Of a DNA stretch of 64,000 nt, positions 1-64,000 are shown piece by piece; positions within the stretch are counted from its first letter, which is position 1; each line of letters begins with the position of its first letter. The position numbers and the translations under genes were made by a program. The stretch lies in contig NZ_HF570108.1 of assembly GCF_000297395.2 (NCBI RefSeq), positions 695,685-759,684 on the forward strand, in the 5' to 3' direction. The DNA is from Micromonospora lupini str. Lupac 08. Lineage in GTDB: Bacteria; Actinomycetota; Actinomycetes; Mycobacteriales; Micromonosporaceae. The notes beneath the pieces were generated by a model. The model worked only from the letters and a program-made list of their open reading frames with translations, ran no database searches and was not told the DNA's origin.

Positions 1-17
1 CGGATTTCGCGGAGGAG

Positions 18-1316
18 TCAGCGGTGGGCCCGTTCCGGTGCGGCCGTGTCCAGCGGCACCGCGGCGCCGGGCACCAGTCCGAGTTGGACGCTGGGCCGGG
101 AGCCGACGGCGGCGAAGAGCCAGTCGGCGGCGGTGCGGGCACGGTTGGCGGGCAGGGACAGCAGGTGGTAACCGCGGGCCACGGCGCGGGCCGGCAGCCC
201 GGACAGCGGCACGTGCAGGGGATCGGCGGTGGCCTGCCAGCCACCGAGGTCGACCACGAAACCGAGGTCGCGGTGGCGGTACGGGCGGCGGCGGCCGACG
301 CCGTACGAGGCGGCGATGTTGTCGGCGGCGAGTCGGCCCTGTCGGACGGCGTGCTGGGCGGTCATCGGGGTGATCTCACCGGGTCGGGCCGGGTCCGGTA
401 CGGCGGCGGCGTCGCCGCAGGCGAGGATCTCCGGGTGGCCGGGCACGGCGAGGTGTTCGTCGACAGTGATCCGCCCCCTGGTGGTGGGCAGGCCGGTGGC
501 CCCGACGAGCGGGTCGGGTCGCACCCCGACGCACCACACGAGGGTGCGGGACGCCACGAACCGGCCGTCGGACAGGTGGACGCCGTCGGCGGTGGCCTCG
601 ACGACGGACGTACCCAGGCACACCTCGATTCCGCGCTCGCCCAGGACCCGCCCGGCGACCCGGGACATGCGGTCGGCGAGCCCGGGCAGGACGCGGTCGG
701 CGGTGTCCAGCAGCAGCCAGCGTGGGCGGATCCCGCTGAGTCTCGGGTGGTGGCGGACGATCTGGTCGGTGAACAGTTGGCCCTGGGCGGCGACCTCGGT
801 GCCGGTGTAGCCGGCGCCGACCACCACGAAGGTGCAGCGCGCTTCCCGTTCGACCGGGTCGTCGGTGGCGTCGGCCATCTCGATCTGCTGGATCAGCTGT
901 TCGCGCAGGTGCAGCGCCTCGGGGATGCCACGGAAGCCGTGGGCGTGATCGGCGACGCCGGGGATCGGGAGGAGCTTGTTGACGCTGCCGGCGGCGAGGA
1001 CCAGCCGGTGGTACGCGAGCCGGCCGGGGCGTCCCTCGGGGTCCGCGTAGGAGACGGTACGACCGTCGGTGTCGATACCGTCCACCGCACCGAGGATCAC
1101 CCGTACGCCGGGCAGGGTGTCGGCCAGCGGCACGGTGACCCGGCGTGGGTCGAGCACACCGCCGGAGACCTCCGGCAGCAGCGGCAGGTACAGGAAGTAG
1201 TCGGTCGGATTCACCAGCACCACGTCGGCGGCGCCACGGGCCACGCGGGTCAGGCGGCGGGCGGCGTGGAAGCCGGCGAATCCCGCGCCGACGATGACGA
1301 TCCTGGGTCGGGCCAT
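18..1316 (-). CDS. NAD(P)/FAD-dependent oxidoreductase, NDH-2-like
   Basis: A 432-residue flavoprotein of the pyridine nucleotide-disulphide oxidoreductase class, most like type II NADH dehydrogenases that pass electrons from NADH to quinone at the inner face of the membrane. The N-terminus has the FAD Rossmann fingerprint (IVIVGAGFAGFHAARRL). A second dinucleotide fold follows near residue 165 (VVVGAGYTGTEVA), and the ATG-like FAD motif LACGDAAAVPD lies near residue 300. The ATG at 1316 is preferred over an upstream in-frame start because the FAD motif begins right after it and AGGGGA lies upstream. The substrate cannot be read from sequence; a generic FAD oxidoreductase is the alternative. 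No partner genes are adjacent. Confidence 0.85.
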   Translation of the reverse strand: MARPRIVIVGAGFAGFHAARRLTRVARGAADVVLVNPTDYFLYLPLLPEVSGGVLDPRRVTVPLADTLPGVRVILGAVDGIDTDGRTVSYADPEGRPGRLAYHRLVLAAGSVNKLLPIPGVADHAHGFRGIPEALHLREQLIQQIEMADATDDPVEREARCTFVVVGAGYTGTEVAAQGQLFTDQIVRHHPRLSGIRPRWLLLDTADRVLPGLADRMSRVAGRVLGERGIEVCLGTSVVEATADGVHLSDGRFVASRTLVWCVGVRPDPLVGATGLPTTRGRITVDEHLAVPGHPEILACGDAAAVPDPARPGEITPMTAQHAVRQGRLAADNIAASYGVGRRRPYRHRDLGFVVDLGGWQATADPLHVPLSGLPARAVARGYHLLSLPANRARTAADWLFAAVGSRPSVQLGLVPGAAVPLDTAAPERAHR

Positions 1317-1488
1317 GACGGGTCCCCTCGATGATCGGCTGTCGTTCCTCGTCCCGAGCAAGAGGTAACCCCACTCGTGCGGCGGAAACCTGCCCGGCGG
1401 CAGCGGGCCGCATCTCCCGCCGGAACCGGTGTTTGGTGCGGCCACGACGCGGGCACGTCACCCGGGACGGCCGATGAGAGGAGCGATG

Positions 1489-1887
1489 ATGCCGGCACGG
1501 AAGGACATGCCCAGCACCCTGAAGCGATCCCCGAAGAAGGCACAGGACACCTACGCGGAGGCGCACGACTCGGCGGTCGACTCGTACGGCGAGGGCGAGC
1601 GCGCCCATCGAACGGCGTTCGCGGCGGTCAAGCACTCCTTCGAGAAGGTGGGCGACCACTGGGAGCCGAAGAGCAAGAAGGGGCCGAGCGACGAGAAGGC
1701 CGCCGGCGGCCGTGGTTCCTCCGGCAGGACCGCCGATGGAGTCGACGCCAACGCCAGCAAGGATCATCTGATGGGCGTGGCGCGGAAGCTCGACATCCGT
1801 GGCCGGTCCCGGATGAAGAAGTCCGACCTCGTCGAGGCCATCCGCAAGGCCAGCAACAACAGCACCCGCAAGGCTCGCGGCAGGTAA
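1489..1887 (+). CDS. ChaB-domain protein with C-terminal Rho_N/SAP-like motif
   Basis: A small, basic, Lys-rich protein of 132 residues. The N-terminal half (PSTLKRSPKKAQDTYAEAHD) matches the ChaB family, named after a putative cation-transport regulator of E. coli. The last 40 residues (HLMGVARKLDIRGRSRMKKS then DLVEAIRKA) resemble the Rho N-terminal/SAP fold that binds nucleic acid. This two-part architecture is common in actinomycetes, where its role is not established. Start choice: GAGAGGAG at 1476-1483 gives better spacing to the second of two adjacent ATGs (1489) than to 1486. It is transcribed away from the oxidoreductase. Confidence 0.75.
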   Translation: MPARKDMPSTLKRSPKKAQDTYAEAHDSAVDSYGEGERAHRTAFAAVKHSFEKVGDHWEPKSKKGPSDEKAAGGRGSSGRTADGVDANASKDHLMGVARKLDIRGRSRMKKSDLVEAIRKASNNSTRKARGR

Positions 1888-1896
1888 GCGCAGCGC

Positions 1897-2604
1897 TCAG
1901 GTGTTCCGGGCGGCCCGTTCGACGAGGGCCTGAGCCACGTCGCGGACCTTGCGGTTGGAGTCCTGCGACACCTTCGACAGGACCGCGAACGCCTCGTCGG
2001 GAGTGCAGCGGCGTTCGGCCATGATGATGCCCTTGGCCTGTTCGATGACGGCGCGGCTGGCCATCGCCTCCTGCATCTGCTGGGCGAGGGTGGCCGTGCT
2101 GTCGTAGAGGTGCGCGTTGGCCAGGGCGACGGCGGCGTACGCGGCGAAGGTCTGTAGCACCGTGATGGTGTCGTCGTCGAAGGCGTGCGGGGTGCGGGCG
2201 TAGACGTTCAGCGCGCCGACGACCGCCTCCTGGATCGGCAGGCCGATCGACACGGAGCTGCCAAGCCCCGCTGCCCGTCCGAGTTCGGCCCACTCGGGCC
2301 ACCGGTCCTCGGCGGGGAGGTCGGGCACGGACAGGACGTTGCCACCGGCGGCGGCCTCCAGGCACGGGCCGCGCCAGTGCGCGTACTGCCGCTCGTCCAT
2401 CTCGAAGGCCAGGGCGTCGGTGAACGCCGCGGTGTGCCCGGTCCGGCCGCGAACCAGCGTGACGGACACCTCCACCGGCGGGGCAAGCACCCGTTTGGCC
2501 AGCTCCGCGACGCGCTGCAGGACGTCGTCGAGCGCCATCTCGCCGAGCCTGATGCGACCGAGTTCGGCGAAGGCGTCGGCGGGTTCCGTCGGCGGGCGGG
2601 GCAT
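1897..2604 (-). CDS. GAF-ANTAR domain transcription antitermination regulator
   Basis: A 235-residue cytoplasmic regulator. Residues about 15-165 form a GAF sensor domain (VSIGLPIQEAVVGALNVYAR). Residues about 175-232 form an ANTAR domain (AVIEQAKGIIMAERRCTPDE then AFAVLSKVSQDSNRKVRDVA). ANTAR proteins bind paired hairpins in nascent RNA and prevent termination; the GAF domain would sense a ligand or redox state. This two-domain layout is widespread in actinobacteria. The stop lies only 10 bases from the ChaB stop, so the two genes are convergent. No kinase is adjacent, so the input signal is unknown. Confidence 0.88.
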   Translation of the reverse strand: MPRPPTEPADAFAELGRIRLGEMALDDVLQRVAELAKRVLAPPVEVSVTLVRGRTGHTAAFTDALAFEMDERQYAHWRGPCLEAAAGGNVLSVPDLPAEDRWPEWAELGRAAGLGSSVSIGLPIQEAVVGALNVYARTPHAFDDDTITVLQTFAAYAAVALANAHLYDSTATLAQQMQEAMASRAVIEQAKGIIMAERRCTPDEAFAVLSKVSQDSNRKVRDVAQALVERAARNT

Positions 2605-2902
2605 GGCACCAGGTCCTCACGGCCGGCGCGCCGCCACCAGAATCGGACCGGGGGATGAGGGCACGCGGGTGGCGGCCCACGCGTGGCGGACCGCTGCACG
2701 GACCCACCGGGGCGGATTCGGGACCAACGCCGTTGCTTGACGCCGATTCGCCACACCCGATACGGCGGATGTGGGCTACAGGCCCGTCACGATACTCCCG
2801 CCCGGGTCGAGCACCCCAGCGACGACATGGCGACGGCCGGCCGCTCACCTGAGCGGCCGGCCGCCACGATCCGGTACGGGTCCTCGTGCGGATCTCAGCC
2901 CG
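2605..2902. other. Intergenic, no gene seen
   Basis: About 300 bases between the GAF-ANTAR start and the GH59 stop. The only structure I see is the GH59 terminator hairpin at 2834-2863. Short frames on both strands have no recognisable content. Confidence 0.6.
2834..2863 (-). terminator. GH59 gene terminator hairpin
   Basis: GGCCGGCCGCTC (2835-2846), loop ACCT, GAGCGGCCGGCC (2851-2862), extended by one C-G pair. Perfect stem 40 bases past the GH59 stop, without a clear U-tract, as is common in actinomycetes. Confidence 0.7.
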
Positions 2903-5506
<2,604 letters not shown>

Positions 5507-5594
5507 CTACCAGGCAATGTTCGGATCGATACCGCCAGCATCGGCGACGGATGCGTCGGAATCTCGGAAAGAGATCTGATGAATTTCGGTCGGT

Positions 5595-5632
5595 GGATCG
5601 GCGGCCGAGCCATCCGGCTCGGCCGCCGATCC
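5595..5632 (-). terminator. Esterase gene terminator hairpin
   Basis: A perfect 17-bp stem (5595-5611 with 5616-5632) closed by the loop ATCC, 37 bases past the esterase stop. Confidence 0.75.
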
Positions 5633-5668
5633 GTACCCGCGGAGATCCCTACCGCTGCCCCGCCGGTC

Positions 5669-7048
5669 TCAGCTGCGGCTCCATCGTTGGTTGGCCGCGC
5701 CGTTGCAGTCCCAGATCTGGACGCGCGTGCCGTTGGCCGTACCGCTGCCGACCACGTCCAGGCACCGGCCCGAACCAACGCCGGTGATCGAGCCGTCGGC
5801 GTTGAACCGCCATTTCTGGTTGGACTGGCCGTTGCAGTCCCAAATGATCACCGAGCTGCCGTTCGCGGTGCTGGCGCCGTTGACGTCCAGGCACTTGCCG
5901 CCGAAGACGCGCAGCTCCTGGGCCGCGGTCGAGGTCCAGCTCTGGTTGCTCTGGCTGTGGCAGTCCCAGATGATCGCCGCCGTGCCGTTGGTCTGCGCGG
6001 CGCCGTTGACGTCCAGGCACCGGCCGGAGGTCCCGTTGCGCAGGGCCGACGTGCCACCCGCGGGCGGGGTGGTCGGGCTCGCGGTCGGCGACGCGGTCGG
6101 CGACACGGTCGGGCTCGGCGTGGGGTCGGTGCTTCCGAACTGGGTGAAGAACCTCCACACCTCGCCCTTGGTCCAGGTCCTGGCGCCGCTGTCCCCGCCG
6201 CCGTCCACCGGGCCGGGGCCGTGCCCACCGTCGAAGGCGGCCCACACCACCGGATAGCCGGACCGGCAGCCGGAGTAGGTGGTGGTGATGTGGGTCAGGC
6301 TGCCCGCTCGTGGCTCGGGCGGGTTCTGCGCGGTGCACCCGTTGTTGCGGACGAACCTGTCCCGCAGGGACCGCCCGGCGGAGATGTTGAGCACCGGGTC
6401 CCCGATGCCGTGGATCCCCATGTACGCGATGGGTTGGGTGCCGCCGCTGCACCCGCTGAGCTGCCCGCCGGAGTAGACCGCGACGGCGCGGAAGACGCCG
6501 GCCCGGGAGCAGGCCAGCGAATAGCTCATGCCCCCGCCGTAGCTGAAGCCGAGCGCGAAGAGCTGCGTCGTGTCGACACACAGGTCCGCCTCGATCAGGC
6601 TGATCATGTTGTCGACGAAGGTGACGTCCTGGCCGTTGGGGTTGGCCCAGCCGTTGCCGTTGCCCTGGGGGGCGACGAAAATGGTGCTGTTGTTCGCCTG
6701 CTGCCGCAGCCCGTAGTAGGACCAGGCCGCCCCGTCCGAGCCGCCGCCGTCGACGTCGTTCATGGTGCCGCCGTTCCAGTGGAATCCGAAGATCAACCGG
6801 TACGGGTGGTTGCGGTCGTAGTTGTCGGGGATCCGCAGGATGAAGCTACGGTTCTGGCCGCTGCTCTGGATGGACCGTTGACCGCTCGTCAACGTGGGCG
6901 CCTTGCCGCACCCGGCGGTCGCTGCCGCCGGAACCATGTCCGCGGCCGACGGGGTGCTCAGACCGCCGGTCAGCGCCGTCGCGCCCACGGTGGCGACGAG
7001 AAGCGCCGCCGTCGCGAGTGAAGCAAGGATGGGTCTACGTCTTGTCAT
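5669..7048 (-). CDS. Secreted CE1/PHB-depolymerase-type esterase with ricin-type lectin domain
   Basis: A 459-residue secreted alpha/beta-hydrolase of the poly(3-hydroxybutyrate) depolymerase/feruloyl esterase group (LpqC/CE1-like). A signal peptide spans about residues 1-35 (TAALLVATVGATALTGGLST). The catalytic domain shows RSFILRIPDNYDRNHPYRLI and the nucleophile elbow GFSYGG; a His near GGHGPGP is a candidate for the triad. A Pro/Thr/Ser linker (SPTVSPTASPTASP) joins it to a ~130-residue CBM13/ricin B domain with NQSW, NQKW and NQRW repeats. The ATG at 7048 was chosen because the signal peptide begins there and GGGAG lies upstream. Likely removes ester-linked groups (for example feruloyl or acetyl) from plant polysaccharide; PHB hydrolysis is the alternative. 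Confidence 0.87.
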   Translation of the reverse strand: MTRRRPILASLATAALLVATVGATALTGGLSTPSAADMVPAAATAGCGKAPTLTSGQRSIQSSGQNRSFILRIPDNYDRNHPYRLIFGFHWNGGTMNDVDGGGSDGAAWSYYGLRQQANNSTIFVAPQGNGNGWANPNGQDVTFVDNMISLIEADLCVDTTQLFALGFSYGGGMSYSLACSRAGVFRAVAVYSGGQLSGCSGGTQPIAYMGIHGIGDPVLNISAGRSLRDRFVRNNGCTAQNPPEPRAGSLTHITTTYSGCRSGYPVVWAAFDGGHGPGPVDGGGDSGARTWTKGEVWRFFTQFGSTDPTPSPTVSPTASPTASPTTPPAGGTSALRNGTSGRCLDVNGAAQTNGTAAIIWDCHSQSNQSWTSTAAQELRVFGGKCLDVNGASTANGSSVIIWDCNGQSNQKWRFNADGSITGVGSGRCLDVVGSGTANGTRVQIWDCNGAANQRWSRS

Positions 7049-7502
7049 GATGGGGCTCCCGCCACTCGGCACGAACTGATTCAGGTACAGGGGTCCACGG
7101 CGACTCCCACGCCGCCACGGCACGCCACTCCCGGTCGCCCCCGCCGGCCGCACTCGCCGCGGACGACACTCCGGAAGGCGCGAGGTGGCCACGGCGCCCG
7201 GCCGGCTCATCGCCACAGGCTCTCGCCACTGGTCTCGCTGCCCGGGCGCGACCAGGTGGTCGTCGAGTCGCTGGTGGCCCACACCCCGGGGTGCCCGAAC
7301 ACCACGCGCCCGACCGTCGGACGGCGCCGGAGCACTCGCCTCGGCGTCGAATCGATTCGGCCCGACGCTAGATCGCACAGTGAAATATGTCAATGCCGTG
7401 TCCGGCAGGTTGCGGCCCGGAGAGCCGGTCCGGTGGCGGCCGTGCGACGCCACACGACCTCGGTCGTGGCGTGACCCCGCCCAAGGGGGCAGACTCGACG
7501 CC
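7049..7502. other. Intergenic: esterase promoter region
   Basis: About 450 bases between the divergent esterase and histidine kinase genes. It holds the esterase promoter and palindrome at 7346-7393. I see no gene. Confidence 0.6.
7346..7393 (-). promoter_or_regulatory. Esterase promoter with overlapping palindromic operator
   Basis: On the minus strand: -35 TTGACA (7388-7393), 17-base spacer, -10 TAGCGT (7365-7370). The expected transcription start falls inside the near-palindrome GTCGAATCGATTCGGC (7346-7361 as read on the plus strand). The same palindrome, perfect, lies upstream of the GH2 gene at 47060-47075. A site at the start point is typical of repression, for example by a LacI-type regulator. 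Confidence 0.6.
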
Positions 7503-8747
7503 GTGTCGGCACGGCGAGCTTCCCCGACGAGCGGAGAGAAGCGACGTCCGGTGACGCCAGGCTCACGATGGGCGCAGGTGCGGCGCGCCGGCCTCTACCT
7601 GCTGGTTTCGCTGGCCTCCGCCGTCGTCACGGTGCTGGCGCTGCCGCTGCTGTGCATCCCGCGACTCACCCGATTCTGGGCCAACTGGCACCGTGACCGC
7701 GCGGGCTGGCTGCTCGGTGCGCCGATGGGACCGGACCACGCACCGCGCGCGACGGGACGCCGAGCATGGACGGACGCGGCCACGGGCCGCACCTCCCGCG
7801 CCCTGCTCTGGCTGCCGGTCAACGCGACGGCCGGCCTGGCGTTCGGCCTGCCGGCCCTGCTGTGCGTCGGCAACATCGTCACCGCCCTGATCGCCACACC
7901 GCTGTGGTGGGCGTTCAGGCCGGAGGGCCGGCCACGACTGTTCATCGATGTGCCGGTGACCGACTGGCGGACGGCCCTCGTCCTCGGCCCTCTGCAGATC
8001 ATCGTGCTCAGCGCGCTGGCGTACGGGGGCTTCCCGCCGATCGCTCGCGCACACGCCCGGCTCTGCCTGACGACGCTGTCGCACACGCCGGCCGGTCAGC
8101 TCGCCGAACGGGTCGCCGTGTTGACCCGCACCCGCGCCGACGTGCTCGACGCGCACAGCGCGGAGTTGCGCCGGATCGAACGCGACCTGCACGACGGCAC
8201 CCAGGCCCGCCTCGTGGCCATCGCGATGCGGCTGGCCGTGGCCCGGCAGGCGTTCTCCGACCACCCACGAGACGACCGGTTCCTGGAGGGACTTCTTCGG
8301 GACGCGCACGAGGGAACCGAGGAGGCGATGACCGAACTGCGTGAGGTGATCAGGTCGGTCTACCCGCCGATTCTCGCCGACCGGGGCCTCGACGGCGCGC
8401 TGACCGCTGTCACCACCCGCTGTGGGGTGCCGACGCGACTGGACATCGACGAGCTTGCCCGGGTGCCGGCGGCCGTGGAGGCCGTCGTCTACTTCGCCGT
8501 CGCCGAGGCGCTCACCAACGTGACCAGGCACAGTCAGGCGACCGCGGCCAGCGTGCGGCTCAGTCGACGGGCAGACCGGTTGTCGGTGGTGATCACGGAC
8601 GACGGCACCGGTGGTGCCGACGATCGGCGGGGTACGGGCATTGCCGGGATTCGTCGCCGGGTGCTCGCGCTCGACGGCGCCGTCGACGTGGACAGTCCGG
8701 TCGGCGGCCCGACGGCCATCACCCTGGAGTTGCCGTGCGGGTGGTGA
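7503..8747 (+). CDS. Two-component sensor histidine kinase (NarL-partner type, HisKA_3)
   Basis: About 414 residues. The N-terminal half has hydrophobic segments (LYLLVSLASAVVTVLALPLL; GLAFGLPALLCVGNIVTAL; LGPLQIIVLSALAYGG) forming a membrane-embedded sensor without a large extracellular loop. The dimerisation/phosphoacceptor box is RRIERDLHDGTQARLVAIAM, with His as phosphorylation site, followed by a HATPase_c domain (EALTNVTRHSQA; DDGTGGADDRRGTGIAGIRR). The start is uncertain: GTG at 7503 or GTG at 7551; frames further upstream look non-coding. It overlaps the response regulator gene by 13 bases, so the two are translationally coupled. Kinases of this layout often control a nearby ABC exporter; such a pair (9414-12826) lies convergently downstream. 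Confidence 0.85.
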   Translation: MSARRASPTSGEKRRPVTPGSRWAQVRRAGLYLLVSLASAVVTVLALPLLCIPRLTRFWANWHRDRAGWLLGAPMGPDHAPRATGRRAWTDAATGRTSRALLWLPVNATAGLAFGLPALLCVGNIVTALIATPLWWAFRPEGRPRLFIDVPVTDWRTALVLGPLQIIVLSALAYGGFPPIARAHARLCLTTLSHTPAGQLAERVAVLTRTRADVLDAHSAELRRIERDLHDGTQARLVAIAMRLAVARQAFSDHPRDDRFLEGLLRDAHEGTEEAMTELREVIRSVYPPILADRGLDGALTAVTTRCGVPTRLDIDELARVPAAVEAVVYFAVAEALTNVTRHSQATAASVRLSRRADRLSVVITDDGTGGADDRRGTGIAGIRRRVLALDGAVDVDSPVGGPTAITLELPCGW

Positions 8748-9394
8748 TCGCCGAGGACAACGTGCTGCTGTCCACCGGGCTGGAACTGCTGCTGGGCCGT
8801 GCGGGCTTCCAGGTCGTCGCCGTAGCCGACGACGCGGCGGGGTTCCTCACCGCTGTACGGGAGCACCGGCCCGACGTCACGATCGTCGACGTCCGACTGC
8901 CACCGTCATATCGCGACGAAGGCGTCCGGGCCGCCCTGCAGGCCCGCCGGGAGCATCCCGGTCTGCCGGTCCTGGTGCTGTCGCAGTACGTCGAGCAGAC
9001 GTACGCCGCCGAACTGCTCTCCACCACCGGAGGCGGCGTCGGCTATCTCCTCAAGGACCGGGTCAGTCGGGTGGACGGGTTCGTCGACGCGCTGCGCCGC
9101 GTCGCGGCAGGTGGTACCGCGATGGATCCGGAGGTGATCGCGCAGCTCGTCCAACGCGCCGGTGACCCGGTCGACGCCCTCACTCCCCGGGAACGCGAGG
9201 TGCTCGCTCTCATGGCGCAGGGGCACGACAACACCGCCATCGCCGCGCAGCTCGTCGTCACGGACAACGCCGTCCACAAGCACATCGGCAACATCTTCGC
9301 CAAGCTCGGCCTCGCCGTGACGGACAGCGGTCACCGCCGCGTCCTCGCCGTTCTCGCCTACCTCAACGCCGCGGGCCAGATGGGCGGTCACTGA
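8735..9394 (+). CDS. LuxR/NarL-family response regulator
   Basis: A 219-residue regulator. The receiver domain (about 1-120) has the acidic pocket VVIAEDN and phospho-acceptor Asp in TIVDVRLPP. The C-terminal LuxR HTH (about 150-215) has LTPREREVLALMAQGHDNTA then NAVHKHIGNIFAKLGL. The GTG start at 8735 lies inside the end of the kinase gene. It is phosphorylated by that kinase and binds DNA as a dimer; the convergent ABC transporter genes are the likeliest local target, by analogy with similar actinobacterial modules. Confidence 0.92.
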   Translation: MRVVIAEDNVLLSTGLELLLGRAGFQVVAVADDAAGFLTAVREHRPDVTIVDVRLPPSYRDEGVRAALQARREHPGLPVLVLSQYVEQTYAAELLSTTGGGVGYLLKDRVSRVDGFVDALRRVAAGGTAMDPEVIAQLVQRAGDPVDALTPREREVLALMAQGHDNTAIAAQLVVTDNAVHKHIGNIFAKLGLAVTDSGHRRVLAVLAYLNAAGQMGGH

Positions 9395-9413
9395 CCGGCC
9401 CGCTCGGCCTCCG

Positions 9414-12023
9414 TCACTGCCGCCCGCCGATCGCGTCGACGGGTGCCTGTCGCATCGTCCACCGGGTGGCCATCGTCGTCGCGCCCCAGGAGAGAGCGAC
9501 GGTGAGCGCCACGATCGCGGCAAGTCCGGTCAGGGAGATGGTGGGGATCGGGGACCGGGTCAGTCCCAGGCTGGTGCCGATCAGCGGCGGGACCGCCGCC
9601 AGCAGGCCGAACAGCAGCGCCGCGGCGACGACGACCCGGACCTCACCGTTCATCATCGCGCGGAGCTGGTCCCGGCTCGCGCCGATGAGTCGCAGCATCG
9701 CGAACTCGCGAACCCGTGCGGTCGTCGCCATGACCAGGGTGTTCACCACGGCGATGGCGATGTAGGCCAGCAGTACGGTCTGGAACAGCAGGTTGAGCGC
9801 CCAGTCACCCGATCCGCCCGGCCCCGGCGCTGCCAGGAACGCGTCCCGCTCGCCGACCTGGACCGTCGGGTAGCGCGCGACAGCGCCGCGCAGCGCGCCG
9901 GCGAGCGCCTCGGGGTCAGTTCCGTCGGCGGACCTGATCAGTAGCGCGGTGTCGACCCGCGCGGTCGTGTGGGCGACGACGATGTCGTTGGGCAGGGTGA
10001 CGTCTCCGAAGCCCAGGCCGTTCTCGTAGATCGCGACCACCCTCGGCCTGATCAGCGTGCCGTCGCCGAGGTGGAGCTCGGTCGTGTCGTCGACGTGCGC
10101 CCGGACGGTCTCCGCGACGACCCGGCTCAGCGCCACCGTCTCGCCGCGCAACTGCCCGAGGTCGCCCTCGACGACCGAGAGGCCCATGGTTTCGGGAAGC
10201 CGTTCCGGCGTCACGCCCTGGGCGGCGAAGACCCGGGTCGCGGTGCTGTCCTCGGACGGAAAGGTCAACAGCACCCGCGTCCGTGCCACAGGCGTCGCCA
10301 CCGCGACGCCGGGTACGCCACGCACGGCCTCCACGACCTCCGGGGACACCCCGGCGCCGGACGCCGCCGTCACCACGTGGTCGGCGCGCAGACCGTCCTC
10401 CAGTTGGTGCCGCGCCCCCGCGATCATCGTGGCGGCGCCGAACACCTGCACGGCCGCCAGGGCCACACCCATGGCCAGCGGCGTGGTGGCCGTACTGAGC
10501 TGCCGCCAGTTGGCCCGCGCGTTGCTCTGGGCGAGGAAGCCGCTCGCCGTGGCCCGGCGGTTCAGGAGCGAGCCGAACAGCGTCAGGGCGCCCCGAAGCA
10601 GCAGAGGTCCCAGACACCCGACCGCCACGACGAACAACAGGACGGCACTCCCCGCGGTGTCGGCGACCGAGTCGCCCGGTGACGCCACGCCGCCCAGGGT
10701 CAACAGCAGCCCGAGCGGGATGAGCAGGACGCCGATGGTCAACCGGACCCGGCCGAGCCGCTTCGGCTCGACAGCGGCGTCCCCGAGCGCCTCGACCGGG
10801 CTGACGTGGGCCACCCGGCGCGCGACAAGCCAGCCGGCGAGCCGCGCACTGGTCATGCACAGCACCAGCGAGGCCAGGACGGGCAGCAACCCGACGCGCA
10901 GCGGGAAATCCGGGGGCATCGCGCCGGCACGGACGAACACCAGGCGCATCACGAACGCGAGCACCACGCCGGGCGTCGCACCGACAAGCGCGCCCACCGA
11001 CGACACGAGCGTCATCTCGGCGCCGATCATCCAGTGGATCTGCCGGGGCTTCGCGCCGATGGCACGGAGCAGGGCCAGCTCCCGCCTGCGCTGCCGTACC
11101 GACAGCGCGAGGGTGCTCGCCACCACGAACACCACGATCAGCACCATGGTGCCGCCGAAGGACGCGGCCGTCTCGACCACCAGGTTGCGCGCGTCGCCGA
11201 CGTCCAGGAACTCCACGTCGCCGCGTCCGGCGCCGGTGTGGGCCACCACGCCGGACACGGTGGACGTGATGCGCCCGGCCAACTCGTCCGGGGCGACACC
11301 GGGCGTGGCGAGCACCCCGACGGCGTCCACCCGGTCCGGACGGCCGGACAGCCTGGTCGCCTGGTCGTCGGTGACGAACACGGCGGACTGCCGGCGCAAT
11401 TCGACTCCCCGCGCGGTCGTGATGCCCACCACACGGTGGGGCGACGGAACCGAGCCGGTCACGAGTCGTACCGTCGCGCCGACCGGCACCTGACCGCGCG
11501 CCGCGAGGTCGGCGTCGAGCACGACCTCGTCGGACGCCGAGGGTGTACGGCCCTCGCGTAGCGCGAACGGCCCGAGCGCCGCAGCGGACCAGCCGTGCGC
11601 GAGCACCGGAAAGCCGTCCGGACCGCCCACCGTCTCGCCGTTCGGTGCCAGCAGGCCGACCTCGACGGTGACATCTCCGACGGCCGACTGCACACCGGGC
11701 ACCGCGGCGACGGCAGCGACAGTGGTGGCGGGCAGCGTGACGCGCTCGCCGTAGCGGACCGCGGAGGTCTCGTCCAGCCGGAACGACTGCTGAGCGCCGA
11801 GGACCACCGCCGCGCCCGAGTAGCGTTCCGGGGTCACACCGGTGCCCAGCCCGGACAGCAGCAGCGTCCCACAGGCGGTGATCACCGCCGAGCCCGCCGC
11901 GACCGCGACGAAGGAGCCGACGAAACCGCCTCTGCGTCCCTTGATCGTGCTCCACGCCAGCGACAGGTCCCTGCGGTACGGCAACACGGGCCGGACCAGC
12001 CGCCGGATCTGGCGGATCACCAC
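9414..12023 (-). CDS. FtsX/MacB-type ABC transporter permease
   Basis: An 869-residue membrane protein with two FtsX domains. A first TM near residue 35 (FVGSFVAVAAGSAVITACG) is followed by a large extracytoplasmic region, a four-TM FtsX block (about 280-500), a second extracytoplasmic domain and a C-terminal three-TM FtsX block ending near MRQAPVDAIGGRQ. The GTG start (12023) overlaps the ATPase stop by 7 bases, so the two are coupled. Proteins of this type move substrates in the envelope (peptides, lipids, lipoproteins) by mechanotransmission, often giving peptide-antibiotic resistance. The substrate is unknown. Confidence 0.9.
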   Translation of the reverse strand: MVIRQIRRLVRPVLPYRRDLSLAWSTIKGRRGGFVGSFVAVAAGSAVITACGTLLLSGLGTGVTPERYSGAAVVLGAQQSFRLDETSAVRYGERVTLPATTVAAVAAVPGVQSAVGDVTVEVGLLAPNGETVGGPDGFPVLAHGWSAAALGPFALREGRTPSASDEVVLDADLAARGQVPVGATVRLVTGSVPSPHRVVGITTARGVELRRQSAVFVTDDQATRLSGRPDRVDAVGVLATPGVAPDELAGRITSTVSGVVAHTGAGRGDVEFLDVGDARNLVVETAASFGGTMVLIVVFVVASTLALSVRQRRRELALLRAIGAKPRQIHWMIGAEMTLVSSVGALVGATPGVVLAFVMRLVFVRAGAMPPDFPLRVGLLPVLASLVLCMTSARLAGWLVARRVAHVSPVEALGDAAVEPKRLGRVRLTIGVLLIPLGLLLTLGGVASPGDSVADTAGSAVLLFVVAVGCLGPLLLRGALTLFGSLLNRRATASGFLAQSNARANWRQLSTATTPLAMGVALAAVQVFGAATMIAGARHQLEDGLRADHVVTAASGAGVSPEVVEAVRGVPGVAVATPVARTRVLLTFPSEDSTATRVFAAQGVTPERLPETMGLSVVEGDLGQLRGETVALSRVVAETVRAHVDDTTELHLGDGTLIRPRVVAIYENGLGFGDVTLPNDIVVAHTTARVDTALLIRSADGTDPEALAGALRGAVARYPTVQVGERDAFLAAPGPGGSGDWALNLLFQTVLLAYIAIAVVNTLVMATTARVREFAMLRLIGASRDQLRAMMNGEVRVVVAAALLFGLLAAVPPLIGTSLGLTRSPIPTISLTGLAAIVALTVALSWGATTMATRWTMRQAPVDAIGGRQ

Positions 12024-12826
12024 TCGCCCAGGTGTGTCATGCGCGACGCCACCTGCGCCGAGGTCGGTTGGGTCAGCTCGCCCGCGAGCCGGCCGTCGGC
12101 CAGGAACACGACCGAGTCGGCGTACGACGCGGCGACCGGGTCGTGGGTGACCATCAGCACCGTCTGGCCCATCCGGTCCACGACGTGTCGCAGCAGCTCC
12201 AGAACCTGGGTGCTGGAGAACGTGTCAAGCGCGCCGGTCGGCTCGTCGGCGACCACCACGTCCGGTTGGGTGATCAGCGCACGGGCGACTGCGACCCGCT
12301 GCTGTTGACCGCCGGAGAGTTCACTCGGGCGCCGTCCGACGTGCTCGTGGAGGCCGACGGCGGTGAGCACCTCCCGCAGGAACGCCTGGTCGGTCCTCCG
12401 GTCCGCCAGCCGCAGTGGCAGCGTGACGTTCTCCTCGACGGTAAGCGCGCCCAACAGGTTGTACGCCTGGAAGACGAAACCGATCCGGTCTCGCCGCAGC
12501 TCGGTCAGCTCGGTCTCCGAACGGCCGGACAGCTCTGTGCCACCCAGCACGACCCGGCCCGACGTCGGCCGGTCCAGACCGGCCGCGCAGTTCAGCAGGG
12601 TGCTCTTGCCGGACCCGGAAGGCCCCATGACCGCAGTGAACGTGCCGCGCCGGAACCGGGCCGTCACCGCGTCGAGCGCCCGTACCGCGTTCCTCCCCGA
12701 CCCGTACTCCTTCGACACGGACTCCAGGCGCACCGCGTACGCGGGCGGCCCGGGAACCGACAACTCGCGACCGTGCCCGGAGCTGGCCGGGGCGATCTCG
12801 GCGGGTCGAGCCCTCTTCGATCTCAT
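12017..12826 (-). CDS. ABC transporter ATP-binding protein (LolD/MacB type)
   Basis: A 269-residue ATPase with Walker A GPSGSGKST, Q-loop in FVFQAYNLL, signature LSGGQQQRVAVARAL, Walker B VVVADEPTGALD and H-loop MVTHDP. The length and motifs match the MacB/LolD subfamily that pairs with FtsX permeases; the permease follows with a 7-base overlap. The first ~28 residues are a non-conserved extension, so the true start could be a little downstream. Together the pair forms one envelope ABC complex. Confidence 0.93.
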   Translation of the reverse strand: MRSKRARPAEIAPASSGHGRELSVPGPPAYAVRLESVSKEYGSGRNAVRALDAVTARFRRGTFTAVMGPSGSGKSTLLNCAAGLDRPTSGRVVLGGTELSGRSETELTELRRDRIGFVFQAYNLLGALTVEENVTLPLRLADRRTDQAFLREVLTAVGLHEHVGRRPSELSGGQQQRVAVARALITQPDVVVADEPTGALDTFSSTQVLELLRHVVDRMGQTVLMVTHDPVAASYADSVVFLADGRLAGELTQPTSAQVASRMTHLGEW

Positions 12827-12957
12827 GCCGCCGATGCTAGGAACGGCGGCGGCCCGAACCGATACCTCGTGCCACCCGACCCGAGGTACAGCCAGCTGTA
12901 GTGCACATCCCGGTGCGAACGGGAAATGTCAGCGGCCTTCCCACGACGAGGTCGACG

Positions 12958-13938
12958 TCAGGTGCGCAGTGTGTGGCGAGGGCTGTTGCCGTAGGTGGCG
13001 CGGTAGTCCGTGCCGAAGCGTCCGGGGTGCGTGAAGCCCCAGCGAGTGGCGATCATGGCGACGGTGACACCTGTGGTCGGGTCGGCGGCCTGCAGATCGC
13101 GATGCGCGCGTTCGAGGCGGACCTGGCGGACGTACCGCATCGGGGTGGTGTCGTGGTGGCGGCGGAACGCGAGTTGCAGCGCGCGGGGACCTACGCCGGC
13201 TGCGGCGGCGATCTGGTCGACAGTGATCGGCTGGTCGGCGTGGTCGTCGACGTAGGCCAGGGCTCGGCGTAGCGCCCGGGGAGTGACCTCGCCGGCGACG
13301 CGGGGGGCCGCGGCGTGCGCGGTGTTGGAGAACACGGCCAGGGCCGTCGCCGCGAGCAGGTCACGGGCGTTCCCCGTGATCAGCGGGTTGGCCAGGAGCG
13401 CGGGGTCGGCCAGGACGCTGCGGGTCAGGTGAGCGACGGTCTGGGTCCAGTGCCGACCGAGCGCCGCCGAGATCGGCCGGGAGCTGTCGAAGCCCAGCTC
13501 CGTACCGTTGATGCCGGTCTGCGCGTGGGCGACCTTCTCCAGCAGGGCGCGGGGAAGGCGGACGACGAACGTGTCGACGTCGTCGTAGGTGAGGTCCTCG
13601 GACTGGTCCGGCAGGAGCAGCATCACGTCCCCGGACCGCATGCGGTACTCGTCCTTGGCGCTGGCGACGGTGAAGCGGCCGCCCATCAGGTGGGCGATGT
13701 TCAGGTCGCCGTCCGGGGCCGTCTGAACCTGGGTACGCGCCGAGTAGTGCAGCCGGGTCACGCCGACGTCGGCGAGTGCGGTGGCGACGGTGCGCAGGCC
13801 GGCTCCGTCGCGGCCCGCACCGGAGGACCGCACCTTGATGTCGAGGAAAGCCCGCCGGACGAAGTCGTGCGCCTCGTCAGCGTCGCGGGTGGCGTAGCTC
13901 TGCCAGTGCGGACCTGAGTAGAGGCTGCCGTCTCTCAT
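12958..13938 (-). CDS. AraC-family transcriptional regulator
   Basis: A 326-residue regulator. The N-terminal ~200 residues fit the AraC-binding-like (cupin-type) domain (LNIAHLMGGRFTVASAKDEY). The C-terminus is an AraC HTH pair (DQPITVDQIAAAAGVGPRAL then MIATRWGFTHPGRFGTDYRA). The ATG is at 13938. It is divergent from the GH6 cellulase gene with about 360 bases between, but that gene has its own CebR-type operator, so a role in cellulase control is not shown. The ligand is unknown. Confidence 0.88.
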   Translation of the reverse strand: MRDGSLYSGPHWQSYATRDADEAHDFVRRAFLDIKVRSSGAGRDGAGLRTVATALADVGVTRLHYSARTQVQTAPDGDLNIAHLMGGRFTVASAKDEYRMRSGDVMLLLPDQSEDLTYDDVDTFVVRLPRALLEKVAHAQTGINGTELGFDSSRPISAALGRHWTQTVAHLTRSVLADPALLANPLITGNARDLLAATALAVFSNTAHAAAPRVAGEVTPRALRRALAYVDDHADQPITVDQIAAAAGVGPRALQLAFRRHHDTTPMRYVRQVRLERAHRDLQAADPTTGVTVAMIATRWGFTHPGRFGTDYRATYGNSPRHTLRT

Positions 13939-14297
13939 GTCGACGCCTCTCGTGGGACCCCCGGCTGACCGTTCTGTCCACGATACGCATCACCTTCGCG
14001 ACAGGCGTAGCCCGCCGCCCGCTCCCGTGGCGACACGACCCCGACTAGCGATATGCAGCAGGTGGATCGCCGCTCGGGCCCTTGCCAGGGCGATCCGGCG
14101 GGTGCCTCTGGTCAAGCAGTCGGGCAGGGGCACCCGCGCCCGACCATTCGCGTCGCCGTCCGTCCGAGCGAACAAAGCGGCTCCCCGCACCTATCGACAA
14201 CCGTGTACGTCTTGGCAGCGACGCGCGCCTCCGCTACCGTCCATGGGAACGCTCCCACAAAATTGGAAACGTCAATGTGACCAGGAGGCAACACGTC
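13939..14297. other. Intergenic between AraC regulator and GH6 cellulase
   Basis: About 360 bases. It contains the CebR-like box (14242-14255) and the cellulase ribosome binding site AGGAGG (14283-14288). No gene seen. Confidence 0.6.
14242..14255 (+). promoter_or_regulatory. CebR/CelR-type operator (TGGGAACGCTCCCA)
   Basis: This 14-mer differs at one base from TGGGAGCGCTCCCA, the known operator of CebR in Streptomyces and CelR in Thermobifida, LacI-family repressors released by cellobiose. It lies 42 bases upstream of the GTG of a cellulase gene, where it would block transcription. No cebR gene is in the window. Confidence 0.85.
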
Positions 14298-15686
14298 GTG
14301 GCTATCCTCTCGTCGCTCCGCCACAGATCGGCGGTCACCAGCGCGGCGGCCGTCGTGGGCGCCGCCGCCATCGGCGTCTGCCTCGCCGTCAGCAGCGCCT
14401 CCGCCGGCACGCTGTCCGGGTCGCTCTACCGCGACCCGAGTTCGGCAGTCATCCGCTGGGTCGCCGCCAACCCCGGCGACTCGCGGGCCGCCGTCATCCG
14501 GGACAAGATCGCGAGTCAGCCGCAGGCCCGCTGGTTCGCCAACTTCAACCCGTCGACCGTGCAGTCCGAGGTCTCCGGGTTCATCGGCGCCGCCAACGCG
14601 GCGCAGCAGATCCCGGTGCTGGCGGTGTACGAGATCACCAACCGGGACTGCGGCGGAGCCAGCGCCGGTGGCGCGCCGGACCTCAACCAGTACCAGACGT
14701 GGGTCTCCAACTTCGCCCGCGGGCTGGGCAACCAGACGGTCATCATCATCCTGGAGACCGACTCACTCGCCCTCACGACGTGCCTGAGCAGCGGTGAGCT
14801 CAACGCCCGCAATCAGGCGATCTCGACGGCCACCCGGACCATCAAGTCGGGCAACCCGAACGCCAAGGTCTACCTCGACGGCGGCCACTCCACGTGGAAC
14901 AGCGCGGGTGAGACGGCCAACCGGCTCCGGGCCGCGGGCGTGCAGTACGCCGACGGGTTCTTCACCAACGTGTCGAACTTCAACTCCACCTCCAACGAGG
15001 CGAACTTCGGCCGGAACGTCATCTCCTCGCTCAACGGCATGGGCATCTCGGGCAAGCGCCAGGTCATCGACACCAGCCGCAACGGTGGTGCCAGCGGGGA
15101 CTGGTGCGGCGACGACAACACCGACCGCCGCATCGGCCCGTACCCGACCACCAACACCGGCGACGGCAACATCGACGCGTACCTCTGGGTGAAGCCGCCG
15201 GGGGAGGCGGACGGTTGCCGCTTCACCGCCGGTTCGTTCCAGCCCGACCTGGCCTTCAGCCTGGCCAACGGCGCGCCCAACCCGCCGACGACCGCTCCGC
15301 CGACGACGGCGCCGCCCACTACCGCGCCGCCGACCACCGCGCCGCCCACCACGGCTCCGCCGACGACCGCGCCGCCCACCACGCCGCCGCCGACCGGTAA
15401 CGGCTGCTCGGCCTCGGTGACGGTCAACCAGTGGAACGGTGGATTCACCGCGAGCGTGACGGTCACCGCCGGCTCCGCGAGCATCAACGGCTGGACCGTG
15501 ACCATCACGCTGCCCGGCGGTGCCGCGATCACCGGCGTGTGGAGCGCCCAGCCCAGCGGCACCAGCGGAACCGTCCGGTTCACCAACGTGGGCTACAACG
15601 GACAGGTCGGCGCCGGGCAGTCGACCAACTTCGGCTTCCAGGGCACCGGCACCGGCCCGGCGACGGCCGCCTGCGCGTCCGCCTGA
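14298..15686 (+). CDS. Secreted GH6 cellulase (cellobiohydrolase/endoglucanase) with CBM2
   Basis: A 462-residue inverting beta-1,4-glucanase. A signal peptide lies at about 1-38 (AAVVGAAAIGVCLAVSSASA). The GH6 domain spans about 40-325: VYEITNRDCGGASAGG (conserved RDC motif), IIILETDSLALTTC (catalytic acid Asp in ETDS), DTSRNGGASGDWC and WVKPPGEADGC are all family hallmarks. A PPTTAPPTT linker (about 330-360) leads to a family 2 carbohydrate-binding module (SVTVNQWNGGFTASVTVTAG) that binds crystalline cellulose. The GTG at 14298 is preferred because a perfect AGGAGG sits 9 bases upstream and the signal peptide starts there. The CebR-like operator implies induction by cellobiose. Confidence 0.93.
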   Translation: MAILSSLRHRSAVTSAAAVVGAAAIGVCLAVSSASAGTLSGSLYRDPSSAVIRWVAANPGDSRAAVIRDKIASQPQARWFANFNPSTVQSEVSGFIGAANAAQQIPVLAVYEITNRDCGGASAGGAPDLNQYQTWVSNFARGLGNQTVIIILETDSLALTTCLSSGELNARNQAISTATRTIKSGNPNAKVYLDGGHSTWNSAGETANRLRAAGVQYADGFFTNVSNFNSTSNEANFGRNVISSLNGMGISGKRQVIDTSRNGGASGDWCGDDNTDRRIGPYPTTNTGDGNIDAYLWVKPPGEADGCRFTAGSFQPDLAFSLANGAPNPPTTAPPTTAPPTTAPPTTAPPTTAPPTTAPPTTPPPTGNGCSASVTVNQWNGGFTASVTVTAGSASINGWTVTITLPGGAAITGVWSAQPSGTSGTVRFTNVGYNGQVGAGQSTNFGFQGTGTGPATAACASA

Positions 15687-15702
15687 CCCCACCCGATGCG
15701 GC

Positions 15703-15746
15703 GGCCCGGCGCGGAGGATCACCCTCCGCGCCGGGCCAGCTCCCTT
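15703..15746 (+). terminator. Rho-independent terminator of GH6 gene
   Basis: A perfect 15-bp stem, GGCCCGGCGCGGAGG (15703-15717) with 15723-15737, loop ATCAC, followed by a short TTTTT. It is 16 bases after the cellulase stop and may serve the convergent aldo/keto reductase too. Confidence 0.85.
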
Positions 15747-15814
15747 TTTGGGGTACGGAGTGACGGCGGCCAGGACCGCTGTTCCCGGGCCCAGCGGGAG
15801 GGTCGGCCGGCTGG

Positions 15815-16798
<984 letters not shown>

Positions 16799-16869
16799 GC
16801 TGTTCTCCCTGTCGTTCATCGAATGGACAGCCCACTGCCCGGCGAGGCGGACGACGGGCTCGGGGTGGA

Positions 16870-17754
16870 TCAGGCCTCGGGGATCGGCCTGCTGAAGGTG
16901 GCGAGGGTGACGTCGGCCGGTTCGGGCCCCCCGCGCTTGCCGGTGTCCAGAGCGTCGATGGCGGCGAGTTCCTCGGTGGTGAGCGCGAAGTCGAAGACGT
17001 CGAAGTTCTCCGCGATCCGCGCGGGCTTCGTCGACTTCGGAATCGCTGACCGCCCCTGCTGCACGTGCCAGCGCAGCATCACCTGCGCGGGGGTCCTGCC
17101 GTGTGCCTTCGCGATCGCACCGATCACCGGGTCCTGCAACGTGCTGGTGTGCTCACCGTCGCGGTAGAAGGTGATGCCACCGATCGGTGACCACGCCTGC
17201 GCCAGGATGCCGTGCTGCGCGCCGAAGCCCTGCACCTCGCGTTGCGCGAAGTAGGGGTGCACCTCGATCTGGTTGACCGCCGGCACGACGGTCGCGGTGT
17301 CGAGCAGCGCGGTGAGGTGATCGACCATGAAGTTGCTGACGCCGATGGCGCGTACCCTGCCGTCGGCCAGCAGCTTCTCCAGAGCCCGGTACGCGTCCAG
17401 GGTCCGGTCGAACTCCGACGGCAACGCCTGGTGCAGGATCAGCAGGTCGATCTGCTCGACACCCAGCTTGGTGGCGCTCTTCTGGAAACCGTGCAGCGTC
17501 TGGTCGTACCCGTAGTCGTTGATCCAGATCTTGGTCTCGACGAACACCTCGGAACGGTCGACGTCCGAGGCGGCGATCGCCTCGCCCACCTCACGCTCGT
17601 TGCCGTACGCGGCTGCGGTGTCGATGTGTCGGTAGCCTTGGACGAGCGCCGCCTCGACCGCCGAGCGGGTCTCCTGCGGAGGGGTCTGGAAGACCCCGAA
17701 TCCGAGAGCGGGAATCTCGACGCCGTTGTTCAGCGTCAGGTGCGGGATTGGCAT
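16870..17754 (-). CDS. Aldo/keto reductase (2,5-diketogluconate reductase-like)
   Basis: A 294-residue AKR5-like reductase. Motifs: GFGVFQTPP, catalytic Asp/Tyr in [15 protein letters not shown], Lys in VETKIW and His in LLILHQALP. The C-terminus has [19 protein letters not shown], the usual NADPH-binding stretch. The ATG at 17754 is preceded by GAGGAA. It starts 148 bases from a divergent HTH regulator, a layout typical of a regulator that controls its neighbouring reductase. It probably forms an operon with the reductase downstream. Confidence 0.9.
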
Positions 17755-17902
17755 GAGAGCGGTTCCTCTCAATTCTCTGTCGATGTCGGTGCCACGGCGT
17801 CCCCTCAAGCACACACCGCTCTGTGGTTTCCGGGGAGCCCCTGCTCAAACGGGTACCGCCAGGGACCCTCTCCTGCCGGACGGGGTGCCTAACCTGGGAA
17901 CC

Positions 17903-18778
17903 ATGGACAACCGCAGCGAGGTCCGTGCGTTTCTCACCTCCCGCCGGGCCAAGGTCAGCCCGGAGCAGGCCGGCATCCCCGCGTACGGCAACCGCCGCGT
18001 CGCCGGGCTGCGCCGGGGCGAGGTCGCCGCGCTGGCCGGTGTGAGCGTCGAGTACTACACCCGCCTGGAGCGCGGCAACCTCGCCGGGGCGTCCGACAGC
18101 GTCCTGGACGCCATTGCCCGCGCGCTGCGGCTCGACGACACCGAGACCGCTCACCTGCACCATCTCGCCCGTGCCGTCGGCCCTCAGCCGGCCCGCGCCC
18201 GCGCCCGCCGCGACAAGGCTCCCGAGATCCGGCCGGCGATCCGCCGAGTCCTGCGCTCGATGGGTGTGCCGGCGTTCCTGCGCAACCACCGTTTCGACGT
18301 CCTCGCCGCGAACTCCCTGGGCAGGGCCCTCTACGCGCCCATGTTCGCCGCGAACACGGCGCTGCCGGTGAACTCGATGCGGTTCACCTTCCTGGACCCG
18401 CACGCTCAGGCGTTCTATCCGGACTGGCCGCAGGTGGCCCGCTCCGCCGTCGCCGCGCTGCGTAGCGCCGCCGTACGGCACCCGGACGACCAGGCGCTGA
18501 TGAACCTGATCGGTGAGCTGTCCATGCGCAGCGAGCCCTTCCGCTCCTGGTGGGCCGCCCAGGACGTGTATGTGCACCGCCACGGCGCGAAGCGTTTCCG
18601 CCACCCGGCCATCGGGGACCTGGACCTGACCTTCGAAGTGCTGGAGTTGTCCGGCGACGACGTTCTGACGGTCCTGACCTACTCCGCCGAGCCGGGCACC
18701 AGCTCGGGTGATGGCCTGGAACTGCTCGCCACCTGGGCTGCCACGCAGGAAGACGCCGCGACCCGGGCGAGCGGGTAA
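17903..18778 (+). CDS. XRE-family HTH regulator with MmyB-like domain
   Basis: A 291-residue regulator. The N-terminal HTH (about 10-80) contains VAGLRRGEVAALAGVSVEYY and TRLERGNLAGASDSVLDAIA. The remaining ~190 residues match the MmyB-like ligand-binding domain (DVLAANSLGRALYAPMF; FRSWWAAQDVYVHRHGAKRF), thought to bind a fatty acid-like ligand. The ATG at 17903 has only weak upstream complementarity to 16S rRNA. Divergent from two aldo/keto reductases, which are its likely targets. Confidence 0.88.
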   Translation: MDNRSEVRAFLTSRRAKVSPEQAGIPAYGNRRVAGLRRGEVAALAGVSVEYYTRLERGNLAGASDSVLDAIARALRLDDTETAHLHHLARAVGPQPARARARRDKAPEIRPAIRRVLRSMGVPAFLRNHRFDVLAANSLGRALYAPMFAANTALPVNSMRFTFLDPHAQAFYPDWPQVARSAVAALRSAAVRHPDDQALMNLIGELSMRSEPFRSWWAAQDVYVHRHGAKRFRHPAIGDLDLTFEVLELSGDDVLTVLTYSAEPGTSSGDGLELLATWAATQEDAATRASG

Positions 18779-18814
18779 GCCCGCGACCTCCGGGGGCGCC
18801 GCAGGTCACGGGAC

Positions 18815-20035
18815 TCAGGCGCGACCTGCGGGTTGCCCGACCGGCTGCCGTTGGGGATCGTGACCGGCCGTTCCGTGCTCTCTGCGCCTCCTGCGGGACA
18901 GCTCGTGGCAGGCGAGCAACGCGAATGCCCCGACCGTCAGCAGGCCCCCGAACAACGGGATGACGCGTACCCCGGCCGTCGCCAGCAGGCCCGCACCGAT
19001 GAGGGAGCCGGCCGCGAGGCCGACGTTGAACGCGACGCTGAGGCTGGCCGACGCCATGTCGGTGGTCGACGGGGCCACCTGCATGATGCGGTGCTGGATT
19101 CCCGCGATCAGCGAGCTGAACGACATCCCCGCCACGGCGAGCAACGGAATCGTCAGTGCCTTGTTCGCGCCAAGCCCGTAGAGGCCGAGCATCGCGACGG
19201 TGATGAGCCCGAGCAGACCCAGCACGACACCGAGCGGAAACCGGTCCAGGATCCGGCCGACCGCCCAGGTGCCGACGACGCCGAACGAGCCTTGGACGAA
19301 GAGCAGCATGCCGAGGGATGCGGCGGCGAACCCGCTGACGTCGAGGAGGAAGACGGTCATGTAGGTGAACGCGCCCATGGCGCCGGTGACCGCGAGGACG
19401 GTGGCGACGAGGAGCACGACGAAGCGGTGTCGATCCGGCATCGACCCGATGTCGCCAGCACTCTGTTGCGGTGTGACGCTCGGCAGGAGCAGGACGACCG
19501 CGACACAGATGACGAAGCCGAGGACGGCCATCGCGACGAAGGCGGCCCGCCACCCGGCCTGCCCGCCCAACCAGGTGCTCAGCGGCACGCCGAGGACCGG
19601 GCCGAGAGCGTTGCCGATCGACAGTCGAGCCACGATGCGGCCTCGGATGTTCGCGGGGAACATCGAGATCGCCACGGGGAACACCACCGCCCAGAAGACA
19701 CCGTTGGTGGTGGCGGACACCAGCCGCGCGGCGAGCAGCATCTCGTAGGAGGTTGCGAACGCCGACACCGTCGTCGCCGCGACGAACACACCGAGGGTGC
19801 CGGCGAGCAGCGGACGCCGGGGCAGCCGCCGAGTGACCCGGGTCAGCGGGAGCGCCACGATCATGACCACCACGGCGTATCCGGTCACCAGCAGACCGGC
19901 CTCGGACCTCGAGCGCCCCAGGTCCGGCGCGATCAGCGTGAGCAGCCCGATCGGGAGCACCTCGGTGGTGACGTAACAGAAGGTGGCGGCGGACAACGCG
20001 GCGAGGGCGTAGACCGCACGTCGTTGGTGCGTCAT
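18815..20035 (-). CDS. MFS transporter (DHA1-like drug/metabolite efflux)
   Basis: A 406-residue, 12-TM major facilitator. The N-terminal segment VTTEVLPIGLLTLIAPDLG matches the EmrD/AraJ-type DHA1 proteins, and motif A-like residues lie in LTRVTRRLPRRP. The ATG at 20035 has GGGAGG upstream. It is divergent from the CGNR regulator gene, which may control it. The substrate is not predictable; sugar and drug efflux are both known in this group. Confidence 0.88.
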   Translation of the reverse strand: MTHQRRAVYALAALSAATFCYVTTEVLPIGLLTLIAPDLGRSRSEAGLLVTGYAVVVMIVALPLTRVTRRLPRRPLLAGTLGVFVAATTVSAFATSYEMLLAARLVSATTNGVFWAVVFPVAISMFPANIRGRIVARLSIGNALGPVLGVPLSTWLGGQAGWRAAFVAMAVLGFVICVAVVLLLPSVTPQQSAGDIGSMPDRHRFVVLLVATVLAVTGAMGAFTYMTVFLLDVSGFAAASLGMLLFVQGSFGVVGTWAVGRILDRFPLGVVLGLLGLITVAMLGLYGLGANKALTIPLLAVAGMSFSSLIAGIQHRIMQVAPSTTDMASASLSVAFNVGLAAGSLIGAGLLATAGVRVIPLFGGLLTVGAFALLACHELSRRRRREHGTAGHDPQRQPVGQPAGRA

Positions 20036-20190
20036 CGGCTACCTCCCAGATGCGATTCCGGCTAAACGATTTTTGACGGTAGCATAGATCAACGGAAATT
20101 CCTCGCCGTGTCCATAAGCAGGGGTCAACCGGCTCCGCAGCGGCGCTACAACCAACCTCCATCGACGGTTTGGGTGGTAGCATTGCCGGC

Positions 20191-20841
20191 ATGCCGCTCG
20201 ACGTGTGCCAGCTACCGTTGGTCGGCGGGCATCCCGCGCTCGATCTGGTCAACACCCTCGAGCGAGGGGGCACGTCGCCGCACGACTTCCTGTCCGACAG
20301 CTCCGCCCTGCTGCGCTGGTCGGTCCGGGTGGGCGTGCTCGGCGACGCGGACGCCGACCGGGTCGACCAGGCGTGGCGCGACGAACCCGCGGCGGCGCAG
20401 GCGGGACTGGCCGCTGTGCGGGACATCCGGGAAGCACTGCATCTGGTGCTGCTCGCGACCGTCACCGATGCCGACGGCGCTTCGGCGGGTGACCCTGTCG
20501 CGGCCGGCGCCGCACTTGTCGCACTCCATCAGCGCTGGTCCGGCGCTGCCGCCCGAGCGCGACTCGTGCTCGACTCGTCGCGGGTACGCCTGGCCTACGG
20601 CACCGTGCCGGGCATGCTGGTGCCCGACCGGATCGCCGAGGCCGCCCTCGACGTCGTGCTGACGGCCGACCTGACCCGGGTGCGCCGCTGCCCGGTGCGC
20701 GAAGGCGGCTGTGGCTGGCTGTTCCTCGACCAGAGTCGCAGCGGTTCCCGCCGTTGGTGCCGCATGGCCGACTGCGGCAACGCGGTGAAGGCACGACGGC
20801 TCACCGAGCGTCGCCGCGCCGCCCGCGCATCACACTCGTAG
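20191..20841 (+). CDS. CGNR zinc-finger regulator (ABATE domain)
   Basis: A 216-residue protein. The N-terminal ABATE domain (about 1-150) begins with VGGHPALDLVNTLERGG, and the C-terminal CGNR zinc finger has RCPVREGGCGWLFLDQSRSG then RRWCRMADCGNAVKARR; four Cys are in place. This family is thought to act as stress-responsive transcription regulators in actinobacteria. Start at ATG 20191; an ATG 21 bases upstream is possible. Divergent from the MFS gene. The short string GGTAGCAT occurs in both halves of the intergenic space (near 20078 and 20174). Confidence 0.85.
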   Translation: MPLDVCQLPLVGGHPALDLVNTLERGGTSPHDFLSDSSALLRWSVRVGVLGDADADRVDQAWRDEPAAAQAGLAAVRDIREALHLVLLATVTDADGASAGDPVAAGAALVALHQRWSGAAARARLVLDSSRVRLAYGTVPGMLVPDRIAEAALDVVLTADLTRVRRCPVREGGCGWLFLDQSRSGSRRWCRMADCGNAVKARRLTERRRAARASHS

Positions 20842-21037
20842 GCAGTCGACGATGGCGGTGTGGGGCTGTCCCGCGTCGGAGCCCACCAAGGCCGTGACGG
20901 AGCCTGCCTGAACGCGGCAGGGGCGATCATCGCGCTCTCGGAAAAAATCTTGGGGTAGGTTGTCGAAGTCGGGTCTGGTCGTTCGAGGGAGTGGGTGAAG
21001 GGCCGGACAAGCCGGCCCGCCGCGAAGGGCAACGACC

Positions 21038-21727
21038 ATGACCGAGCAGATGACCACCACCGCGTCGACCGTGCTGACCTGCGACCCGGCGGTCAGGGTC
21101 ACGAAATCCCTGTTGGCGTACGGCGTCATCGCCGGCCCGTTGTACGTCGCGGTGTCGCTGGTCGAGGTGTTCACCCGCTCGGGATTCGACCCGACGCGGC
21201 ACGCGTGGAGCATGCTCAGCAACGGTGACCGAGGGTGGATCCACATCACGAACTTCCTGGTGAGCGGTCTGCTGACCATCGTGTTCGCGGTCGGACTGCG
21301 TCGGGCGTTGGCGAGTGGGCCGGGGGCGCGCTGGGCGCCGAGGCTCATCGGCGCGTACGGCGTGAGCCTGATTGCCGCCGGTCTGCTGCGCGCGGACCCG
21401 GGGTTGGGTTTCCCGGTCGGTACGCCGGACGGCCCTGGGGCGATCAGCTGGCACGGCTACGGGCATTTCGCCTCCGGGGCCATCGGGTTCAGTTGCCTGA
21501 TCGCGGCGTGTTTCGTGCTGGCCCGCCGCTTCGCCGCCGAGGGTGCCGCTGGTTGGGCCTGGTCCTCGCGGGTCGTCGGCGTGGTGTTCGGCGCCGGCTT
21601 CCTGGGTGTGACCGCGGGTGCCGGCGCCGCCTGGAGCATCCTCGCCTTCACCGCTGCCGTACTGCTGATCTCGGGCTGGCAGGCGGCCGTCGCGGTCGAT
21701 CGCTATCGGCGCGTGTCACGGCACTGA
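21038..21727 (+). CDS. DUF998 integral membrane protein
   Basis: A 229-residue membrane protein with about six TM segments (LLAYGVIAGPLYVAVSLVEV; FLVSGLLTIVFAVGLRRALA; GAISWHGYGHFASGAIGFSC). The motif GFDPTRHAWSMLSNGDRGWI is typical of DUF998. The function of the family is unknown. It is followed after 68 bases by the DGPF gene and then by an ECF sigma gene, all on the plus strand; DUF998 genes are frequent companions of DGPF/ECF42-type sigma genes. Confidence 0.85.
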   Translation: MTEQMTTTASTVLTCDPAVRVTKSLLAYGVIAGPLYVAVSLVEVFTRSGFDPTRHAWSMLSNGDRGWIHITNFLVSGLLTIVFAVGLRRALASGPGARWAPRLIGAYGVSLIAAGLLRADPGLGFPVGTPDGPGAISWHGYGHFASGAIGFSCLIAACFVLARRFAAEGAAGWAWSSRVVGVVFGAGFLGVTAGAGAAWSILAFTAAVLLISGWQAAVAVDRYRRVSRH

Positions 21728-21795
21728 TCGTCAGCACAGTCGAACCACACTTGTTCCGGTATCAATCCGACGTGCACAGACCACGAGGAGAAGAA

Positions 21796-22167
21796 ATGCG
21801 TTATCTGGTGATTCTCAAAGCAGCACAGCCAGACGGCCCGCCGCCTGCCGAGCTGATGGAGGCCATCGCGAAACTCGGCATGGACGCGACGAACGCCGGC
21901 GTGATGCTCGACATGGGCGGGCTCGCTCCCGCCATGAACAGCGTCCGGATCGCGGTCGACGCCGGTGGGCTCAGCGTCGTCGACGGTCCCTTCGCCGAGG
22001 CAAAGGAGCTGATCAGCTACGTGGTGTACGACGTCCGCTCCAAGGAGGAAGCTGTCGAGTGGGCCGGCCGGTTCATGCGGCTGCACCGTGACCTGTGGCA
22101 GGGCTGGGAGGGGGAGGCTGAGGTCTCGCGGGTCTTCGGGCCGGAGGATTTCGCACCACAGGGATGA
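21796..22167 (+). CDS. DGPF (YCII-related) domain protein
   Basis: A 123-residue cytoplasmic protein of the YCII-related/DGPF family, here with VVDGPFAEAKELISYVVYDV. The fold is a ferredoxin-like dimer; its activity is unknown. The ATG at 21796 is preceded by GAGGAGAAG. It lies 37 bases before the ECF sigma gene. DGPF proteins are the defining neighbours of ECF42 sigma factors and are often their regulon members. Confidence 0.9.
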   Translation: MRYLVILKAAQPDGPPPAELMEAIAKLGMDATNAGVMLDMGGLAPAMNSVRIAVDAGGLSVVDGPFAEAKELISYVVYDVRSKEEAVEWAGRFMRLHRDLWQGWEGEAEVSRVFGPEDFAPQG

Positions 22168-22204
22168 GCGGGCGAGCACCTCGATGGTGGTTGGATCGGT
22201 AGCC

Positions 22205-23473
22205 ATGACGGCTACCGATCCCTATCGCGTTGTCGAGGCGGTCTGGCGGATCGAGGCGGCTCACCTCATCGCGAAGCTGACCCGGATGGTGCGTGACGTC
22301 GGCCTGGCCGAGGAGATCGCCCAGGACACCCTTGTCATCGCGCTTGAACAGTGGCCGAAGCAGGGCGTGCCGACGGATCCCGGGCCGTGGCTGATGGCTA
22401 CCGCCAAGCACCGGGCGATCGACCTCGTCCGGCGGCGAATCCGGTACGGCGAGAAGCTCGCCGAAATCGGCCGGGCCCTGGAGATCGCGCCGGTCGACGA
22501 GCAGGACGCCGTGGACGACGCGTTGGACGACCGCGTCGGCGACGACCTGCTGCGGCTGATCTTCATCTCCTGCCATCCGGTGCTGTCAACCGAGGCGCGC
22601 ACCGCGCTCACCCTGCGCGTGCTCGGCGGGCTGAGCACCGAGGAGATCGCCCGGGCCTTCCTCGTCGCCGAATCGACAGTCGGTCAACGGATCGTGCGGG
22701 CCAAGCGAACTCTGGCCGCCAAACGAGTGCCGTTCGAACTTCCGCCACCGGATCAACTCGCCCACCGGCTCACCTCGGTCCTGGAAGTCCTCTACCTGAT
22801 CTTCAACGAGGGATACTCGGCGACCGCCGGTCAGGACTGGATGCGGCCCGACCTCTGCCGGGAGGCGTTGCGGCTGGGCCGAGTGCTGGCCGGACTGATG
22901 CCGGAGCAGGCCGAGGTGCACGGGCTGGTGGCGCTGATGGAGATCCAATCGTCGCGGACGTGGGCGCGCACCGACGGAGCCGGTGCGGCAATTCTGCTCG
23001 GCGACCAGGACCGGGCCCGCTGGGACCGGCTGCTGATCCGGCGCGGCCTCGCCGCCCTGGCTCGGGCGCAGGAGATCGGCGGCATACTCGGACCGTTCGT
23101 GCTGCAGGCCGAAATCGCAGCCTGTCACGCCCGAGCCCGGTCCACGCAGGAGACCGACTGGTCACGAATTGCGGCACTCTACCTGGTGCTGTCCCACGTC
23201 TGGCCGTCACCGGTTGCCGAGTTGAATCGGGCGGTCGCGGTCGGAATGGCCGAAGGGGCGGCCGAGGGATTGAGGATTGCCGACAGGGTGCAGGCGAGTC
23301 GGGCGCTGGACCAGTACCCGCAGCTTCCCGCCGTACGCGCCGACCTCTTGGCGAAGCTCGGCCGGACGGCCGAGTCCCAGCAGGAGTACGCGCGAGCCGC
23401 CGCGCTGACCCGCAACGCCAAAGAGCGAGAGATCTTTCAGGCGAAGGCAGACAGCTGTAGCCCGGTCGACTGA
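22205..23473 (+). CDS. ECF sigma factor with long C-terminal extension (ECF42-like)
   Basis: A 422-residue sigma factor. Sigma2 (about 15-85) includes EEIAQDTLVIALEQWPKQGV and LMATAKHRAIDLVRRR. Sigma4 (about 115-170) includes LTLRVLGGLSTEEIARAFLV then GQRIVRAKRTLA. The remaining ~250 residues form a helical, TPR-like extension (LTSVLEVLYLIFNEGYSATA; PQLPAVRADLLAKLGR), typical of ECF42. Such factors lack an anti-sigma and are thought to be tuned through the extension. The ATG at 22205 aligns with the sigma2 start; an ATG at 22184 is possible. In an operon with the DGPF gene. Confidence 0.92.
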   Translation: MTATDPYRVVEAVWRIEAAHLIAKLTRMVRDVGLAEEIAQDTLVIALEQWPKQGVPTDPGPWLMATAKHRAIDLVRRRIRYGEKLAEIGRALEIAPVDEQDAVDDALDDRVGDDLLRLIFISCHPVLSTEARTALTLRVLGGLSTEEIARAFLVAESTVGQRIVRAKRTLAAKRVPFELPPPDQLAHRLTSVLEVLYLIFNEGYSATAGQDWMRPDLCREALRLGRVLAGLMPEQAEVHGLVALMEIQSSRTWARTDGAGAAILLGDQDRARWDRLLIRRGLAALARAQEIGGILGPFVLQAEIAACHARARSTQETDWSRIAALYLVLSHVWPSPVAELNRAVAVGMAEGAAEGLRIADRVQASRALDQYPQLPAVRADLLAKLGRTAESQQEYARAAALTRNAKEREIFQAKADSCSPVD

Positions 23474-23529
23474 GCCGGCCGCGGGGATTGCCGTGGACGC
23501 GGGGCCGTAACCGACAGGTGGGTGGGTAC

Positions 23530-23557
23530 GCCGGGCACGGGACCTGCCGTGCCCGGC
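23530..23557 (+). terminator. Hairpin between convergent sigma and MerR genes
   Basis: GCCGGGCACGG (23530-23540), loop GACCTG, CCGTGCCCGGC (23547-23557). It can serve the sigma gene and the convergent MerR gene. Confidence 0.65.
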
Positions 23558-23600
23558 CTGCGAGGGGCGGCATCACTCGACATCGTGCGGCCGGCGACCC

Positions 23601-23900
23601 TCACTGCGGCTTTTCGTTCTGCCGGAGGGCTTCCTCGAGTTGGTCTTCCAGGATGATGATCCGGCAGGCCGCCTCCAGGGCGGTGCCGCCGTCGACCATC
23701 TCGCGGGCACGGGCGGCCAGGCGCAGCTGGTAGCGCGAGTACCGGCGGTGCCCGCCGCTGGAGCGGTGTGGGTCGATCAGTTTCGCCTCGTCCAGCCGGC
23801 GTAGGAAATCCTGCGTGGTGCCGAGCATCTCCGCAGCCTGCCCGATGGTGTAGGCGGGGTAGTCCTCGTCGCCGAACATGTCCTCGGGGTTTCGCCCCAT
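23601..23900 (-). CDS. MerR-type HTH protein
   Basis: A 99-residue protein. Residues 14-60 form a winged HTH of the MerR type (YTIGQAAEMLGTTQDFLRRL then GGHRRYSRYQL), and the C-terminus is a helix (ACRIIILEDQLEEALRQ) that may dimerise. It has no effector-binding domain, as in small HspR- or BldC-like proteins. A strong ribosome site (GGAGGTG) precedes the ATG at 23900, and a perfect 12-bp hairpin lies just upstream of that site. Target unknown. Confidence 0.85.
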   Translation of the reverse strand: MGRNPEDMFGDEDYPAYTIGQAAEMLGTTQDFLRRLDEAKLIDPHRSSGGHRRYSRYQLRLAARAREMVDGGTALEAACRIIILEDQLEEALRQNEKPQ

Positions 23901-24689
23901 GTCACCTCCACGTCGAGGGCCCCGGCGCGTAAGCGCCGGGGCCCAGGGTTACGGGTCAGAACACCATCTGCCGACTGGAACGTCGGTTCTTCGTATCCAC
24001 ACCAGCCGTCACTGACGGCAACGGGTGCGAGGATCGCATATGCGTGACCGGAGACCACCTCTCGTTCGATGGAAACTGCGGTGTCCGCCCGGCCTGACAT
24101 GACGGCCGAAAGCGGGCGATCCAACGGTGTACGGCCCTCCCTTTCCTCTGCATCTCTTCCAACGTGCCGACGTGCGGTCCGCCGGTGTCGGAGCCCACGC
24201 AACTTCATGGCCCCGCACACGTACGGCGAACATCAGCTGGAGCCCTGAGCGGTTCCTTGGCCCCACCTGCGGTGCCCCGTCGCGCATCACGCCGGGGCTG
24301 ACGTGCTCACTGCCGTTCTGGAGCAGAAACAGGGTCCTGCTCTGACGCCCGTCGTGACCTCACGGCCGGGCGGTCCGTCTGCGTCTTCGTATCCCTCTGC
24401 TCTCTACCTGAGGAACAGTATCCCTGGCTCTCAAGAATGTCTAGCCGTTTGAGCATAGATTTTCTGGGCTGCCCGCCGGGGGTCTCCTCGGGGGCCGTCG
24501 TGGGTCGCGGGACTGCTGGCCGTGGCCCACTGGCGCGTGGGGTCATTGGGCATGACCTGCCGCGAACACCGTCTGAGCAAGATCGCCAAAGATTTCGAAG
24601 AATATTTCTGGATGGCGGCAACCTGCGGGCGACGGATCGCATGTACCCCGATGTAAGCGACGATCGCCACGATCCATAGGGGTCCGGAA
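23901..24689. other. Long intergenic region, no gene seen
   Basis: Nearly 790 bases. Apart from the hairpin at 23917-23944, no frame on either strand has recognisable content or coding-like composition. The stretch 24410-24620 is more AT-rich than its surroundings and probably carries the promoter of the four-Cys lipoprotein gene; I could not pick a convincing -35/-10 pair. Confidence 0.5.
23917..23944 (-). promoter_or_regulatory. Perfect hairpin in the MerR gene leader
   Basis: GGGCCCCGGCGC (23917-23928), GTAA, GCGCCGGGGCCC (23933-23944). On the minus strand it ends about 16 bases before the MerR start codon and just upstream of its Shine-Dalgarno. It could act as a 5' leader structure, an operator, or a terminator of upstream transcription. 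Confidence 0.55.
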
Positions 24690-25394
24690 ATGTCTGCACG
24701 TCACCTCCTGTTGCTGCCCGTTGTCACTGTCCTCATTGGACTGTCCGCCTGCGACTCCGGGGAGCCGGCTGGTCCGAGCCCAACCGCATCCGCTCCGACG
24801 TCGGCTGCTGGGGCCCCCAGTGCGTCGCCCGCTGCGGCCTCGCCGGCGGCCGGTACTGCCGACTGCCCCACGGCGACGGCCCTCCAGACGCTTGTCGAGC
24901 TGCCGAAGGACTGGTCCTTCGGGGAAGTGAAGTGCTTCAAGGACTGGGCTACGGCCGATCCGCAGGGTCCGACGGCGGGTGACGGCGTCTACCTGTTCCG
25001 CTACGTGGCCGGCACGGGCTGGAAGTACTACGACCAGGGCAGTGACTGGGACTGCAAGGATCTCGGCATCAGCGAGGCGCCGTTCTGCGTCTCGGAGCCG
25101 ACGAAGTCGGCGCCGAAGTCGGCGCCGAAGCCGTCGAGCGGTACGGCCACGAGTGCCAAGTGCCCCTCGGCGAAGACCCTCGAGGCTCTGGTCGAACTTC
25201 CGAAGGGCTGGACGTTCGGCAGTGTCGACTGTGTCAAGGACTGGGCGGGAGCCGATCCGGAGGGCCCGGGCGTCGGTGACGGCTCGTACCTGTTCCACTT
25301 CGTGCCCGGCACGGGCTGGAAGTACTACGGCGATGGCAGTGGATACGACTGCGTGGACCTCGGCCTCAAGGAGGCGCCGTTCTGCATCTACTGA
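24690..25394 (+). CDS. Secreted lipoprotein with two tandem four-Cys domains
   Basis: A 234-residue protein. The lipobox is VLIGLSAC (lipidated Cys about residue 20), followed by a Ser/Ala/Pro-rich tether to about residue 55. Two homologous ~75-residue domains follow (about 57-131 and 157-233): each starts CP, has TLVELPKDWSFGEVKC or ALVELPKGWTFGSVDC, then YLFRYVAGTGWKYY or YLFHFVPGTGWKYY, and ends EAPFC. Four Cys per domain are conserved, probably two disulphides. A third copy is the extracellular part of the membrane protein at 26035-26529, next to a sigma gene. I recognise no known family; the role is unknown. A 14-bp terminator follows the stop. Confidence 0.85.
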   Translation: MSARHLLLLPVVTVLIGLSACDSGEPAGPSPTASAPTSAAGAPSASPAAASPAAGTADCPTATALQTLVELPKDWSFGEVKCFKDWATADPQGPTAGDGVYLFRYVAGTGWKYYDQGSDWDCKDLGISEAPFCVSEPTKSAPKSAPKPSSGTATSAKCPSAKTLEALVELPKGWTFGSVDCVKDWAGADPEGPGVGDGSYLFHFVPGTGWKYYGDGSGYDCVDLGLKEAPFCIY

Positions 25395-25415
25395 CCGGGT
25401 GACCGCTGTCGCTTG

Positions 25416-25449
25416 CTGTGGCGCACACCAGTTAAGGTGTGCGCCACAG
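25416..25449 (+). terminator. Terminator of four-Cys lipoprotein gene
   Basis: A perfect 14-bp stem CTGTGGCGCACACC (25416-25429) with 25436-25449, loop AGTTAA, 21 bases past the stop. It separates the lipoprotein transcript from the sigma gene. Confidence 0.8.
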
Positions 25450-25516
25450 TCAACCGGCCGCATCGACGCCGCCGCTGCCTGAACGACTTTGGGTACGTGG
25501 GGGGAACGAGCGCGGC

Positions 25517-26035
25517 ATGGCGGACTCCATAGACGATCTTTTCTGTGAGTTCGTGCGGACCCGCTCACCGGCGTTGCTGCGGACGGCGTTCCTGTTGACA
25601 GGTGACCGGCACCTGGCCGAGGACCTGGTGCAGGATGCGCTGGCCCGCACCCATCGGGGCCGACGGCGGCTGAATGATCCCGGGCACTTCGAGGCGTACA
25701 CCCGCACCGCCATGTACCACCAGCATGTGAGCTGGTGGCGGCGCCGCAAGGTGGCCGAGTCGTTGCCCGGGGAACTGGCCGACGTGGCGCAGCCCGGCAG
25801 TGACCATGCACGCCGTACGGATCTCAAGGTCGCCCTGCACCAGGCTCTCGCCCAACTCACGCAGCGGCAACGGGCCGTGCTGGTGGCACGGTTCTTCGAG
25901 GACCGCAGCGAGGCCGAGGCCGCGGAACTGTTGCAGTGCTCGGTCGGCACGATCAAGAGTCAAACCAGCAAAGCGCTGGCGCGCATGCGGCAGATAGCGC
26001 CGGATCTGCTCTCGGCCGTGATGGAGGAGGCCTGA
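25517..26035 (+). CDS. SigE-family ECF sigma factor
   Basis: A 172-residue ECF factor. Sigma2 (about 10-75) includes LLRTAFLLTGDRHLAEDLVQ and DALARTH. Sigma4 (about 110-165) includes LTQRQRAVLVARFFEDRSEA and SVGTIKSQTSKALARMR. It belongs to the SigE-type actinobacterial subfamily. The ATG at 25517 aligns with the family start. Its stop overlaps the next ATG by one base (TGATG), so the membrane protein gene that follows is translationally coupled and is the natural candidate for its anti-sigma or sensor. Confidence 0.92.
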   Translation: MADSIDDLFCEFVRTRSPALLRTAFLLTGDRHLAEDLVQDALARTHRGRRRLNDPGHFEAYTRTAMYHQHVSWWRRRKVAESLPGELADVAQPGSDHARRTDLKVALHQALAQLTQRQRAVLVARFFEDRSEAEAAELLQCSVGTIKSQTSKALARMRQIAPDLLSAVMEEA

Positions 26036-26529
26036 TGACCGACAACCTCGGGCCGCTACGTCAGGCCATGTCCGACCTGAGCGAGCTGGGCGGCACCGCC
26101 GACATGTACGAACGCACCCTGCGCAGATCGCGGCAGGTGCAACGACGCAGGGCGGTCGCCACCGGCGTCGCGGTGGCGGCGGTGTTCGCCATCGGCGGTA
26201 CGGCCACCTTCGCCACCCTGCACCGGCCCGACCCGCTGCTGCCGCCCGCAGCCACCCCCACCAGTGTCGACCCCCAAAAACCCACCTGTCCGTCGACTGA
26301 GAGCCTCGGGACCCTGGTCGAGCTGCCGGCGGGCTGGTCCTTCGCTTCCAGGCCGGTGGAGTGCGTCGAGACGTGGGCTGCCGTCGACGTGGAACGTCCG
26401 GACGACAACGCCATCATCTACCTGTTCCATTACACGGCCGGCACGGGCTGGCGACTCCAGGACCAGAGCACCGGATGGGACTGCAAGGAACTCGGCCTGA
26501 CCGAACCGGCAACGTTCTGCACGTCCTGA
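26035..26529 (+). CDS. Single-pass membrane protein with extracellular four-Cys domain, putative anti-sigma/sensor
   Basis: A 164-residue protein. Residues 1-40 are cytoplasmic and charged (MYERTLRRSRQVQRRRAV), residues about 41-62 form one TM (ATGVAVAAVFAIGGTATFA), and residues about 80-164 are outside. The outer domain has the same layout as the lipoprotein repeats upstream: CPSTESLGTLVELPAGWSF, then YLFHYTAGTGWRLQ, ending ATFC with four Cys. AGGAGG at 26024-26029 and a one-base overlap link it to the sigma gene. It has no HxxxCxxC zinc motif, so it is not a classical zinc anti-sigma factor. An anti-sigma or co-sensor role is inferred from coupling and topology only. Confidence 0.8.
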   Translation: MTDNLGPLRQAMSDLSELGGTADMYERTLRRSRQVQRRRAVATGVAVAAVFAIGGTATFATLHRPDPLLPPAATPTSVDPQKPTCPSTESLGTLVELPAGWSFASRPVECVETWAAVDVERPDDNAIIYLFHYTAGTGWRLQDQSTGWDCKELGLTEPATFCTS

Positions 26530-27143
26530 ACACCCGTCCGGGCAATCCTCCGGTTCCGGAGGGCCGTCAGTCGGTCGTGGACAGGCAGGTCAGCCAGTGG
26601 TGGCCTCAGGCCCGCCTCGAGCCCGGAACGGTGAGCTGGTCGTAGCAAGAGAGTGCGCCGCCGGCCCTCTGGCCGGCGGCGCACACGCAACGGGTGGACG
26701 AGTCATGCGTTAGATGATCGTCAGGCGACCCACTTCACCCAGAGTGACCACACGGTTGCGTCACTCAACCCTGCGGCGCAGGAACTGATCATCGTCAGTG
26801 CGGGCTCGGCGAGCGATGCCAGGGAGTGTGCGGGGAGTGCGGAGAGGAGGTCGACAGCGACCTGAAGGCCCCAGCTGAAGATCATGAGGAGGGAGGCTAG
26901 CGGGTGCCGATCTTGCGGGGAAAATATTCTCGCCTTGTGGACGTGTCCTTTATGTCGTATTCAGTATTACTTACAGAGAATTCTCCTTATTTAGATACTC
27001 ATAAATGACTCGCAAGGATGAGGATGATTATGGCGATCTGAGTCGACTGCGGAAACCCATTGTCGGTTGACCTTTGGCGATAGGCTCGCCGGTAACGGCA
27101 ATGCGAAGCGTCTATGTGAATCGTGGTTCGTGGGAGGCCGTAC
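26530..27143. other. Intergenic with terminator and AT-rich promoter region
   Basis: About 610 bases. The first part holds the terminator at 26653-26684. From about 26915 to 27010 the sequence is strikingly AT-rich for this genome and includes the palindrome GAGAATTCTC (26976-26985); this probably holds the promoter of the downstream effector/NLR pair. No gene seen. Confidence 0.55.
26653..26684 (+). terminator. Terminator after the sigma/four-Cys operon
   Basis: GTGCGCCGCCGGCC (26653-26666), loop CTCT, GGCCGGCGGCGCAC (26671-26684): a perfect 14-bp stem about 120 bases past the stop. Confidence 0.75.
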
Positions 27144-27524
27144 ATGGAGGATCAGATCGTCCTGGCCGTCGCGACCGCGCTGGCTACCAAGGGTGCGGAG
27201 GTGCTCGGTGTCGGCGCCCGGAGTGCGATCGGTTCGTTGTTCAGTCTGGTCCGCAGCCGATTCGGAACGGGGACGCGAGAATCTGCGGCACTCGATGCCG
27301 CCATGGCCCACCCGCAGGAGCGTTGGCGGCATACTGCGCTCGCCTCGGCTCTGGCAGACGTGATGGCACGGGACCCGGACTTCAGCGCTGCCCTCGCCGA
27401 CGAATGGCGCAGGCTGGCGGGGACGGGCGTCGTTGTTGATCAAGGCCAGGTGGTGAACCACTTCAGCGGAACGGCCGGGAAGGTCGTGCAGGCGCGCGAC
27501 GTGCAGGGCGACATCACCTTCTAG
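27144..27524 (+). CDS. Small helical effector-like protein with C-terminal amyloid signalling-type motif
   Basis: A 126-residue protein. Residues about 1-100 are predicted helical, beginning with an amphipathic/hydrophobic stretch (QIVLAVATALATKGAEVLGV; AIGSLFSLVRSRF). This resembles the Bell-type domains reported for bacterial proteins carrying amyloid signalling sequences. The final residues are VVNHFSGTAGKVVQARDVQG followed by DITF. The same pattern (VQA..V.G...F) is near the N-terminus of the NB-ARC protein encoded 50 bases downstream. In known systems the NLR nucleates the motif of a membrane-disrupting effector; that role here is inference. GGGAGG precedes the ATG at 27144. Confidence 0.8.
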   Translation: MEDQIVLAVATALATKGAEVLGVGARSAIGSLFSLVRSRFGTGTRESAALDAAMAHPQERWRHTALASALADVMARDPDFSAALADEWRRLAGTGVVVDQGQVVNHFSGTAGKVVQARDVQGDITF

Positions 27525-27573
27525 GTCCGGCCGAGCCGGAGGTGCGGCGGGCGGGCGGGTTGGGGCGCGGCGA

Positions 27574-29739
27574 TTGGGAACGAATTCCCGCGGAACCGAG
27601 CGAACGGTGCCGTCCGGTACATCGAACGAGCAGTCCGGGAACGTGTCCGGATTGAGCGTCCAGGCCGGAGTCATCCACGGCGGTGTGCATTTCGGTGGCG
27701 CTTCCGTCGATCGTTCTCCGATCCCCCGGCAGCTACCCGCACCCTCGCCGAACTTCACCAACAGAACGAGCGAGCTGTCCGCACTGGACGGATACCTCGC
27801 CGAGCGGGGGAACCTCGTCGCCGTTCTGCTCGGGCCGGGCGGCGTGGGAAAGTCGGCACTGGCGAGGCAGTGGGCGCACGGCCGGCTGGACCGTTTCGTG
27901 GACGGGCAACTCTATGCCGACCTACGGGGGTTCAGCGGCGCCGAGCCCCTGGATCCGGGCGTGGTGCTGTCCGCCTTCCTCCGGGCCCTGGGGGTGGCCC
28001 CGGACCGGATCCCCTTGCACCTGGCAGAACAGGTCACCCTCTATCGCACGATGACCGCGAACAGCTCCCTACTGGTGGTCCTCGACGATGCGTACTCGGC
28101 AGCTCAGGTCAGGACGCTGCTGCCGGCGTCGACGTCGGCGGTGGTCGTGGTGACCAGCCGTCGGCGGCTGACCGGTTTGCTGCCCGACGGTGCGTGCCTG
28201 GTCGAGGTGGGTCCGTTGCCGGCTCCGGAAGCGGTGGAGTTGTTGGAGCGAGCCGTCGGTCGGGAGCGGATTCTCAAGGAGTTCGCGTCGGCGGAGGAGT
28301 TGGCGGGAATCTGTGGCGGATTGCCCATCGCGCTCGTCGTGGCGGCGGCGCGGCTGGCTTCTCGTCCCAAGTTGACAGTTCGTCGGATGGTCGCCGAACT
28401 GGCCGACGAGGCGCAGCGGCTGACCCGGCTTTCGGTGGTGGACGGGTTGTCGATCAGGACGACGTTCCAGTTCTCGTACCAGAGCTTGACGGCGGAGGCG
28501 TCGGCGTTGTACCGGAAGCTGGCTCTGCACCCGGGGGCGGAGTTCGGGATGGATCTGATCACGGCGGTGGCCGGAGCGGGCAGGGCCGGTGGGGCCCAGG
28601 TGGGCACAGTGGTGGGGGAGTTGCTGGACGCGAACCTGCTGGAGGAGGTGGCCGAGGATCGCTTCCGCTACCACGACCTCCTCCGGCTGTACGCGCGTGA
28701 GATGTCCGAGCAGGATGACCCGCCCGACGGGCGGCTGGCGGCTGTGCGCACGATGCTGGAGTTCTACCTCGCCGCCGCCCGCCGGGCGGACCTCGTGGTG
28801 ACTCCCTACCGGCGGCGGCTGCCGTACGTCTATCAAGATGCCTTGGACGGGCCACCCGAGTTCTCCGACCGGGCTGGTGCCCTCGGCTGGTTGGATCGGG
28901 AGCGGAGCAACCTGCTGGAAGCCGGCCGGGTCGCCTTCGATCTGGGCCTTCATGAGCTGGCCTGGCAGCTCAGTGACGTGACCTGGCCGCTCCTTCTCTA
29001 TTTCAAGGGCTACCAAGAGCGACTGAAGGTCGACGAGCGTGGTGTGCGGGCCGCCCAGGCATGGGGAAACGTCTGGGCCGAGGCGGTCATGCTCAAACGA
29101 CTGGGCCGGGCGTGCAGCCGCGTCGGCGCCCACGAGGCCGCCGAGCGGCATGGTCGGGCGGCGGTCGACCGGTATCGACAAGCGGGCGACATCCAGGGCG
29201 TCATCGACGCCGAGGAGGGGTTGGCCACCCTCTATGCCGATACCGGCCGCGAGGAACAGGCGGCGGAGGCGTACACCCGGGTCCTCGCCGGACGGCGGGC
29301 CCTGCCGAATGTCCGAAGCGTGGGCCTGTCCTGTCTCAACCTGGGCATGCTCCGGACCCGGACCGGCCGACCGGCAGAGGCGTTACCGCTGTTGGTGGAG
29401 GCCGGGCAGATCTTCGCCGAGCTGTCCGACGTCGACCCCTACAACGCCGCCCGGGTGTTGATCGGCCTCGCCGATGTGTACCTCGGCGTCGGCGACCTGG
29501 GCGCCGCCGAGGAGTCCGCCACTGAGGCGGTACGCCGGATGGCCGAACTCGGAGCCGACAGTGAACGGGCAGAGGCGGTGTTCCTGCTCGGTCGCATCGC
29601 CCGGCGGCGCGGCGACGACGAGGCCGCACGACAACACTATCGGGAGGCCGCCGCCGTCTTCGCCACACTCGCCGCGCCCCGGCTGCCCGACGTGCTCCGC
29701 CGGCTTGACGAGTTGGACGGCAGCGCGGACGAGCAATAG
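27574..29739 (+). CDS. NLR-like NB-ARC/TPR protein with N-terminal amyloid signalling-type motif
   Basis: A 721-residue cytoplasmic STAND ATPase. Near residues 18-40 is SNEQSGNVSGLSVQAGVIHG followed by GVHF, matching the C-terminal motif of the preceding small protein. The NB-ARC domain spans about 60-400: P-loop VLLGPGGVGKSALA, Walker B SLLVVLDDAY, and GLPIALVVAAARLAS for the GLPL box. TPR repeats fill about 470-710. No catalytic effector domain is present in the protein itself, which fits signalling through the shared motif. Start uncertain: TTG at 27574 or GTG at 27607; both keep the motif. Probably co-transcribed with the effector gene. Confidence 0.88.
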   Translation: MGTNSRGTERTVPSGTSNEQSGNVSGLSVQAGVIHGGVHFGGASVDRSPIPRQLPAPSPNFTNRTSELSALDGYLAERGNLVAVLLGPGGVGKSALARQWAHGRLDRFVDGQLYADLRGFSGAEPLDPGVVLSAFLRALGVAPDRIPLHLAEQVTLYRTMTANSSLLVVLDDAYSAAQVRTLLPASTSAVVVVTSRRRLTGLLPDGACLVEVGPLPAPEAVELLERAVGRERILKEFASAEELAGICGGLPIALVVAAARLASRPKLTVRRMVAELADEAQRLTRLSVVDGLSIRTTFQFSYQSLTAEASALYRKLALHPGAEFGMDLITAVAGAGRAGGAQVGTVVGELLDANLLEEVAEDRFRYHDLLRLYAREMSEQDDPPDGRLAAVRTMLEFYLAAARRADLVVTPYRRRLPYVYQDALDGPPEFSDRAGALGWLDRERSNLLEAGRVAFDLGLHELAWQLSDVTWPLLLYFKGYQERLKVDERGVRAAQAWGNVWAEAVMLKRLGRACSRVGAHEAAERHGRAAVDRYRQAGDIQGVIDAEEGLATLYADTGREEQAAEAYTRVLAGRRALPNVRSVGLSCLNLGMLRTRTGRPAEALPLLVEAGQIFAELSDVDPYNAARVLIGLADVYLGVGDLGAAEESATEAVRRMAELGADSERAEAVFLLGRIARRRGDDEAARQHYREAAAVFATLAAPRLPDVLRRLDELDGSADEQ

Positions 29740-30081
29740 CACGTCTCCGCTGGTGCGCCGGTGATACAGGGTTCCGGCGACCCACCGGCTGTGGAGCAGT
29801 CGAGCGACAACGGTGAGCAGTCCGATCGTCACCGGGCCGGGTGCGGCCAACTGGCTGAGGCGAAGTGGCGGGTCGTCGTGTACCCCGACGGCGACGTCCC
29901 CCGACGAGGTGCCGACGACGGCGAGGGCCAGCCCGGGGTACGCCGTCAGCAGGTCGGCGCCGACCCTGACCGGGTCACCGCTGTCGACGACGGTCACGAC
30001 GATGTCGGCCAACCGGGCCGAGCGGGGCGCCTGCCGGCAGGGCAACAGCGCCACGACGACGGGCTCAGCCGGCGAGGTCAT
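29383..30081 (-). CDS. Hypothetical protein, coupled to upstream gene and overlapping the NLR gene antisense
   Basis: An open frame of 232 codons. Its ATG (30081) overlaps the stop of the preceding minus-strand gene in an ATGA arrangement, which argues that translation really starts here. The first ~110 residues (VVVALLPCRQAPRSARLADI; DLLTAYPGLALAVVGTSSGD) look protein-like but match no family I know. The remaining ~119 codons run antisense through the 3' end of the NB-ARC gene (29383-29739) and read like an antisense frame. Either the genes overlap tail to tail by 357 bases or the frame was extended by loss of an earlier stop. Confidence 0.5.
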   Translation of the reverse strand: MTSPAEPVVVALLPCRQAPRSARLADIVVTVVDSGDPVRVGADLLTAYPGLALAVVGTSSGDVAVGVHDDPPLRLSQLAAPGPVTIGLLTVVARLLHSRWVAGTLYHRRTSGDVLLLVRAAVQLVKPAEHVGQPGRGECGEDGGGLPIVLSCGLVVAAPPGDATEQEHRLCPFTVGSEFGHPAYRLSGGLLGGAQVADAEVHIGEADQHPGGVVGVDVGQLGEDLPGLHQQR

Positions 30082-31298
30082 GCCGGGCCTCCCCATCGGC
30101 GGGTGCGAGGCGCCGGCACGGGGGCCGTCTGTCGGTGCCGGCCGGGCTCGGTCAGCTGGAGCAGGCGGTACATCGTGCGCCGCAACAACACGCGGGCGTT
30201 CCCCGGACGGCTGGTCAGTGCGGCCATCACCGTCTGCTGGTCCACGCCCTTGGCCAGGGAGAGCTGGGGAGGAAGCGGCCGGCGTGGGTCCAAGCTATTG
30301 GCGCCGGCGGCCAGCAGGTGTTGAGGCGTGCCGGGGGCGGGCGCCGACCGTAGCTCGGGGAGCAGCAGGGTCGGGCGTCCGATGGCAGCGGCGTACGCGG
30401 TGACGGAGCCGTGGTCACCGATGACGTGGTCAGCGGCGACCACCAGGCTTCGCCAGTCCTCGGTCGGATCGGGCAGCAGCAGCCCGACGTCGACGCAGTC
30501 CCGGAGCCAGGCTCGGATCTGGCGGTGTCCGTGTGCGTCCCAGACCGCCGGGTGCAACAGCGCGGCGACCCGGTACCGGCCCGGCGGGAGCTGGGTCATC
30601 AACTGCGGAAGCAGGTCGGGCCAACGCCCGAAGACACCGTCCCGGCCCCAGGTGGAGGAGACCACGACGAGCTCCTGCCGCTCGCCCAGCCCCAGGCTGC
30701 GCCGGTAGTCGTGCCGCCAGGGAAGGCTGGCGACGAGCCGGTCGGCGCAGGGGTCACCGACGACCACGGCGGCCTCGACCGCCTCCGGACACTGCCGGCG
30801 CAGCACCTCCAACTCGTGTTCGTGGGAGAGGGCGAGGGCCGTCGGAAGTACCCGCCCGCCATGGGTCAGTCGCTGCGCGTCGAGGCCGTACACAGGCGGG
30901 TCCGCGAGCACCGGTCCGCCGTACGGCCCGGGTCGCACCCGTTTGCCGCGCCCTGCTCCGTGGGCCATCAGGAGCAGGGGTGCGTGCAGTTGGTGGAGTC
31001 CGCCGTAGGCGGCGGCGAGACCGAGGTCGAACCGTTCCCGGATGGCCTGGTGCCAGGGGAGGACAAGCGCGTCCAGCCGGTCGAGGAGCCGCTTCACCTG
31101 ATGGTTGAAGACGTCCGGCGCCACCGTGAAGACCAGCTGCACCCTCGGGTCGCTCTCGACGTACTCGATCACGTCGAGGAGTCGCTGGCAGCTCGCGATG
31201 CTGTGTGCCACGACGAGCACCGTCCGGCAGCCTGTCCGGCTCGCCCAATGGTTGGCGTCGATGCCAACTGGCGTAGATGACCATTCCAGCGACGTCAT
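30078..31298 (-). CDS. Conserved hypothetical, CDP-glycerol glycerophosphotransferase-like (GT-B-like)
   Basis: A 406-residue cytoplasmic protein. The layout (TVLVVAHSIASCQRLLDVIE; LLLMAHGAGRGKRVRPGPYG; VVVGDPCADRLVASLPWRHD; DHVIGDHGSVTAYAAAIGRP) resembles a two-domain GT-B fold as in CDP-glycerol glycerophosphotransferases. Similar actinomycete proteins are common and poorly characterised. The ATG at 31298 follows GGAGGGGG. It is divergent from the AfsR-like regulator gene and coupled to the hypothetical gene downstream. The activity is not assigned. Confidence 0.65.
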   Translation of the reverse strand: MTSLEWSSTPVGIDANHWASRTGCRTVLVVAHSIASCQRLLDVIEYVESDPRVQLVFTVAPDVFNHQVKRLLDRLDALVLPWHQAIRERFDLGLAAAYGGLHQLHAPLLLMAHGAGRGKRVRPGPYGGPVLADPPVYGLDAQRLTHGGRVLPTALALSHEHELEVLRRQCPEAVEAAVVVGDPCADRLVASLPWRHDYRRSLGLGERQELVVVSSTWGRDGVFGRWPDLLPQLMTQLPPGRYRVAALLHPAVWDAHGHRQIRAWLRDCVDVGLLLPDPTEDWRSLVVAADHVIGDHGSVTAYAAAIGRPTLLLPELRSAPAPGTPQHLLAAGANSLDPRRPLPPQLSLAKGVDQQTVMAALTSRPGNARVLLRRTMYRLLQLTEPGRHRQTAPVPAPRTRRWGGPA

Positions 31299-31509
31299 TG
31301 GTGCCCCCTCCAGCATTGAATGTCGGCGGGATTCAGCGTCGAGGAGCGGGCTGCGGATCAGCTTGCCGGTCGCCTTGCAGTGGGCTTGCAATGGCCTGGG
31401 AAGTGGAATGTCTGATTTTTGATTCTACGGAGAAGGAAAGTTTGAAATGCCTGGTCGCTGGAAGAAGAATGAATAGGCAGGTGTCGATCAAGAGCGGGGG
31501 GCGGAGCTG

Positions 31510-34404
31510 ATGGAGTTCACGATTCTGGGTCCCACGAAACTCACGGTCGAGGGGCGGTCGATCCCGCTGGGCGCGGCGAAGCAGCGCGGCCTACTCGCCG
31601 TCCTTCTCTACCACGCCGGCAATCCGGTGCGGATCGAGACGATCGTGGAATTTCTGTGGCAGGACTCGGTTGTCGATGCTCGCCGCCCGCTGCTCTACGC
31701 GCTGGCCAGTCGAGTGCGCGCCGTCCTGAGGGCGGTCGGTCTGCAGGATGCCCTGGTGCGGGTGCCCGGTACCGGCGCCTACCGCCTGACCGTCGATCCT
31801 GATCTGGTCGACTACCACCGTTTCCTGCGGTTGACCGCCGAGGCGCGGCAGGCGGTCGACCGAAATCAGCATGACCGGTGCGTCGCCCTGCTCACCCGAG
31901 CGGACGAACTGTGGCGGGGTGATCCTCTCGCAGACCTGCGTGGCGCGCGGGGCGAACACCTTCGACGGGATATGCGAGAAAGGCAATTCGGTGCAGCGAA
32001 AATGCTGGCGGAAAGCGAGTTGGCTACCGGCCAACACAACCGTGCGCTGGCCCGGCTGGAGCCGCTGCTGATCGAGAACCCGCTCGACGAGGGCCTGGCG
32101 AGGTTGTGGGTCACCGCTCTCCATGCGGCCGGTCGCACCTACGACGCGCGGGACTTCCTGGTCGCCTACCGCCGCCGCTACCGCCGTACGATGCGCACCG
32201 ATCCGGTACTGGACATCGCGGATCTCCTGCCCGCCGCGTCCGCCAGGAACCACCTCGCCATCGTGGACGCGGCGGCACCGGTGCCCCGGCAGTTGCCGAA
32301 CGACGTACCCGACTACACCGGACACCGTGGGCTGCTGGACGAGTTGGACGCCCTCGCCGCCGGCGAGGGCACCTCGAAGGTGGTGGTGCTGACCGGGATG
32401 CCCGGGGTGGGCAAGACGACCCTCGCCGGGCAGTGGGGGCATCGCCGGCAGGGGTGGTTCCCCGACGGGCAGCTCTACCTCAACGCGGAGGCGCACGGCC
32501 CGGTGCCGCCCGTTGGTGCGCAGGAAGCGCTGCACCGCTTCCTCGTCGCCCTGGGTGTCCCCGCGGATCGGGTGCCCGCCGATTCCCATCGGCGCGTCGA
32601 GCTGTACCACCGGCTGATGGATGGGCGGAGGATGCTCGTCGTGCTGGACAACGTCGTCGACTCCGACCAGGCGCAGCAGCTCTTGCCCCGCTCCGACACC
32701 AGCCTCACGGTGGTGATCAGTCGCAATCGACTCCGCGGGTTGAGTGTCCGGCACGGCATCCGCAGCCTCACCGTCGCACCCCTGTCACACCTCGAACGAC
32801 ATCAGATGCTCGGCCGCATCATCGGGCCAGAACGCACCGGCGCGGAGCCCGCAGCACTGGAGACGCTGGCCGCGCTGTCGGGCGGGCTGCCACTCGCGTT
32901 GCGGGTCATCGGCGAGCACGTGGTCTCCCGGCCCCAGGCACGGCTCGGCGATCTGGCCGACGAACTCGCCGGGCGGCTGCTCGACATCGAGGGCGACGAC
33001 ACCGACGAGATGACCCTGCGGATCGTCTTCGCCTGGTCGGTCAACGCTCTCGCCCCGATGCCCGCCCGGCTCTTCCTTCGCCTCGGCCTTTTTCCGGGCG
33101 GCACCATCGGGGCCGAGGCCGCAGCGGCGATGCTGGCGGTGGACGTGGCCGGGGCTGAGCGGGCCCTCGACCAACTCGCCCGCGCCCACCTGGTCAACCA
33201 CGACACCGTCCGGCGGTATCGGATGCATGACCTGCTGCGCCGGTACGCCGCCGACCGGGCCCAGGCCGAGGAGCCTGCCGAGCAGCGGCGAGCCGCACTG
33301 CACCGGCTGTTGGACTGGTACCTGCTCACGGCCGTGAACGCCGTCACTGCCCTGGAGCCGGACCACGCCCCCGTCCCTGACCTGCCCGACGCGGGCGCGG
33401 TGACACCGATGACCTTCACCTCGGACGGCGCCGCCCTGCGATGGTGCGAGACGGAGCGGACCAACGTGCTCGCCCTGGTCCGCAGCGCGGCGGTAGAAGG
33501 TTTCCACCGGTATGCCTGGCAGACCGTCGACACGGTCCACGAGGTCTTCGACCGCTCCGGAAGCCAGGAGGACATGCGGGAGATGTTGCGCATCGCCCTC
33601 GACGCCGCGACTGCCGACGGTCACGACCCGGGCCGGGTGGGCACCCTCGTCAACCTTGGGGCCACCTACTTCACCACCCACGACTACGACCGCGCCGGCA
33701 ACCTGTTCGCCGAGGCTCTGCGTCTCGCCGAGGAGAACGGCTTCGCCGAGCTGCAGACGGTCTGCCGACACAATCTCGCCTCCGTGCACCTGCGGACCGG
33801 TGCGATCGGTACGGCCATCGAGACCTTCCGGGCGGTCCTGACCGACTGTCGCGCGGCCGAGAACGCGACCGGTGAGGCGTACACGCTCTACCACCTCGCT
33901 GACGCCCACCGCCAGCTCGGACAGTACGACCAGGCCCGTCTTCTCTACCAGCAGGCCCTTGCCATCTGGGACCGCATCGGCTCTCTGCGCGGCCGAAGCC
34001 TCAACCGTGTTCGGCTCGCCGAGCTCAGCCTCGACACGGGCCAGCCCGAGATGGCCCTCGACCTCGGCCGCGCCGCTCTCGACCTGCACGACCGGGTCAC
34101 CGACGACACGATCCGTTGCGACGCCCTCATCGTCGTGGCCGAGGCCCAACTCCGCCTGGGTCGGCACCGTGACGCGCTGGCCGAGGCCACCCTCGCCCGG
34201 GTGACCGGCGACGAGCTGGGCGACCCGATACGCCAGGCACGCGCCCTCGCCGTACTGGCGGAGGCCCTACGCGCGGTCGGCGACCACGACAACGCTCTCA
34301 GTCGGGGCCGGGAAGCCCTCGACCTGCTCGACGACACCGACGACCCGCAGCGACAGGCCATCCGGGAGCGGATCTCCGCGCACCGCATCCCCCAGGATCG
34401 GTGA
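31510..34404 (+). CDS. AfsR/SARP-family regulator (OmpR-HTH, BTAD, NB-ARC, TPR)
   Basis: A 964-residue transcription activator. A winged-helix DNA-binding domain (about 1-95; MEFTILGPTKLTVEGRSIPL) is followed by a BTAD (about 96-245), an NB-ARC ATPase with P-loop TGMPGVGKTTLAGQW near residue 296, Walker B RMLVVLDNVVDS and GLPLALRVIGEHV, then TPR repeats (about 690-950). Architecture and length match AfsR, which activates secondary metabolism after phosphorylation. No biosynthetic cluster is in the window, so the target is unknown. GGCGGAG precedes the ATG at 31510. Confidence 0.93.
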   Translation: MEFTILGPTKLTVEGRSIPLGAAKQRGLLAVLLYHAGNPVRIETIVEFLWQDSVVDARRPLLYALASRVRAVLRAVGLQDALVRVPGTGAYRLTVDPDLVDYHRFLRLTAEARQAVDRNQHDRCVALLTRADELWRGDPLADLRGARGEHLRRDMRERQFGAAKMLAESELATGQHNRALARLEPLLIENPLDEGLARLWVTALHAAGRTYDARDFLVAYRRRYRRTMRTDPVLDIADLLPAASARNHLAIVDAAAPVPRQLPNDVPDYTGHRGLLDELDALAAGEGTSKVVVLTGMPGVGKTTLAGQWGHRRQGWFPDGQLYLNAEAHGPVPPVGAQEALHRFLVALGVPADRVPADSHRRVELYHRLMDGRRMLVVLDNVVDSDQAQQLLPRSDTSLTVVISRNRLRGLSVRHGIRSLTVAPLSHLERHQMLGRIIGPERTGAEPAALETLAALSGGLPLALRVIGEHVVSRPQARLGDLADELAGRLLDIEGDDTDEMTLRIVFAWSVNALAPMPARLFLRLGLFPGGTIGAEAAAAMLAVDVAGAERALDQLARAHLVNHDTVRRYRMHDLLRRYAADRAQAEEPAEQRRAALHRLLDWYLLTAVNAVTALEPDHAPVPDLPDAGAVTPMTFTSDGAALRWCETERTNVLALVRSAAVEGFHRYAWQTVDTVHEVFDRSGSQEDMREMLRIALDAATADGHDPGRVGTLVNLGATYFTTHDYDRAGNLFAEALRLAEENGFAELQTVCRHNLASVHLRTGAIGTAIETFRAVLTDCRAAENATGEAYTLYHLADAHRQLGQYDQARLLYQQALAIWDRIGSLRGRSLNRVRLAELSLDTGQPEMALDLGRAALDLHDRVTDDTIRCDALIVVAEAQLRLGRHRDALAEATLARVTGDELGDPIRQARALAVLAEALRAVGDHDNALSRGREALDLLDDTDDPQRQAIRERISAHRIPQDR

Positions 34405-34523
34405 ACGGCGCTCAGGACGTGGCGGGCGTGTGGATCTGACGGAGACCTGGCCTGTGGTTTGTCACAAACCAACCGCGCGGATCGACGTTCCTTCCGAAGC
34501 CACCTCGGAAGGGAGCACACCGG

Positions 34524-35204
34524 ATGCGTATCGTCGTTCTCGGCGCGAACGGGGGCACGGGCCGTCGCCTGGTACAGCAGGCGCTGGACGCCGGCCATGA
34601 CGTGCGGGCGGTGACCCGGCAGCCGCGGTCGTTCCCGGTCCGAGGCCCCGGCCTGGAGGTCGTGGCCGCCGACGCCACGGTGGAGGCCCCGGTGAGTGGT
34701 GCCGCCGTGGTGCTGTCGACGCTCGGCACGCCGTTCACTCGGCGACCGGTGCGGCTCTACAGCCGCAGCACCGCGACGGTCCTGGCCGCGATGCGTCGCG
34801 AGGGTGTGCGGCGGCTCGTCGTTGTCAGTTCCAGCGGCACCGAGCCGCATCACCATGCCGAGGGCGGGTTCCTGCTCAACCGCATCATCCAGCCGTTGGT
34901 CACCGCCACGATCGCCAGGTCCACCTACGACGACATGCGCATCATGGAGAAGATGGTGCGCGACAGCGACCTCGACTGGACGATCGTGCGCCCGTCGGGG
35001 CTGTTCGACAGCGACAGCGTCACCCGCTACCGGCTCTCCGAGAGCCGCTCCGACGGTGTCTTCACCAGCCGAGCCGACCTGGCGGCCTGTCTGCTCGCGC
35101 AGGCCACCGACACCGCCTGGGTCAGGCGGACCGTGGCCGTCACCACCGCCGAGGGCACCCCGACGCTGTTGGCGATGCTGCGGCGGGAAGCGTTCGGGAA
35201 CTAG
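34524..35204 (+). CDS. NAD(P)-binding epimerase/reductase (atypical SDR)
   Basis: A 226-residue Rossmann-fold protein. It begins MRIVVLGANGGTGRRLVQQA, the nucleotide-binding motif of atypical SDRs that lack the classical YxxxK site (NmrA/biliverdin reductase B-like). RRLVVVSSSGTEPHH and WTIVRPSGLFDSD are typical of the group. GGAAGGGAG lies just before the ATG. Its stop is 4 bases before the ATG of an ECF41-like sigma gene. Carboxymuconolactone decarboxylases, oxidoreductases or epimerases are the usual neighbours and targets of ECF41 factors. Confidence 0.87.
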   Translation: MRIVVLGANGGTGRRLVQQALDAGHDVRAVTRQPRSFPVRGPGLEVVAADATVEAPVSGAAVVLSTLGTPFTRRPVRLYSRSTATVLAAMRREGVRRLVVVSSSGTEPHHHAEGGFLLNRIIQPLVTATIARSTYDDMRIMEKMVRDSDLDWTIVRPSGLFDSDSVTRYRLSESRSDGVFTSRADLAACLLAQATDTAWVRRTVAVTTAEGTPTLLAMLRREAFGN

Positions 35205-35208
35205 GGAG

Positions 35209-36060
35209 ATGGACGACCAGCAGTGGTTCGCCGAGCAGTTGGCGCAGCACCGCCCGCGTCTACGGGCCGTTGCCTATCGCCTGCTGGGCTCGCAGGCCGA
35301 GGTCGACGATGCGCTGCAGGAGGCGTGGCTGCGCACGACGCGCGCCGACCCGACCGCGATCACCAACCCCGCGGCGTGGCTGACCACGCTCGTCGGACGC
35401 GTGTGCATCGACATGCTGCGGGCCCGGCAAGCGCGCCGCGAGCAGTTCGGCGCAACCTGGGAGCCGCTGGTCAGTGAGTACGGGGATCCGGAGGCGGCCA
35501 GCCTGCACACCGACGCGGTCGGCATCGCGTTGCTCGTGGTTCTGGACAGCCTCGAGCCCGCCGAACGGCTCGCGGTCGTGCTGCACGACATGTTCGGCAT
35601 GCCGTTCGCGCAGGTGGCCACCGTCGTGGGACGTACACCGGCGGCCACCAGGCAGCTTGCCAGCCGAGCCCGGCGGCGACTGCGCGAGAGCGCGCCGCAG
35701 CCCCGGGCCGGCCTGCCCGCCCAGCGACGTGTCGTCGACGCGTTCCTGGCCGCCGCCCGCGCCGGCGACTTCGACGCCCTGCTGACCCTGCTGGACCCCG
35801 ACGTGGTGTTCCGCTCCGACCACGGACGCCGTGCACGGCTCGCACCGGCAGTGCTCACTGGCGCCCGTGCGGTGGCCACCCGCGCGGCCGACGCCGGACC
35901 CCGGTTCGCGCGCCTCTGCGCTCCCGCACTGGTCAATGGAGCCGCCGGGGTTGTCGCCCGCGACCGGCGCGGCAGGCCCGTCGCCGTGGTCGGCTTCACC
36001 GTCCACGACGAACGCATCGTCGCCATCGACATGATCCTCGACCCGGACAAGCTCCGGTGA
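35209..36060 (+). CDS. ECF41-like sigma factor with SnoaL-type C-terminal domain
   Basis: A 283-residue sigma factor. Sigma2 (about 10-75) includes LRAVAYRLLGSQAEVDDALQ and EAWLRTTRA. Sigma4 (about 110-160) includes LDSLEPAERLAVVLHDMFGM and RQLASRARRRLRE. Residues about 170-283 form a SnoaL/NTF2-like domain (RVVDAFLAAARAGDFDALLT), which in ECF41 factors regulates activity without an anti-sigma. The ATG at 35209 comes right after the reductase stop; AGGGAG is unusually close. The pair is probably one operon. Confidence 0.92.
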   Translation: MDDQQWFAEQLAQHRPRLRAVAYRLLGSQAEVDDALQEAWLRTTRADPTAITNPAAWLTTLVGRVCIDMLRARQARREQFGATWEPLVSEYGDPEAASLHTDAVGIALLVVLDSLEPAERLAVVLHDMFGMPFAQVATVVGRTPAATRQLASRARRRLRESAPQPRAGLPAQRRVVDAFLAAARAGDFDALLTLLDPDVVFRSDHGRRARLAPAVLTGARAVATRAADAGPRFARLCAPALVNGAAGVVARDRRGRPVAVVGFTVHDERIVAIDMILDPDKLR

Positions 36061-36154
36061 CCGCTCTCCGGCTCGGCTCGGTAGGGATAGCCCTACCCCT
36101 TAGACGAGCGCCAGCCTGATCGAGATCCGGCCGCCGTTTCGGAAGGCTCGGGGT

Positions 36155-38119
36155 ATGCAACTGACCCGCCCGATGCGCATGCTGGTCGCCGGCGTCACCG
36201 CTGCGGCTCTGGCCCTCGCTCCTCTCGCGGCGGCCTCCGCGGCGCCCTTGACCCGGGATGACCTGGCGCGGGCAGCCGCAGTGGCGCAGGCGAGGGCGCC
36301 GGCCGCCGAGTTCGGCGGTATCGGACAGCTGGTGGATCAGGTTGTCTCGACCCAGTTGGCGCGTGACCGGATTCCTGGCGCTGCGGTCGTCGTCGTAGCC
36401 GGCGGAAAGCAGGTCTTCGCCAAGGGATACGGCATCTCGAACGTCCCGGCCCGAACGCCTGTCGATGCAGCCTCGACCGTGTTCTTCACCGGCTCGGTGG
36501 CCAAGATCTTCACGGCGACGGCTGCCGCGCAGCTGATCCGCCAGGACAAACTCGATCCCGGCGCCGACGTGAACACGTACCTCACGACCTTCAAGATTCG
36601 TGACACCTATCCTGGGCGTCCGGTCCGGGTGGCGGATCTGCTGACCCACACGGCGGGCTTCGACGACGGCCCGCGGGGGGTCGCCGTGGCTGACCCCGCA
36701 GCCGTGCCCGCCCTGGGCGAGTACCTCGCCGCGCACCAGCCCGACCGGGTCCGGCCGCCGGGAACCCTGGCGCAATATGACAACTACGGCGTCGCACTGG
36801 CCGGATATCTGGTTGAGGTCGTCTCCGGCCAGCCGTTCGCACAGTACGTCCAGGACCACGTCTTCGGGCCGCTGGGGATGAGCGCAACGACACTCGTTCA
36901 GCCGCATCCCGCCCCGATCCAGGCGCACAGGGCGGACGGCTACCGTCCCGTAGGCCGCGGTCAGGTTCGAGAAGACGGCCAGTACGGCGCCTGGTCACCG
37001 ACCGGGGCGGGCACCGTGGCCACCGCGACCGATATGGGCACTTTCATGATCGCCCAGATGGGCGACGACCCACGGCTCGGCGCGGGCGTCGCCAAGTCGC
37101 TGCGGCAGCAGCACTTCACGATGGACCCACGTCTGCCAGGGATGGGCTGGGTGCTGCAGCAAGAGCCGCGCAATGGACAGCCGCTGCTGTTCAAGGACGG
37201 CGACGTCCCCGGCTTCCACGCCAACCTCGCGATGCTGCCCGAGCGGAAACTCGGGATCTACGTGGTCTACAACGGCGACGGGACGAACGGCGTCGCGAAC
37301 TGGGACGGCAAGGACCTCATCCACCAGATCGTCGACCAGTACGTTCCGGACACGAGTCCAGCACGCAAGGCGGTGAGCGGGATCGACACGTCTGGTCTCG
37401 CGGGAAGCTATCGCGTCAACCGCACCAGCCACACCCAGGTGACGAAGGTGGTAGCGCTGCTCTCGACGGCCACCGTCGCCGTCGCCCCCGGCGGGTCGCT
37501 GACCACGAGCGGCCTGTCGTTGGATCCGAACGCGGGCGTCCAGCACTGGTACCCGATCGGTACCGGACTGTTCCAGGAGCAAGCCGGCCAGGCGCAGATC
37601 GCCTTCGACGGCAAGGGCAATCTGTTCACGACGGACGACCCGACGGTCGCGTACACGAAACTGGCCTGGTATTCGTCGCCGACCCTGCACCAGATCATGC
37701 TCGGGATCGGCGTGGTGGTCCTGCTGTTGGCGTTCTTCTGGTTCCCGATCCTGGCGCTGGTGCGACTGCGCAAGGGCAAGCCGGTGCACTCGCGCTGGGC
37801 GCGGGTCGCACGGGTCGCAGCCTGGCTCACTGGCCTACTCACAACGGTCTTCATCGGCTGGCTCGCCTTGATGGCGTCGGACCTGAACGCCCTCACTGAA
37901 ACGGTCATCCTCGGGTCGGTGGCGCTGACGGCCCTGCTGTCCCTGAACGGACTCGCGGTGGCCACATCGGCAGTGATGATCGCCGGCACGGGAGCCGCGT
38001 GGACCAGGCGATGGTGGACCGTGAAGGGTCGAATGGCTTACACGATCACGACTGTCGCGGCCATCAGCTACCTGACGGTGGCCTTCACCTACAACCTCAT
38101 CGGAATCCCGCTCGGGTGA
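36155..38119 (+). CDS. Secreted, membrane-anchored serine hydrolase (class C beta-lactamase family)
   Basis: A 654-residue protein. The signal peptide is residues 1-30 (VTAAALALAPLAAASAAP). The beta-lactamase/DD-peptidase-like domain (about 50-400) has the SxxK nucleophile in FTGSVAKIFTATAAAQL and a YxN motif in LAQYDNYGVALAGYL. A further beta domain spans about 405-505. Four TM segments end the protein (MLGIGVVVLLLAFFWFPILA; AWLTGLLTTVFIGWLALMA; ILGSVALTALLSLNGLAV; AAISYLTVAFTYNLI). The catalytic domain faces outside. Possible roles are peptidase, esterase or cell-wall hydrolase; sequence does not decide. A hairpin starts at its stop. Confidence 0.88.
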   Translation: MQLTRPMRMLVAGVTAAALALAPLAAASAAPLTRDDLARAAAVAQARAPAAEFGGIGQLVDQVVSTQLARDRIPGAAVVVVAGGKQVFAKGYGISNVPARTPVDAASTVFFTGSVAKIFTATAAAQLIRQDKLDPGADVNTYLTTFKIRDTYPGRPVRVADLLTHTAGFDDGPRGVAVADPAAVPALGEYLAAHQPDRVRPPGTLAQYDNYGVALAGYLVEVVSGQPFAQYVQDHVFGPLGMSATTLVQPHPAPIQAHRADGYRPVGRGQVREDGQYGAWSPTGAGTVATATDMGTFMIAQMGDDPRLGAGVAKSLRQQHFTMDPRLPGMGWVLQQEPRNGQPLLFKDGDVPGFHANLAMLPERKLGIYVVYNGDGTNGVANWDGKDLIHQIVDQYVPDTSPARKAVSGIDTSGLAGSYRVNRTSHTQVTKVVALLSTATVAVAPGGSLTTSGLSLDPNAGVQHWYPIGTGLFQEQAGQAQIAFDGKGNLFTTDDPTVAYTKLAWYSSPTLHQIMLGIGVVVLLLAFFWFPILALVRLRKGKPVHSRWARVARVAAWLTGLLTTVFIGWLALMASDLNALTETVILGSVALTALLSLNGLAVATSAVMIAGTGAAWTRRWWTVKGRMAYTITTVAAISYLTVAFTYNLIGIPLG

Positions 38120-38142
38120 GGGCCGGCTGGCCCTCACCCGAG
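38111..38142 (+). terminator. Terminator overlapping serine hydrolase stop
   Basis: CTCGGGTGAGGGCC (38111-38124), GGCT, GGCCCTCACCCGAG (38129-38142): a perfect 14-bp stem that includes the stop codon. It also faces the convergent GH95 gene. Confidence 0.75.
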
Positions 38143-38192
38143 CGCAGGTCAAACCTTGGGTGATCGGTAGCTGTGAGACAGCCCCGAAGCCC

Positions 38193-41051
38193 CTAGATTC
38201 GTTGGAGTTTGAATCGCTGGTTGGCACCGGTGCCGGGTGTCCACTGGGAGATGCGGGCACCGTCGGCGGTCGAAGACTGCCAAACGTCCATCGCCAGACC
38301 GCTTTGCCGGTTGATGAGTCTGACCACCCCGCCGCCCTGGTCGTCGATCCGCCATTGCTGGCTGGCGGCGTTTGGTGAGTCGGGTTGTTGGGTGATGTCA
38401 GCGCCGGTGCTGTTGCTGGCGACCTGCAGGAACAGGCCGCTGTGCCGCGCCCTGATCCGGAAGTGGCCCCCGTCGGCCGACAGAAAATCGAACTGCTGGT
38501 TCTGTCCGCTGCCGCTCTGCCACTGGATCAGCGTCGCGCCGGCGGCGGTGGACGCACCGTTGATGTCGGCGGCCTTACCGCTGTGCTGGGCAACGAGCCG
38601 GTAGTACGCACCAGCCTCGACCGGCCCCGAGCTGACCCCGGACGCGCGGTAGGTGTGGCCGGCCTGGCCGGTGAACTCCACGAGATCGGCCTCGATCCGC
38701 GTCGGCTGGACGGCGCTGCCGCTCGTCTCGTCGCGCAGCTCGAAGGTGCCGGCGAAGATCCGGTTGCGAACGCGGATGGGTCCGGCGCGGTCGGGAGTGA
38801 TGACGAGCTCGATTCGGCTGCTGCTCCAAGCGGCGCCGACGGTGTATCCACCGCGGCCTCGGAGCCCGGTGACCTGCCCGGTTGGCCAGGCGGATGGTAG
38901 TGCGGGCAGGAGGTGTAGTTCGCCGGCGTGGCTCTGGAGCAGCATTTCGGCGATGCCGGAGGTGGCGCCGAAGTTGCCGTCGATCTGGAAGGGCGGGTGC
39001 AGGTCGAACATGTTCGGCGCGAGCCGGTCGGTGCGTACGAGGTCGCCGAGGAGCTTGTGGGCGCGGGTGCCGTCTTCCAGCCGAGCCCAATAGTTGATCT
39101 TCCACGCGAGTGACCAGCCGGTGCCGTCGTCGCCGCGCAGTTCCAGGGTCTGTCGCGCGGCCTGGTGCAGCTGTGGTGTGCCGCGTTTGGTGATCTGGTT
39201 GCTGGGGTGCAGCCCGTACAGGTGGGAGACGTGCCGGTGGGTCCGCTCGGTCTCCACCCAGTCGGCGAGCCATTCCTGGACGTTGCCGCGGGACCCGACC
39301 CGCGTCGGTGGCAGCCGGTCCCGGGCGGTCAGTACCTGGGCGCGGTAGGTGGCATCCACGTTGAGGACTTCGGAGGCCCGTGCGACGCCGTTGAACAGGT
39401 CACGCAGGATCTGGTTGTCCATCGTCGGCCCCGCGCACACGCTGGCGTTCGTGTGATGACGCAGCTCGGGCGAGTTCGACGGATTGGTGACGAGGTAGCC
39501 GAGCGTCGGGTGGCTGACCAGCGTGTCGAGGAAGAACTGGGCAGCGCCCTTCATGGCCGGGTAGTTGGCGCGCAGGAACTCGATGTCTCCGGTGAACTGG
39601 TAGTGGTCCCAGATCATCGTGGCCAGCCACGCGCCGCCGGTCTGCCACATTCCCCACAGGGCTTCGTCGACCACCGACGAGCCGCGCCACGCGTCGGTGT
39701 TGTGGTGGGTGACCCAACCCCCTGCGCCGTACTGCACCTGAGCGGTGCGGGCACCGGTCACCGTCAGATCTTTGATCATGTCGAAGACCGGCAGGTAGCA
39801 CTCGGCCAGGTTGGTGGTGTCGGCCGGCCAGTAGTTCATCGGCAGGTTCGCGTTGATGGTGAACTTCGAATCCCAGGAGGGGGCCATCTGGTCATTCCAG
39901 ATCCCCTGCAGGTTCGCCGGCTGACTGCCCGGCCGTGAGGAGGAGATCAGCAGGTAGCGACCGTACTGGAACAGCAGCGCGGAGAACTGCGGATCGTTGA
40001 CGCTCGCGTGCTGTGCGATCCGCACGTCGGTGGTCTGGTCGGCCGCCGTCGTACGTCCCAGATCAATCGACACCCGGTTGAACAGCGCCTGATAGTCGGC
40101 CACGTGGCGGCCGCGCAACTGGTCGAAGCCGATGGCACGGGCCGCGTCGAGGTGCCGCCGCGCGATGCCCTGGTAGTCGCCGTTGACGGTCCGGTAGTTG
40201 ACGTAACTGGAGCCGATCGACACCAGCAGGGTGACGCTTGTCGCGCCGGAGACCCGCAGCGTGCCACCGGAGCTGCTGACCGTACCGCCGCTCACGGAGG
40301 CATTGGCCAGAGCGAGGAACCGGACCTGCCCGGTGATGCCCTCCATGCTGCCGGAGACACCGTCGAGGCCGATCGTGGCGGCGTCCGGGCTGGACACGGT
40401 CGTCCGTTGCGGGCTGCTGAACGTGGCGGTGAACGTGATCGCGTTTGCCCGGTCGGCGGTCAACCGGATCACGATCACCTGGTCCGGTGCGCTGGCGAAC
40501 ATCTCACGCTGAAACCGCACCCCGTTGAGCACGTAGCTGGTGGTAGTGGTGGCCGTGGTCAGATCGAGGGTCCGCTGGTACTGCGACGCCCCGCTGGCAC
40601 TGCCAAAAGCGAGCCGCAGGTCGCCGACCGGCTGGTAGGCCAACTGCCCGACCGGACTGCCCAGCATGGTCTGGTTGATCAGATCCTGCGCCTGCGTCCA
40701 CTGGTCGGCGAAGACCCTTCGCCGAATTTCCGCCAGGTTGGCGGCTCCACGGGTGTTGGCCGAGTCGTACGGGCCACCGGCCCACACGGTGTCCTCGTTG
40801 AGCTGCAGCCGTTCGGTGTCGACGTTCCCGAACACCATCGCGCCCAACCGGCCGTTACCGATCGGCAGCGCCCGTAACCAATCGGTACCCGCCGACTCGT
40901 CGTACCACAACGCCATGTCGTTGGCTGCCAGCACCTGTGGGGGTGCAGTCGACCCGGCCCGCGCGGCTGCGGTCCAACCCGTCGGCAGCAGCATGACACC
41001 AGCCCCGGCCGCCCCGGCTCCGAGAAGTTTCCTTCGTGTCACTTCAGACAT
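38193..41051 (-). CDS. Secreted GH95 alpha-L-fucosidase/galactosidase with ricin-type lectin domain
   Basis: A 952-residue inverting glycosidase of family 95. A twin-arginine-type leader (VTRRKLLGAGAAGAGVMLLP) is followed by the GH95 N-terminal domain (ALPIGNGRLGAMVFGNVDTE; LQLNEDTVWAGGPYDSAN). In the (alpha/alpha)6 barrel, INANLPMNYWPADTTNLAEC holds the Asn pair that binds the catalytic water, HRHVSHLYGLHPSNQ is a family motif, and IDGNFGATSGIAEMLLQS holds the likely catalytic Asp. Residues about 812-952 form a RicinB-type lectin domain. GH95 enzymes remove alpha-1,2-L-fucose or related L-galactose from plant or host glycans. AAGGAG precedes the ATG. The promoter is shared in design with GH59. 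Confidence 0.92.
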   Translation of the reverse strand: MSEVTRRKLLGAGAAGAGVMLLPTGWTAAARAGSTAPPQVLAANDMALWYDESAGTDWLRALPIGNGRLGAMVFGNVDTERLQLNEDTVWAGGPYDSANTRGAANLAEIRRRVFADQWTQAQDLINQTMLGSPVGQLAYQPVGDLRLAFGSASGASQYQRTLDLTTATTTTSYVLNGVRFQREMFASAPDQVIVIRLTADRANAITFTATFSSPQRTTVSSPDAATIGLDGVSGSMEGITGQVRFLALANASVSGGTVSSSGGTLRVSGATSVTLLVSIGSSYVNYRTVNGDYQGIARRHLDAARAIGFDQLRGRHVADYQALFNRVSIDLGRTTAADQTTDVRIAQHASVNDPQFSALLFQYGRYLLISSSRPGSQPANLQGIWNDQMAPSWDSKFTINANLPMNYWPADTTNLAECYLPVFDMIKDLTVTGARTAQVQYGAGGWVTHHNTDAWRGSSVVDEALWGMWQTGGAWLATMIWDHYQFTGDIEFLRANYPAMKGAAQFFLDTLVSHPTLGYLVTNPSNSPELRHHTNASVCAGPTMDNQILRDLFNGVARASEVLNVDATYRAQVLTARDRLPPTRVGSRGNVQEWLADWVETERTHRHVSHLYGLHPSNQITKRGTPQLHQAARQTLELRGDDGTGWSLAWKINYWARLEDGTRAHKLLGDLVRTDRLAPNMFDLHPPFQIDGNFGATSGIAEMLLQSHAGELHLLPALPSAWPTGQVTGLRGRGGYTVGAAWSSSRIELVITPDRAGPIRVRNRIFAGTFELRDETSGSAVQPTRIEADLVEFTGQAGHTYRASGVSSGPVEAGAYYRLVAQHSGKAADINGASTAAGATLIQWQSGSGQNQQFDFLSADGGHFRIRARHSGLFLQVASNSTGADITQQPDSPNAASQQWRIDDQGGGVVRLINRQSGLAMDVWQSSTADGARISQWTPGTGANQRFKLQRI

Positions 41052-41192
41052 CGTGTCTCCTTCGTGTGGCCGAGCGACGCAGCGGCGGCCCCAGCCGCCC
41101 CGGTCGTGGCGACCGCAGGGGAGGAGGAGCGGAACGTTGACGAGGGCATCGCCTGAGTCGTTCGAGCGATGTCACGGCCGCAAATATTCATC

Positions 41193-41231
41193 AGACGTCA
41201 CATGTTAACTATTAATATCAAAGAGGGTCAA
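41193..41231 (-). promoter_or_regulatory. GH95 promoter with shared 15-bp motif
   Basis: Minus strand: -35 TTGACC (41226-41231), 18-base spacer, then TAACATGTGACGTCT (41193-41207). It differs from the GH59 promoter motif at one base and has the same -35 and spacing. The gene starts about 140 bases downstream. The spacer is AT-rich. Confidence 0.6.
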
Positions 41232-41271
41232 TGCGTTGCCACGGGGAAACATGTGGTGCTCCCGTTCCGCC

Positions 41272-44160
41272 TCAGACATCAAAGATCTGCCACTCCTGGC
41301 TGATCTCGCCGCTGACCGGCTGCTGGACCACCCGGGCGCCGTCGGCGGTGGAGCCGCCTTCGACCCCGACACACAGGCCATTGCTCACGTTGACGAACCG
41401 GTAGAAACCGCTGGTCGTCGCCGGGACGAGATTCCACCACTGGTTACGTCCGCCGTTGTCGGCCCATTGAACGAGTGCCGCGCCCTGGCCCGAGCCACCT
41501 GGACTGTCCAGGACCTTCCCGCTCTTGACACCGGACAGTCGGAATGAGCCGTCGCTGTTGGGCAGCAGCCGCCACTGCTGGTTGGTCGCGCCGGTCCACG
41601 GCCACTGGATGACAGTCGCCCCGTCCGTGGTGGAGCCGCCGTTGACGTCCAGCACCTTTGCGCTGCGCCGGTTGACAAGTCGAACGACGCCGCCGGCGGC
41701 GGCCGGCAGACCTACGACGACCTGTATCTGTTGCCCGGCCGTCAACGAGATCACCCGGGCATTCGGGCCGAGCGGCGACGAGGTGACAGTCGCGGACGTG
41801 GTGATGGATGCCATCCCGCGCCGGCTGATCAGGGTGATCGCCTGGGTGATCGTCGAGGTGAGTGCCACGGTTACCGAGCGGCCAGGAAGATCCCAGGTGA
41901 GGCTGTGGATGCGGACCTGATTGCGTCCGCGTACCCCGGTGATGGTGCCCTTGGCGAGCTGGCTGGGCACGGCGGGCAGCAGCTCGATGATGCCCGGCCT
42001 GGTGTAGACGAGCGCTTCGCTGAGCACAGCCGGCAGCGTGTTGGCGGCATCGGCGTTGTAGGTCTCCAGGTTCGGGTTGTGTGCTGTCATCAGCGACCGG
42101 AAGATCATGTTGTTTCCGATGATCTTCCGGAGGTTGCTGTAGACACCGGCGCCGTCCTTGAGTCGGGCGTAGGCGAGGGCTCGATGCAGGCTGCCGTGCG
42201 CGGAGGTGTTCTCGTCACCGCGCAGCGCCAGGGCCCTGAGCGCGGCGGTGACCAGACCGGGCGCCTCCTCGGGGTTGATCTCGTGCAGGGGCCACGCGCC
42301 GTACAGGTGATGGACGTGCCGATGGTTGTAGCGATCCGTGAGTCCCGGCCAGGACCATTCGGCGAGGGCGCCGCTGCCGTTGACCGTGTAGGGCGGGAGC
42401 TTCGCCAGCAGGGCGGTCCATCGTGCGACACCTTGACCGGCGCCCTGCTCGACACCGAGCGCGTTGGCGGCCTCGACAGCCGCCCGCAGGGCGTGTCTGC
42501 CGGCCTGGATGTCGCCGGTGGCGTTGATCGCCAGCAGGACGTTCGTGCTGGCCGGTGAGTTCTCCATCGAGAACGACGGCACGAACACCACACGGCCGGC
42601 CGAGTCGGTGCGGGTCAGGAAGTCCTCGTAGAACAGCGCCAGCTCCATCAGCGCCGGTCCCAGCTTCTCGGCCAGAAACGTCCGGTCCCCGGTGACCTGG
42701 TAATACTCCAGCAGCGGGTAGAGCAACCAGTCCGCGCCACCGGTCCAGCACTGGCCGGGGAAGCCGGGGTCGAAGTGCAGCATGTGCCCGTACTCGCCGT
42801 CGGTTCGCGACGGGGCCAGGAAGCCGCGGGCGCCGTACAGGTTGCGAGCGTTGGTGCGCCAGTGCGCGAGCTGGCCGAGGATCAGGTTGAAGTAGCCCTG
42901 CATGGCATCGGTGAGGTCGAGAATGTTGCCGCCGGCGACCTGGAGGTTGATGTTGGCATCGGTGGTGAAATCGTCGGCCCAGGCGCCGTTCCAGGTGCCG
43001 GCCCAGATTCCGGTCAAGCGCGGCGGCAGTACGCCGCTGGAGCTGATGAACAGGTAACGGCCGCTGTCGTAGAGGCGCTCCAGCAGGGCCAGATCGATGG
43101 TGTTGCGATTGGCGTTCTGCCGGGCGATCAGCGCGGTGGTCGACAGCTGCCGGTCGGCGGCGGAGACGTTCAGGTCCAGGCGGGAGCGGTCGAACATCGC
43201 CGAGTGCAGGGCGACGTGCCGGGTCCGCAGCTCGGCATAGTCGGCGCGTACCGCGGCCAGCGCCGCGTGCAATGGCCTGCTGTCCCAGGCAGTGGATGAC
43301 TCGTACCTGTCGAGTTTGGTCAGCAGGAGAAGCCTGGTCGCCGCGGTGACGACGATTGTCGAGCCGTTCGCGGCTACCGTGCCGCCGGTGGCGACGACCC
43401 GGGTGACGCCCTCGAAGCCGAACGCGCCCTGCCCGGACGGGTAGGTGCCGCGCAGGTTCAGGTAACCGGAACCGTCGCTGACGCTGGCCAGGGTGGTGAA
43501 ACGGACCGAGCCGGGGACGCCCGCGAGGGAGGTGTTGACGCTCAGCGTCGCGTCGATCGTTCGGCCGGATGCCGGGGTCAGTTCGTGTACGACGACATTG
43601 TCGGCTCGGGAGGCGAAGGCGCGGCGGGTCCAGGTGCCGTTGCTGTCGGTCCAGGTGGAGGTGACCTCGCCGGTCCGGAAGTCGGTGCTGCGGGCGTACC
43701 CGTTGGCGGTGGTCATGCCTGGCGTGCTGATCTGCAGCTCGAAGCCGGGGTGGTAGGTCTGGGTCCAGCGCAGGCTCCAGCCGGCCGCGAAGTCCGAGTT
43801 GGCTCCGGCGTAGTTCCCGGCCAGCGCCTTGTCCCGCACACCGGCCAGCCGCCCGGAGATTACCGGCGGGGTCACGCCCCGGCTGCCGTTGGGCAGCACG
43901 AAGCGGTGGTGATTGAAGATCACCTTCTCGAGGGTCGGTGTTCCGTACAGGACTGCGCCGTACTCGCCGTTGCCGGTGAGGAACCCGTCCGTCCAGGTTG
44001 TCGCAGCCGTCGCGTCGTAGATCCCGCGCTCGGGCAGCGCGACCTGAGGCGCGGCGGCGGCGGCCCGTCCGGCGCCCACGGCCGGGATCAGGGCCGTCGA
44101 GCCCGCCGTCAGCGCGGCGGTGGCGAGTAGGCGCCTACGGCTCACGGGCAGATCTGTCAT
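41272..44160 (-). CDS. Secreted GH95-like glycosidase with ricin-type lectin domain
   Basis: A 962-residue secreted enzyme. The leader is twin-arginine-like (VSRRRLLATAALTAGSTALI). N-terminal GH95-type motifs are present but divergent (DGFLTGNGEYGAVLYG; EKVIFNHHRFVLPNG). The barrel has DANINLQVAGGNILDL, where the NxN pair is kept but the usual MNYW is not, and NHRHVHHLYGAWPLHE. LETYNADAANTLPAVLSEAL replaces the canonical DGNFG segment. Residues about 820-962 are a RicinB domain (TNQQWRLLP). I read it as a divergent GH95-type alpha-glycosidase; its specificity may differ from fucosidase. It lies 136 bases after the GH2 gene, with a hairpin between. Confidence 0.82.
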   Translation of the reverse strand: MTDLPVSRRRLLATAALTAGSTALIPAVGAGRAAAAAPQVALPERGIYDATAATTWTDGFLTGNGEYGAVLYGTPTLEKVIFNHHRFVLPNGSRGVTPPVISGRLAGVRDKALAGNYAGANSDFAAGWSLRWTQTYHPGFELQISTPGMTTANGYARSTDFRTGEVTSTWTDSNGTWTRRAFASRADNVVVHELTPASGRTIDATLSVNTSLAGVPGSVRFTTLASVSDGSGYLNLRGTYPSGQGAFGFEGVTRVVATGGTVAANGSTIVVTAATRLLLLTKLDRYESSTAWDSRPLHAALAAVRADYAELRTRHVALHSAMFDRSRLDLNVSAADRQLSTTALIARQNANRNTIDLALLERLYDSGRYLFISSSGVLPPRLTGIWAGTWNGAWADDFTTDANINLQVAGGNILDLTDAMQGYFNLILGQLAHWRTNARNLYGARGFLAPSRTDGEYGHMLHFDPGFPGQCWTGGADWLLYPLLEYYQVTGDRTFLAEKLGPALMELALFYEDFLTRTDSAGRVVFVPSFSMENSPASTNVLLAINATGDIQAGRHALRAAVEAANALGVEQGAGQGVARWTALLAKLPPYTVNGSGALAEWSWPGLTDRYNHRHVHHLYGAWPLHEINPEEAPGLVTAALRALALRGDENTSAHGSLHRALAYARLKDGAGVYSNLRKIIGNNMIFRSLMTAHNPNLETYNADAANTLPAVLSEALVYTRPGIIELLPAVPSQLAKGTITGVRGRNQVRIHSLTWDLPGRSVTVALTSTITQAITLISRRGMASITTSATVTSSPLGPNARVISLTAGQQIQVVVGLPAAAGGVVRLVNRRSAKVLDVNGGSTTDGATVIQWPWTGATNQQWRLLPNSDGSFRLSGVKSGKVLDSPGGSGQGAALVQWADNGGRNQWWNLVPATTSGFYRFVNVSNGLCVGVEGGSTADGARVVQQPVSGEISQEWQIFDV

Positions 44161-44199
44161 CAGAAGGTCCTCTCGACACCGAGGCTGAAGGATTGTGGT

Positions 44200-44233
44200 C
44201 TACTCGGGCGCGGGAACCCCCGCGCCCGAGTAG
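44200..44233 (-). terminator. Hairpin between GH2 and GH95-like genes
   Basis: CTACTCGGGCGCGGG (44200-44214), loop AACC, and the complementary arm 44219-44233: a perfect 15-bp stem. It follows the GH2 stop by about 60 bases and precedes the next ATG by 40, so it may terminate or attenuate read-through. Confidence 0.7.
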
Positions 44234-44295
44234 GCCTTACGACGATCGTCAGGCCGTCATCGGCGGTCGGGCTTGTCGACCACCTCTGGGGCTGG

Positions 44296-46995
44296 TCAGG
44301 CGGGTACGAACTGCCACTGTTGGTTGGTCCCGCCAGTGGCGGTCCACTGCACGACCTGCGCGCCCTCGCTTGTCGAGGCGGCGTAGACGTCGGCCACGAG
44401 TCCGCTGGCCTGGCTGACGATGGTGTAGTAGCCGTTACCGGTGGGCCGCAGGTACCACGACTGGTTGGTGCCGCCGTTTGCCGACCACTGCTGCAGTTGC
44501 AGGCCCTGGGTGGTGCTGCTGCCGTTGACGTCGAGCATCTTCCCCGAGGCGGTGTAACGCAGGGTGTAGGCCTCCTGCGTGGCGCTGATCGTCCAGGTGG
44601 GGGTGCCGCTCTGCTGGACCGCCTTGGCGCCGTCGGCCGTGGAGTTGCCGGCGATGGCGAGGGGCTTGCCGCTGTTGCGGTTGACGATGCGGTAGGTCCC
44701 TGGCGTGGGTCCGGTTCCGCCGCCTCCACCGAGGTTCAGGTACTCGACCGCGTCGGTGAAGACGGTGCTGCCGGACTTCGTTGTCGACAGCTGCAGGTAC
44801 ACGCGGCTACCGGTGGCGGGGGCGGTGAAGGACACCGGTTGGGTGACCCGCGAGCCGAGCGGGACGCTCAGGGTGGTGTTGCCGGAGGCGACGACCGCGC
44901 CGGTGGGGCTGTCGAGCCGGGCGGTCCAGGTGAAGCCCACCGAGGTGTTGGTGAAGTCGTCGTTGAACACGGTGATGGTGCGGGTCACCGTGGCGTTGCG
45001 GGCGTAGCTGGGTACCGCCTGCGCCAGCGGGAAACTGCCGTTCGAGTCCGAATTGCCGGAGGCGGACCAGTAGGGGAGGTCGACCGCGGCCACCGGGTTG
45101 AACGCCGCCTGCACGCGCTGGATCTGTGCGTTGCTCCACGGGTCGGGCAGGTTGTCCGCTCCGTAGACCGGGCGAGTGTTCTCCTCCGTGGTGAAGTCGG
45201 TGGTTCGCACGCCCGGCACCACGCTGGCCCAGGCAGACAGCAGCGTGTACGGGCGTAGGTCGCTGGCGTCCTTGCCGCGCTTGGCAGCAGTCGCGGTGGC
45301 GAACCACGTGAAGCCCTGCCTGCTGCTGCAGGCAGGCCAGATGTACTCGCCTTCGCCGTCCGGGCGCCCGGAATAGCGATTCAGGGCCTCGCCGTAGCGG
45401 CCGACGCCGTCCAGGTAGTGCCCGAAGATGGCGAAGTTGGGGTAGTTCATGGCCGGGTACCGGCTGGGCGAGTCCGCGCCCGGACCGGCGTCGATGCTGA
45501 CCGGCCGGGTGCCGTCGTTGCCGTTCATCGCCGCGTACAGGTCCTGTTGGAACTGCTGCGAGTCGTTGTTGTTGGAGCTGGGCTCGTTGATCTGGCTCCA
45601 GCGGATGATCGCCGGATGGTTGCGGTCGCGCAGGGTCAGCGCACGAGCGTGGGCCACCATGTTGTTGCGTCCGGACACGAAGTCCTGGGAACCACTGCGG
45701 ATGGCGGTCTCGTCGATGACCATCAGGCCCATCTCGTCGGCCACGTCGAGCATGTACGGGCTGGCCGGCTCCATGTGCATGCGTACCACGTTGTAGTTGA
45801 GACGCTGGTAGTTGTCCACCGCCTGGGGCCAGCCGCCGTTGTTCGACGACGGTGGCAGGAAGCCGGGCAGGGTGTCGTACGCGTCGCCCTTACCGCCGTT
45901 GTTGACCCGGTCGTAGTCGGCGCCCTGCAGGCTGTCGCCACGGAAGTTCACCCGCACGCCGTTGAGGTAGTAGTACTCGCCGTTCTGCGTGCTCTCCCGG
46001 AACCCGAAGCGGTACGTGGCGTCACTGGTGCGGCCGTCGTCAGCGGTGGAGTGGATCGCCAGGCGGTGCAGTTGGGCCCGGTACCCGGACCGGTACGGCA
46101 CATTGGGCCACCAGTACGAGGTGGCGCCGAGGTCCCACGCCACGGGGCCCACCGTGACCTTCGCCGTCGAACGGGCCGCCACCGTCACGGTCTGTTGCGG
46201 CAACTGCGGGTAGCTGAAGGAGCCCGCGCCGTCGGACGTGAGCGACCCGCCCAGGGTGACCGTTCTGGTCGCGGCCGAGGAGTTGGTCACCGACACGTCG
46301 TAGCTGAGGGTGCGGTTCGCCACCGAGGTACGGACGAACGCGTCGCTGACATACACCGCGGGGTACACCCGCAGGGACGCGGACCGGTAGATGCCCTGCG
46401 GTATCGCCTCGGACCAGTCGGCCGCTATGGGGACCAGGTACTTGCCGTCGGACGACCTCAACGCACCGCGGCCCTTCACCTGCACACTGATCGTGTGGGT
46501 GGTGCCCGGTGCGGCGTAGCTGCTGATGTCGAAGTTCGACGGGGTGAACGCGGTGGTCTGGGTCGCCACCACCCGGCCGTCGACGGAGAGCGTCGCCTGG
46601 TGGTTCACGGCGCCGAACTCGATCCAGGTCGACTGCGGCTGCCCCGAGTCCGGCACGGTGATGCTGCGCGAGTACACCGCCTCGGTCACATCGGTGAAGC
46701 CCTGCTTGTACCAGCCGCCACCGGGCACCGTGATCGAGGTCGTTCCCCGACCCGAGGGCGTGAAGCTCCACGTCCCGCCCAGATCGACCGAGGCGATTGC
46801 GGCGTTACCGGCCGCCACACCGTCAGGTCCGGCGGCCGCGACACTCCGCGTCGCGGCCGGCGCGGCCAGGGCCGACCCGGCGGGCGCAACGGTCAGGCCA
46901 CCCAGCGTCAGGGGCAGGGCGAGCGCCACGGTCGCGGCCAGGCCTCTGGCCGACGCCGACGATCGGCCACCCCAGCAGACGTTCGTACGATGCAC
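44296..46995 (-). CDS. Secreted GH2-family glycosidase with ricin-type lectin domain
   Basis: An 899-residue secreted enzyme of the beta-galactosidase/glucuronidase clan. A signal region lies at about 15-45 (LAATVALALPLTLGGLTVAP). The sugar-binding jelly-roll, Ig-like and TIM-barrel domains of GH2 follow (VDLGGTWSFTP; GVRVNFRGDSLQGADY). The likely acid/base Glu is in IIRWSQINEPSSNNN; DGEGEYIWPAC may hold the nucleophile. The last ~140 residues are a RicinB lectin domain (TNQSWYLRPTG; TNQQWQFVPA). GTG start at 46995 with AGGAGG 5 bases upstream. Its palindromic operator (47060-47075) is shared with the esterase gene. Exact sugar not readable. Confidence 0.88.
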   Translation of the reverse strand: MHRTNVCWGGRSSASARGLAATVALALPLTLGGLTVAPAGSALAAPAATRSVAAAGPDGVAAGNAAIASVDLGGTWSFTPSGRGTTSITVPGGGWYKQGFTDVTEAVYSRSITVPDSGQPQSTWIEFGAVNHQATLSVDGRVVATQTTAFTPSNFDISSYAAPGTTHTISVQVKGRGALRSSDGKYLVPIAADWSEAIPQGIYRSASLRVYPAVYVSDAFVRTSVANRTLSYDVSVTNSSAATRTVTLGGSLTSDGAGSFSYPQLPQQTVTVAARSTAKVTVGPVAWDLGATSYWWPNVPYRSGYRAQLHRLAIHSTADDGRTSDATYRFGFRESTQNGEYYYLNGVRVNFRGDSLQGADYDRVNNGGKGDAYDTLPGFLPPSSNNGGWPQAVDNYQRLNYNVVRMHMEPASPYMLDVADEMGLMVIDETAIRSGSQDFVSGRNNMVAHARALTLRDRNHPAIIRWSQINEPSSNNNDSQQFQQDLYAAMNGNDGTRPVSIDAGPGADSPSRYPAMNYPNFAIFGHYLDGVGRYGEALNRYSGRPDGEGEYIWPACSSRQGFTWFATATAAKRGKDASDLRPYTLLSAWASVVPGVRTTDFTTEENTRPVYGADNLPDPWSNAQIQRVQAAFNPVAAVDLPYWSASGNSDSNGSFPLAQAVPSYARNATVTRTITVFNDDFTNTSVGFTWTARLDSPTGAVVASGNTTLSVPLGSRVTQPVSFTAPATGSRVYLQLSTTKSGSTVFTDAVEYLNLGGGGGTGPTPGTYRIVNRNSGKPLAIAGNSTADGAKAVQQSGTPTWTISATQEAYTLRYTASGKMLDVNGSSTTQGLQLQQWSANGGTNQSWYLRPTGNGYYTIVSQASGLVADVYAASTSEGAQVVQWTATGGTNQQWQFVPA

Positions 46996-47395
46996 GGAAA
47001 CCTCCTGTGACTCACCGACGCCCTCAAGGCTTCGAGTAAAGGCACTTACACAGGCTGTAGTCGAATCGATTCGACGCGGTGCCGATGTCGTTGACCACCC
47101 GGGCGGGTGAACACAGTCGACACGTAGCTGTGATTAACCGGCAACACGGGGCGCTGAGTCAAGGATTTCCACTCATCTATCTTCTGGCGAAGCCTGAAAT
47201 CCCCTCAATCCTTCCAAAGGCCGCAGCAAAGATAGGATGAAAGCTCCGCCGGGGTCATCCGGCCAGCACCGCCGCCCGACCAGCCTCGCCACCGCCGACG
47301 CCTCGACCACGCGCGTGTGGCATCACGGAATCGGCCACGTACCGGCCGTTGGCGGTGACCGACGCGTGTACGCCACGACGGCCGCACCTACGACG
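46996..47395. other. Intergenic upstream of GH2
   Basis: About 400 bases between the GH2 start and the MFS stop. It holds the operator at 47060-47075. I see no gene; short frames here are not coding-like. Confidence 0.6.
47060..47075. promoter_or_regulatory. Palindromic operator upstream of GH2
   Basis: GTCGAATCGATTCGAC is a perfect 16-bp palindrome, 65 bases before the GH2 start. 15 of its 16 bases recur upstream of the esterase gene at 7346-7361. The size and symmetry suit a LacI-type or similar dimeric repressor. Confidence 0.6.
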
Positions 47396-48604
47396 TCAAG
47401 TGGTGTCGGCGTCGCCGGGAAACGAGCTGCGGTCAGCTGACATGGTTCGGATCGTCATGGCTAGGACGAGGGCGGCCGCCGCGAGCACCGGCGGCAGCAT
47501 GAGCGGGGCCCAGTGTCCGGATTGCTCCACGAGCAGGCCGGCGAGTGACTGGCCAGCAGCTGTGCCGACGGGTCCGGCGGCGCAGACGATAGTCATGGTG
47601 GTCGCGACTCGCGTGGGTGCCAACTGTTCGGTCATGGCGTAGATAGTGATCATGTAAGGCGCGATGGCGATTCCCGCTATGAGGACGACCGCCGCAAGCG
47701 GCAGCCGCGTCCCGCCGGCGGGCAGCAGAATCATGGCGACGAGAAGCCCGAGAGCGAAGAGGCGATAGCGGGTCCGCAGGGCCACGCGGGATGGGATCCA
47801 GGCGTAGGCGATGCCAGCGATGGCACTGCCCGCGCCAAGTGCGGCGTATAGCATTCCGGCGGCAGAGGGGTTGTTTGCCGCAGTGGCGTATGCCGTCACT
47901 CCTACCTGGACGGCGCCGAAGATGGCGCCCATGATCGCCATGGCGGCACACATTGCTGCCAGCCCTGCCCGGGGCAGCGGCGCCGGCATGGACCGCGACG
48001 GCGCCCGCTCGGGAGCAGCCGTGTAGAGCAACGCCACCGGAGCCGCTGCTGCAAGGAGAAGCACGATGCAGGCCGTGAGTGGCGCACCTGCTGGGACGGG
48101 CGCCCATGCCGCGGCGAGGAGCCCGACAACGGCAGGCCCAGCGATGAAGCTCGCTTCGTCCGCAGCAGCCTCGTACGACAGCGCGGTGGTAATCAGAGTT
48201 GCCTTCTCCGGCCGCGACCGCGTCACGTGAGACCAGTGGACTCGGATCAGGGGACCTACCTGTGGTTGAGTCGCGCCGACGAGGACAGCAGCGGCGAAAA
48301 GTGTCGGACGGTCGGCGAAGGTGGCGGCGAGCAGACCCGCCAGGGCGACGGCGTTCGCAACCGCCAGGTAGACGCCAAGCTGACGGATGCTGGTGCGGTC
48401 GGCCAGCCGTCCGACGATGACACCTCCCGCGCCGATGGCGAGGCTCTGAGCTGCCGCGGCCGCGCCAGCGAAGGCGTAGCTGCCCGTGGCATGGTGCAAC
48501 AGAAGTAGCGTGCCCAGGGGTGTCATTGCATACGGCAACCGGGCCAGAAAACCGATGGGGAAGAAAGCGGGATGAGTTGCACGGGCAAGCTCCCGGTATG
48601 ACAT
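47396..48604 (-). CDS. MFS transporter
   Basis: A 402-residue, about 12-TM major facilitator (FPIGFLARLPYAMTPLGTLL; GVIVGRLADRTSIRQLG as motif A; LAAVVLIAGIAIAPYMITIY). The ATG at 48604 is chosen because AGGAGAA precedes it; the frame upstream looks non-coding. It resembles actinobacterial MFS proteins of unknown substrate. A role in exporting or importing products of the neighbouring glycosidases is possible but not shown. Confidence 0.85.
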   Translation of the reverse strand: MSYRELARATHPAFFPIGFLARLPYAMTPLGTLLLLHHATGSYAFAGAAAAAQSLAIGAGGVIVGRLADRTSIRQLGVYLAVANAVALAGLLAATFADRPTLFAAAVLVGATQPQVGPLIRVHWSHVTRSRPEKATLITTALSYEAAADEASFIAGPAVVGLLAAAWAPVPAGAPLTACIVLLLAAAAPVALLYTAAPERAPSRSMPAPLPRAGLAAMCAAMAIMGAIFGAVQVGVTAYATAANNPSAAGMLYAALGAGSAIAGIAYAWIPSRVALRTRYRLFALGLLVAMILLPAGGTRLPLAAVVLIAGIAIAPYMITIYAMTEQLAPTRVATTMTIVCAAGPVGTAAGQSLAGLLVEQSGHWAPLMLPPVLAAAALVLAMTIRTMSADRSSFPGDADTT

Positions 48605-49169
48605 GGCGTTCTCCTCGCATGACGAAGAGACGCGCCTACCCAGCCACCGGACGCGTGCAAATCCCGATTCTGCTCGCAGGCTAACGGCGTCGATGCCATC
48701 GATCAAGGCAGGGCCGCAGCGCTGAGGGTCGCCGGCCAACTCGACCAGCATCTCTCGCGCCGATCGTCGGGAGCCCGCCCGGCACGGGCGTCCTGCTCAC
48801 TGCCGAACTGCTGGTGCACGCCGCCGGTGGCCGCAAAACCTTCACCCGACCGGCACCGGTGATCCGCGGCAGCCTGAACCAGACCGCTCCCCGTCGGCGA
48901 GCCCGTAATCCCGCCGGCCACTCCACCGCGTCCGTCAAGATCAACTGGAGTCGCAGGGAGACTCGCCGTGTGGTCTCCAGCAGAGGTCACCCCGGGTCAA
49001 TCCGCGCCACTTCAGGTTAACGGGGGTCAACGATGATGGTCGCTGACCCGCCTGGTGTGGTCAGCGTGTGGTCGTCGGTCGGTGCGGATCGCCGGGTCAA
49101 CGCAGGTTCAACATGGGTCGCTCCCTGCCAACGCGGGTCGACCCGCAGGTCGTTACACTGACCACTCGC
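48605..49169. other. Intergenic between MFS gene and tRNA-Arg
   Basis: About 560 bases without a credible gene. A short plus-strand stretch (about 48780-48960; LTAELLVHAAGGRKTFT) may be the remnant of a lost gene. From 48990 to 49140 the string GGGTCAAC or near variants recurs several times. The tRNA promoter must lie near 49120-49165 (TACACT at 49155 is a possible -10). Confidence 0.45.
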
Positions 49170-49245
49170 GCCCTCGTAGCTCAGGGGATAGAGCATCGGT
49201 TTCCTAAACCGTGTGTCGCAGGTTCGAATCCTGCCGGGGGCACCA
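49170..49245 (+). tRNA. tRNA-Arg (anticodon CCT)
   Basis: A 76-base cloverleaf with encoded CCA. Acceptor GCCCTCG pairs with CGGGGGC with one T-G wobble. The D-arm is GCTC/GAGC, the anticodon loop TTCCTAA (anticodon CCT), and the T-arm GCAGG-TTCGAATC-CTGC. The anticodon stem has a T-T mismatch at its top pair (27-43), an oddity compared with the usual C-G. It would read AGG codons. The terminator hairpin is split by IS630. Confidence 0.95.
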
Positions 49246-49273
49246 ATGCGAGGCCCTGACCAGCGGAGAGCTA

Positions 49274-50469
49274 GTGCCTCGTCATGCAGCCTTGAACGGG
49301 TAATCCGGGTGGCGGATTTTTGAGTCGATCGCGAATCCGGTCTTGGGTCGGGCTCGCTGGTTGCGCCACCGGATGTAGCTGCCGATCGCGGTGTCTTGCT
49401 CGGCGTGGCTGCGGTGGTCGGTGCCGTTGAGGGCGAAGTAGCGCACGGCGGCGAACTCGGCTTCGATCCAGTTCAGCCAGGAGGCGTAGGTGGGTAGGAA
49501 GACCAGGTCGACGTGGTTGGTGGCGCACCAGGCGCGGACCTCGGGGTGTTTGTGCGGGGAGAAGTTGTCGCAGATCAGGTAGAGGTGCTCGCCGGGCCAG
49601 CGGGCGCGCAGGGTCTTGAGGAAGCTGAGGAACTCGCGCCAGCGTTTGCGGTCGCGGATGCGGTAGTGCAGCTTGCCGGTGCTCAGGTCGAGGGCGGCGA
49701 TCATGTGTCGCACACCTTGGTCGCGGGTGTAGGTGGCGCGTAGTCGCACAGGTTGTCCGACCGGGCGCCATGCCCGTCCCGGGCGGGGTTGCAGGTTCAG
49801 TGGGCCGAACTCGTCCACGCAGAGGACCCGGCCAGCCGGCGGCGGGTGGTCGTAGAGGTCCAGGATCCGGCGCATCTTCGTCGTGAAGTCGGGGTCGGTG
49901 CTGGCCTTCCACGTCTTGGTGGCCTGCCAGGACACGCCACGCTCGTGCAGGATCCGGCGAACGGTCTCGACGCTGATCGTGGTGACATAGCCGGCGGCGA
50001 TGAGGTACTCGCACAGCTTCGACAGGGACCAGCAGGAGAACGGCTGGCCGAGGAAGCGGGGGTCGCACCGGGCGATGACGCAGATCCAGTCACGAGTCTG
50101 CTCATCGATCCGTCTCGGTGCGCCCCCGCTCCATTTTGGGTCCAGCGCGTCGAACCCCCGATCGTTGAACGCGTGGATCACGTCGCGGACGTAGTCCTCG
50201 GTCACCTTCAGCAGGTGAGCGATGTCCGGTGCAGGTTGACCCTGGGCCGACATCAACACCACGATCGCCCGCCGAAGCTTCACCGGGTCCTTCGCCGTGC
50301 GGGTGATCTTCTGCAACCGCTGACCCTCGACCATCGACACCTGCCGGACGAACACCTCCGGGCGTCTGCCCACGACCATCACCTCCCACAGCCAACCGAT
50401 GGGAGACAGCCTGCCCGAAACGCCCTCAGAACCGGCGGATTACACGATCAACGTTCAAAGACGAGGCAC
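49274..50469. mobile_element. IS630-family insertion sequence (about 1.2 kb)
   Basis: The element is bounded by inverted GTGCCTCGTC (49274-49283) and GACGAGGCAC (50460-50469) and flanked by TA on both sides (49272-49273 and 50470-50471), the TA duplication expected for IS630/Tc1-type transposition. A displaced TTGAACG extends the terminal repeats. It encodes one intact transposase. Confidence 0.85.
49282..50382 (-). CDS. IS630-family transposase
   Basis: A 366-residue transposase. The N-terminal HTH (about 20-90; DIAHLLKVTEDYVRDVIHAF) is followed by a DDE catalytic domain with Asp in CVDEFGPLN, Asp in LICDNFSPHKHPEV and Glu in LNWIEAEFAAV. The reading frame is uninterrupted from end to end, so the element may be active. 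The ends match the inverted repeats closely: the stop is within 10 bases of the left end. Confidence 0.93.
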   Translation of the reverse strand: MMVVGRRPEVFVRQVSMVEGQRLQKITRTAKDPVKLRRAIVVLMSAQGQPAPDIAHLLKVTEDYVRDVIHAFNDRGFDALDPKWSGGAPRRIDEQTRDWICVIARCDPRFLGQPFSCWSLSKLCEYLIAAGYVTTISVETVRRILHERGVSWQATKTWKASTDPDFTTKMRRILDLYDHPPPAGRVLCVDEFGPLNLQPRPGRAWRPVGQPVRLRATYTRDQGVRHMIAALDLSTGKLHYRIRDRKRWREFLSFLKTLRARWPGEHLYLICDNFSPHKHPEVRAWCATNHVDLVFLPTYASWLNWIEAEFAAVRYFALNGTDHRSHAEQDTAIGSYIRWRNQRARPKTGFAIDSKIRHPDYPFKAA

Positions 50470-50659
50470 TAGCCAGGGCCTCGATTTCTATCTACGCATA
50501 CGTGAGTCGCCCCCGGAAACCCCCAATAACGCTTCTGGGCGATCCGATTGGCGTGGTGTGTCGGCAGCCGTCCCCGTGCGCCCTGTCCGGCGTGACGTGG
50601 GTCGCGGTCGGCGGCGGCGCGGGCGGCAGAGGAACCTCGCGAGTGCAGGCGAGCAGGGC

Positions 50660-50694
50660 GTCACCCCGAGGCGGTTGTCCCGCCTCGGGGTGAC
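50660..50694 (-). terminator. Terminator of choice-of-anchor A gene
   Basis: GTCACCCCGAGGCGG (50660-50674), loop TTGTC, and the complementary arm 50680-50694: a perfect 15-bp stem, 16 bases past the stop at 50710. Confidence 0.8.
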
Positions 50695-50709
50695 TTCTGT
50701 TCATCCGAA

Positions 50710-52062
50710 TCAACGCTGGGTGCGACGCCGTTTGGTTGCGAGCAACAGCAGGGTCAACCCGACGCCCGTCAGGACTGCGCCAGTGCCGGCCAGGGGCAGG
50801 CTTGCCGGACCGGTCACCGGCAGCGGGGGCTGCGTCGGCGTTGGTTGCGGCGGGAAGGTCGGTGTCGGTTGCGTCGGGCTGGGGGTAGGCGCCGTCGGGC
50901 TCACCGTCGGGCTCGGCGTTGGTGTCTGGGTCGGGGTGGTGGTTGGACTGCCTGTCGGCGTTACGGTCGGGCTCGGGGTGGGCTGCTGGCAGTTGAGGGT
51001 GGTCGAGAACGGGAAGTTGTGGATCTCTCCGCCGTCGTGGAGCAGCGTTCGACTGATCACGCTGCCCTCGATGTTGCTGTTGGTGAGGGCGTTCAGGTCG
51101 GCGTTAGGGGCGTAGATCGTGCCCTCGATGGTCGCGCTGGCGTCCGTCAGCGTGACCGACGTGGCGGTGGGGAAATTGAAGAGGATGAAGCGCGCCTGGG
51201 GGCCACCGATCCCGGAGAAGTTCGGGGCCTGCCAGACGAACTCGTCGGCCACGCCCGTGGTGTCCACGTTGACGAGCAGCGGCGTGTCGGCGGTGGGTTG
51301 GGTGGCGAAGGTGAAGGTCCCGATGTTGGCCAGGTCGGTCGCGCTTAGATTGAGCGTGTTGGTCACCCCTGGGGTCAACGTGACCACAGCGTTGCTGCCC
51401 GGTGGGATCGGGCGGGGCAACACGGCGCCCTCCGGCGTCCGGAGCACCACGTTCTGCAGGCAGGTGGCGAGGCTTCCGGCGGTCTGCCGGAAGCTGGCGA
51501 ACGCGGCGGCGAAGTCGATCGGCGAGGCCGGTCCGACGCTGGGCACGGGTTGCCGGGTGACCAACTCGACGCGTGGACTCGCGTCGTAGTCGTTGGTCGG
51601 CAGCACGCGAGTGTTCACCAGCGCCCCGTTGTTGTCCACGTTCCGGACGAAGGCTCCGGTCAGGTCGCCGACCTTCACGTATCCGTTCTGTAGCACCTGG
51701 AGGCGGGTACCCGGCACGCTGCCGGCAAAGTCGACCCGGCCGCCCACGACAAGAGCGGTCGGGTTGGTGTCACCCTGGACGATGAACGAGCCGGCAGTGT
51801 TTGTCGCTACCTGATAGTTGCTGAAGCTCAGGTTGCCGCCGATGGCGACGGTGCCCTCGTTCTCGCTGCCGAGCAGCCTGCCATTCCCCTGCGTCATCAC
51901 CAGGAAGCCCTGGGCAGGTGCAACCGGGTCGATCACTGCCCTCGGCTCGGCCGCGCCAGGCTGGGCCACCACCAACGTCAGGGCCAACAGTGCCGCGAGA
52001 CCCGCCAGCGGCGGCAGCGTCAACCGTGCTCGTTTGCTCAACAAAACCGACTTGGCCATCAT
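50710..52062 (-). CDS. Choice-of-anchor A surface protein with LPxTG-type sorting signal
   Basis: A 450-residue cell-surface protein. The signal peptide is about 1-40 (LAGLAALLALTLVVAQPGAA). Residues about 45-355 match the choice-of-anchor A family (GFLVMTQGNGRLLGSENEGT; VAIGGNLSFSNYQV; LTDASATIEGTIYAPNADLN). A Pro/Thr-rich spacer (TPSPTVSPTAPTPSPTQPTP) follows. The C-terminus has LPVTG, a hydrophobic stretch (AVLTGVGLTLLLLA) and KRRRTQR, a sortase signal. The family is named because members use different anchors; the function is unknown, with adhesion likely. No sortase gene is in the window. Confidence 0.87.
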   Translation of the reverse strand: MMAKSVLLSKRARLTLPPLAGLAALLALTLVVAQPGAAEPRAVIDPVAPAQGFLVMTQGNGRLLGSENEGTVAIGGNLSFSNYQVATNTAGSFIVQGDTNPTALVVGGRVDFAGSVPGTRLQVLQNGYVKVGDLTGAFVRNVDNNGALVNTRVLPTNDYDASPRVELVTRQPVPSVGPASPIDFAAAFASFRQTAGSLATCLQNVVLRTPEGAVLPRPIPPGSNAVVTLTPGVTNTLNLSATDLANIGTFTFATQPTADTPLLVNVDTTGVADEFVWQAPNFSGIGGPQARFILFNFPTATSVTLTDASATIEGTIYAPNADLNALTNSNIEGSVISRTLLHDGGEIHNFPFSTTLNCQQPTPSPTVTPTGSPTTTPTQTPTPSPTVSPTAPTPSPTQPTPTFPPQPTPTQPPLPVTGPASLPLAGTGAVLTGVGLTLLLLATKRRRTQR

Positions 52063-52300
52063 CTTCTACCAATCCCCCGAGAATTCACGAATCGATAAAC
52101 GATCGACTTCGGCCGCCGGTGCTATGGGCGCGGATAGATGCTCCGATCGGATGAATTTCCGAGAATGCCGACTCTGTGCCTGATAGATCCTGCTCGGTGT
52201 GCCCAGCCCTCATCCGGGGTCGTGCAGGACTCAGCGACAAGTCGTGAGATGCCGGCGATTGGGCCTCGCCGCGATGAACGGGTAACGATAGGAAAGACGT

Positions 52301-52687
52301 TCATACCCTTCGGGGAATTTCTGAGAAATTGTTCAGGAACTGCGTTCGACCGGTTGATCCCGAGCGGGGCTGCTGCGTCTCTCGTGGTGCTAGCCGACCC
52401 GTGCGCGGGCGGGTCTGGTGCGAGGCTCGGCGTACGGCTTCCGGCACGAGCGTTGGAGCCGGCGCCCTCCTCTCGACCACGATGCCGGCGCGCTGGACGT
52501 ACAGCTCCCGCTTGGCGGTGGCGTCGCCCCTCACGTCCAGGACGTAGCCCGTCAACCACATCCAGCCGCTGTACGGGTCGATCTCCCCGACCGACACGAG
52601 TCGGAGCCGCAGCGCCCGGTCCCCGGTGAACTGCGGCGAGCACGCCGGCCCGATCAGCAGCAGGTCGCCGGGGTTGAGCGCGTTCAC
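52301..52687 (-). CDS. Hypothetical protein, third gene of an overlapping cassette
   Basis: A 128-residue protein starting at GTG 52687, whose GTGA overlaps the stop of the preceding gene by four bases. The N-terminal ~85 residues (LNPGDLLLIGPACSPQFTGD; SVGEIDPYSGWMWLTGYVLD) look like a small beta-rich domain; the C-terminus is Arg-rich. I know no family. Translational coupling and the GntR gene nearby suggest a conserved micro-operon. Confidence 0.65.
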   Translation of the reverse strand: MNALNPGDLLLIGPACSPQFTGDRALRLRLVSVGEIDPYSGWMWLTGYVLDVRGDATAKRELYVQRAGIVVERRAPAPTLVPEAVRRASHQTRPRTGRLAPRETQQPRSGSTGRTQFLNNFSEIPRRV

Positions 52688-52902
52688 GGCAACCAGCCGA
52701 GGAAGCGGAGACGGAGCGCGTCCGGCGGAGCCCAGCTCATGTCCCGCTCGGCGGACACCAGAAGCGTGCCCAGGTAGACGGCCAGGGTGAACGACGAGTC
52801 GGCGTACTCGTCCAACAGCTCCTCGCGGCGGATCGCGCAGGGCCACGGTCGGTCGCACATCTCGCAGAGCCAGAGGGGTAGGACCGGCCCGTGCTGCGTC
52901 AT
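52684..52902 (-). CDS. Small CxxC-containing hypothetical protein
   Basis: A 72-residue protein (MTQHGPVLPLWLCEMCDRPW then PCAIRREELL). CEMC and a nearby PC could bind a metal. Similar small proteins are frequent in Micromonosporaceae near short GntR regulators, sometimes carrying unsupported names; no function is established. Its ATG overlaps the upstream stop (ATGA), and its stop overlaps the downstream GTG. Confidence 0.7.
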   Translation of the reverse strand: MTQHGPVLPLWLCEMCDRPWPCAIRREELLDEYADSSFTLAVYLGTLLVSAERDMSWAPPDALRLRFLGWLP

Positions 52903-53081
52903 CGGCCCTCACTCGGCCAGTGCCCGCGGTTGATCGGTATGGGGTGACGGAAGCGGCAGGGGAGCTCCGCACCGCAGCGGCAGACGTTCCGCCATCGAAT
53001 CCACGACCACACCGGCCGATGCCGGCGCGCGAGAGTCATCGCTACTGACAGCACGTAATCGTCGAACCGGACTCTTCGCAC
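52899..53081 (-). CDS. Small Cys/His-rich hypothetical protein
   Basis: A 60-residue protein from GTG 53081, with GGGAGG five bases upstream. Sequence features: RFDDYVLSVAMTLARRHRPV then CRCGAELPCRFRHP, a Cys cluster that may bind zinc. First gene of three that overlap by four bases each. Longer frames upstream lack a ribosome site. Confidence 0.65.
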   Translation of the reverse strand: MRRVRFDDYVLSVAMTLARRHRPVWSWIRWRNVCRCGAELPCRFRHPIPINRGHWPSEGR

Positions 53082-53128
53082 CTGGCCTCCCACAGCGGGT
53101 CCACTTCCTGCAACCCACCGTAGACCAA

Positions 53129-53171
53129 CCTGTACATACGGTATAGCCCGTCTAGGACGGGCAGCCTGTAC
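53129..53171. promoter_or_regulatory. Divergent promoter with inverted and direct repeats
   Basis: Between the small cassette and the GntR gene: GCCCGTC-TAG-GACGGGC (53146-53162) is a perfect 7-bp inverted repeat next to TATAGC, a likely -10, and CCTGTAC occurs at 53129 and 53165. It is a plausible autoregulatory site for the GntR protein. Confidence 0.45.
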
Positions 53172-53212
53172 CCGACGCACATCCTGTGCGACCCGTCCAT
53201 AAGCTGCCGATC

Positions 53213-53443
53213 ATGGTTGACGAGATGTCCCCGGTGCCGTTCTATGTCCAGCTCGCGGATGCCCTCGCCAAGCAGATCGAAAGCGGGAAGCTCAAGCCGC
53301 GTCAGCCCCTTCCGAGCGAGTCCACGCTCCAGCAGGAGTACGGCGTGGCTCGGGGGACCGTCCGCTCGGCGGTGCGCCTGCTGCGGGAGCGCGGGCTGGT
53401 CGTCACGTTCACCGGACGCGGGACCTTCGTCAGCGACAAGTAG
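53213..53443 (+). CDS. Short GntR-family transcription regulator
   Basis: A 76-residue protein consisting of only the GntR winged HTH (FYVQLADALAKQIESGKLKP; RQPLPSESTLQQEYGVARGT; VRSAVRLLRERGLVVTFTGR; GTFVSDK). It has no effector domain. The start is either ATG 53213 or an ATG 27 bases upstream; neither has a strong ribosome site. Divergent from the three-gene cassette it probably controls. Confidence 0.85.
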   Translation: MVDEMSPVPFYVQLADALAKQIESGKLKPRQPLPSESTLQQEYGVARGTVRSAVRLLRERGLVVTFTGRGTFVSDK

Positions 53444-53718
53444 GCGAGTGGACACCCCTGGCGGGTGCGCAGCTGACTTTGCGGGGAGTCCGAAGGCCGG
53501 CGGAAGGCTTGTCCGGTCAGAGTGGGTGCGGATGACGTACGTCCGTCTGTGAAACTGCGCTGAGCCCCGGGGGCGTCAAGGTTCGATTGACCGTGCGGGC
53601 CGGCGCTGGCCCGCCCCCCGAACGGGCGGGTCCGGCGGCAGCCGGGGTGGTTGAGGATGGCCGCTAGTCTCGCTGTGTCCGCGGGGTTGCCCGGGAGTCG
53701 GTTGGCGGAGGCATTGGT

Positions 53719-53994
53719 ATGGGCCGTGTTCTTCTCGGGCTCCTGGTGGGAGTGCTCCTGATCCTGATCGGAGCGGCCCTTGCGAGCGATTATCGCGGCA
53801 TCGCCACGAAGCACATTGAGCTATCGATGCAGACAGTTCGTTCGGTAAGTCCCTTCCGGTGGACCGATGACCGACTCGCTCGACGCCGCGCTCGCTTCAT
53901 TGCGTTCGACAGGCTTTTTGGCGTGTTGACGATGTTGGCGGGCGCGACGATGCTGGTTGGCGGAGCGCACCTGCTGCTCAGCGAGCACCAGTAG
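53719..53994 (+). CDS. Small two-TM membrane protein
   Basis: A 91-residue protein with TM segments at about 4-24 (VLLGLLVGVLLILIGAALA) and 66-86 (LFGVLTMLAGATMLVGGAHL), and a charged, Arg-rich middle (DDRLARRRARF). GGAGG lies 7 bases before the ATG. No family recognised; no operon partner. Confidence 0.65.
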   Translation: MGRVLLGLLVGVLLILIGAALASDYRGIATKHIELSMQTVRSVSPFRWTDDRLARRRARFIAFDRLFGVLTMLAGATMLVGGAHLLLSEHQ

Positions 53995-54043
53995 TTCGAC
54001 GCGGTGCTGGCGGGCGCGTGGTCTCTGAATGCCGCGGGCGCCG

Positions 54044-54997
54044 TCACTCTGGTGGTTGCCTGTCGATCGGCAGTCCGAAGAGGGGGAACAGGTCGGCCCG
54101 GTGGAACGCCAGCACCGCGGAGACGCCGGCCTTCGTCAGCGTCAGCACCTGCAACGTGTGCGCGTGGAAGGCGTCGTCCGGTCCGCGGGTGTAGCAGGCG
54201 AACGCGGGCTGCCCGTTCGCGGACGTCTCCACCATGATCCGCCGTCCCTCTCCCGGCAGCAGCTTCGCGGTCAGCAGACGCAGTACGTCCTTGCGGCCGT
54301 CGAACCAGGTGGGGATCGGCGGCATCTCCCACCGGGTGTCCTGGGTCAGTAAGCCCTCCAGCGCGACCAGATCGGTCTTCTCGAAGGCTGTGGCGTACTG
54401 GTCGAGCAGCGCACGGCGGGCGGGTTCGTCCGGTTCGCTGAACTGGTCCTCGGCCGGTGCGAGCCTGGCCAGCTCCGCCCGCGCCCGCTGGAGGGAACTG
54501 TTCACCGCTGCCGTCGTCGTCTCGAGCAGATCCGCCACCTCGGACGCCTGCCACGCGAGCACCTCCCGCAAAATCAGTACCGCGCGCTGCCGCGGTGGCA
54601 GGTGCTGCAACGCGGCAACCATCGCCAGCCGGAGGCTCTGCCGGGTCCCCACGACCAGAGCCGGATCGGCGTTCAGCACGAGATCCGGGAACGGCTCCAA
54701 CCAGGTCGCCTCCAGCGCCTGTGCCTCCAGGTGGTCGGGATCGGCGCCAGGAGCGCCCAACGCTGACGGCACCATTCGACGGCTGCTGTGCTGCAACGCG
54801 TTCAGGCAGACCCGGGTGGCGATCCGGTACAGCCAGGTCTTCACCGATGAGCGCTGCTCGAACTCGGCGAATCCCCGCCACGCACGTAGGTACGTCTCCT
54901 GTACCGCGTCCTCCGCGTCGTGCAGCGAACCGAGCATCCGGTAGCAGTGCGCGACCAGCTCACCCCGGTGCTGCGCGAACTCGTCCTCCAGGTCCAC
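54044..54997 (-). CDS. SigG-like ECF sigma factor with SnoaL C-terminal domain
   Basis: A 317-residue sigma factor. Sigma2 (about 5-75) includes ELVAHCYRMLGSLHDAEDAV and QETYLRAWRGFAEFE. Sigma4 (about 130-185) includes LQHLPPRQRAVLILREVLAW and NSSLQRARAELARL. Residues about 195-317 form a SnoaL/NTF2-like domain (YATAFEKTDLVALEGLLTQD; WFDGRKDVLRLL). It matches the SigG group of actinobacteria. GTG start at 54997 with GGAG 5 bases upstream. Divergent from a small monooxygenase-like gene, its probable target. Confidence 0.9.
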   Translation of the reverse strand: MDLEDEFAQHRGELVAHCYRMLGSLHDAEDAVQETYLRAWRGFAEFEQRSSVKTWLYRIATRVCLNALQHSSRRMVPSALGAPGADPDHLEAQALEATWLEPFPDLVLNADPALVVGTRQSLRLAMVAALQHLPPRQRAVLILREVLAWQASEVADLLETTTAAVNSSLQRARAELARLAPAEDQFSEPDEPARRALLDQYATAFEKTDLVALEGLLTQDTRWEMPPIPTWFDGRKDVLRLLTAKLLPGEGRRIMVETSANGQPAFACYTRGPDDAFHAHTLQVLTLTKAGVSAVLAFHRADLFPLFGLPIDRQPPE

Positions 54998-55196
54998 GGC
55001 ATCTCCTCGATCGGCTCCTGACGGGCAACCAGAGCCCCCGGACCGGGATCAGGCCGTACGACGCGATGCCGAGTCCGGAGAGTGCTCCCCGCAATGACAG
55101 CACGCCGCACATGGAGGGCCGGAGTGATCGTGGCGATGAGTTTCCGGTTTCCGAGCGGTCAGTACCAGTGACAGCGAAACCAGCAGGGAGGGCCCG

Positions 55197-55475
55197 ATGA
55201 GCGCCACAGTGATCCGCTACCAGACCAAGCCCGAAGCGGCGGACGAGAACCAGCGTCTGATCGAGAACGTCTTCGCCGAGCTGGCGGCCACGGCACCGCC
55301 CGGCCTGCGGTACAGCGCCTTCCGGCTGGCCGACGGGGTCACCTTCGTCCACGTGGTCGACGGCGACGGACTCACCGAAGTGACCGCCTTCAAGGAGTTC
55401 CAGCGCACCATCGGGGACCGCCTGGCCGGCGGCCCCACCCGCGACGACGCCACAACGATCGGCTCCTATTCGTAG
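55197..55475 (+). CDS. Small dimeric alpha/beta-barrel-like protein (ABM-type)
   Basis: A 92-residue protein (VIRYQTKPEAADENQRLIEN; FAELAATAPPGLRYSAFRLA; GVTFVHVV) resembling antibiotic-biosynthesis-monooxygenase-like ferredoxin folds. AGGGAGGG precedes the ATG. It lies divergent to the SigG-like gene, a common arrangement. Enzymatic activity is not established. Confidence 0.7.
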   Translation: MSATVIRYQTKPEAADENQRLIENVFAELAATAPPGLRYSAFRLADGVTFVHVVDGDGLTEVTAFKEFQRTIGDRLAGGPTRDDATTIGSYS

Positions 55476-55501
55476 CGGAGCAGGGCGTCTGGAAAGCCCA
55501 C

Positions 55502-55852
55502 CTAGAAACGGTAGGCCAGGTTGACGGCCAGCGCGGCCAGCACGGTGACGAAGAAGACCGCCCAGCCCACGAGCTTGCGGGACCCCACCCGCAGGTGCGC
55601 GATCAGCGCGCCGACGAAGTACAGCACGAGGCCCACGGCGGCGAGTGTCCCCAGCAGTGGCACGGCGAACCCGACCAGCAGGCCCGCCGATCCCGCCGCC
55701 AGCAGCAGGCCCAGCACCGGCAGCCACGAATGAGGGATCCGCTTCATGTCCGCCTGGGCCTTGGGATAGTCGTGGCCGATCAGGTAGGTGACCGCGGCGA
55801 TGGCGGTGAAGACGGAAGCGATGATGGTGACTGTCACGTAAGCGGCGAACAT
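55502..55852 (-). CDS. DoxX-like four-TM membrane protein
   Basis: A 116-residue protein with four TM segments (VTVTIIASVFTAIAAVTYLI; WLPVLGLLLAAGSAGLLVGF; GTLAAVGLVLYFVGALIA; GWAVFFVTVLAALAVNLAY). Matches the DoxX-like family, whose members are linked to redox or quinone functions; role unproven. AAGGAGG precedes the ATG. Convergent with the small monooxygenase-like gene. Confidence 0.83.
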   Translation of the reverse strand: MFAAYVTVTIIASVFTAIAAVTYLIGHDYPKAQADMKRIPHSWLPVLGLLLAAGSAGLLVGFAVPLLGTLAAVGLVLYFVGALIAHLRVGSRKLVGWAVFFVTVLAALAVNLAYRF

Positions 55853-55937
55853 GGATCCTCCTTGTGGTTGTCACCCCAAGGACGGGACAGCGCGGCGAAA
55901 CGTTACCGCGCAGGCCAACAGCAGAGCCCGGAAAACA

Positions 55938-55970
55938 GCGGTGCCCTCCGGATCGTCCGGAGGGCACCGC
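55938..55970 (-). terminator. Terminator of LprG-like gene
   Basis: GCGGTGCCCTCCGGA (55938-55952), loop TCG, and the complementary arm 55956-55970: a perfect 15-bp stem, 14 bases past the stop. Confidence 0.75.
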
Positions 55971-55983
55971 GTCTTCGTAGGGG

Positions 55984-56763
55984 TCAGAGGAACTTGTACA
56001 TATCCGCGGAGGCCGGCTCGGTGTCGCCGGCGGGCGGCGCGGTCACCGAGACCTGCTCGCCGAAGCCGCTCATCTTCATGTCGGTGACGAGATCACCGAC
56101 GCTCTTCGTGGCGATCGTGTAGGACAGGGCGGTGAGCCGGCCGTCGGAGTCGACGGTCGCCTCGAAGGGGATGGCCTTCGGGTCCTTCGCCAGCTTGGCG
56201 GTGGACTTGAGGCCGTCGCGCATTCCGCCGTCGGCGCCGGCGGCCTCCGCGGCCTTGTTCAGGTCGGCGGTCCCGCTGTAGTGGCCGGGGCTCACCTCCT
56301 GGGCGGTCACGATGCCACCGATGATGCCGGTCTGTGCTTTCAGGTCGAACGACTGGCGCAGCGAGCTGGCCGGCCGGAGCTTGTTGAGGTCGATCTTCAT
56401 CCAGGGCTTGTCGCCGTCGAGCGAGTCCGACTTGATGTAGGCGGCGTCGCCGATCAGCCGGGCCTCGATCGGCTCCGGGGCGTTGCCGGTGACGTGGATC
56501 GCCTTGGCGGCGGGGTCCATCTTGCCGCTGAGGGTGATCGACTGGTTGCCGGCCTTGACCGAGGCGTCCATGGTGACCGTGCCGGCGAGGCTGCGGTCCA
56601 TGGCCTGCCGGACTGCGGCAACCGGTTCGAGTTTGGTCGTGGCGGGCGCGGCGGAGGGCCCAGCGGAGGACCCGGACCCTCCAGTGCCGTCGGAGGTGGT
56701 GCCGCAGCCGGCCACGAGGACGGCGGCGAGGGCAATCGAAAGGGTAGGGATCAGTCGACGCAT
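55984..56763 (-). CDS. LprG/LppX-family lipoprotein
   Basis: A 259-residue lipoprotein. Lipobox LAAVLVAGCG with lipidated Cys near residue 19, then a Ser/Gly/Pro tether. The LppX_LprAFG fold follows (VTMDASVKAGNQSITLSGKM; WMKIDLNKLRPASS; LSYTIATKSVGDLVTDMKMS). In mycobacteria these proteins carry lipids or lipoglycans across the periplasm with an MFS partner; none is adjacent here. The ATG at 56763 fits the signal peptide start. Confidence 0.85.
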   Translation of the reverse strand: MRRLIPTLSIALAAVLVAGCGTTSDGTGGSGSSAGPSAAPATTKLEPVAAVRQAMDRSLAGTVTMDASVKAGNQSITLSGKMDPAAKAIHVTGNAPEPIEARLIGDAAYIKSDSLDGDKPWMKIDLNKLRPASSLRQSFDLKAQTGIIGGIVTAQEVSPGHYSGTADLNKAAEAAGADGGMRDGLKSTAKLAKDPKAIPFEATVDSDGRLTALSYTIATKSVGDLVTDMKMSGFGEQVSVTAPPAGDTEPASADMYKFL

Positions 56764-56814
56764 AGACGCGACCCTAACCAACGGGCACCACCCGCGTGTG
56801 CCTGCCGCGTCGGG

Positions 56815-57414
56815 TCATTCCGCCGGCAGTTGCTCGGCTCGGGCGAGCACCCGGTCGATGAGGCCGTACTCCCGGGCCTGCTCGGCGGTGAACCAGCGAT
56901 CCCGGTCCCAGTCCTGCTGAATCTCGTCGAGCGTTCGTCCACTGTGCTCGGCGATCAACTCCTGCATCGTCCGCTTCACGTGCAGCATGTTCTCCGCCTG
57001 GATGGTGATGTCCGAGGCGGTGCCGCCCATCCCACCGGAGGGCTGGTGCATCATGATCCGCGAGTGCGGCAGCGCGTACCGCTTGCCGGCCGCGCCCGCG
57101 CACAGCAGAAACTGCCCCATCGAGCCGGCGAACCCGAGCGCCAGCGTGGCCACGTCGTTGCGGACGTAGCGCATCGTGTCGTACACCGCCATGCCGGCGC
57201 TCACCGAGCCGCCCGGCGAGTTGATGTAGAGGTAGATGTCCCGGTCGGCGTCCTCGGCGGCGAGCAGCAGGATCTGCGCGCAGATCTGGTTGGCCGACTC
57301 CTCGGTCACCTCGGTGCCGAGGAAGACGATCCGCTCCCGCAACAGCCGCTCGAACACCTGATCACCGAAGGTCGGCTGCCCACCGTCCCGCATCCACACG
57401 CCGTACCCGATCAT
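56815..57414 (-). CDS. clpP: ATP-dependent Clp protease proteolytic subunit
   Basis: A 199-residue serine peptidase that forms the tetradecameric chamber of the Clp protease. Motifs: INSPGGSVSAGMAVYDTMRY, nucleophile Ser in ALGFAGSMGQFLLCAG, His in RIMMHQPSGG, and the Asp of the triad in the usual place (RDRWFTAEQAREYGLID). The family-typical ASMG is GSMG here. It lies next to a ClgR-like regulator gene on the same strand (135 bases), the known activator of clp genes in actinobacteria. Confidence 0.93.
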   Translation of the reverse strand: MIGYGVWMRDGGQPTFGDQVFERLLRERIVFLGTEVTEESANQICAQILLLAAEDADRDIYLYINSPGGSVSAGMAVYDTMRYVRNDVATLALGFAGSMGQFLLCAGAAGKRYALPHSRIMMHQPSGGMGGTASDITIQAENMLHVKRTMQELIAEHSGRTLDEIQQDWDRDRWFTAEQAREYGLIDRVLARAEQLPAE

Positions 57415-57549
57415 CTGCCGCCACCCTCCACCGTGCCGGCGGGCGGGAGACCGCCCGGGGGACCGGCCCCTCCAGCGTGCGGCGACGCCCGGCCGCCGAC
57501 CAGGGATTCTGCCGCCGGCAGATCCGCCCAGGGCAGAACCCCGGCCGGC

Positions 57550-58137
57550 CTACACCAGGCTCAGCCGCCGCCGGCCCGCCCGGGCCCGGCGGCAGGCCAG
57601 CATCTTGGAGGTACGCGGGCCGGGGCGCCCGGCCGGCGCGGAGGCGATCAGCCGGACCCGCAGCCCCGCCCCGCCGACTGTCGACCCGACCGGCGATGCC
57701 GGACCGCCGACGTGCAGGATCGGCCCGCCCAGCCGCAGCACCGGCCCGGCCGGCTGCCGGACGGGGGCCGGGACGGCGGCCACGGGTGGCGTCGACCCAC
57801 TCGGCTGGAAGCCGATCCGGAAGGTCGAACCGGTCTCGGTGCGCGCCGACGGCACCCGCTCCAACTGGGCCAGCGCGGCCCGGGGCGCGGCGGGAATGCG
57901 ACGTTCGACCCGGCGCAGGTCGTCGCGGGCCTGTTCGAGCAGGTCGGAGAGCTGGATGCCGAGCGCCCGGCAGATCGCCGCGAGGACCTCCGACGAGGCC
58001 TCCTTGCGGCCCCGCTCGACCTCGGACAGGTAGGGCACGGACACCCCGGCGGACGCGGCCACGTCGCGCAGTGTGCGGCCCTGGCTCTGGCGCAGCCGGC
58101 GCAGCACCCCGCCGATCACTCGTCGCAGCAACGACAT
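57550..58137 (-). CDS. clgR: ClgR-like XRE-family regulator
   Basis: A 195-residue regulator. The HTH (about 8-70) includes GGVLRRLRQSQGRTLRDVAA and SVPYLSEVERGRKEASSEVL then AAICRALGIQLSDLLEQ, close to ClgR/ClpR, which activates clpP and related protease genes. The C-terminal ~100 residues are Pro/Gly/Arg-rich, longer than usual, and probably disordered. Upstream of the clpP gene on the same strand; local autoregulation is likely. I did not find a confident ClgR box. Confidence 0.82.
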   Translation of the reverse strand: MSLLRRVIGGVLRRLRQSQGRTLRDVAASAGVSVPYLSEVERGRKEASSEVLAAICRALGIQLSDLLEQARDDLRRVERRIPAAPRAALAQLERVPSARTETGSTFRIGFQPSGSTPPVAAVPAPVRQPAGPVLRLGGPILHVGGPASPVGSTVGGAGLRVRLIASAPAGRPGPRTSKMLACRRARAGRRRLSLV

Positions 58138-58326
58138 GCCGGCCTCACTCTCGCGGTCGTCGTCGGAGGAACACCCCCATCATGCCGGTTGTCGGCCCTG
58201 CCTACCGACCCCTGCGCGCCAGGTCGGCCGTTGGCGGTGGTGCGTCGGCGTGACCCGGGCGTGCAGTCGGCGGCGTACCCGCTATGTTGTGGTCGTGCAG
58301 GCGACGGCGGCGGAACAGGTTCGACG

Positions 58327-59340
58327 GTGATCCATTTTCCCGCGCAGCGCCGGGGTCCGCTGAGCGCGCTGAGCCTTCGGCTCGCTGCCGCCCTGGGCCT
58401 GGTCTTCGCCGTGGTGGCGGCGGTCTACCTGGACCGGGACGGCTACCGCGACGTCAACGAGGACGGCCTCACCCTGCTCGACTGCTTCTACTACGCGGTC
58501 GTCTCGCTCTCCACGACCGGCTACGGGGACATCACCCCGGCCGCGCCGTCGGCCCGGCTGGTGAACGTCCTGTTCGTCACCCCGGCCCGGGTGCTCTTCC
58601 TGATCATCCTGGTCGGCACCACACTGGAAGTCCTGACCGAGCAGTACCGGACCGGCCGTCGCCTGTCGCGGTGGAGGAGAGTCGTGAAGGACCACGTCAT
58701 CATCTGCGGCTACGGCACCAAGGGCCGCAGCGCGGTCAACGCCCTGATGGAGAACGGCCTGGACCGGTCGCGGATCGTGGTGGTGGAGCGCAGCAGCGTC
58801 GCCCTGCGGCAGGCCACGTCGGCCGGGCTGGTGGCGATCGAGGGGTCGGCGACCCGGTCGTCGGTCCTGAACGAGGCGCATGTCAAGAACGCGAAGGCAG
58901 TGATCATCGCGACTGACAGTGACGACGCCTCGGTGCTGGTGGCGCTCACCGTACGGCAGCTCACCGCCGGGCAGGTCCGGATCATCGCGGCGGCGCGGGA
59001 GGCGGAGAACGCCCCGCTGCTCAAACAGAGCGGCGCGCACCACGTCATCGTCTCGTCGGCGACCGCCGGCCGCCTGCTCGGCCTGTCCACCTCGGCGCCG
59101 CCGCTTATCGACGTGGTGGAGGACCTGCTCACGCCGGGGCAGGGCATGGCGCTGGCGATGCGCTCCGCCGAGCGGGACGAGGTGGGTCGCTCGCCGCGCG
59201 AGCTGGACTCGCTGGTGATCGCCCTGGTCCGGCGGGGCAAGGTGGTCACCCTGGCCGACCGGGCCGGTGCGGTGATCGAGACCGGCGACATGCTTGTGCA
59301 CGTCCGTGACGACCGCCCGCAGTCCACGGCGACTGTCTGA
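58327..59340 (+). CDS. Potassium channel with RCK/TrkA-N domain
   Basis: A 337-residue channel subunit. TM1 (LRLAAALGLVFAVVAAVYL), pore helix and selectivity filter SLSTTGYGDITP, TM2 (RVLFLIILVGTTLEVL), then a cytosolic RCK domain beginning VIICGYGTKGRSAVNALMEN (Rossmann GxGxxG) and a C-terminal TrkA_C-like part (LVIALVRRGKVVTLADRAGA). Such channels are gated by nucleotides or Ca2+. GTG start at 58327; the long open frame upstream runs antisense through clpP and clgR and is not coding. Confidence 0.92.
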   Translation: MIHFPAQRRGPLSALSLRLAAALGLVFAVVAAVYLDRDGYRDVNEDGLTLLDCFYYAVVSLSTTGYGDITPAAPSARLVNVLFVTPARVLFLIILVGTTLEVLTEQYRTGRRLSRWRRVVKDHVIICGYGTKGRSAVNALMENGLDRSRIVVVERSSVALRQATSAGLVAIEGSATRSSVLNEAHVKNAKAVIIATDSDDASVLVALTVRQLTAGQVRIIAAAREAENAPLLKQSGAHHVIVSSATAGRLLGLSTSAPPLIDVVEDLLTPGQGMALAMRSAERDEVGRSPRELDSLVIALVRRGKVVTLADRAGAVIETGDMLVHVRDDRPQSTATV

Positions 59341-59385
59341 CGCACCCTGCTCTGGCGCACCCTGCTCCGACGCACCCTGCTCTGG
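59341..59385. repeat. Three 15-bp tandem repeats
   Basis: Three copies of CGCACCCTGCTC plus TGG, CGA, TGG, directly after the channel stop and before the convergent MarR stop. Differences are limited to the last three bases. Confidence 0.8.
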
Positions 59386-59389
59386 CGCC

Positions 59390-59869
59390 TCAGCAGGCGT
59401 CGGGCTCCTCGTCGATCGCCGCGCTGCAGCTGATCGGCGTCGTGGTGGCGGCACGCCGGAGCAGCTCGTAGAGCGTCTCCCGCTCAGCTGGCTCCAACGC
59501 CCCCAACACCTCGTCCTCGACACCCGCGAGGGCGCATTCCGCCTCTTTGAGGCGTTTCGCACCATCTTCGGTGAGTTCGACGACGTGTCGTCGACGGTCC
59601 TGGGGTGACCGCCGCCGCTCGACCAGTTCCTTCGCTTCGAGGTCGTTGAGCAGCCCGACGATGTTGGTGCTGTCCATCTCGAGGGTCGTGGCGAGCGCCT
59701 GCTGACTGGTGCCCCCGCCCGCGCGCAGCACCGTGAGCGCCACCAGATGCCGGGGCCGCAGGCCCAGTGGCGCCAGTACCGACTCGGCCCGCAGTCGCAT
59801 CCGCCGGGCCAGGTGATCCAGCAGGGCACCTGAGCGGTGCTCAGAGGGATCCAGCGGCAGGGCGGACAT
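59390..59869 (-). CDS. MarR-family transcription regulator
   Basis: A 159-residue winged-helix regulator (LGLRPRHLVALTVLRAGGGT; SQQALATTLEMDSTNIVGLL; LVERRRSPQDRRRHVVELTE). The ATG at 59869 aligns with the family start; the longer frame upstream crosses the divergent promoter. Divergent from an azoreductase gene, which it probably represses in response to quinones or other electrophiles. Confidence 0.88.
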   Translation of the reverse strand: MSALPLDPSEHRSGALLDHLARRMRLRAESVLAPLGLRPRHLVALTVLRAGGGTSQQALATTLEMDSTNIVGLLNDLEAKELVERRRSPQDRRRHVVELTEDGAKRLKEAECALAGVEDEVLGALEPAERETLYELLRRAATTTPISCSAAIDEEPDAC

Positions 59870-59907
59870 GTGACCCAGTCTACCGACGCCTCGGAACATC
59901 TGCCTGC

Positions 59908-59926
59908 TATAAATAGTTGGTGCAAC
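59908..59926. promoter_or_regulatory. Azoreductase promoter with MarR-like operator
   Basis: TATAAAT (59908-59914) is a good -10 for the azoreductase gene, and GTTG-GTG-CAAC (59916-59926) is an inverted repeat at the start point, suited to MarR binding. Confidence 0.5.
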
Positions 59927-59951
59927 ACAGACGATCCTTGGAGGAGGAATC

Positions 59952-60596
59952 ATGAACCTGCTACATATCGATTCGAGCATCCGGGGCGACTGGTCGGTCA
60001 GCCGGCGACTCACCGCCCGCGCCGCCGCCGCCTGGCGCGCGGCACACCCCGACGGCACGGTCACCTACCGTGACCTGGGCGCCGAGCCGCTGCCGCACCT
60101 GGACTCGGACGGCGGGCTGGCGCGGATGACACCGCCGGACCAGCACACCCCGGCCCAGCGCGATTCCTGGGAGCTCAGCGAGCGGCTGGTCGACGAGGTG
60201 AAGCGGGCCGACGTGGTGCTGCTCGGGCTGCCGCTCTACAACTTCGGCGCGCCCAGCAGCGTCAAGTCCTGGGTCGACCACCTGATCGTCCCCGGCCTGG
60301 CGTACGACCCGACGACCCAGGAGGGCCTGCTCGGCGGCCGCGAGTTCGTGGTTCTGACGACCCGGGGCGGCGGTTACGGCGAGGGCACCCCTCGCTTCGG
60401 CTGGGACCACGCGGAGCCGTGGCTCCCGCACGGTCTGTCGATGACCGGCATGCAGCCGCGCTTCATCAGCACCGAATTGACCCTCGCGCCGTCGGTGCCG
60501 GCGATGGCCGAGCTGATCCCGTTGCACGAGGCCAGCCTCGCGGCCAGTGAGAAGGAGATCGACAATCTCTGGACCCCCGCCTCCGCCCAGCGCTGA
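59952..60596 (+). CDS. azoR: FMN-dependent NADH-azoreductase
   Basis: A 214-residue flavodoxin-fold reductase (MNLLHIDSSIRGDWSVSRRL; LPLYNFGAPSSVKSWVDHLI; TTRGGGYGEGTPRFGWDHAE). It reduces azo dyes and quinones with NADH through bound FMN. GGAGGAGGAATC precedes the ATG. Divergent from the MarR regulator gene. Length is that of the family. Confidence 0.88.
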   Translation: MNLLHIDSSIRGDWSVSRRLTARAAAAWRAAHPDGTVTYRDLGAEPLPHLDSDGGLARMTPPDQHTPAQRDSWELSERLVDEVKRADVVLLGLPLYNFGAPSSVKSWVDHLIVPGLAYDPTTQEGLLGGREFVVLTTRGGGYGEGTPRFGWDHAEPWLPHGLSMTGMQPRFISTELTLAPSVPAMAELIPLHEASLAASEKEIDNLWTPASAQR

Positions 60597-60615
60597 GGCA
60601 GCACGGCACGACAAG

Positions 60616-60648
60616 AGCGGCCGCCCCCGGGTATCGGGGACGGCCGCT
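60616..60648. terminator. Shared hairpin between azoreductase and korB
   Basis: AGCGGCCG (60616-60623) pairs with CGGCCGCT (60641-60648), with a run of C against G inside and one mismatch. It lies between convergent genes and can act both ways. Confidence 0.65.
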
Positions 60649-60667
60649 GTCGTTCAGGTCGGGCGGG

Positions 60668-61702
60668 TCAGAGGATCGTCCAGGTGTCGCCGCTGCCCAG
60701 CAGGCCGGCGAGCTGCTGCTCGGGGGTCTCGGTGACAGTCGCCTTGGCGGCGGCGAGCTGGTCCTGGACCACCCTGTCGTAGGACGGCCGGTCCACGGAC
60801 CGGAACACCCCGATCGGGGTGTTGCGCAGGTCCAGGCCGGGCAGGCGGGACAGCGCGAACGCGTACGCCGGGTCGGTGACCGTCGCGTCGTGCACGACGA
60901 TCTCCTCCGGGCGCACCGAGCTGGTCTCGCGGACCTCCAGGCCGAACGCGCCCGGCGGGTGCACCACGCAGAACTGCCCGTCGGCGCCGAAGGTGATCGG
61001 CTGCCCGTGCTCCAGGCGGATCAGGTAGTCGTCCCGGGTGGACGGGTCCTTGAGCTGCTCGAACGCCCCGTCGTTGAAGATGTTGCAGTTCTGGTAGATC
61101 TCCACGAACGCCGAACCCTCGTGCTCCGCGGCCGCCCGCAGCACCGACTGCAGGTGCTTGCGGTCGGAGTCGATGGTCCGACCGACGAAGCTGGCCTCCG
61201 CGCCGAGGGCCAGCGAGAGCGGGTTGAACGGCGCGTCCGCCGAGCCGGCCGGCGTCGACTTGGTGACCTTGCCGACCTCGGACGTCGGCGAGTACTGACC
61301 CTTGGTCAGGCCGTAGATCCGGTTGTTGAACAACAGGATCTTGAGGTTGACGTTGCGCCGCAGCGCGTGGATCAGGTGGTTGCCGCCGATGGACAGCGCG
61401 TCGCCGTCACCGGTGACCACCCACACCGACAGGTCCGGCCGGGACACCGACAGGCCGGTCGCGATCGCCGGGGCACGACCGTGGATCGAGTGCATCCCGT
61501 ACGTGTTCATGTAGTACGGGAAGCGCGACGAGCAGCCGATCCCGGAGACGAACACCGTCCGCTCGCGGGGGATGTTCAACTCCGGCATGAACTGCTGGAT
61601 CGCCGCCAGGATCGCGTAGTCACCGCATCCGGGGCACCACCGCACCTCCTGGTCGGACTTGAAGTCCTTCGCGGTGAGCTTGAGGGCAACCGGCTCAGAC
61701 AT
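60668..61702 (-). CDS. korB: 2-oxoacid:ferredoxin oxidoreductase, beta subunit
   Basis: A 344-residue TPP-binding subunit. RWCPGCGDYAILAAI binds a cluster or TPP region, and WVVTGDGDALSIGGNHLIHA followed by LLFNNRIYGLTKGQYSP is the TPP/Mg motif (GDG...NN). With KorA it oxidises 2-oxoglutarate (or a related 2-oxoacid) to the acyl-CoA with ferredoxin as acceptor. Its ATG overlaps the korA stop by 8 bases, so the two are coupled. Confidence 0.93.
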   Translation of the reverse strand: MSEPVALKLTAKDFKSDQEVRWCPGCGDYAILAAIQQFMPELNIPRERTVFVSGIGCSSRFPYYMNTYGMHSIHGRAPAIATGLSVSRPDLSVWVVTGDGDALSIGGNHLIHALRRNVNLKILLFNNRIYGLTKGQYSPTSEVGKVTKSTPAGSADAPFNPLSLALGAEASFVGRTIDSDRKHLQSVLRAAAEHEGSAFVEIYQNCNIFNDGAFEQLKDPSTRDDYLIRLEHGQPITFGADGQFCVVHPPGAFGLEVRETSSVRPEEIVVHDATVTDPAYAFALSRLPGLDLRNTPIGVFRSVDRPSYDRVVQDQLAAAKATVTETPEQQLAGLLGSGDTWTIL

Positions 61703-63542
61703 TCTTCAGGACCTCTTCCAGCGTCGTCTCCAGCTCGGCGGCCGTGAACGGCAGACCGCGGACCTGGTTGTAGCTGATCGCGTCGACCAGGTAGCGGGCC
61801 CGGATGACGTGGGCCAGCTGACCCAGGTTCATCTCCGGGATGACCACCTTGTCGTAGGAGCGCAGGACCTCACCGAGGTTGGCCGGCATCGGGGCGAGGT
61901 GCCGCAGGTGTGCCTGGGCGATGGACAGCCCGCGCTGACGCACCCCACGGCAGGCCGCGCCGATCGGGCCGTACGTCGAGCCCCAGCCCAGCACCAGCAC
62001 CCGGGCGTCGCCGTCCGGGTCCTCCACCTCGATGTCCGGCACCGGAATCGTCTCGATGCGGGCCGCCCGGGTACGCACCATGAAGTCGTGGTTCGCCGGG
62101 TCGTACGAGATGTCACCGGTCTTGTCGGCCTTCTCCAGCCCACCGATCCGGTGCTCCAGCCCCGCCGTGCCCGGAATGGCCCACGGCCGGGCCAGGGTCT
62201 CCGGATCGCGCAGGTACGGCAGGAAGGTGGTGCCGTCGTCGCCGTTGGGCTCGGTGGCGAACTCGACCCGGAGGTCGGGCAGCGACTCGACGTCGGGCAG
62301 CAGCCACGGCTCGGAGCCGTTCGCCACGTAGTTGTCCGACAGCAGGATCACCGGCGTGCGGTAGGTCAACGCGATCCGGGCCGCCTCCAGCGCCGCGAAG
62401 AAGCAGTCCGACGGCGACTTCGGCGCGATGACCGCGACGGGCGCCTCGCCGTGTCGGCCGTAGAGCGCCATGTTCAGGTCGGCCTGCTCGGTCTTGGTCG
62501 GCATGCCCGTCGACGGGCCGGCCCGCTGCACGTCCACGATCACCAGCGGCAGCTCCAAGGCCACGGCCAGGGAGATCGTCTCGCTCTTGAGGGCCACACC
62601 GGGACCGGACGTGGTGGTCACGCCCAGGGCTCCGCCGTACGACGCGCCGAGCGCCGCGCCGACCGCGGCGATCTCGTCCTCGGCCTGCATGGTCAGCACA
62701 CCGAAGCGCTTGTGCTTGCTCAGCTCGTGCAGGATGTCCGACGCCGGGGTGATCGGGTACGCCCCGAGGAAGACCGGCAGCCCGGAGCGGACCCCGGCGG
62801 CGACCAGGCCCAGCGAGAGCGCGGCGTTGCCGGTGATGTTGCGGTAGGTGCCCGGCCGCATCTTGGCCGGCTTGACCTCGTAGCGGACCGCGAAGTCCTC
62901 GGTGGTCTCGCCGAAGTTCCAGCCGGCCCGGAAGGCGGCCACGTTCGCGGCGACCAGCTCGGGGCGGGCCGCGAACTTACGTTCCAGGAAGCGCAGGGTC
63001 GACTCGTACGGTCGCGAGTACATCCAGGAGAGCAGGCCGAGGGCGAACATGTTCTTCGACCGCTCGGCGTCCTTCTTGGACACCTGCAACTCGGTGAGCG
63101 CCCCGACCGTCATCGAGGTCAGGGCCACCGGGTGCACGACGTAGCCGGCCAGCGAGTCGTCGTCCAGCGGGCTGGTCTGGTAGCCGACCTTGGCCAGGTT
63201 GCGCTTGGTGAACTCGTCGGTGTTGACGATGATGTCCGCGCCGCGCGGCAGGTCGGCCAGGTTGGCCTTGAGCGCCGCCGGGTTCATCGCCACCAGCACG
63301 TGGGGGGAGTCGCCAGGCGTGAGGATGTCGTAGTCGGCGAAGTGCACCTGGAAGCTCGACACGCCGGGCAGGGTGCCGGCGGGAGCCCGGATCTCGGCGG
63401 GGAAGTTCGGCAGCGTGGAGATGTCGTTGCCGAGCTGTGCCGTCTCCGAGGTGAACCGGTCGCCGGTCAACTGCATGCCGTCGCCGGAGTCACCGGCGAA
63501 CCGGATGACCACCCGGTCGAGTTGACGGATCTGCTTGGTCAC
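61695..63542 (-). CDS. korA: 2-oxoacid:ferredoxin oxidoreductase, alpha subunit (fused gamma)
   Basis: A 615-residue subunit. The N-terminal gamma domain (about 1-190) starts with RVVIRFAGDSGDGMQLTGDR. The alpha pyrimidine-binding region follows (GNAALSLGLVAAGVRSGLPV; GAYPITPASDILHELSKHKR; MQAEDEIAAVGAALGASYGG). This fusion is the KorA form common in actinobacteria. GTG start at 63542 with GAAGGTGGC upstream. Operon with korB. Its CoA-dependent reaction supplies reduced ferredoxin in the TCA cycle. Confidence 0.93.
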   Translation of the reverse strand: MTKQIRQLDRVVIRFAGDSGDGMQLTGDRFTSETAQLGNDISTLPNFPAEIRAPAGTLPGVSSFQVHFADYDILTPGDSPHVLVAMNPAALKANLADLPRGADIIVNTDEFTKRNLAKVGYQTSPLDDDSLAGYVVHPVALTSMTVGALTELQVSKKDAERSKNMFALGLLSWMYSRPYESTLRFLERKFAARPELVAANVAAFRAGWNFGETTEDFAVRYEVKPAKMRPGTYRNITGNAALSLGLVAAGVRSGLPVFLGAYPITPASDILHELSKHKRFGVLTMQAEDEIAAVGAALGASYGGALGVTTTSGPGVALKSETISLAVALELPLVIVDVQRAGPSTGMPTKTEQADLNMALYGRHGEAPVAVIAPKSPSDCFFAALEAARIALTYRTPVILLSDNYVANGSEPWLLPDVESLPDLRVEFATEPNGDDGTTFLPYLRDPETLARPWAIPGTAGLEHRIGGLEKADKTGDISYDPANHDFMVRTRAARIETIPVPDIEVEDPDGDARVLVLGWGSTYGPIGAACRGVRQRGLSIAQAHLRHLAPMPANLGEVLRSYDKVVIPEMNLGQLAHVIRARYLVDAISYNQVRGLPFTAAELETTLEEVLKNV

Positions 63543-63829
63543 TGTGCCACCTTCGTTCGCGACTGCGGGACCTCGCCCTGCCCGGCCACGGGACCTCCTT
63601 GACGCAACGTTCCACCGCACCGCCCCAGGCTGGTCCGGTCCGCTGTCGTTCCTCACTGAGAGCCTACGTCGAACGGACCCCCGACCCTCCCCGGAGGTCC
63701 GCCGACTGAGACCCGATCAACGCCGAATCTGCCCAGGATTGCGGCGTTTCGCCCCGCCCGCCGTAATTCAGATCACCGTCCACGGCCGGCCGCGACCCCC
63801 GGCCGTCGACGGCCAGGGTCGTCGATCGG

Positions 63830-64000
63830 TCAGTCGGTGGGCGGAGCGGTGGGCTCGGCCACCGACCCGCCGAGGCGGCGGCGCAGCGAGGTGGTCGCCA
63901 GCGCGAGGGCCAGCACCACCAGCAGCGCGGAGACCGCGATCAGGATGACCGCGGTGCGCTGCACCGAGGTCATGCCGCCGTCGTCGTCGGTGGTGGCGCC
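63830..64000 (-). CDS. C-terminal end of a membrane protein (partial at window edge)
   Basis: The last 56 residues of a frame that runs out of the window: an acidic stretch (ATTDDDGGMTSVQRTAVILI), a TM (AVSALLVVLALALATTSLRR) and a short acidic tail. It may continue upstream as a larger protein or be a 47-residue protein starting at the ATG at 63973. No identity can be given. Confidence 0.5.
   Translation of the reverse strand, partial: GATTDDDGGMTSVQRTAVILIAVSALLVVLALALATTSLRRRLGGSVAEPTAPPTD

Follow-up and report, generated by a model that had tools for sequence, protein, structure and literature searches.

We describe here a three-gene module of Micromonospora lupini in which a SigE-family ECF sigma factor, a membrane protein that is most likely its cognate anti-sigma factor, and a lipoprotein are encoded together. 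The same four-Cys domain is present twice in the lipoprotein and once in the membrane protein, where it forms the sole ectodomain, and this layout suggests that feedback on the sensing of some external cue may be part of the system. The features below lie within the window, which is the whole 64,000-nucleotide stretch of DNA that was analysed, and the coordinates given in the initial annotation are exact.

24616-24648, + strand: candidate ECF-like promoter, with CGGCAACC at 24616-24623 and GTACCC at 24643-24648, 19 nt apart; core GCATGTACCC at 24639-24648
24690-25394, + strand: lipoprotein gene, 234 aa; lipobox LSAC with Cys21, two tandem four-Cys domains
24858-25091, + strand: four-Cys domain copy 1 (lipoprotein), from own-genome search and alignment
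25155-25391, + strand: four-Cys domain copy 2 (lipoprotein), from own-genome search and alignment
25416-25449, no strand: perfect dyad CTGTGGCGCACACC-agttaa-GGTGTGCGCCACAG between the lipoprotein and sigma genes, read from the sequence
25517-26035, + strand: SigE-family ECF sigma factor gene, 172 aa; TIGR02983, Pfam Sigma70_r2 and Sigma70_r4_2
26035-26529, + strand: gene for a one-TM membrane protein, putative anti-sigma factor, 164 aa; ATG within the sigma stop (TGATG)
26035-26148, + strand: cytoplasmic segment, membrane protein residues 1-38; two helices predicted with low confidence
26149-26220, + strand: transmembrane segment, about residues 39-62, placed by reading the sequence; positive residues on the N side
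26281-26526, + strand: four-Cys domain copy 3 (membrane protein ectodomain), from own-genome search, alignment and predicted fold

The lipoprotein, sigma and membrane genes occur together in the 29 loci examined. A lipoprotein homologue is present in all 28 of the other module loci, and each of the window's flanking genes that was tested was found in at most one of those 28, within the stretches retrieved. The sigma factor matches NCBIfam TIGR02983 with 166.4 bits (cut-off 141.55, E 4.8e-49) and contains Sigma70_r2 at residues 13-78 and Sigma70_r4_2 at residues 105-157, with no long C-terminal extension. SigE-family sigma factors occur across the Actinomycetes sampled, and in the open-access literature searched we found almost nothing on their regulation. 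A candidate vegetative promoter upstream of the sigma gene (TTGCTG and TAAGGT) was ruled out by its spacing of 14 nt.

The gene for the membrane protein adjoins the sigma gene and is coupled with it, and the product has one transmembrane segment with the N-terminus inside, as expected of a membrane anti-sigma factor, the segment and its charges being read from the sequence. The ATG at 26035 lies inside the stop codon of the sigma gene, as had been claimed, and stop/start overlap of the two genes is seen in all 29 module loci (26 TGATG and three ATGA). Class I (ASDI) anti-sigma factors carry a zinc motif, HX3CX2C, in their cytoplasmic part; residues 1-38 of the membrane protein contain neither Cys nor His, so the motif is absent, as the initial annotation had stated. 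Within this segment D3, R9, A11, L15, E17, G19, G20, D23, L29, S32 and R33 are invariant in 28 aligned homologues, and helices are predicted at residues 6-20 and 22-42 with a block mean pLDDT of only 46-56 over residues 1-40. No Pfam profile matches the window protein above cut-off. The NF052375 "antisigma"/"anti-sigma factor" model matches four of 28 homologues at E ≤0.01 (best 0.0017), the window protein not among them, and the CU044_5270 family (NF038083, cut-off 100 bits) matches the window protein below its cut-off (16 bits, E 0.0083) and ten of the 28 membrane homologues weakly (E ≤0.01, best 8e-6). Of 25 further loci with a diverged N-terminal module, 17 have it, joined to another ectodomain, immediately after a sigma gene (19 of 27 when two four-Cys module loci are included; at E ≤0.001, 18 of 21, or 16 of 19 without those two). 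The sigma stretches beside these 17 have TIGR02983 as their best family in every case, above its cut-off in 14. On the other side of the balance, the N-terminal profile finds matches in only 17 of 197 genomes of the class. Because the N-terminal module recurs beside SigE-family sigma genes with other ectodomains, the membrane protein appears most likely to be a cognate anti-sigma factor of a known, little-studied kind that lacks the zinc motif. The original proposal of a new type of anti-sigma factor thus keeps its anti-sigma-like role, for which the overlap and the recurring module argue, and loses its novelty in the cytoplasmic part, which is of the SigE-associated kind; the new element of the system is most likely the four-Cys ectodomain.

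A search of the genome with this domain at E ≤10 returns exactly three copies (5.6e-53, 1.2e-33 and 9.8e-22), so their similarity is far above chance. All 59 copies in the alignment, taken from 67 listed with eight omitted (seven very similar copies and L038:673-924, which is listed without its last Cys), share the four Cys without exception, and in a second set, cut by profile, 67 of 68 module copies have at least four Cys. These counts bear out the four conserved Cys first noticed in the two tandem lipoprotein domains and the membrane copy. The core described with them, YLF(R/H)(Y/F)..GTGWK, is exact in both lipoprotein copies; the membrane copy reads YLFHYTAGTGWR. No Pfam or NCBIfam model matches the domain above cut-off; a TIGR03931 match in the window lipoprotein is compositional, the stretch concerned (20-94) being mostly Pro/Ser/Thr/Ala linker, and TIGR03931 and GltJ matches among homologues were set aside as presumably compositional also. 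The predicted fold of the ectodomain (pLDDT 93.6, pTM 0.84) gives no Foldseek match at E ≤0.001. In a second fold comparison, in which residues 66-82 were barely tested, the best match is ARC6 5d9r (Z 5.6, rmsd 2.7, 62 aligned), and cystatin-like and NTF2-like rows reach Z of about 3.8-4.8. As there is no confident structural match, and no solved structure related by sequence at E ≤1, the fold points to no ligand. That four-Cys domains lie mostly away from sigma genes, which the initial annotation would have counted against its reading, is true of the weaker relatives and not of the close copies: among the 64 matches that reach 97 bits, a threshold of our own choice, 63 fall inside three-gene modules, and the next match below it (G120, 93.9 bits) is truncated and has no sigma gene, whereas 34 of 40 places examined with weaker relatives have no sigma gene. 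The latter count suggests that the older role of the domain is independent of sigma.

Upstream of the lipoprotein gene, CGGCAACC-N19-GTACC is found 64-156 nt before the start codon in 28 of the 29 module loci and in none of 5800 shuffled windows, the search reaching back 420 nt from the lipoprotein ATG; the exception is L109, whose lipoprotein and membrane domains are more alike than those of any other locus. The element is a conserved sequence that we infer to be recognized by the module's sigma factor, and its presence makes it likely that the lipoprotein gene belongs to the sigma regulon, a question that the initial annotation had raised. Calling a promoter by the short pattern alone was rejected, since CGGCAACC-N18-20-GTACC is near background genome-wide (116 matches versus 75 in the reversed control for the 28 module genomes, and 84 versus 72 for 28 other genomes), and we rely instead on position, spacing and a longer match; what is said here of whole genomes is based on pattern and BLAST searches. 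The 106-nt upstream region is clearly matched at just one other place in this genome (87% identity over 91 nt, E 1.2e-24), ahead of a secreted PL42-type lyase gene at about 4.77 Mb of C4. By our own count from an alignment to 7esl, whose chain numbers are two ahead of those in the paper, the protein is identical at all of Asp83, His85, His105, Tyr150 and Arg166 of FoRham1, residues named in the cited part of that paper (PMC10951650). Among the four-Cys lipoproteins that lie apart from sigma genes, a looser form of the motif, sought between 300 nt 5' of each frame and the domain, turned up solely in L096, the relic of a decayed lipoprotein.

We propose that the membrane protein would use its cytoplasmic N-terminus to keep the SigE-family sigma factor bound to the membrane, and that a signal at the four-Cys ectodomain, which is most likely the binding of a ligand from outside the cell, would free the sigma factor, probably via proteolysis of the membrane protein as with other one-TM anti-sigma factors. 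Free sigma factor would transcribe the lipoprotein gene from the CGGCAACC-N19-GTACC promoter and, at loci with a short gap, probably the sigma operon too by read-through. The lipoprotein would then show one or two domain copies outside the cell and, since the same domain is displayed there, may bind the same ligand or the ectodomain. Feedback of the lipoprotein on the sensor would be the least secure step, and the full reading, of an ECF sigma/membrane anti-sigma pair accompanied by an extracellular partner that matches its own sensor, is held tentatively, as close to evenly balanced but leaning against. A more specific form is unlikely, namely a receptor-decoy circuit in which the chief conserved sigma target would be a surface lipoprotein with one or two copies of the system's own sensor domain, and the output would titrate ligand or cap the receptor and so set at what threshold and for how long the cell responds, perhaps to a Rha-GlcA-capped plant polysaccharide where the PL42-type lyase gene shares the promoter.

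The lipoprotein copy and the ectodomain of the same locus are closest kin in three of 29 loci (L109, L056 and L090) and tied in one; in the other 25 the ectodomain is nearer to that of a different locus than to the lipoprotein encoded beside it, and the notion that the two are generally kept alike was rejected on these counts. In the 16-locus clade that includes the window, own pairs are 46-61% identical versus 78-94% for the best other ectodomain, so lipoprotein and ectodomain may bind different things. On the side of the self-matched reading, the domain tree requires the "membrane" label to switch at least five times on branches with good support. The earlier idea that the lipoprotein shares the sensor's ligand or competes for it draws a little from the three loci and is weakened by the 25. 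Closest kinship in three loci only lowered our estimate of feedback and raised that of an ordinary ECF sigma/anti-sigma switch, in which the lipoprotein is a plain effector (e.g. a cell-envelope or ligand-capture protein) that does not act on the sensor, and the shared domain is a common secreted domain recruited into the sensor, much as carbohydrate-binding modules are in RsgI. This is possible without being probable. Besides the kinship, four-Cys lipoproteins without sigma genes exist, the second promoter copy before the lyase gene looks like part of an effector regulon, and RsgI, as described in the part cited (PMC12203970), is a precedent. Likeness within some loci stands against it, with own pairs 97% identical in amino acids (98% in nucleotides) in L109 versus 62% to the best other ectodomain, 88% versus 81% in L056, 62% versus 49% in L090, and 76% in amino acids in L064, which suggests that the two were kept matched or re-copied in some lineages.

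Either reading of the lipoprotein is compatible with the element before its gene being another conserved regulatory site, or a leader copied with the gene, and not the sigma factor's promoter. Conservation does run on from the boxes into the leader; the copy ahead of the lyase gene, in which non-core bases agree as well, could be a recent duplication. We consider this rather unlikely, however, as the mean majority-base frequency in 12 divergent loci falls to 0.54-0.68 outside the boxes (the 1.00 within them being by construction of the search) while the 19-nt spacing is kept. In addition, CGGCAACC-N16-CATGTACC, read by eye, is present in 23 of 28 module genomes versus none of 28 Micromonospora genomes without the module; G171, a Micromonospora without the module, has one site with the boxes one base further apart, also by eye. 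It is more doubtful still, and in our view improbable, that the membrane protein, instead of inhibiting the sigma factor, co-activates it or anchors it to the membrane, or that the sigma factor is controlled mainly at transcription with the dyad at 25416-25449 as its operator. The missing zinc motif and the lack of an anti-sigma model match above cut-off would fit the former, and the position of the dyad the latter. The dyad, a candidate hairpin terminator or candidate operator, is kept in most of 19 aligned gaps, with both-sided changes in three of 20 predicted pairs and a slightly unfavourable covariation term (+0.18 kcal/mol). The one-TM layout, the coupling in 29 of 29 loci and the company that the N-terminal module keeps with SigE-family genes are nonetheless the usual signs of an anti-sigma factor, which is the role we favor.

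Being small and self-contained, with a conserved promoter and with a sensor and a target that share a domain, the module offers a tractable test system for SigE-family sigma factors, and if the lipoprotein does feed back by domain mimicry, nature would here provide a simple blueprint for adaptive gene switches. In the sigE-cseA-cseB-cseC system of Streptomyces coelicolor a lipoprotein gene also adjoins an ECF sigma gene and has a negative effect on signalling, which runs there through a two-component system, and we know of no sensor domain shared between its components. Closer at hand are the 17 further loci with TIGR02983 sigma factors and downstream one-TM proteins, some of the CU044_5270 kind, which share the sigma family, the gene position and a similar N-terminal module, although their ectodomains look unrelated to the four-Cys domain in the stretches compared. 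LppP/LprE-type lipoproteins (PF14041; L041 and L042) are likewise secreted and have a weakly related C-terminal domain (2.9e-9 and 1.9e-7), but they carry the extra PF14041 domain and their 3.2-kb loci have no sigma match. The short cytoplasmic segment recalls the class II (ASDII) anti-sigma factor CnrY of the CnrH/CnrY pair, which is not of class I and whose two-helix segment wraps sigma2 and sigma4 (PMC7406223, PMC8103513); the comparison is by description, with helices of low confidence here, and the cited parts of these accounts describe no four-Cys ectodomain or lipoprotein partner. SigI/RsgI differs in that SigI belongs to another sigma group and RsgI has a periplasmic autocleavage domain, and the portions cited describe no lipoprotein with tandem sensor-domain copies (PMC12203970, PMC4711584). 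RsgI is nevertheless similar as a transmembrane anti-sigma factor whose cytoplasmic part is short and whose extracellular sensor domain is divergent and can be a carbohydrate-binding module (PMC12203970, PMC4711584). In Clostridium thermocellum these pairs are described as sensing polysaccharides, with autoregulation and polysaccharide-degrading targets (PMC12203970, PMC4711584), and they provide a precedent for anti-sigma factors with exchangeable extracellular sensor domains (PMC12203970).

The three genes considered here lie on the forward strand, and open reading frames, a family scan and a search of the organism's own genome bear out both the coordinates and the description in the initial annotation:

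24690-25394, +, lipoprotein gene with four-Cys domains
25517-26035, +, ECF sigma gene, SigE family (TIGR02983, 166.4 bits, cut-off 141.55)
26035-26529, +, gene for a 164-residue protein with one transmembrane segment, its ATG lying within the sigma stop

With one lipoprotein domain as the query, the 7.3 Mb Micromonospora genome contains the domain in exactly three places, twice in the lipoprotein and once in the membrane protein. The best supported model is of an ECF sigma with a one-TM anti-sigma, signaled through the four-Cys ectodomain, with the lipoprotein made by the sigma, and the observations behind it are the gene layout, the domain identity, the promoter conservation and the finding that SigE-family sigma genes accompany the N-terminal module. 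The membrane protein would bind the sigma as its anti-sigma, receipt of a signal by the ectodomain would release the sigma, and the freed sigma would recognize the lipoprotein promoter. The lipoprotein, carrying the sensor domain, could then catch the ligand of the sensor or make contact with the sensor itself, which would constitute feedback.

The lipoprotein, sigma and membrane protein genes occur together and in constant order in the 29 loci looked at closely (the window and fetched loci L004-L008, L046-L065, L090, L108 and L109), which were picked because each holds the domain together with a sigma gene; 29 of 29 is therefore no frequency. The module is present in 28 of 300 sampled family genomes, the 29th locus, L008, coming from a separate search. 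In all 29 loci the membrane protein start overlaps the sigma stop (TGATG in 26, ATGA in three); the lipoprotein is single-domain in 19 loci and two-domain in ten. Each of 11 neighboring genes of the window is found in at most one of the 28 other module loci (tblastn, 1e-8), a test limited for distant neighbors since 20 of the 28 span only 5.5-5.8 kb; at the same threshold the lipoprotein and sigma are each found in 28 and the membrane protein in 26. A perfect 14-nt dyad with a 6-nt centre lies between the lipoprotein and sigma genes, 5' of the latter (25416-25449), is largely conserved among 19 aligned gaps with little covariation, and may be a terminator or operator.

Several other genes lie nearby. 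A YCII-domain protein gene (21850-22167, +) is directly 5' of a further ECF-type sigma gene that includes a DUF6596 region (22208-23473, +), and the two look like an ECF42/DGPF pair; the pair lies ~1-2 kb 5' of the lipoprotein gene, and among 28 module loci its sigma is present only in L046. At 27574-29739 (+) lies an NB-ARC/TPR protein gene (Pfam), and a 964-residue open reading frame at 31510-34404 (+) may encode a SARP-type regulator.

The pattern CGGCAACC-N19-GTACC is present upstream of the lipoprotein ATG in 28 of the 29 module loci, at -64 to -156 (-71 to -75 in 23 of the 28), and in none of 5800 shuffled upstream windows (mononucleotide shuffles); both boxes were fixed by the search, and the N19 spacing (18-20 allowed) and the flanking TGTACC were not. 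It was not found upstream of the lipoprotein in L109. Genome-wide, this short pattern exceeds its reversed control by a modest margin only (116 versus 75 in 28 module genomes, 84 versus 72 in 28 others), so it is the longer site that is informative. Of the 28 module genomes, 23 contain CGGCAACC-N16-CATGTACC, at 26 sites in total (23 upstream of the lipoprotein, three elsewhere); none of 28 Micromonospora genomes lacking the module does (in G171 the boxes are one base further apart). These counts were made by eye, with a control set from one genus and a module set from three. The extra sites vary, preceding a lyase gene in the own genome and G187 and another gene in G252, so that the lipoprotein gene is the only constant predicted target of the promoter.

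Apart from itself, the 106-nt lipoprotein upstream region clearly matches a single place in its own genome (87% over 91 nt, E 1.2e-24; next E 0.36), in front of a gene whose product is a secreted BNR_4 protein (PF15892, 1.3e-83):

L112 4548-5909 (own genome, contig C4, ~4.77 Mb), -, secreted PL42-type lyase gene behind a near-copy of the region upstream of the lipoprotein

The best solved relatives of this protein are L-rhamnose-alpha-1,4-D-glucuronate lyases (2.1e-53), and the five active-site residues of FoRham1, as named in PMC10951650, are all identical in the alignment; a weaker likeness is to Bacteroides alpha-L-rhamnosidases (NF052497, 168.6 bits, cut-off 700). Judged by its upstream region, the lyase gene is a likely second target of the sigma. 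The same promoter and lyase arrangement is seen in G187, the genome with the closest module, and a possible link to plant gums rests on these two closely related genomes. The extra promoter copy in G252 (L164, G252:C47:146478) precedes not a lyase gene but one that reads like a response regulator.

The membrane protein had been proposed to lack the zinc motif of classical anti-sigma factors and to be of a new type. Its cytoplasmic segment contains neither Cys nor His, and so no zinc motif. Invariant across 28 of 30 homologues (omitting the fragment L036 and L037, whose ectodomain has diverged) are D3, R9, A11, L15, E17, G19, G20, D23, L29, S32 and R33. Profile A3, built on the first 66 residues, matches 17 of 197 class genomes at E <=0.001, 14 being from other genera, and finds nine places in the own genome at E <=1, three below 0.001. 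Among 27 A3 loci, a sigma match overlaps or ends <=100 nt upstream in 19, lies 160-225 nt upstream in three, and is absent in five; two of the 19 (L176 and L185) are the module itself, giving an adjacent sigma in 17 of 25 further cases. At E <=0.001 these figures become 18 of 21 with the module loci and 16 of 19 when they are excluded. All 17 adjacent sigma stretches have TIGR02983 as their best family, and 14 score above its cut-off, with L180 (137.2), L193 (99.4, partial) and L188 (65.8) below it. The more distant stretches (L179, L190, L198) have NF007227 as best family, above cut-off, and in L179 and L198 a zinc-type anti-sigma segment can be read by eye. SigE-family sigma factors thus have this short N-terminal module as a repeated partner, and the membrane protein belongs to that kind; the proposed novelty is supported for its ectodomain, which is unusual, and not for the module. 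The ectodomains seen in the A3 loci differ from one another.

Whether the four-Cys domain lies mostly away from sigma genes, a question raised by the initial annotation, is answered differently for close copies and weaker relatives. The family survey has matches in 60 of 300 genomes, and 63 of 64 at >=97 bits are inside modules, the exception being in G226 (L085); the threshold is our own, and the next match down, in G120 (L086) at 93.9 bits, is truncated and lacks a sigma gene. Among weaker matches, 34 of 40 fetched places (L070-L109) have no sigma match in the stretch read (8-9 kb, except L087 at 5.3 kb and L096 at 6.0 kb), with five of the weakest places (two in G040, and G016, G125 and G251) outside the fetched set. 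Among the 40, L090, L108 and L109 are full modules, L104 and L106 hold a sigma gene and the N-terminal module but match the domain only weakly, and in L103 the sigma match is weak and partial. Copies away from sigma genes are, by eye, mostly single-domain lipoproteins. A class survey matched four of 394 genomes, two from the own genus and two outside the family, both of the latter being C-terminal parts of PF14041 lipoproteins with no sigma match within 3.2 kb. The superfamily is therefore broader than the sigma link, with one branch bound to this sigma system.

We also note a separate single-domain four-Cys lipoprotein in 15 genomes of the genus (L070-L084), with no sigma match within ~8 kb; four of these genomes also hold the module (G185, G217, G265 and G285). 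L096/L165 (G283:C549, ~6777-7152) is a decayed relic that retains the promoter and a frame-broken lipoprotein, with no sigma or N-terminal module match within the 9 kb read. L099, L100 and L107, from large genomes of the family, have two or three adjacent short lipoprotein-like genes, each with a weakly related domain.

The 59 domain copies aligned (67 less seven very similar ones and one divergent, incomplete one) all share the four Cys, the Pro after the first, the WA after the second, and a Phe, a Trp and a Gly. No Pfam or NCBIfam model scores above cut-off and no solved structure is related by sequence. The AlphaFold model is confident (pLDDT 93.6, pTM 0.84) and consists of a β-sheet plus one short helix; Foldseek gave no match at E <=0.001, and a second structure comparison gave only intermediate scores, to cystatin-, NTF2- and ARC6-like structures (best Z 5.6 with rmsd 2.7, 62 aligned), so the predicted fold says nothing about a ligand.

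On the main rival account, the lipoprotein acts simply as an effector, and the sensor merely borrowed its domain; this likens the four-Cys sensor to RsgI proteins, which carry carbohydrate-binding or enzyme domains according to PMC12203970. The lipoprotein copy is nearer to its own ectodomain than is any other ectodomain in three of 29 loci: L109 (97% aa and 98% nt, versus 62% for the best other ectodomain), L056 (88 versus 81) and L090 (62 versus 49). L064 is tied (76 and 76), and in the remaining 25 loci the ectodomain is nearer to one from elsewhere; for the 16 loci of the window's clade, identity is 46-61% within own pairs and 78-94% to the best other ectodomain. A tree of 94 domains has at least five changes of membrane label on well-supported branches, with few columns and many open forks. 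The fairest reading is that exchange or re-copying occurred in some lineages and divergence in most.

The sensor/lipoprotein layout was not found in searches of an open-access library, which lacks most subscription papers. The whole-protein model has two low-confidence cytoplasmic helices reminiscent of class II anti-sigma factors, as described in PMC7406223 and PMC8103513, and the likeness is no evidence of membership. The parts of the system belong to known kinds and their combination is new: the sensor domain is found also in the presumed, conserved lipoprotein target of the sigma itself, and it is a domain without a curated family.
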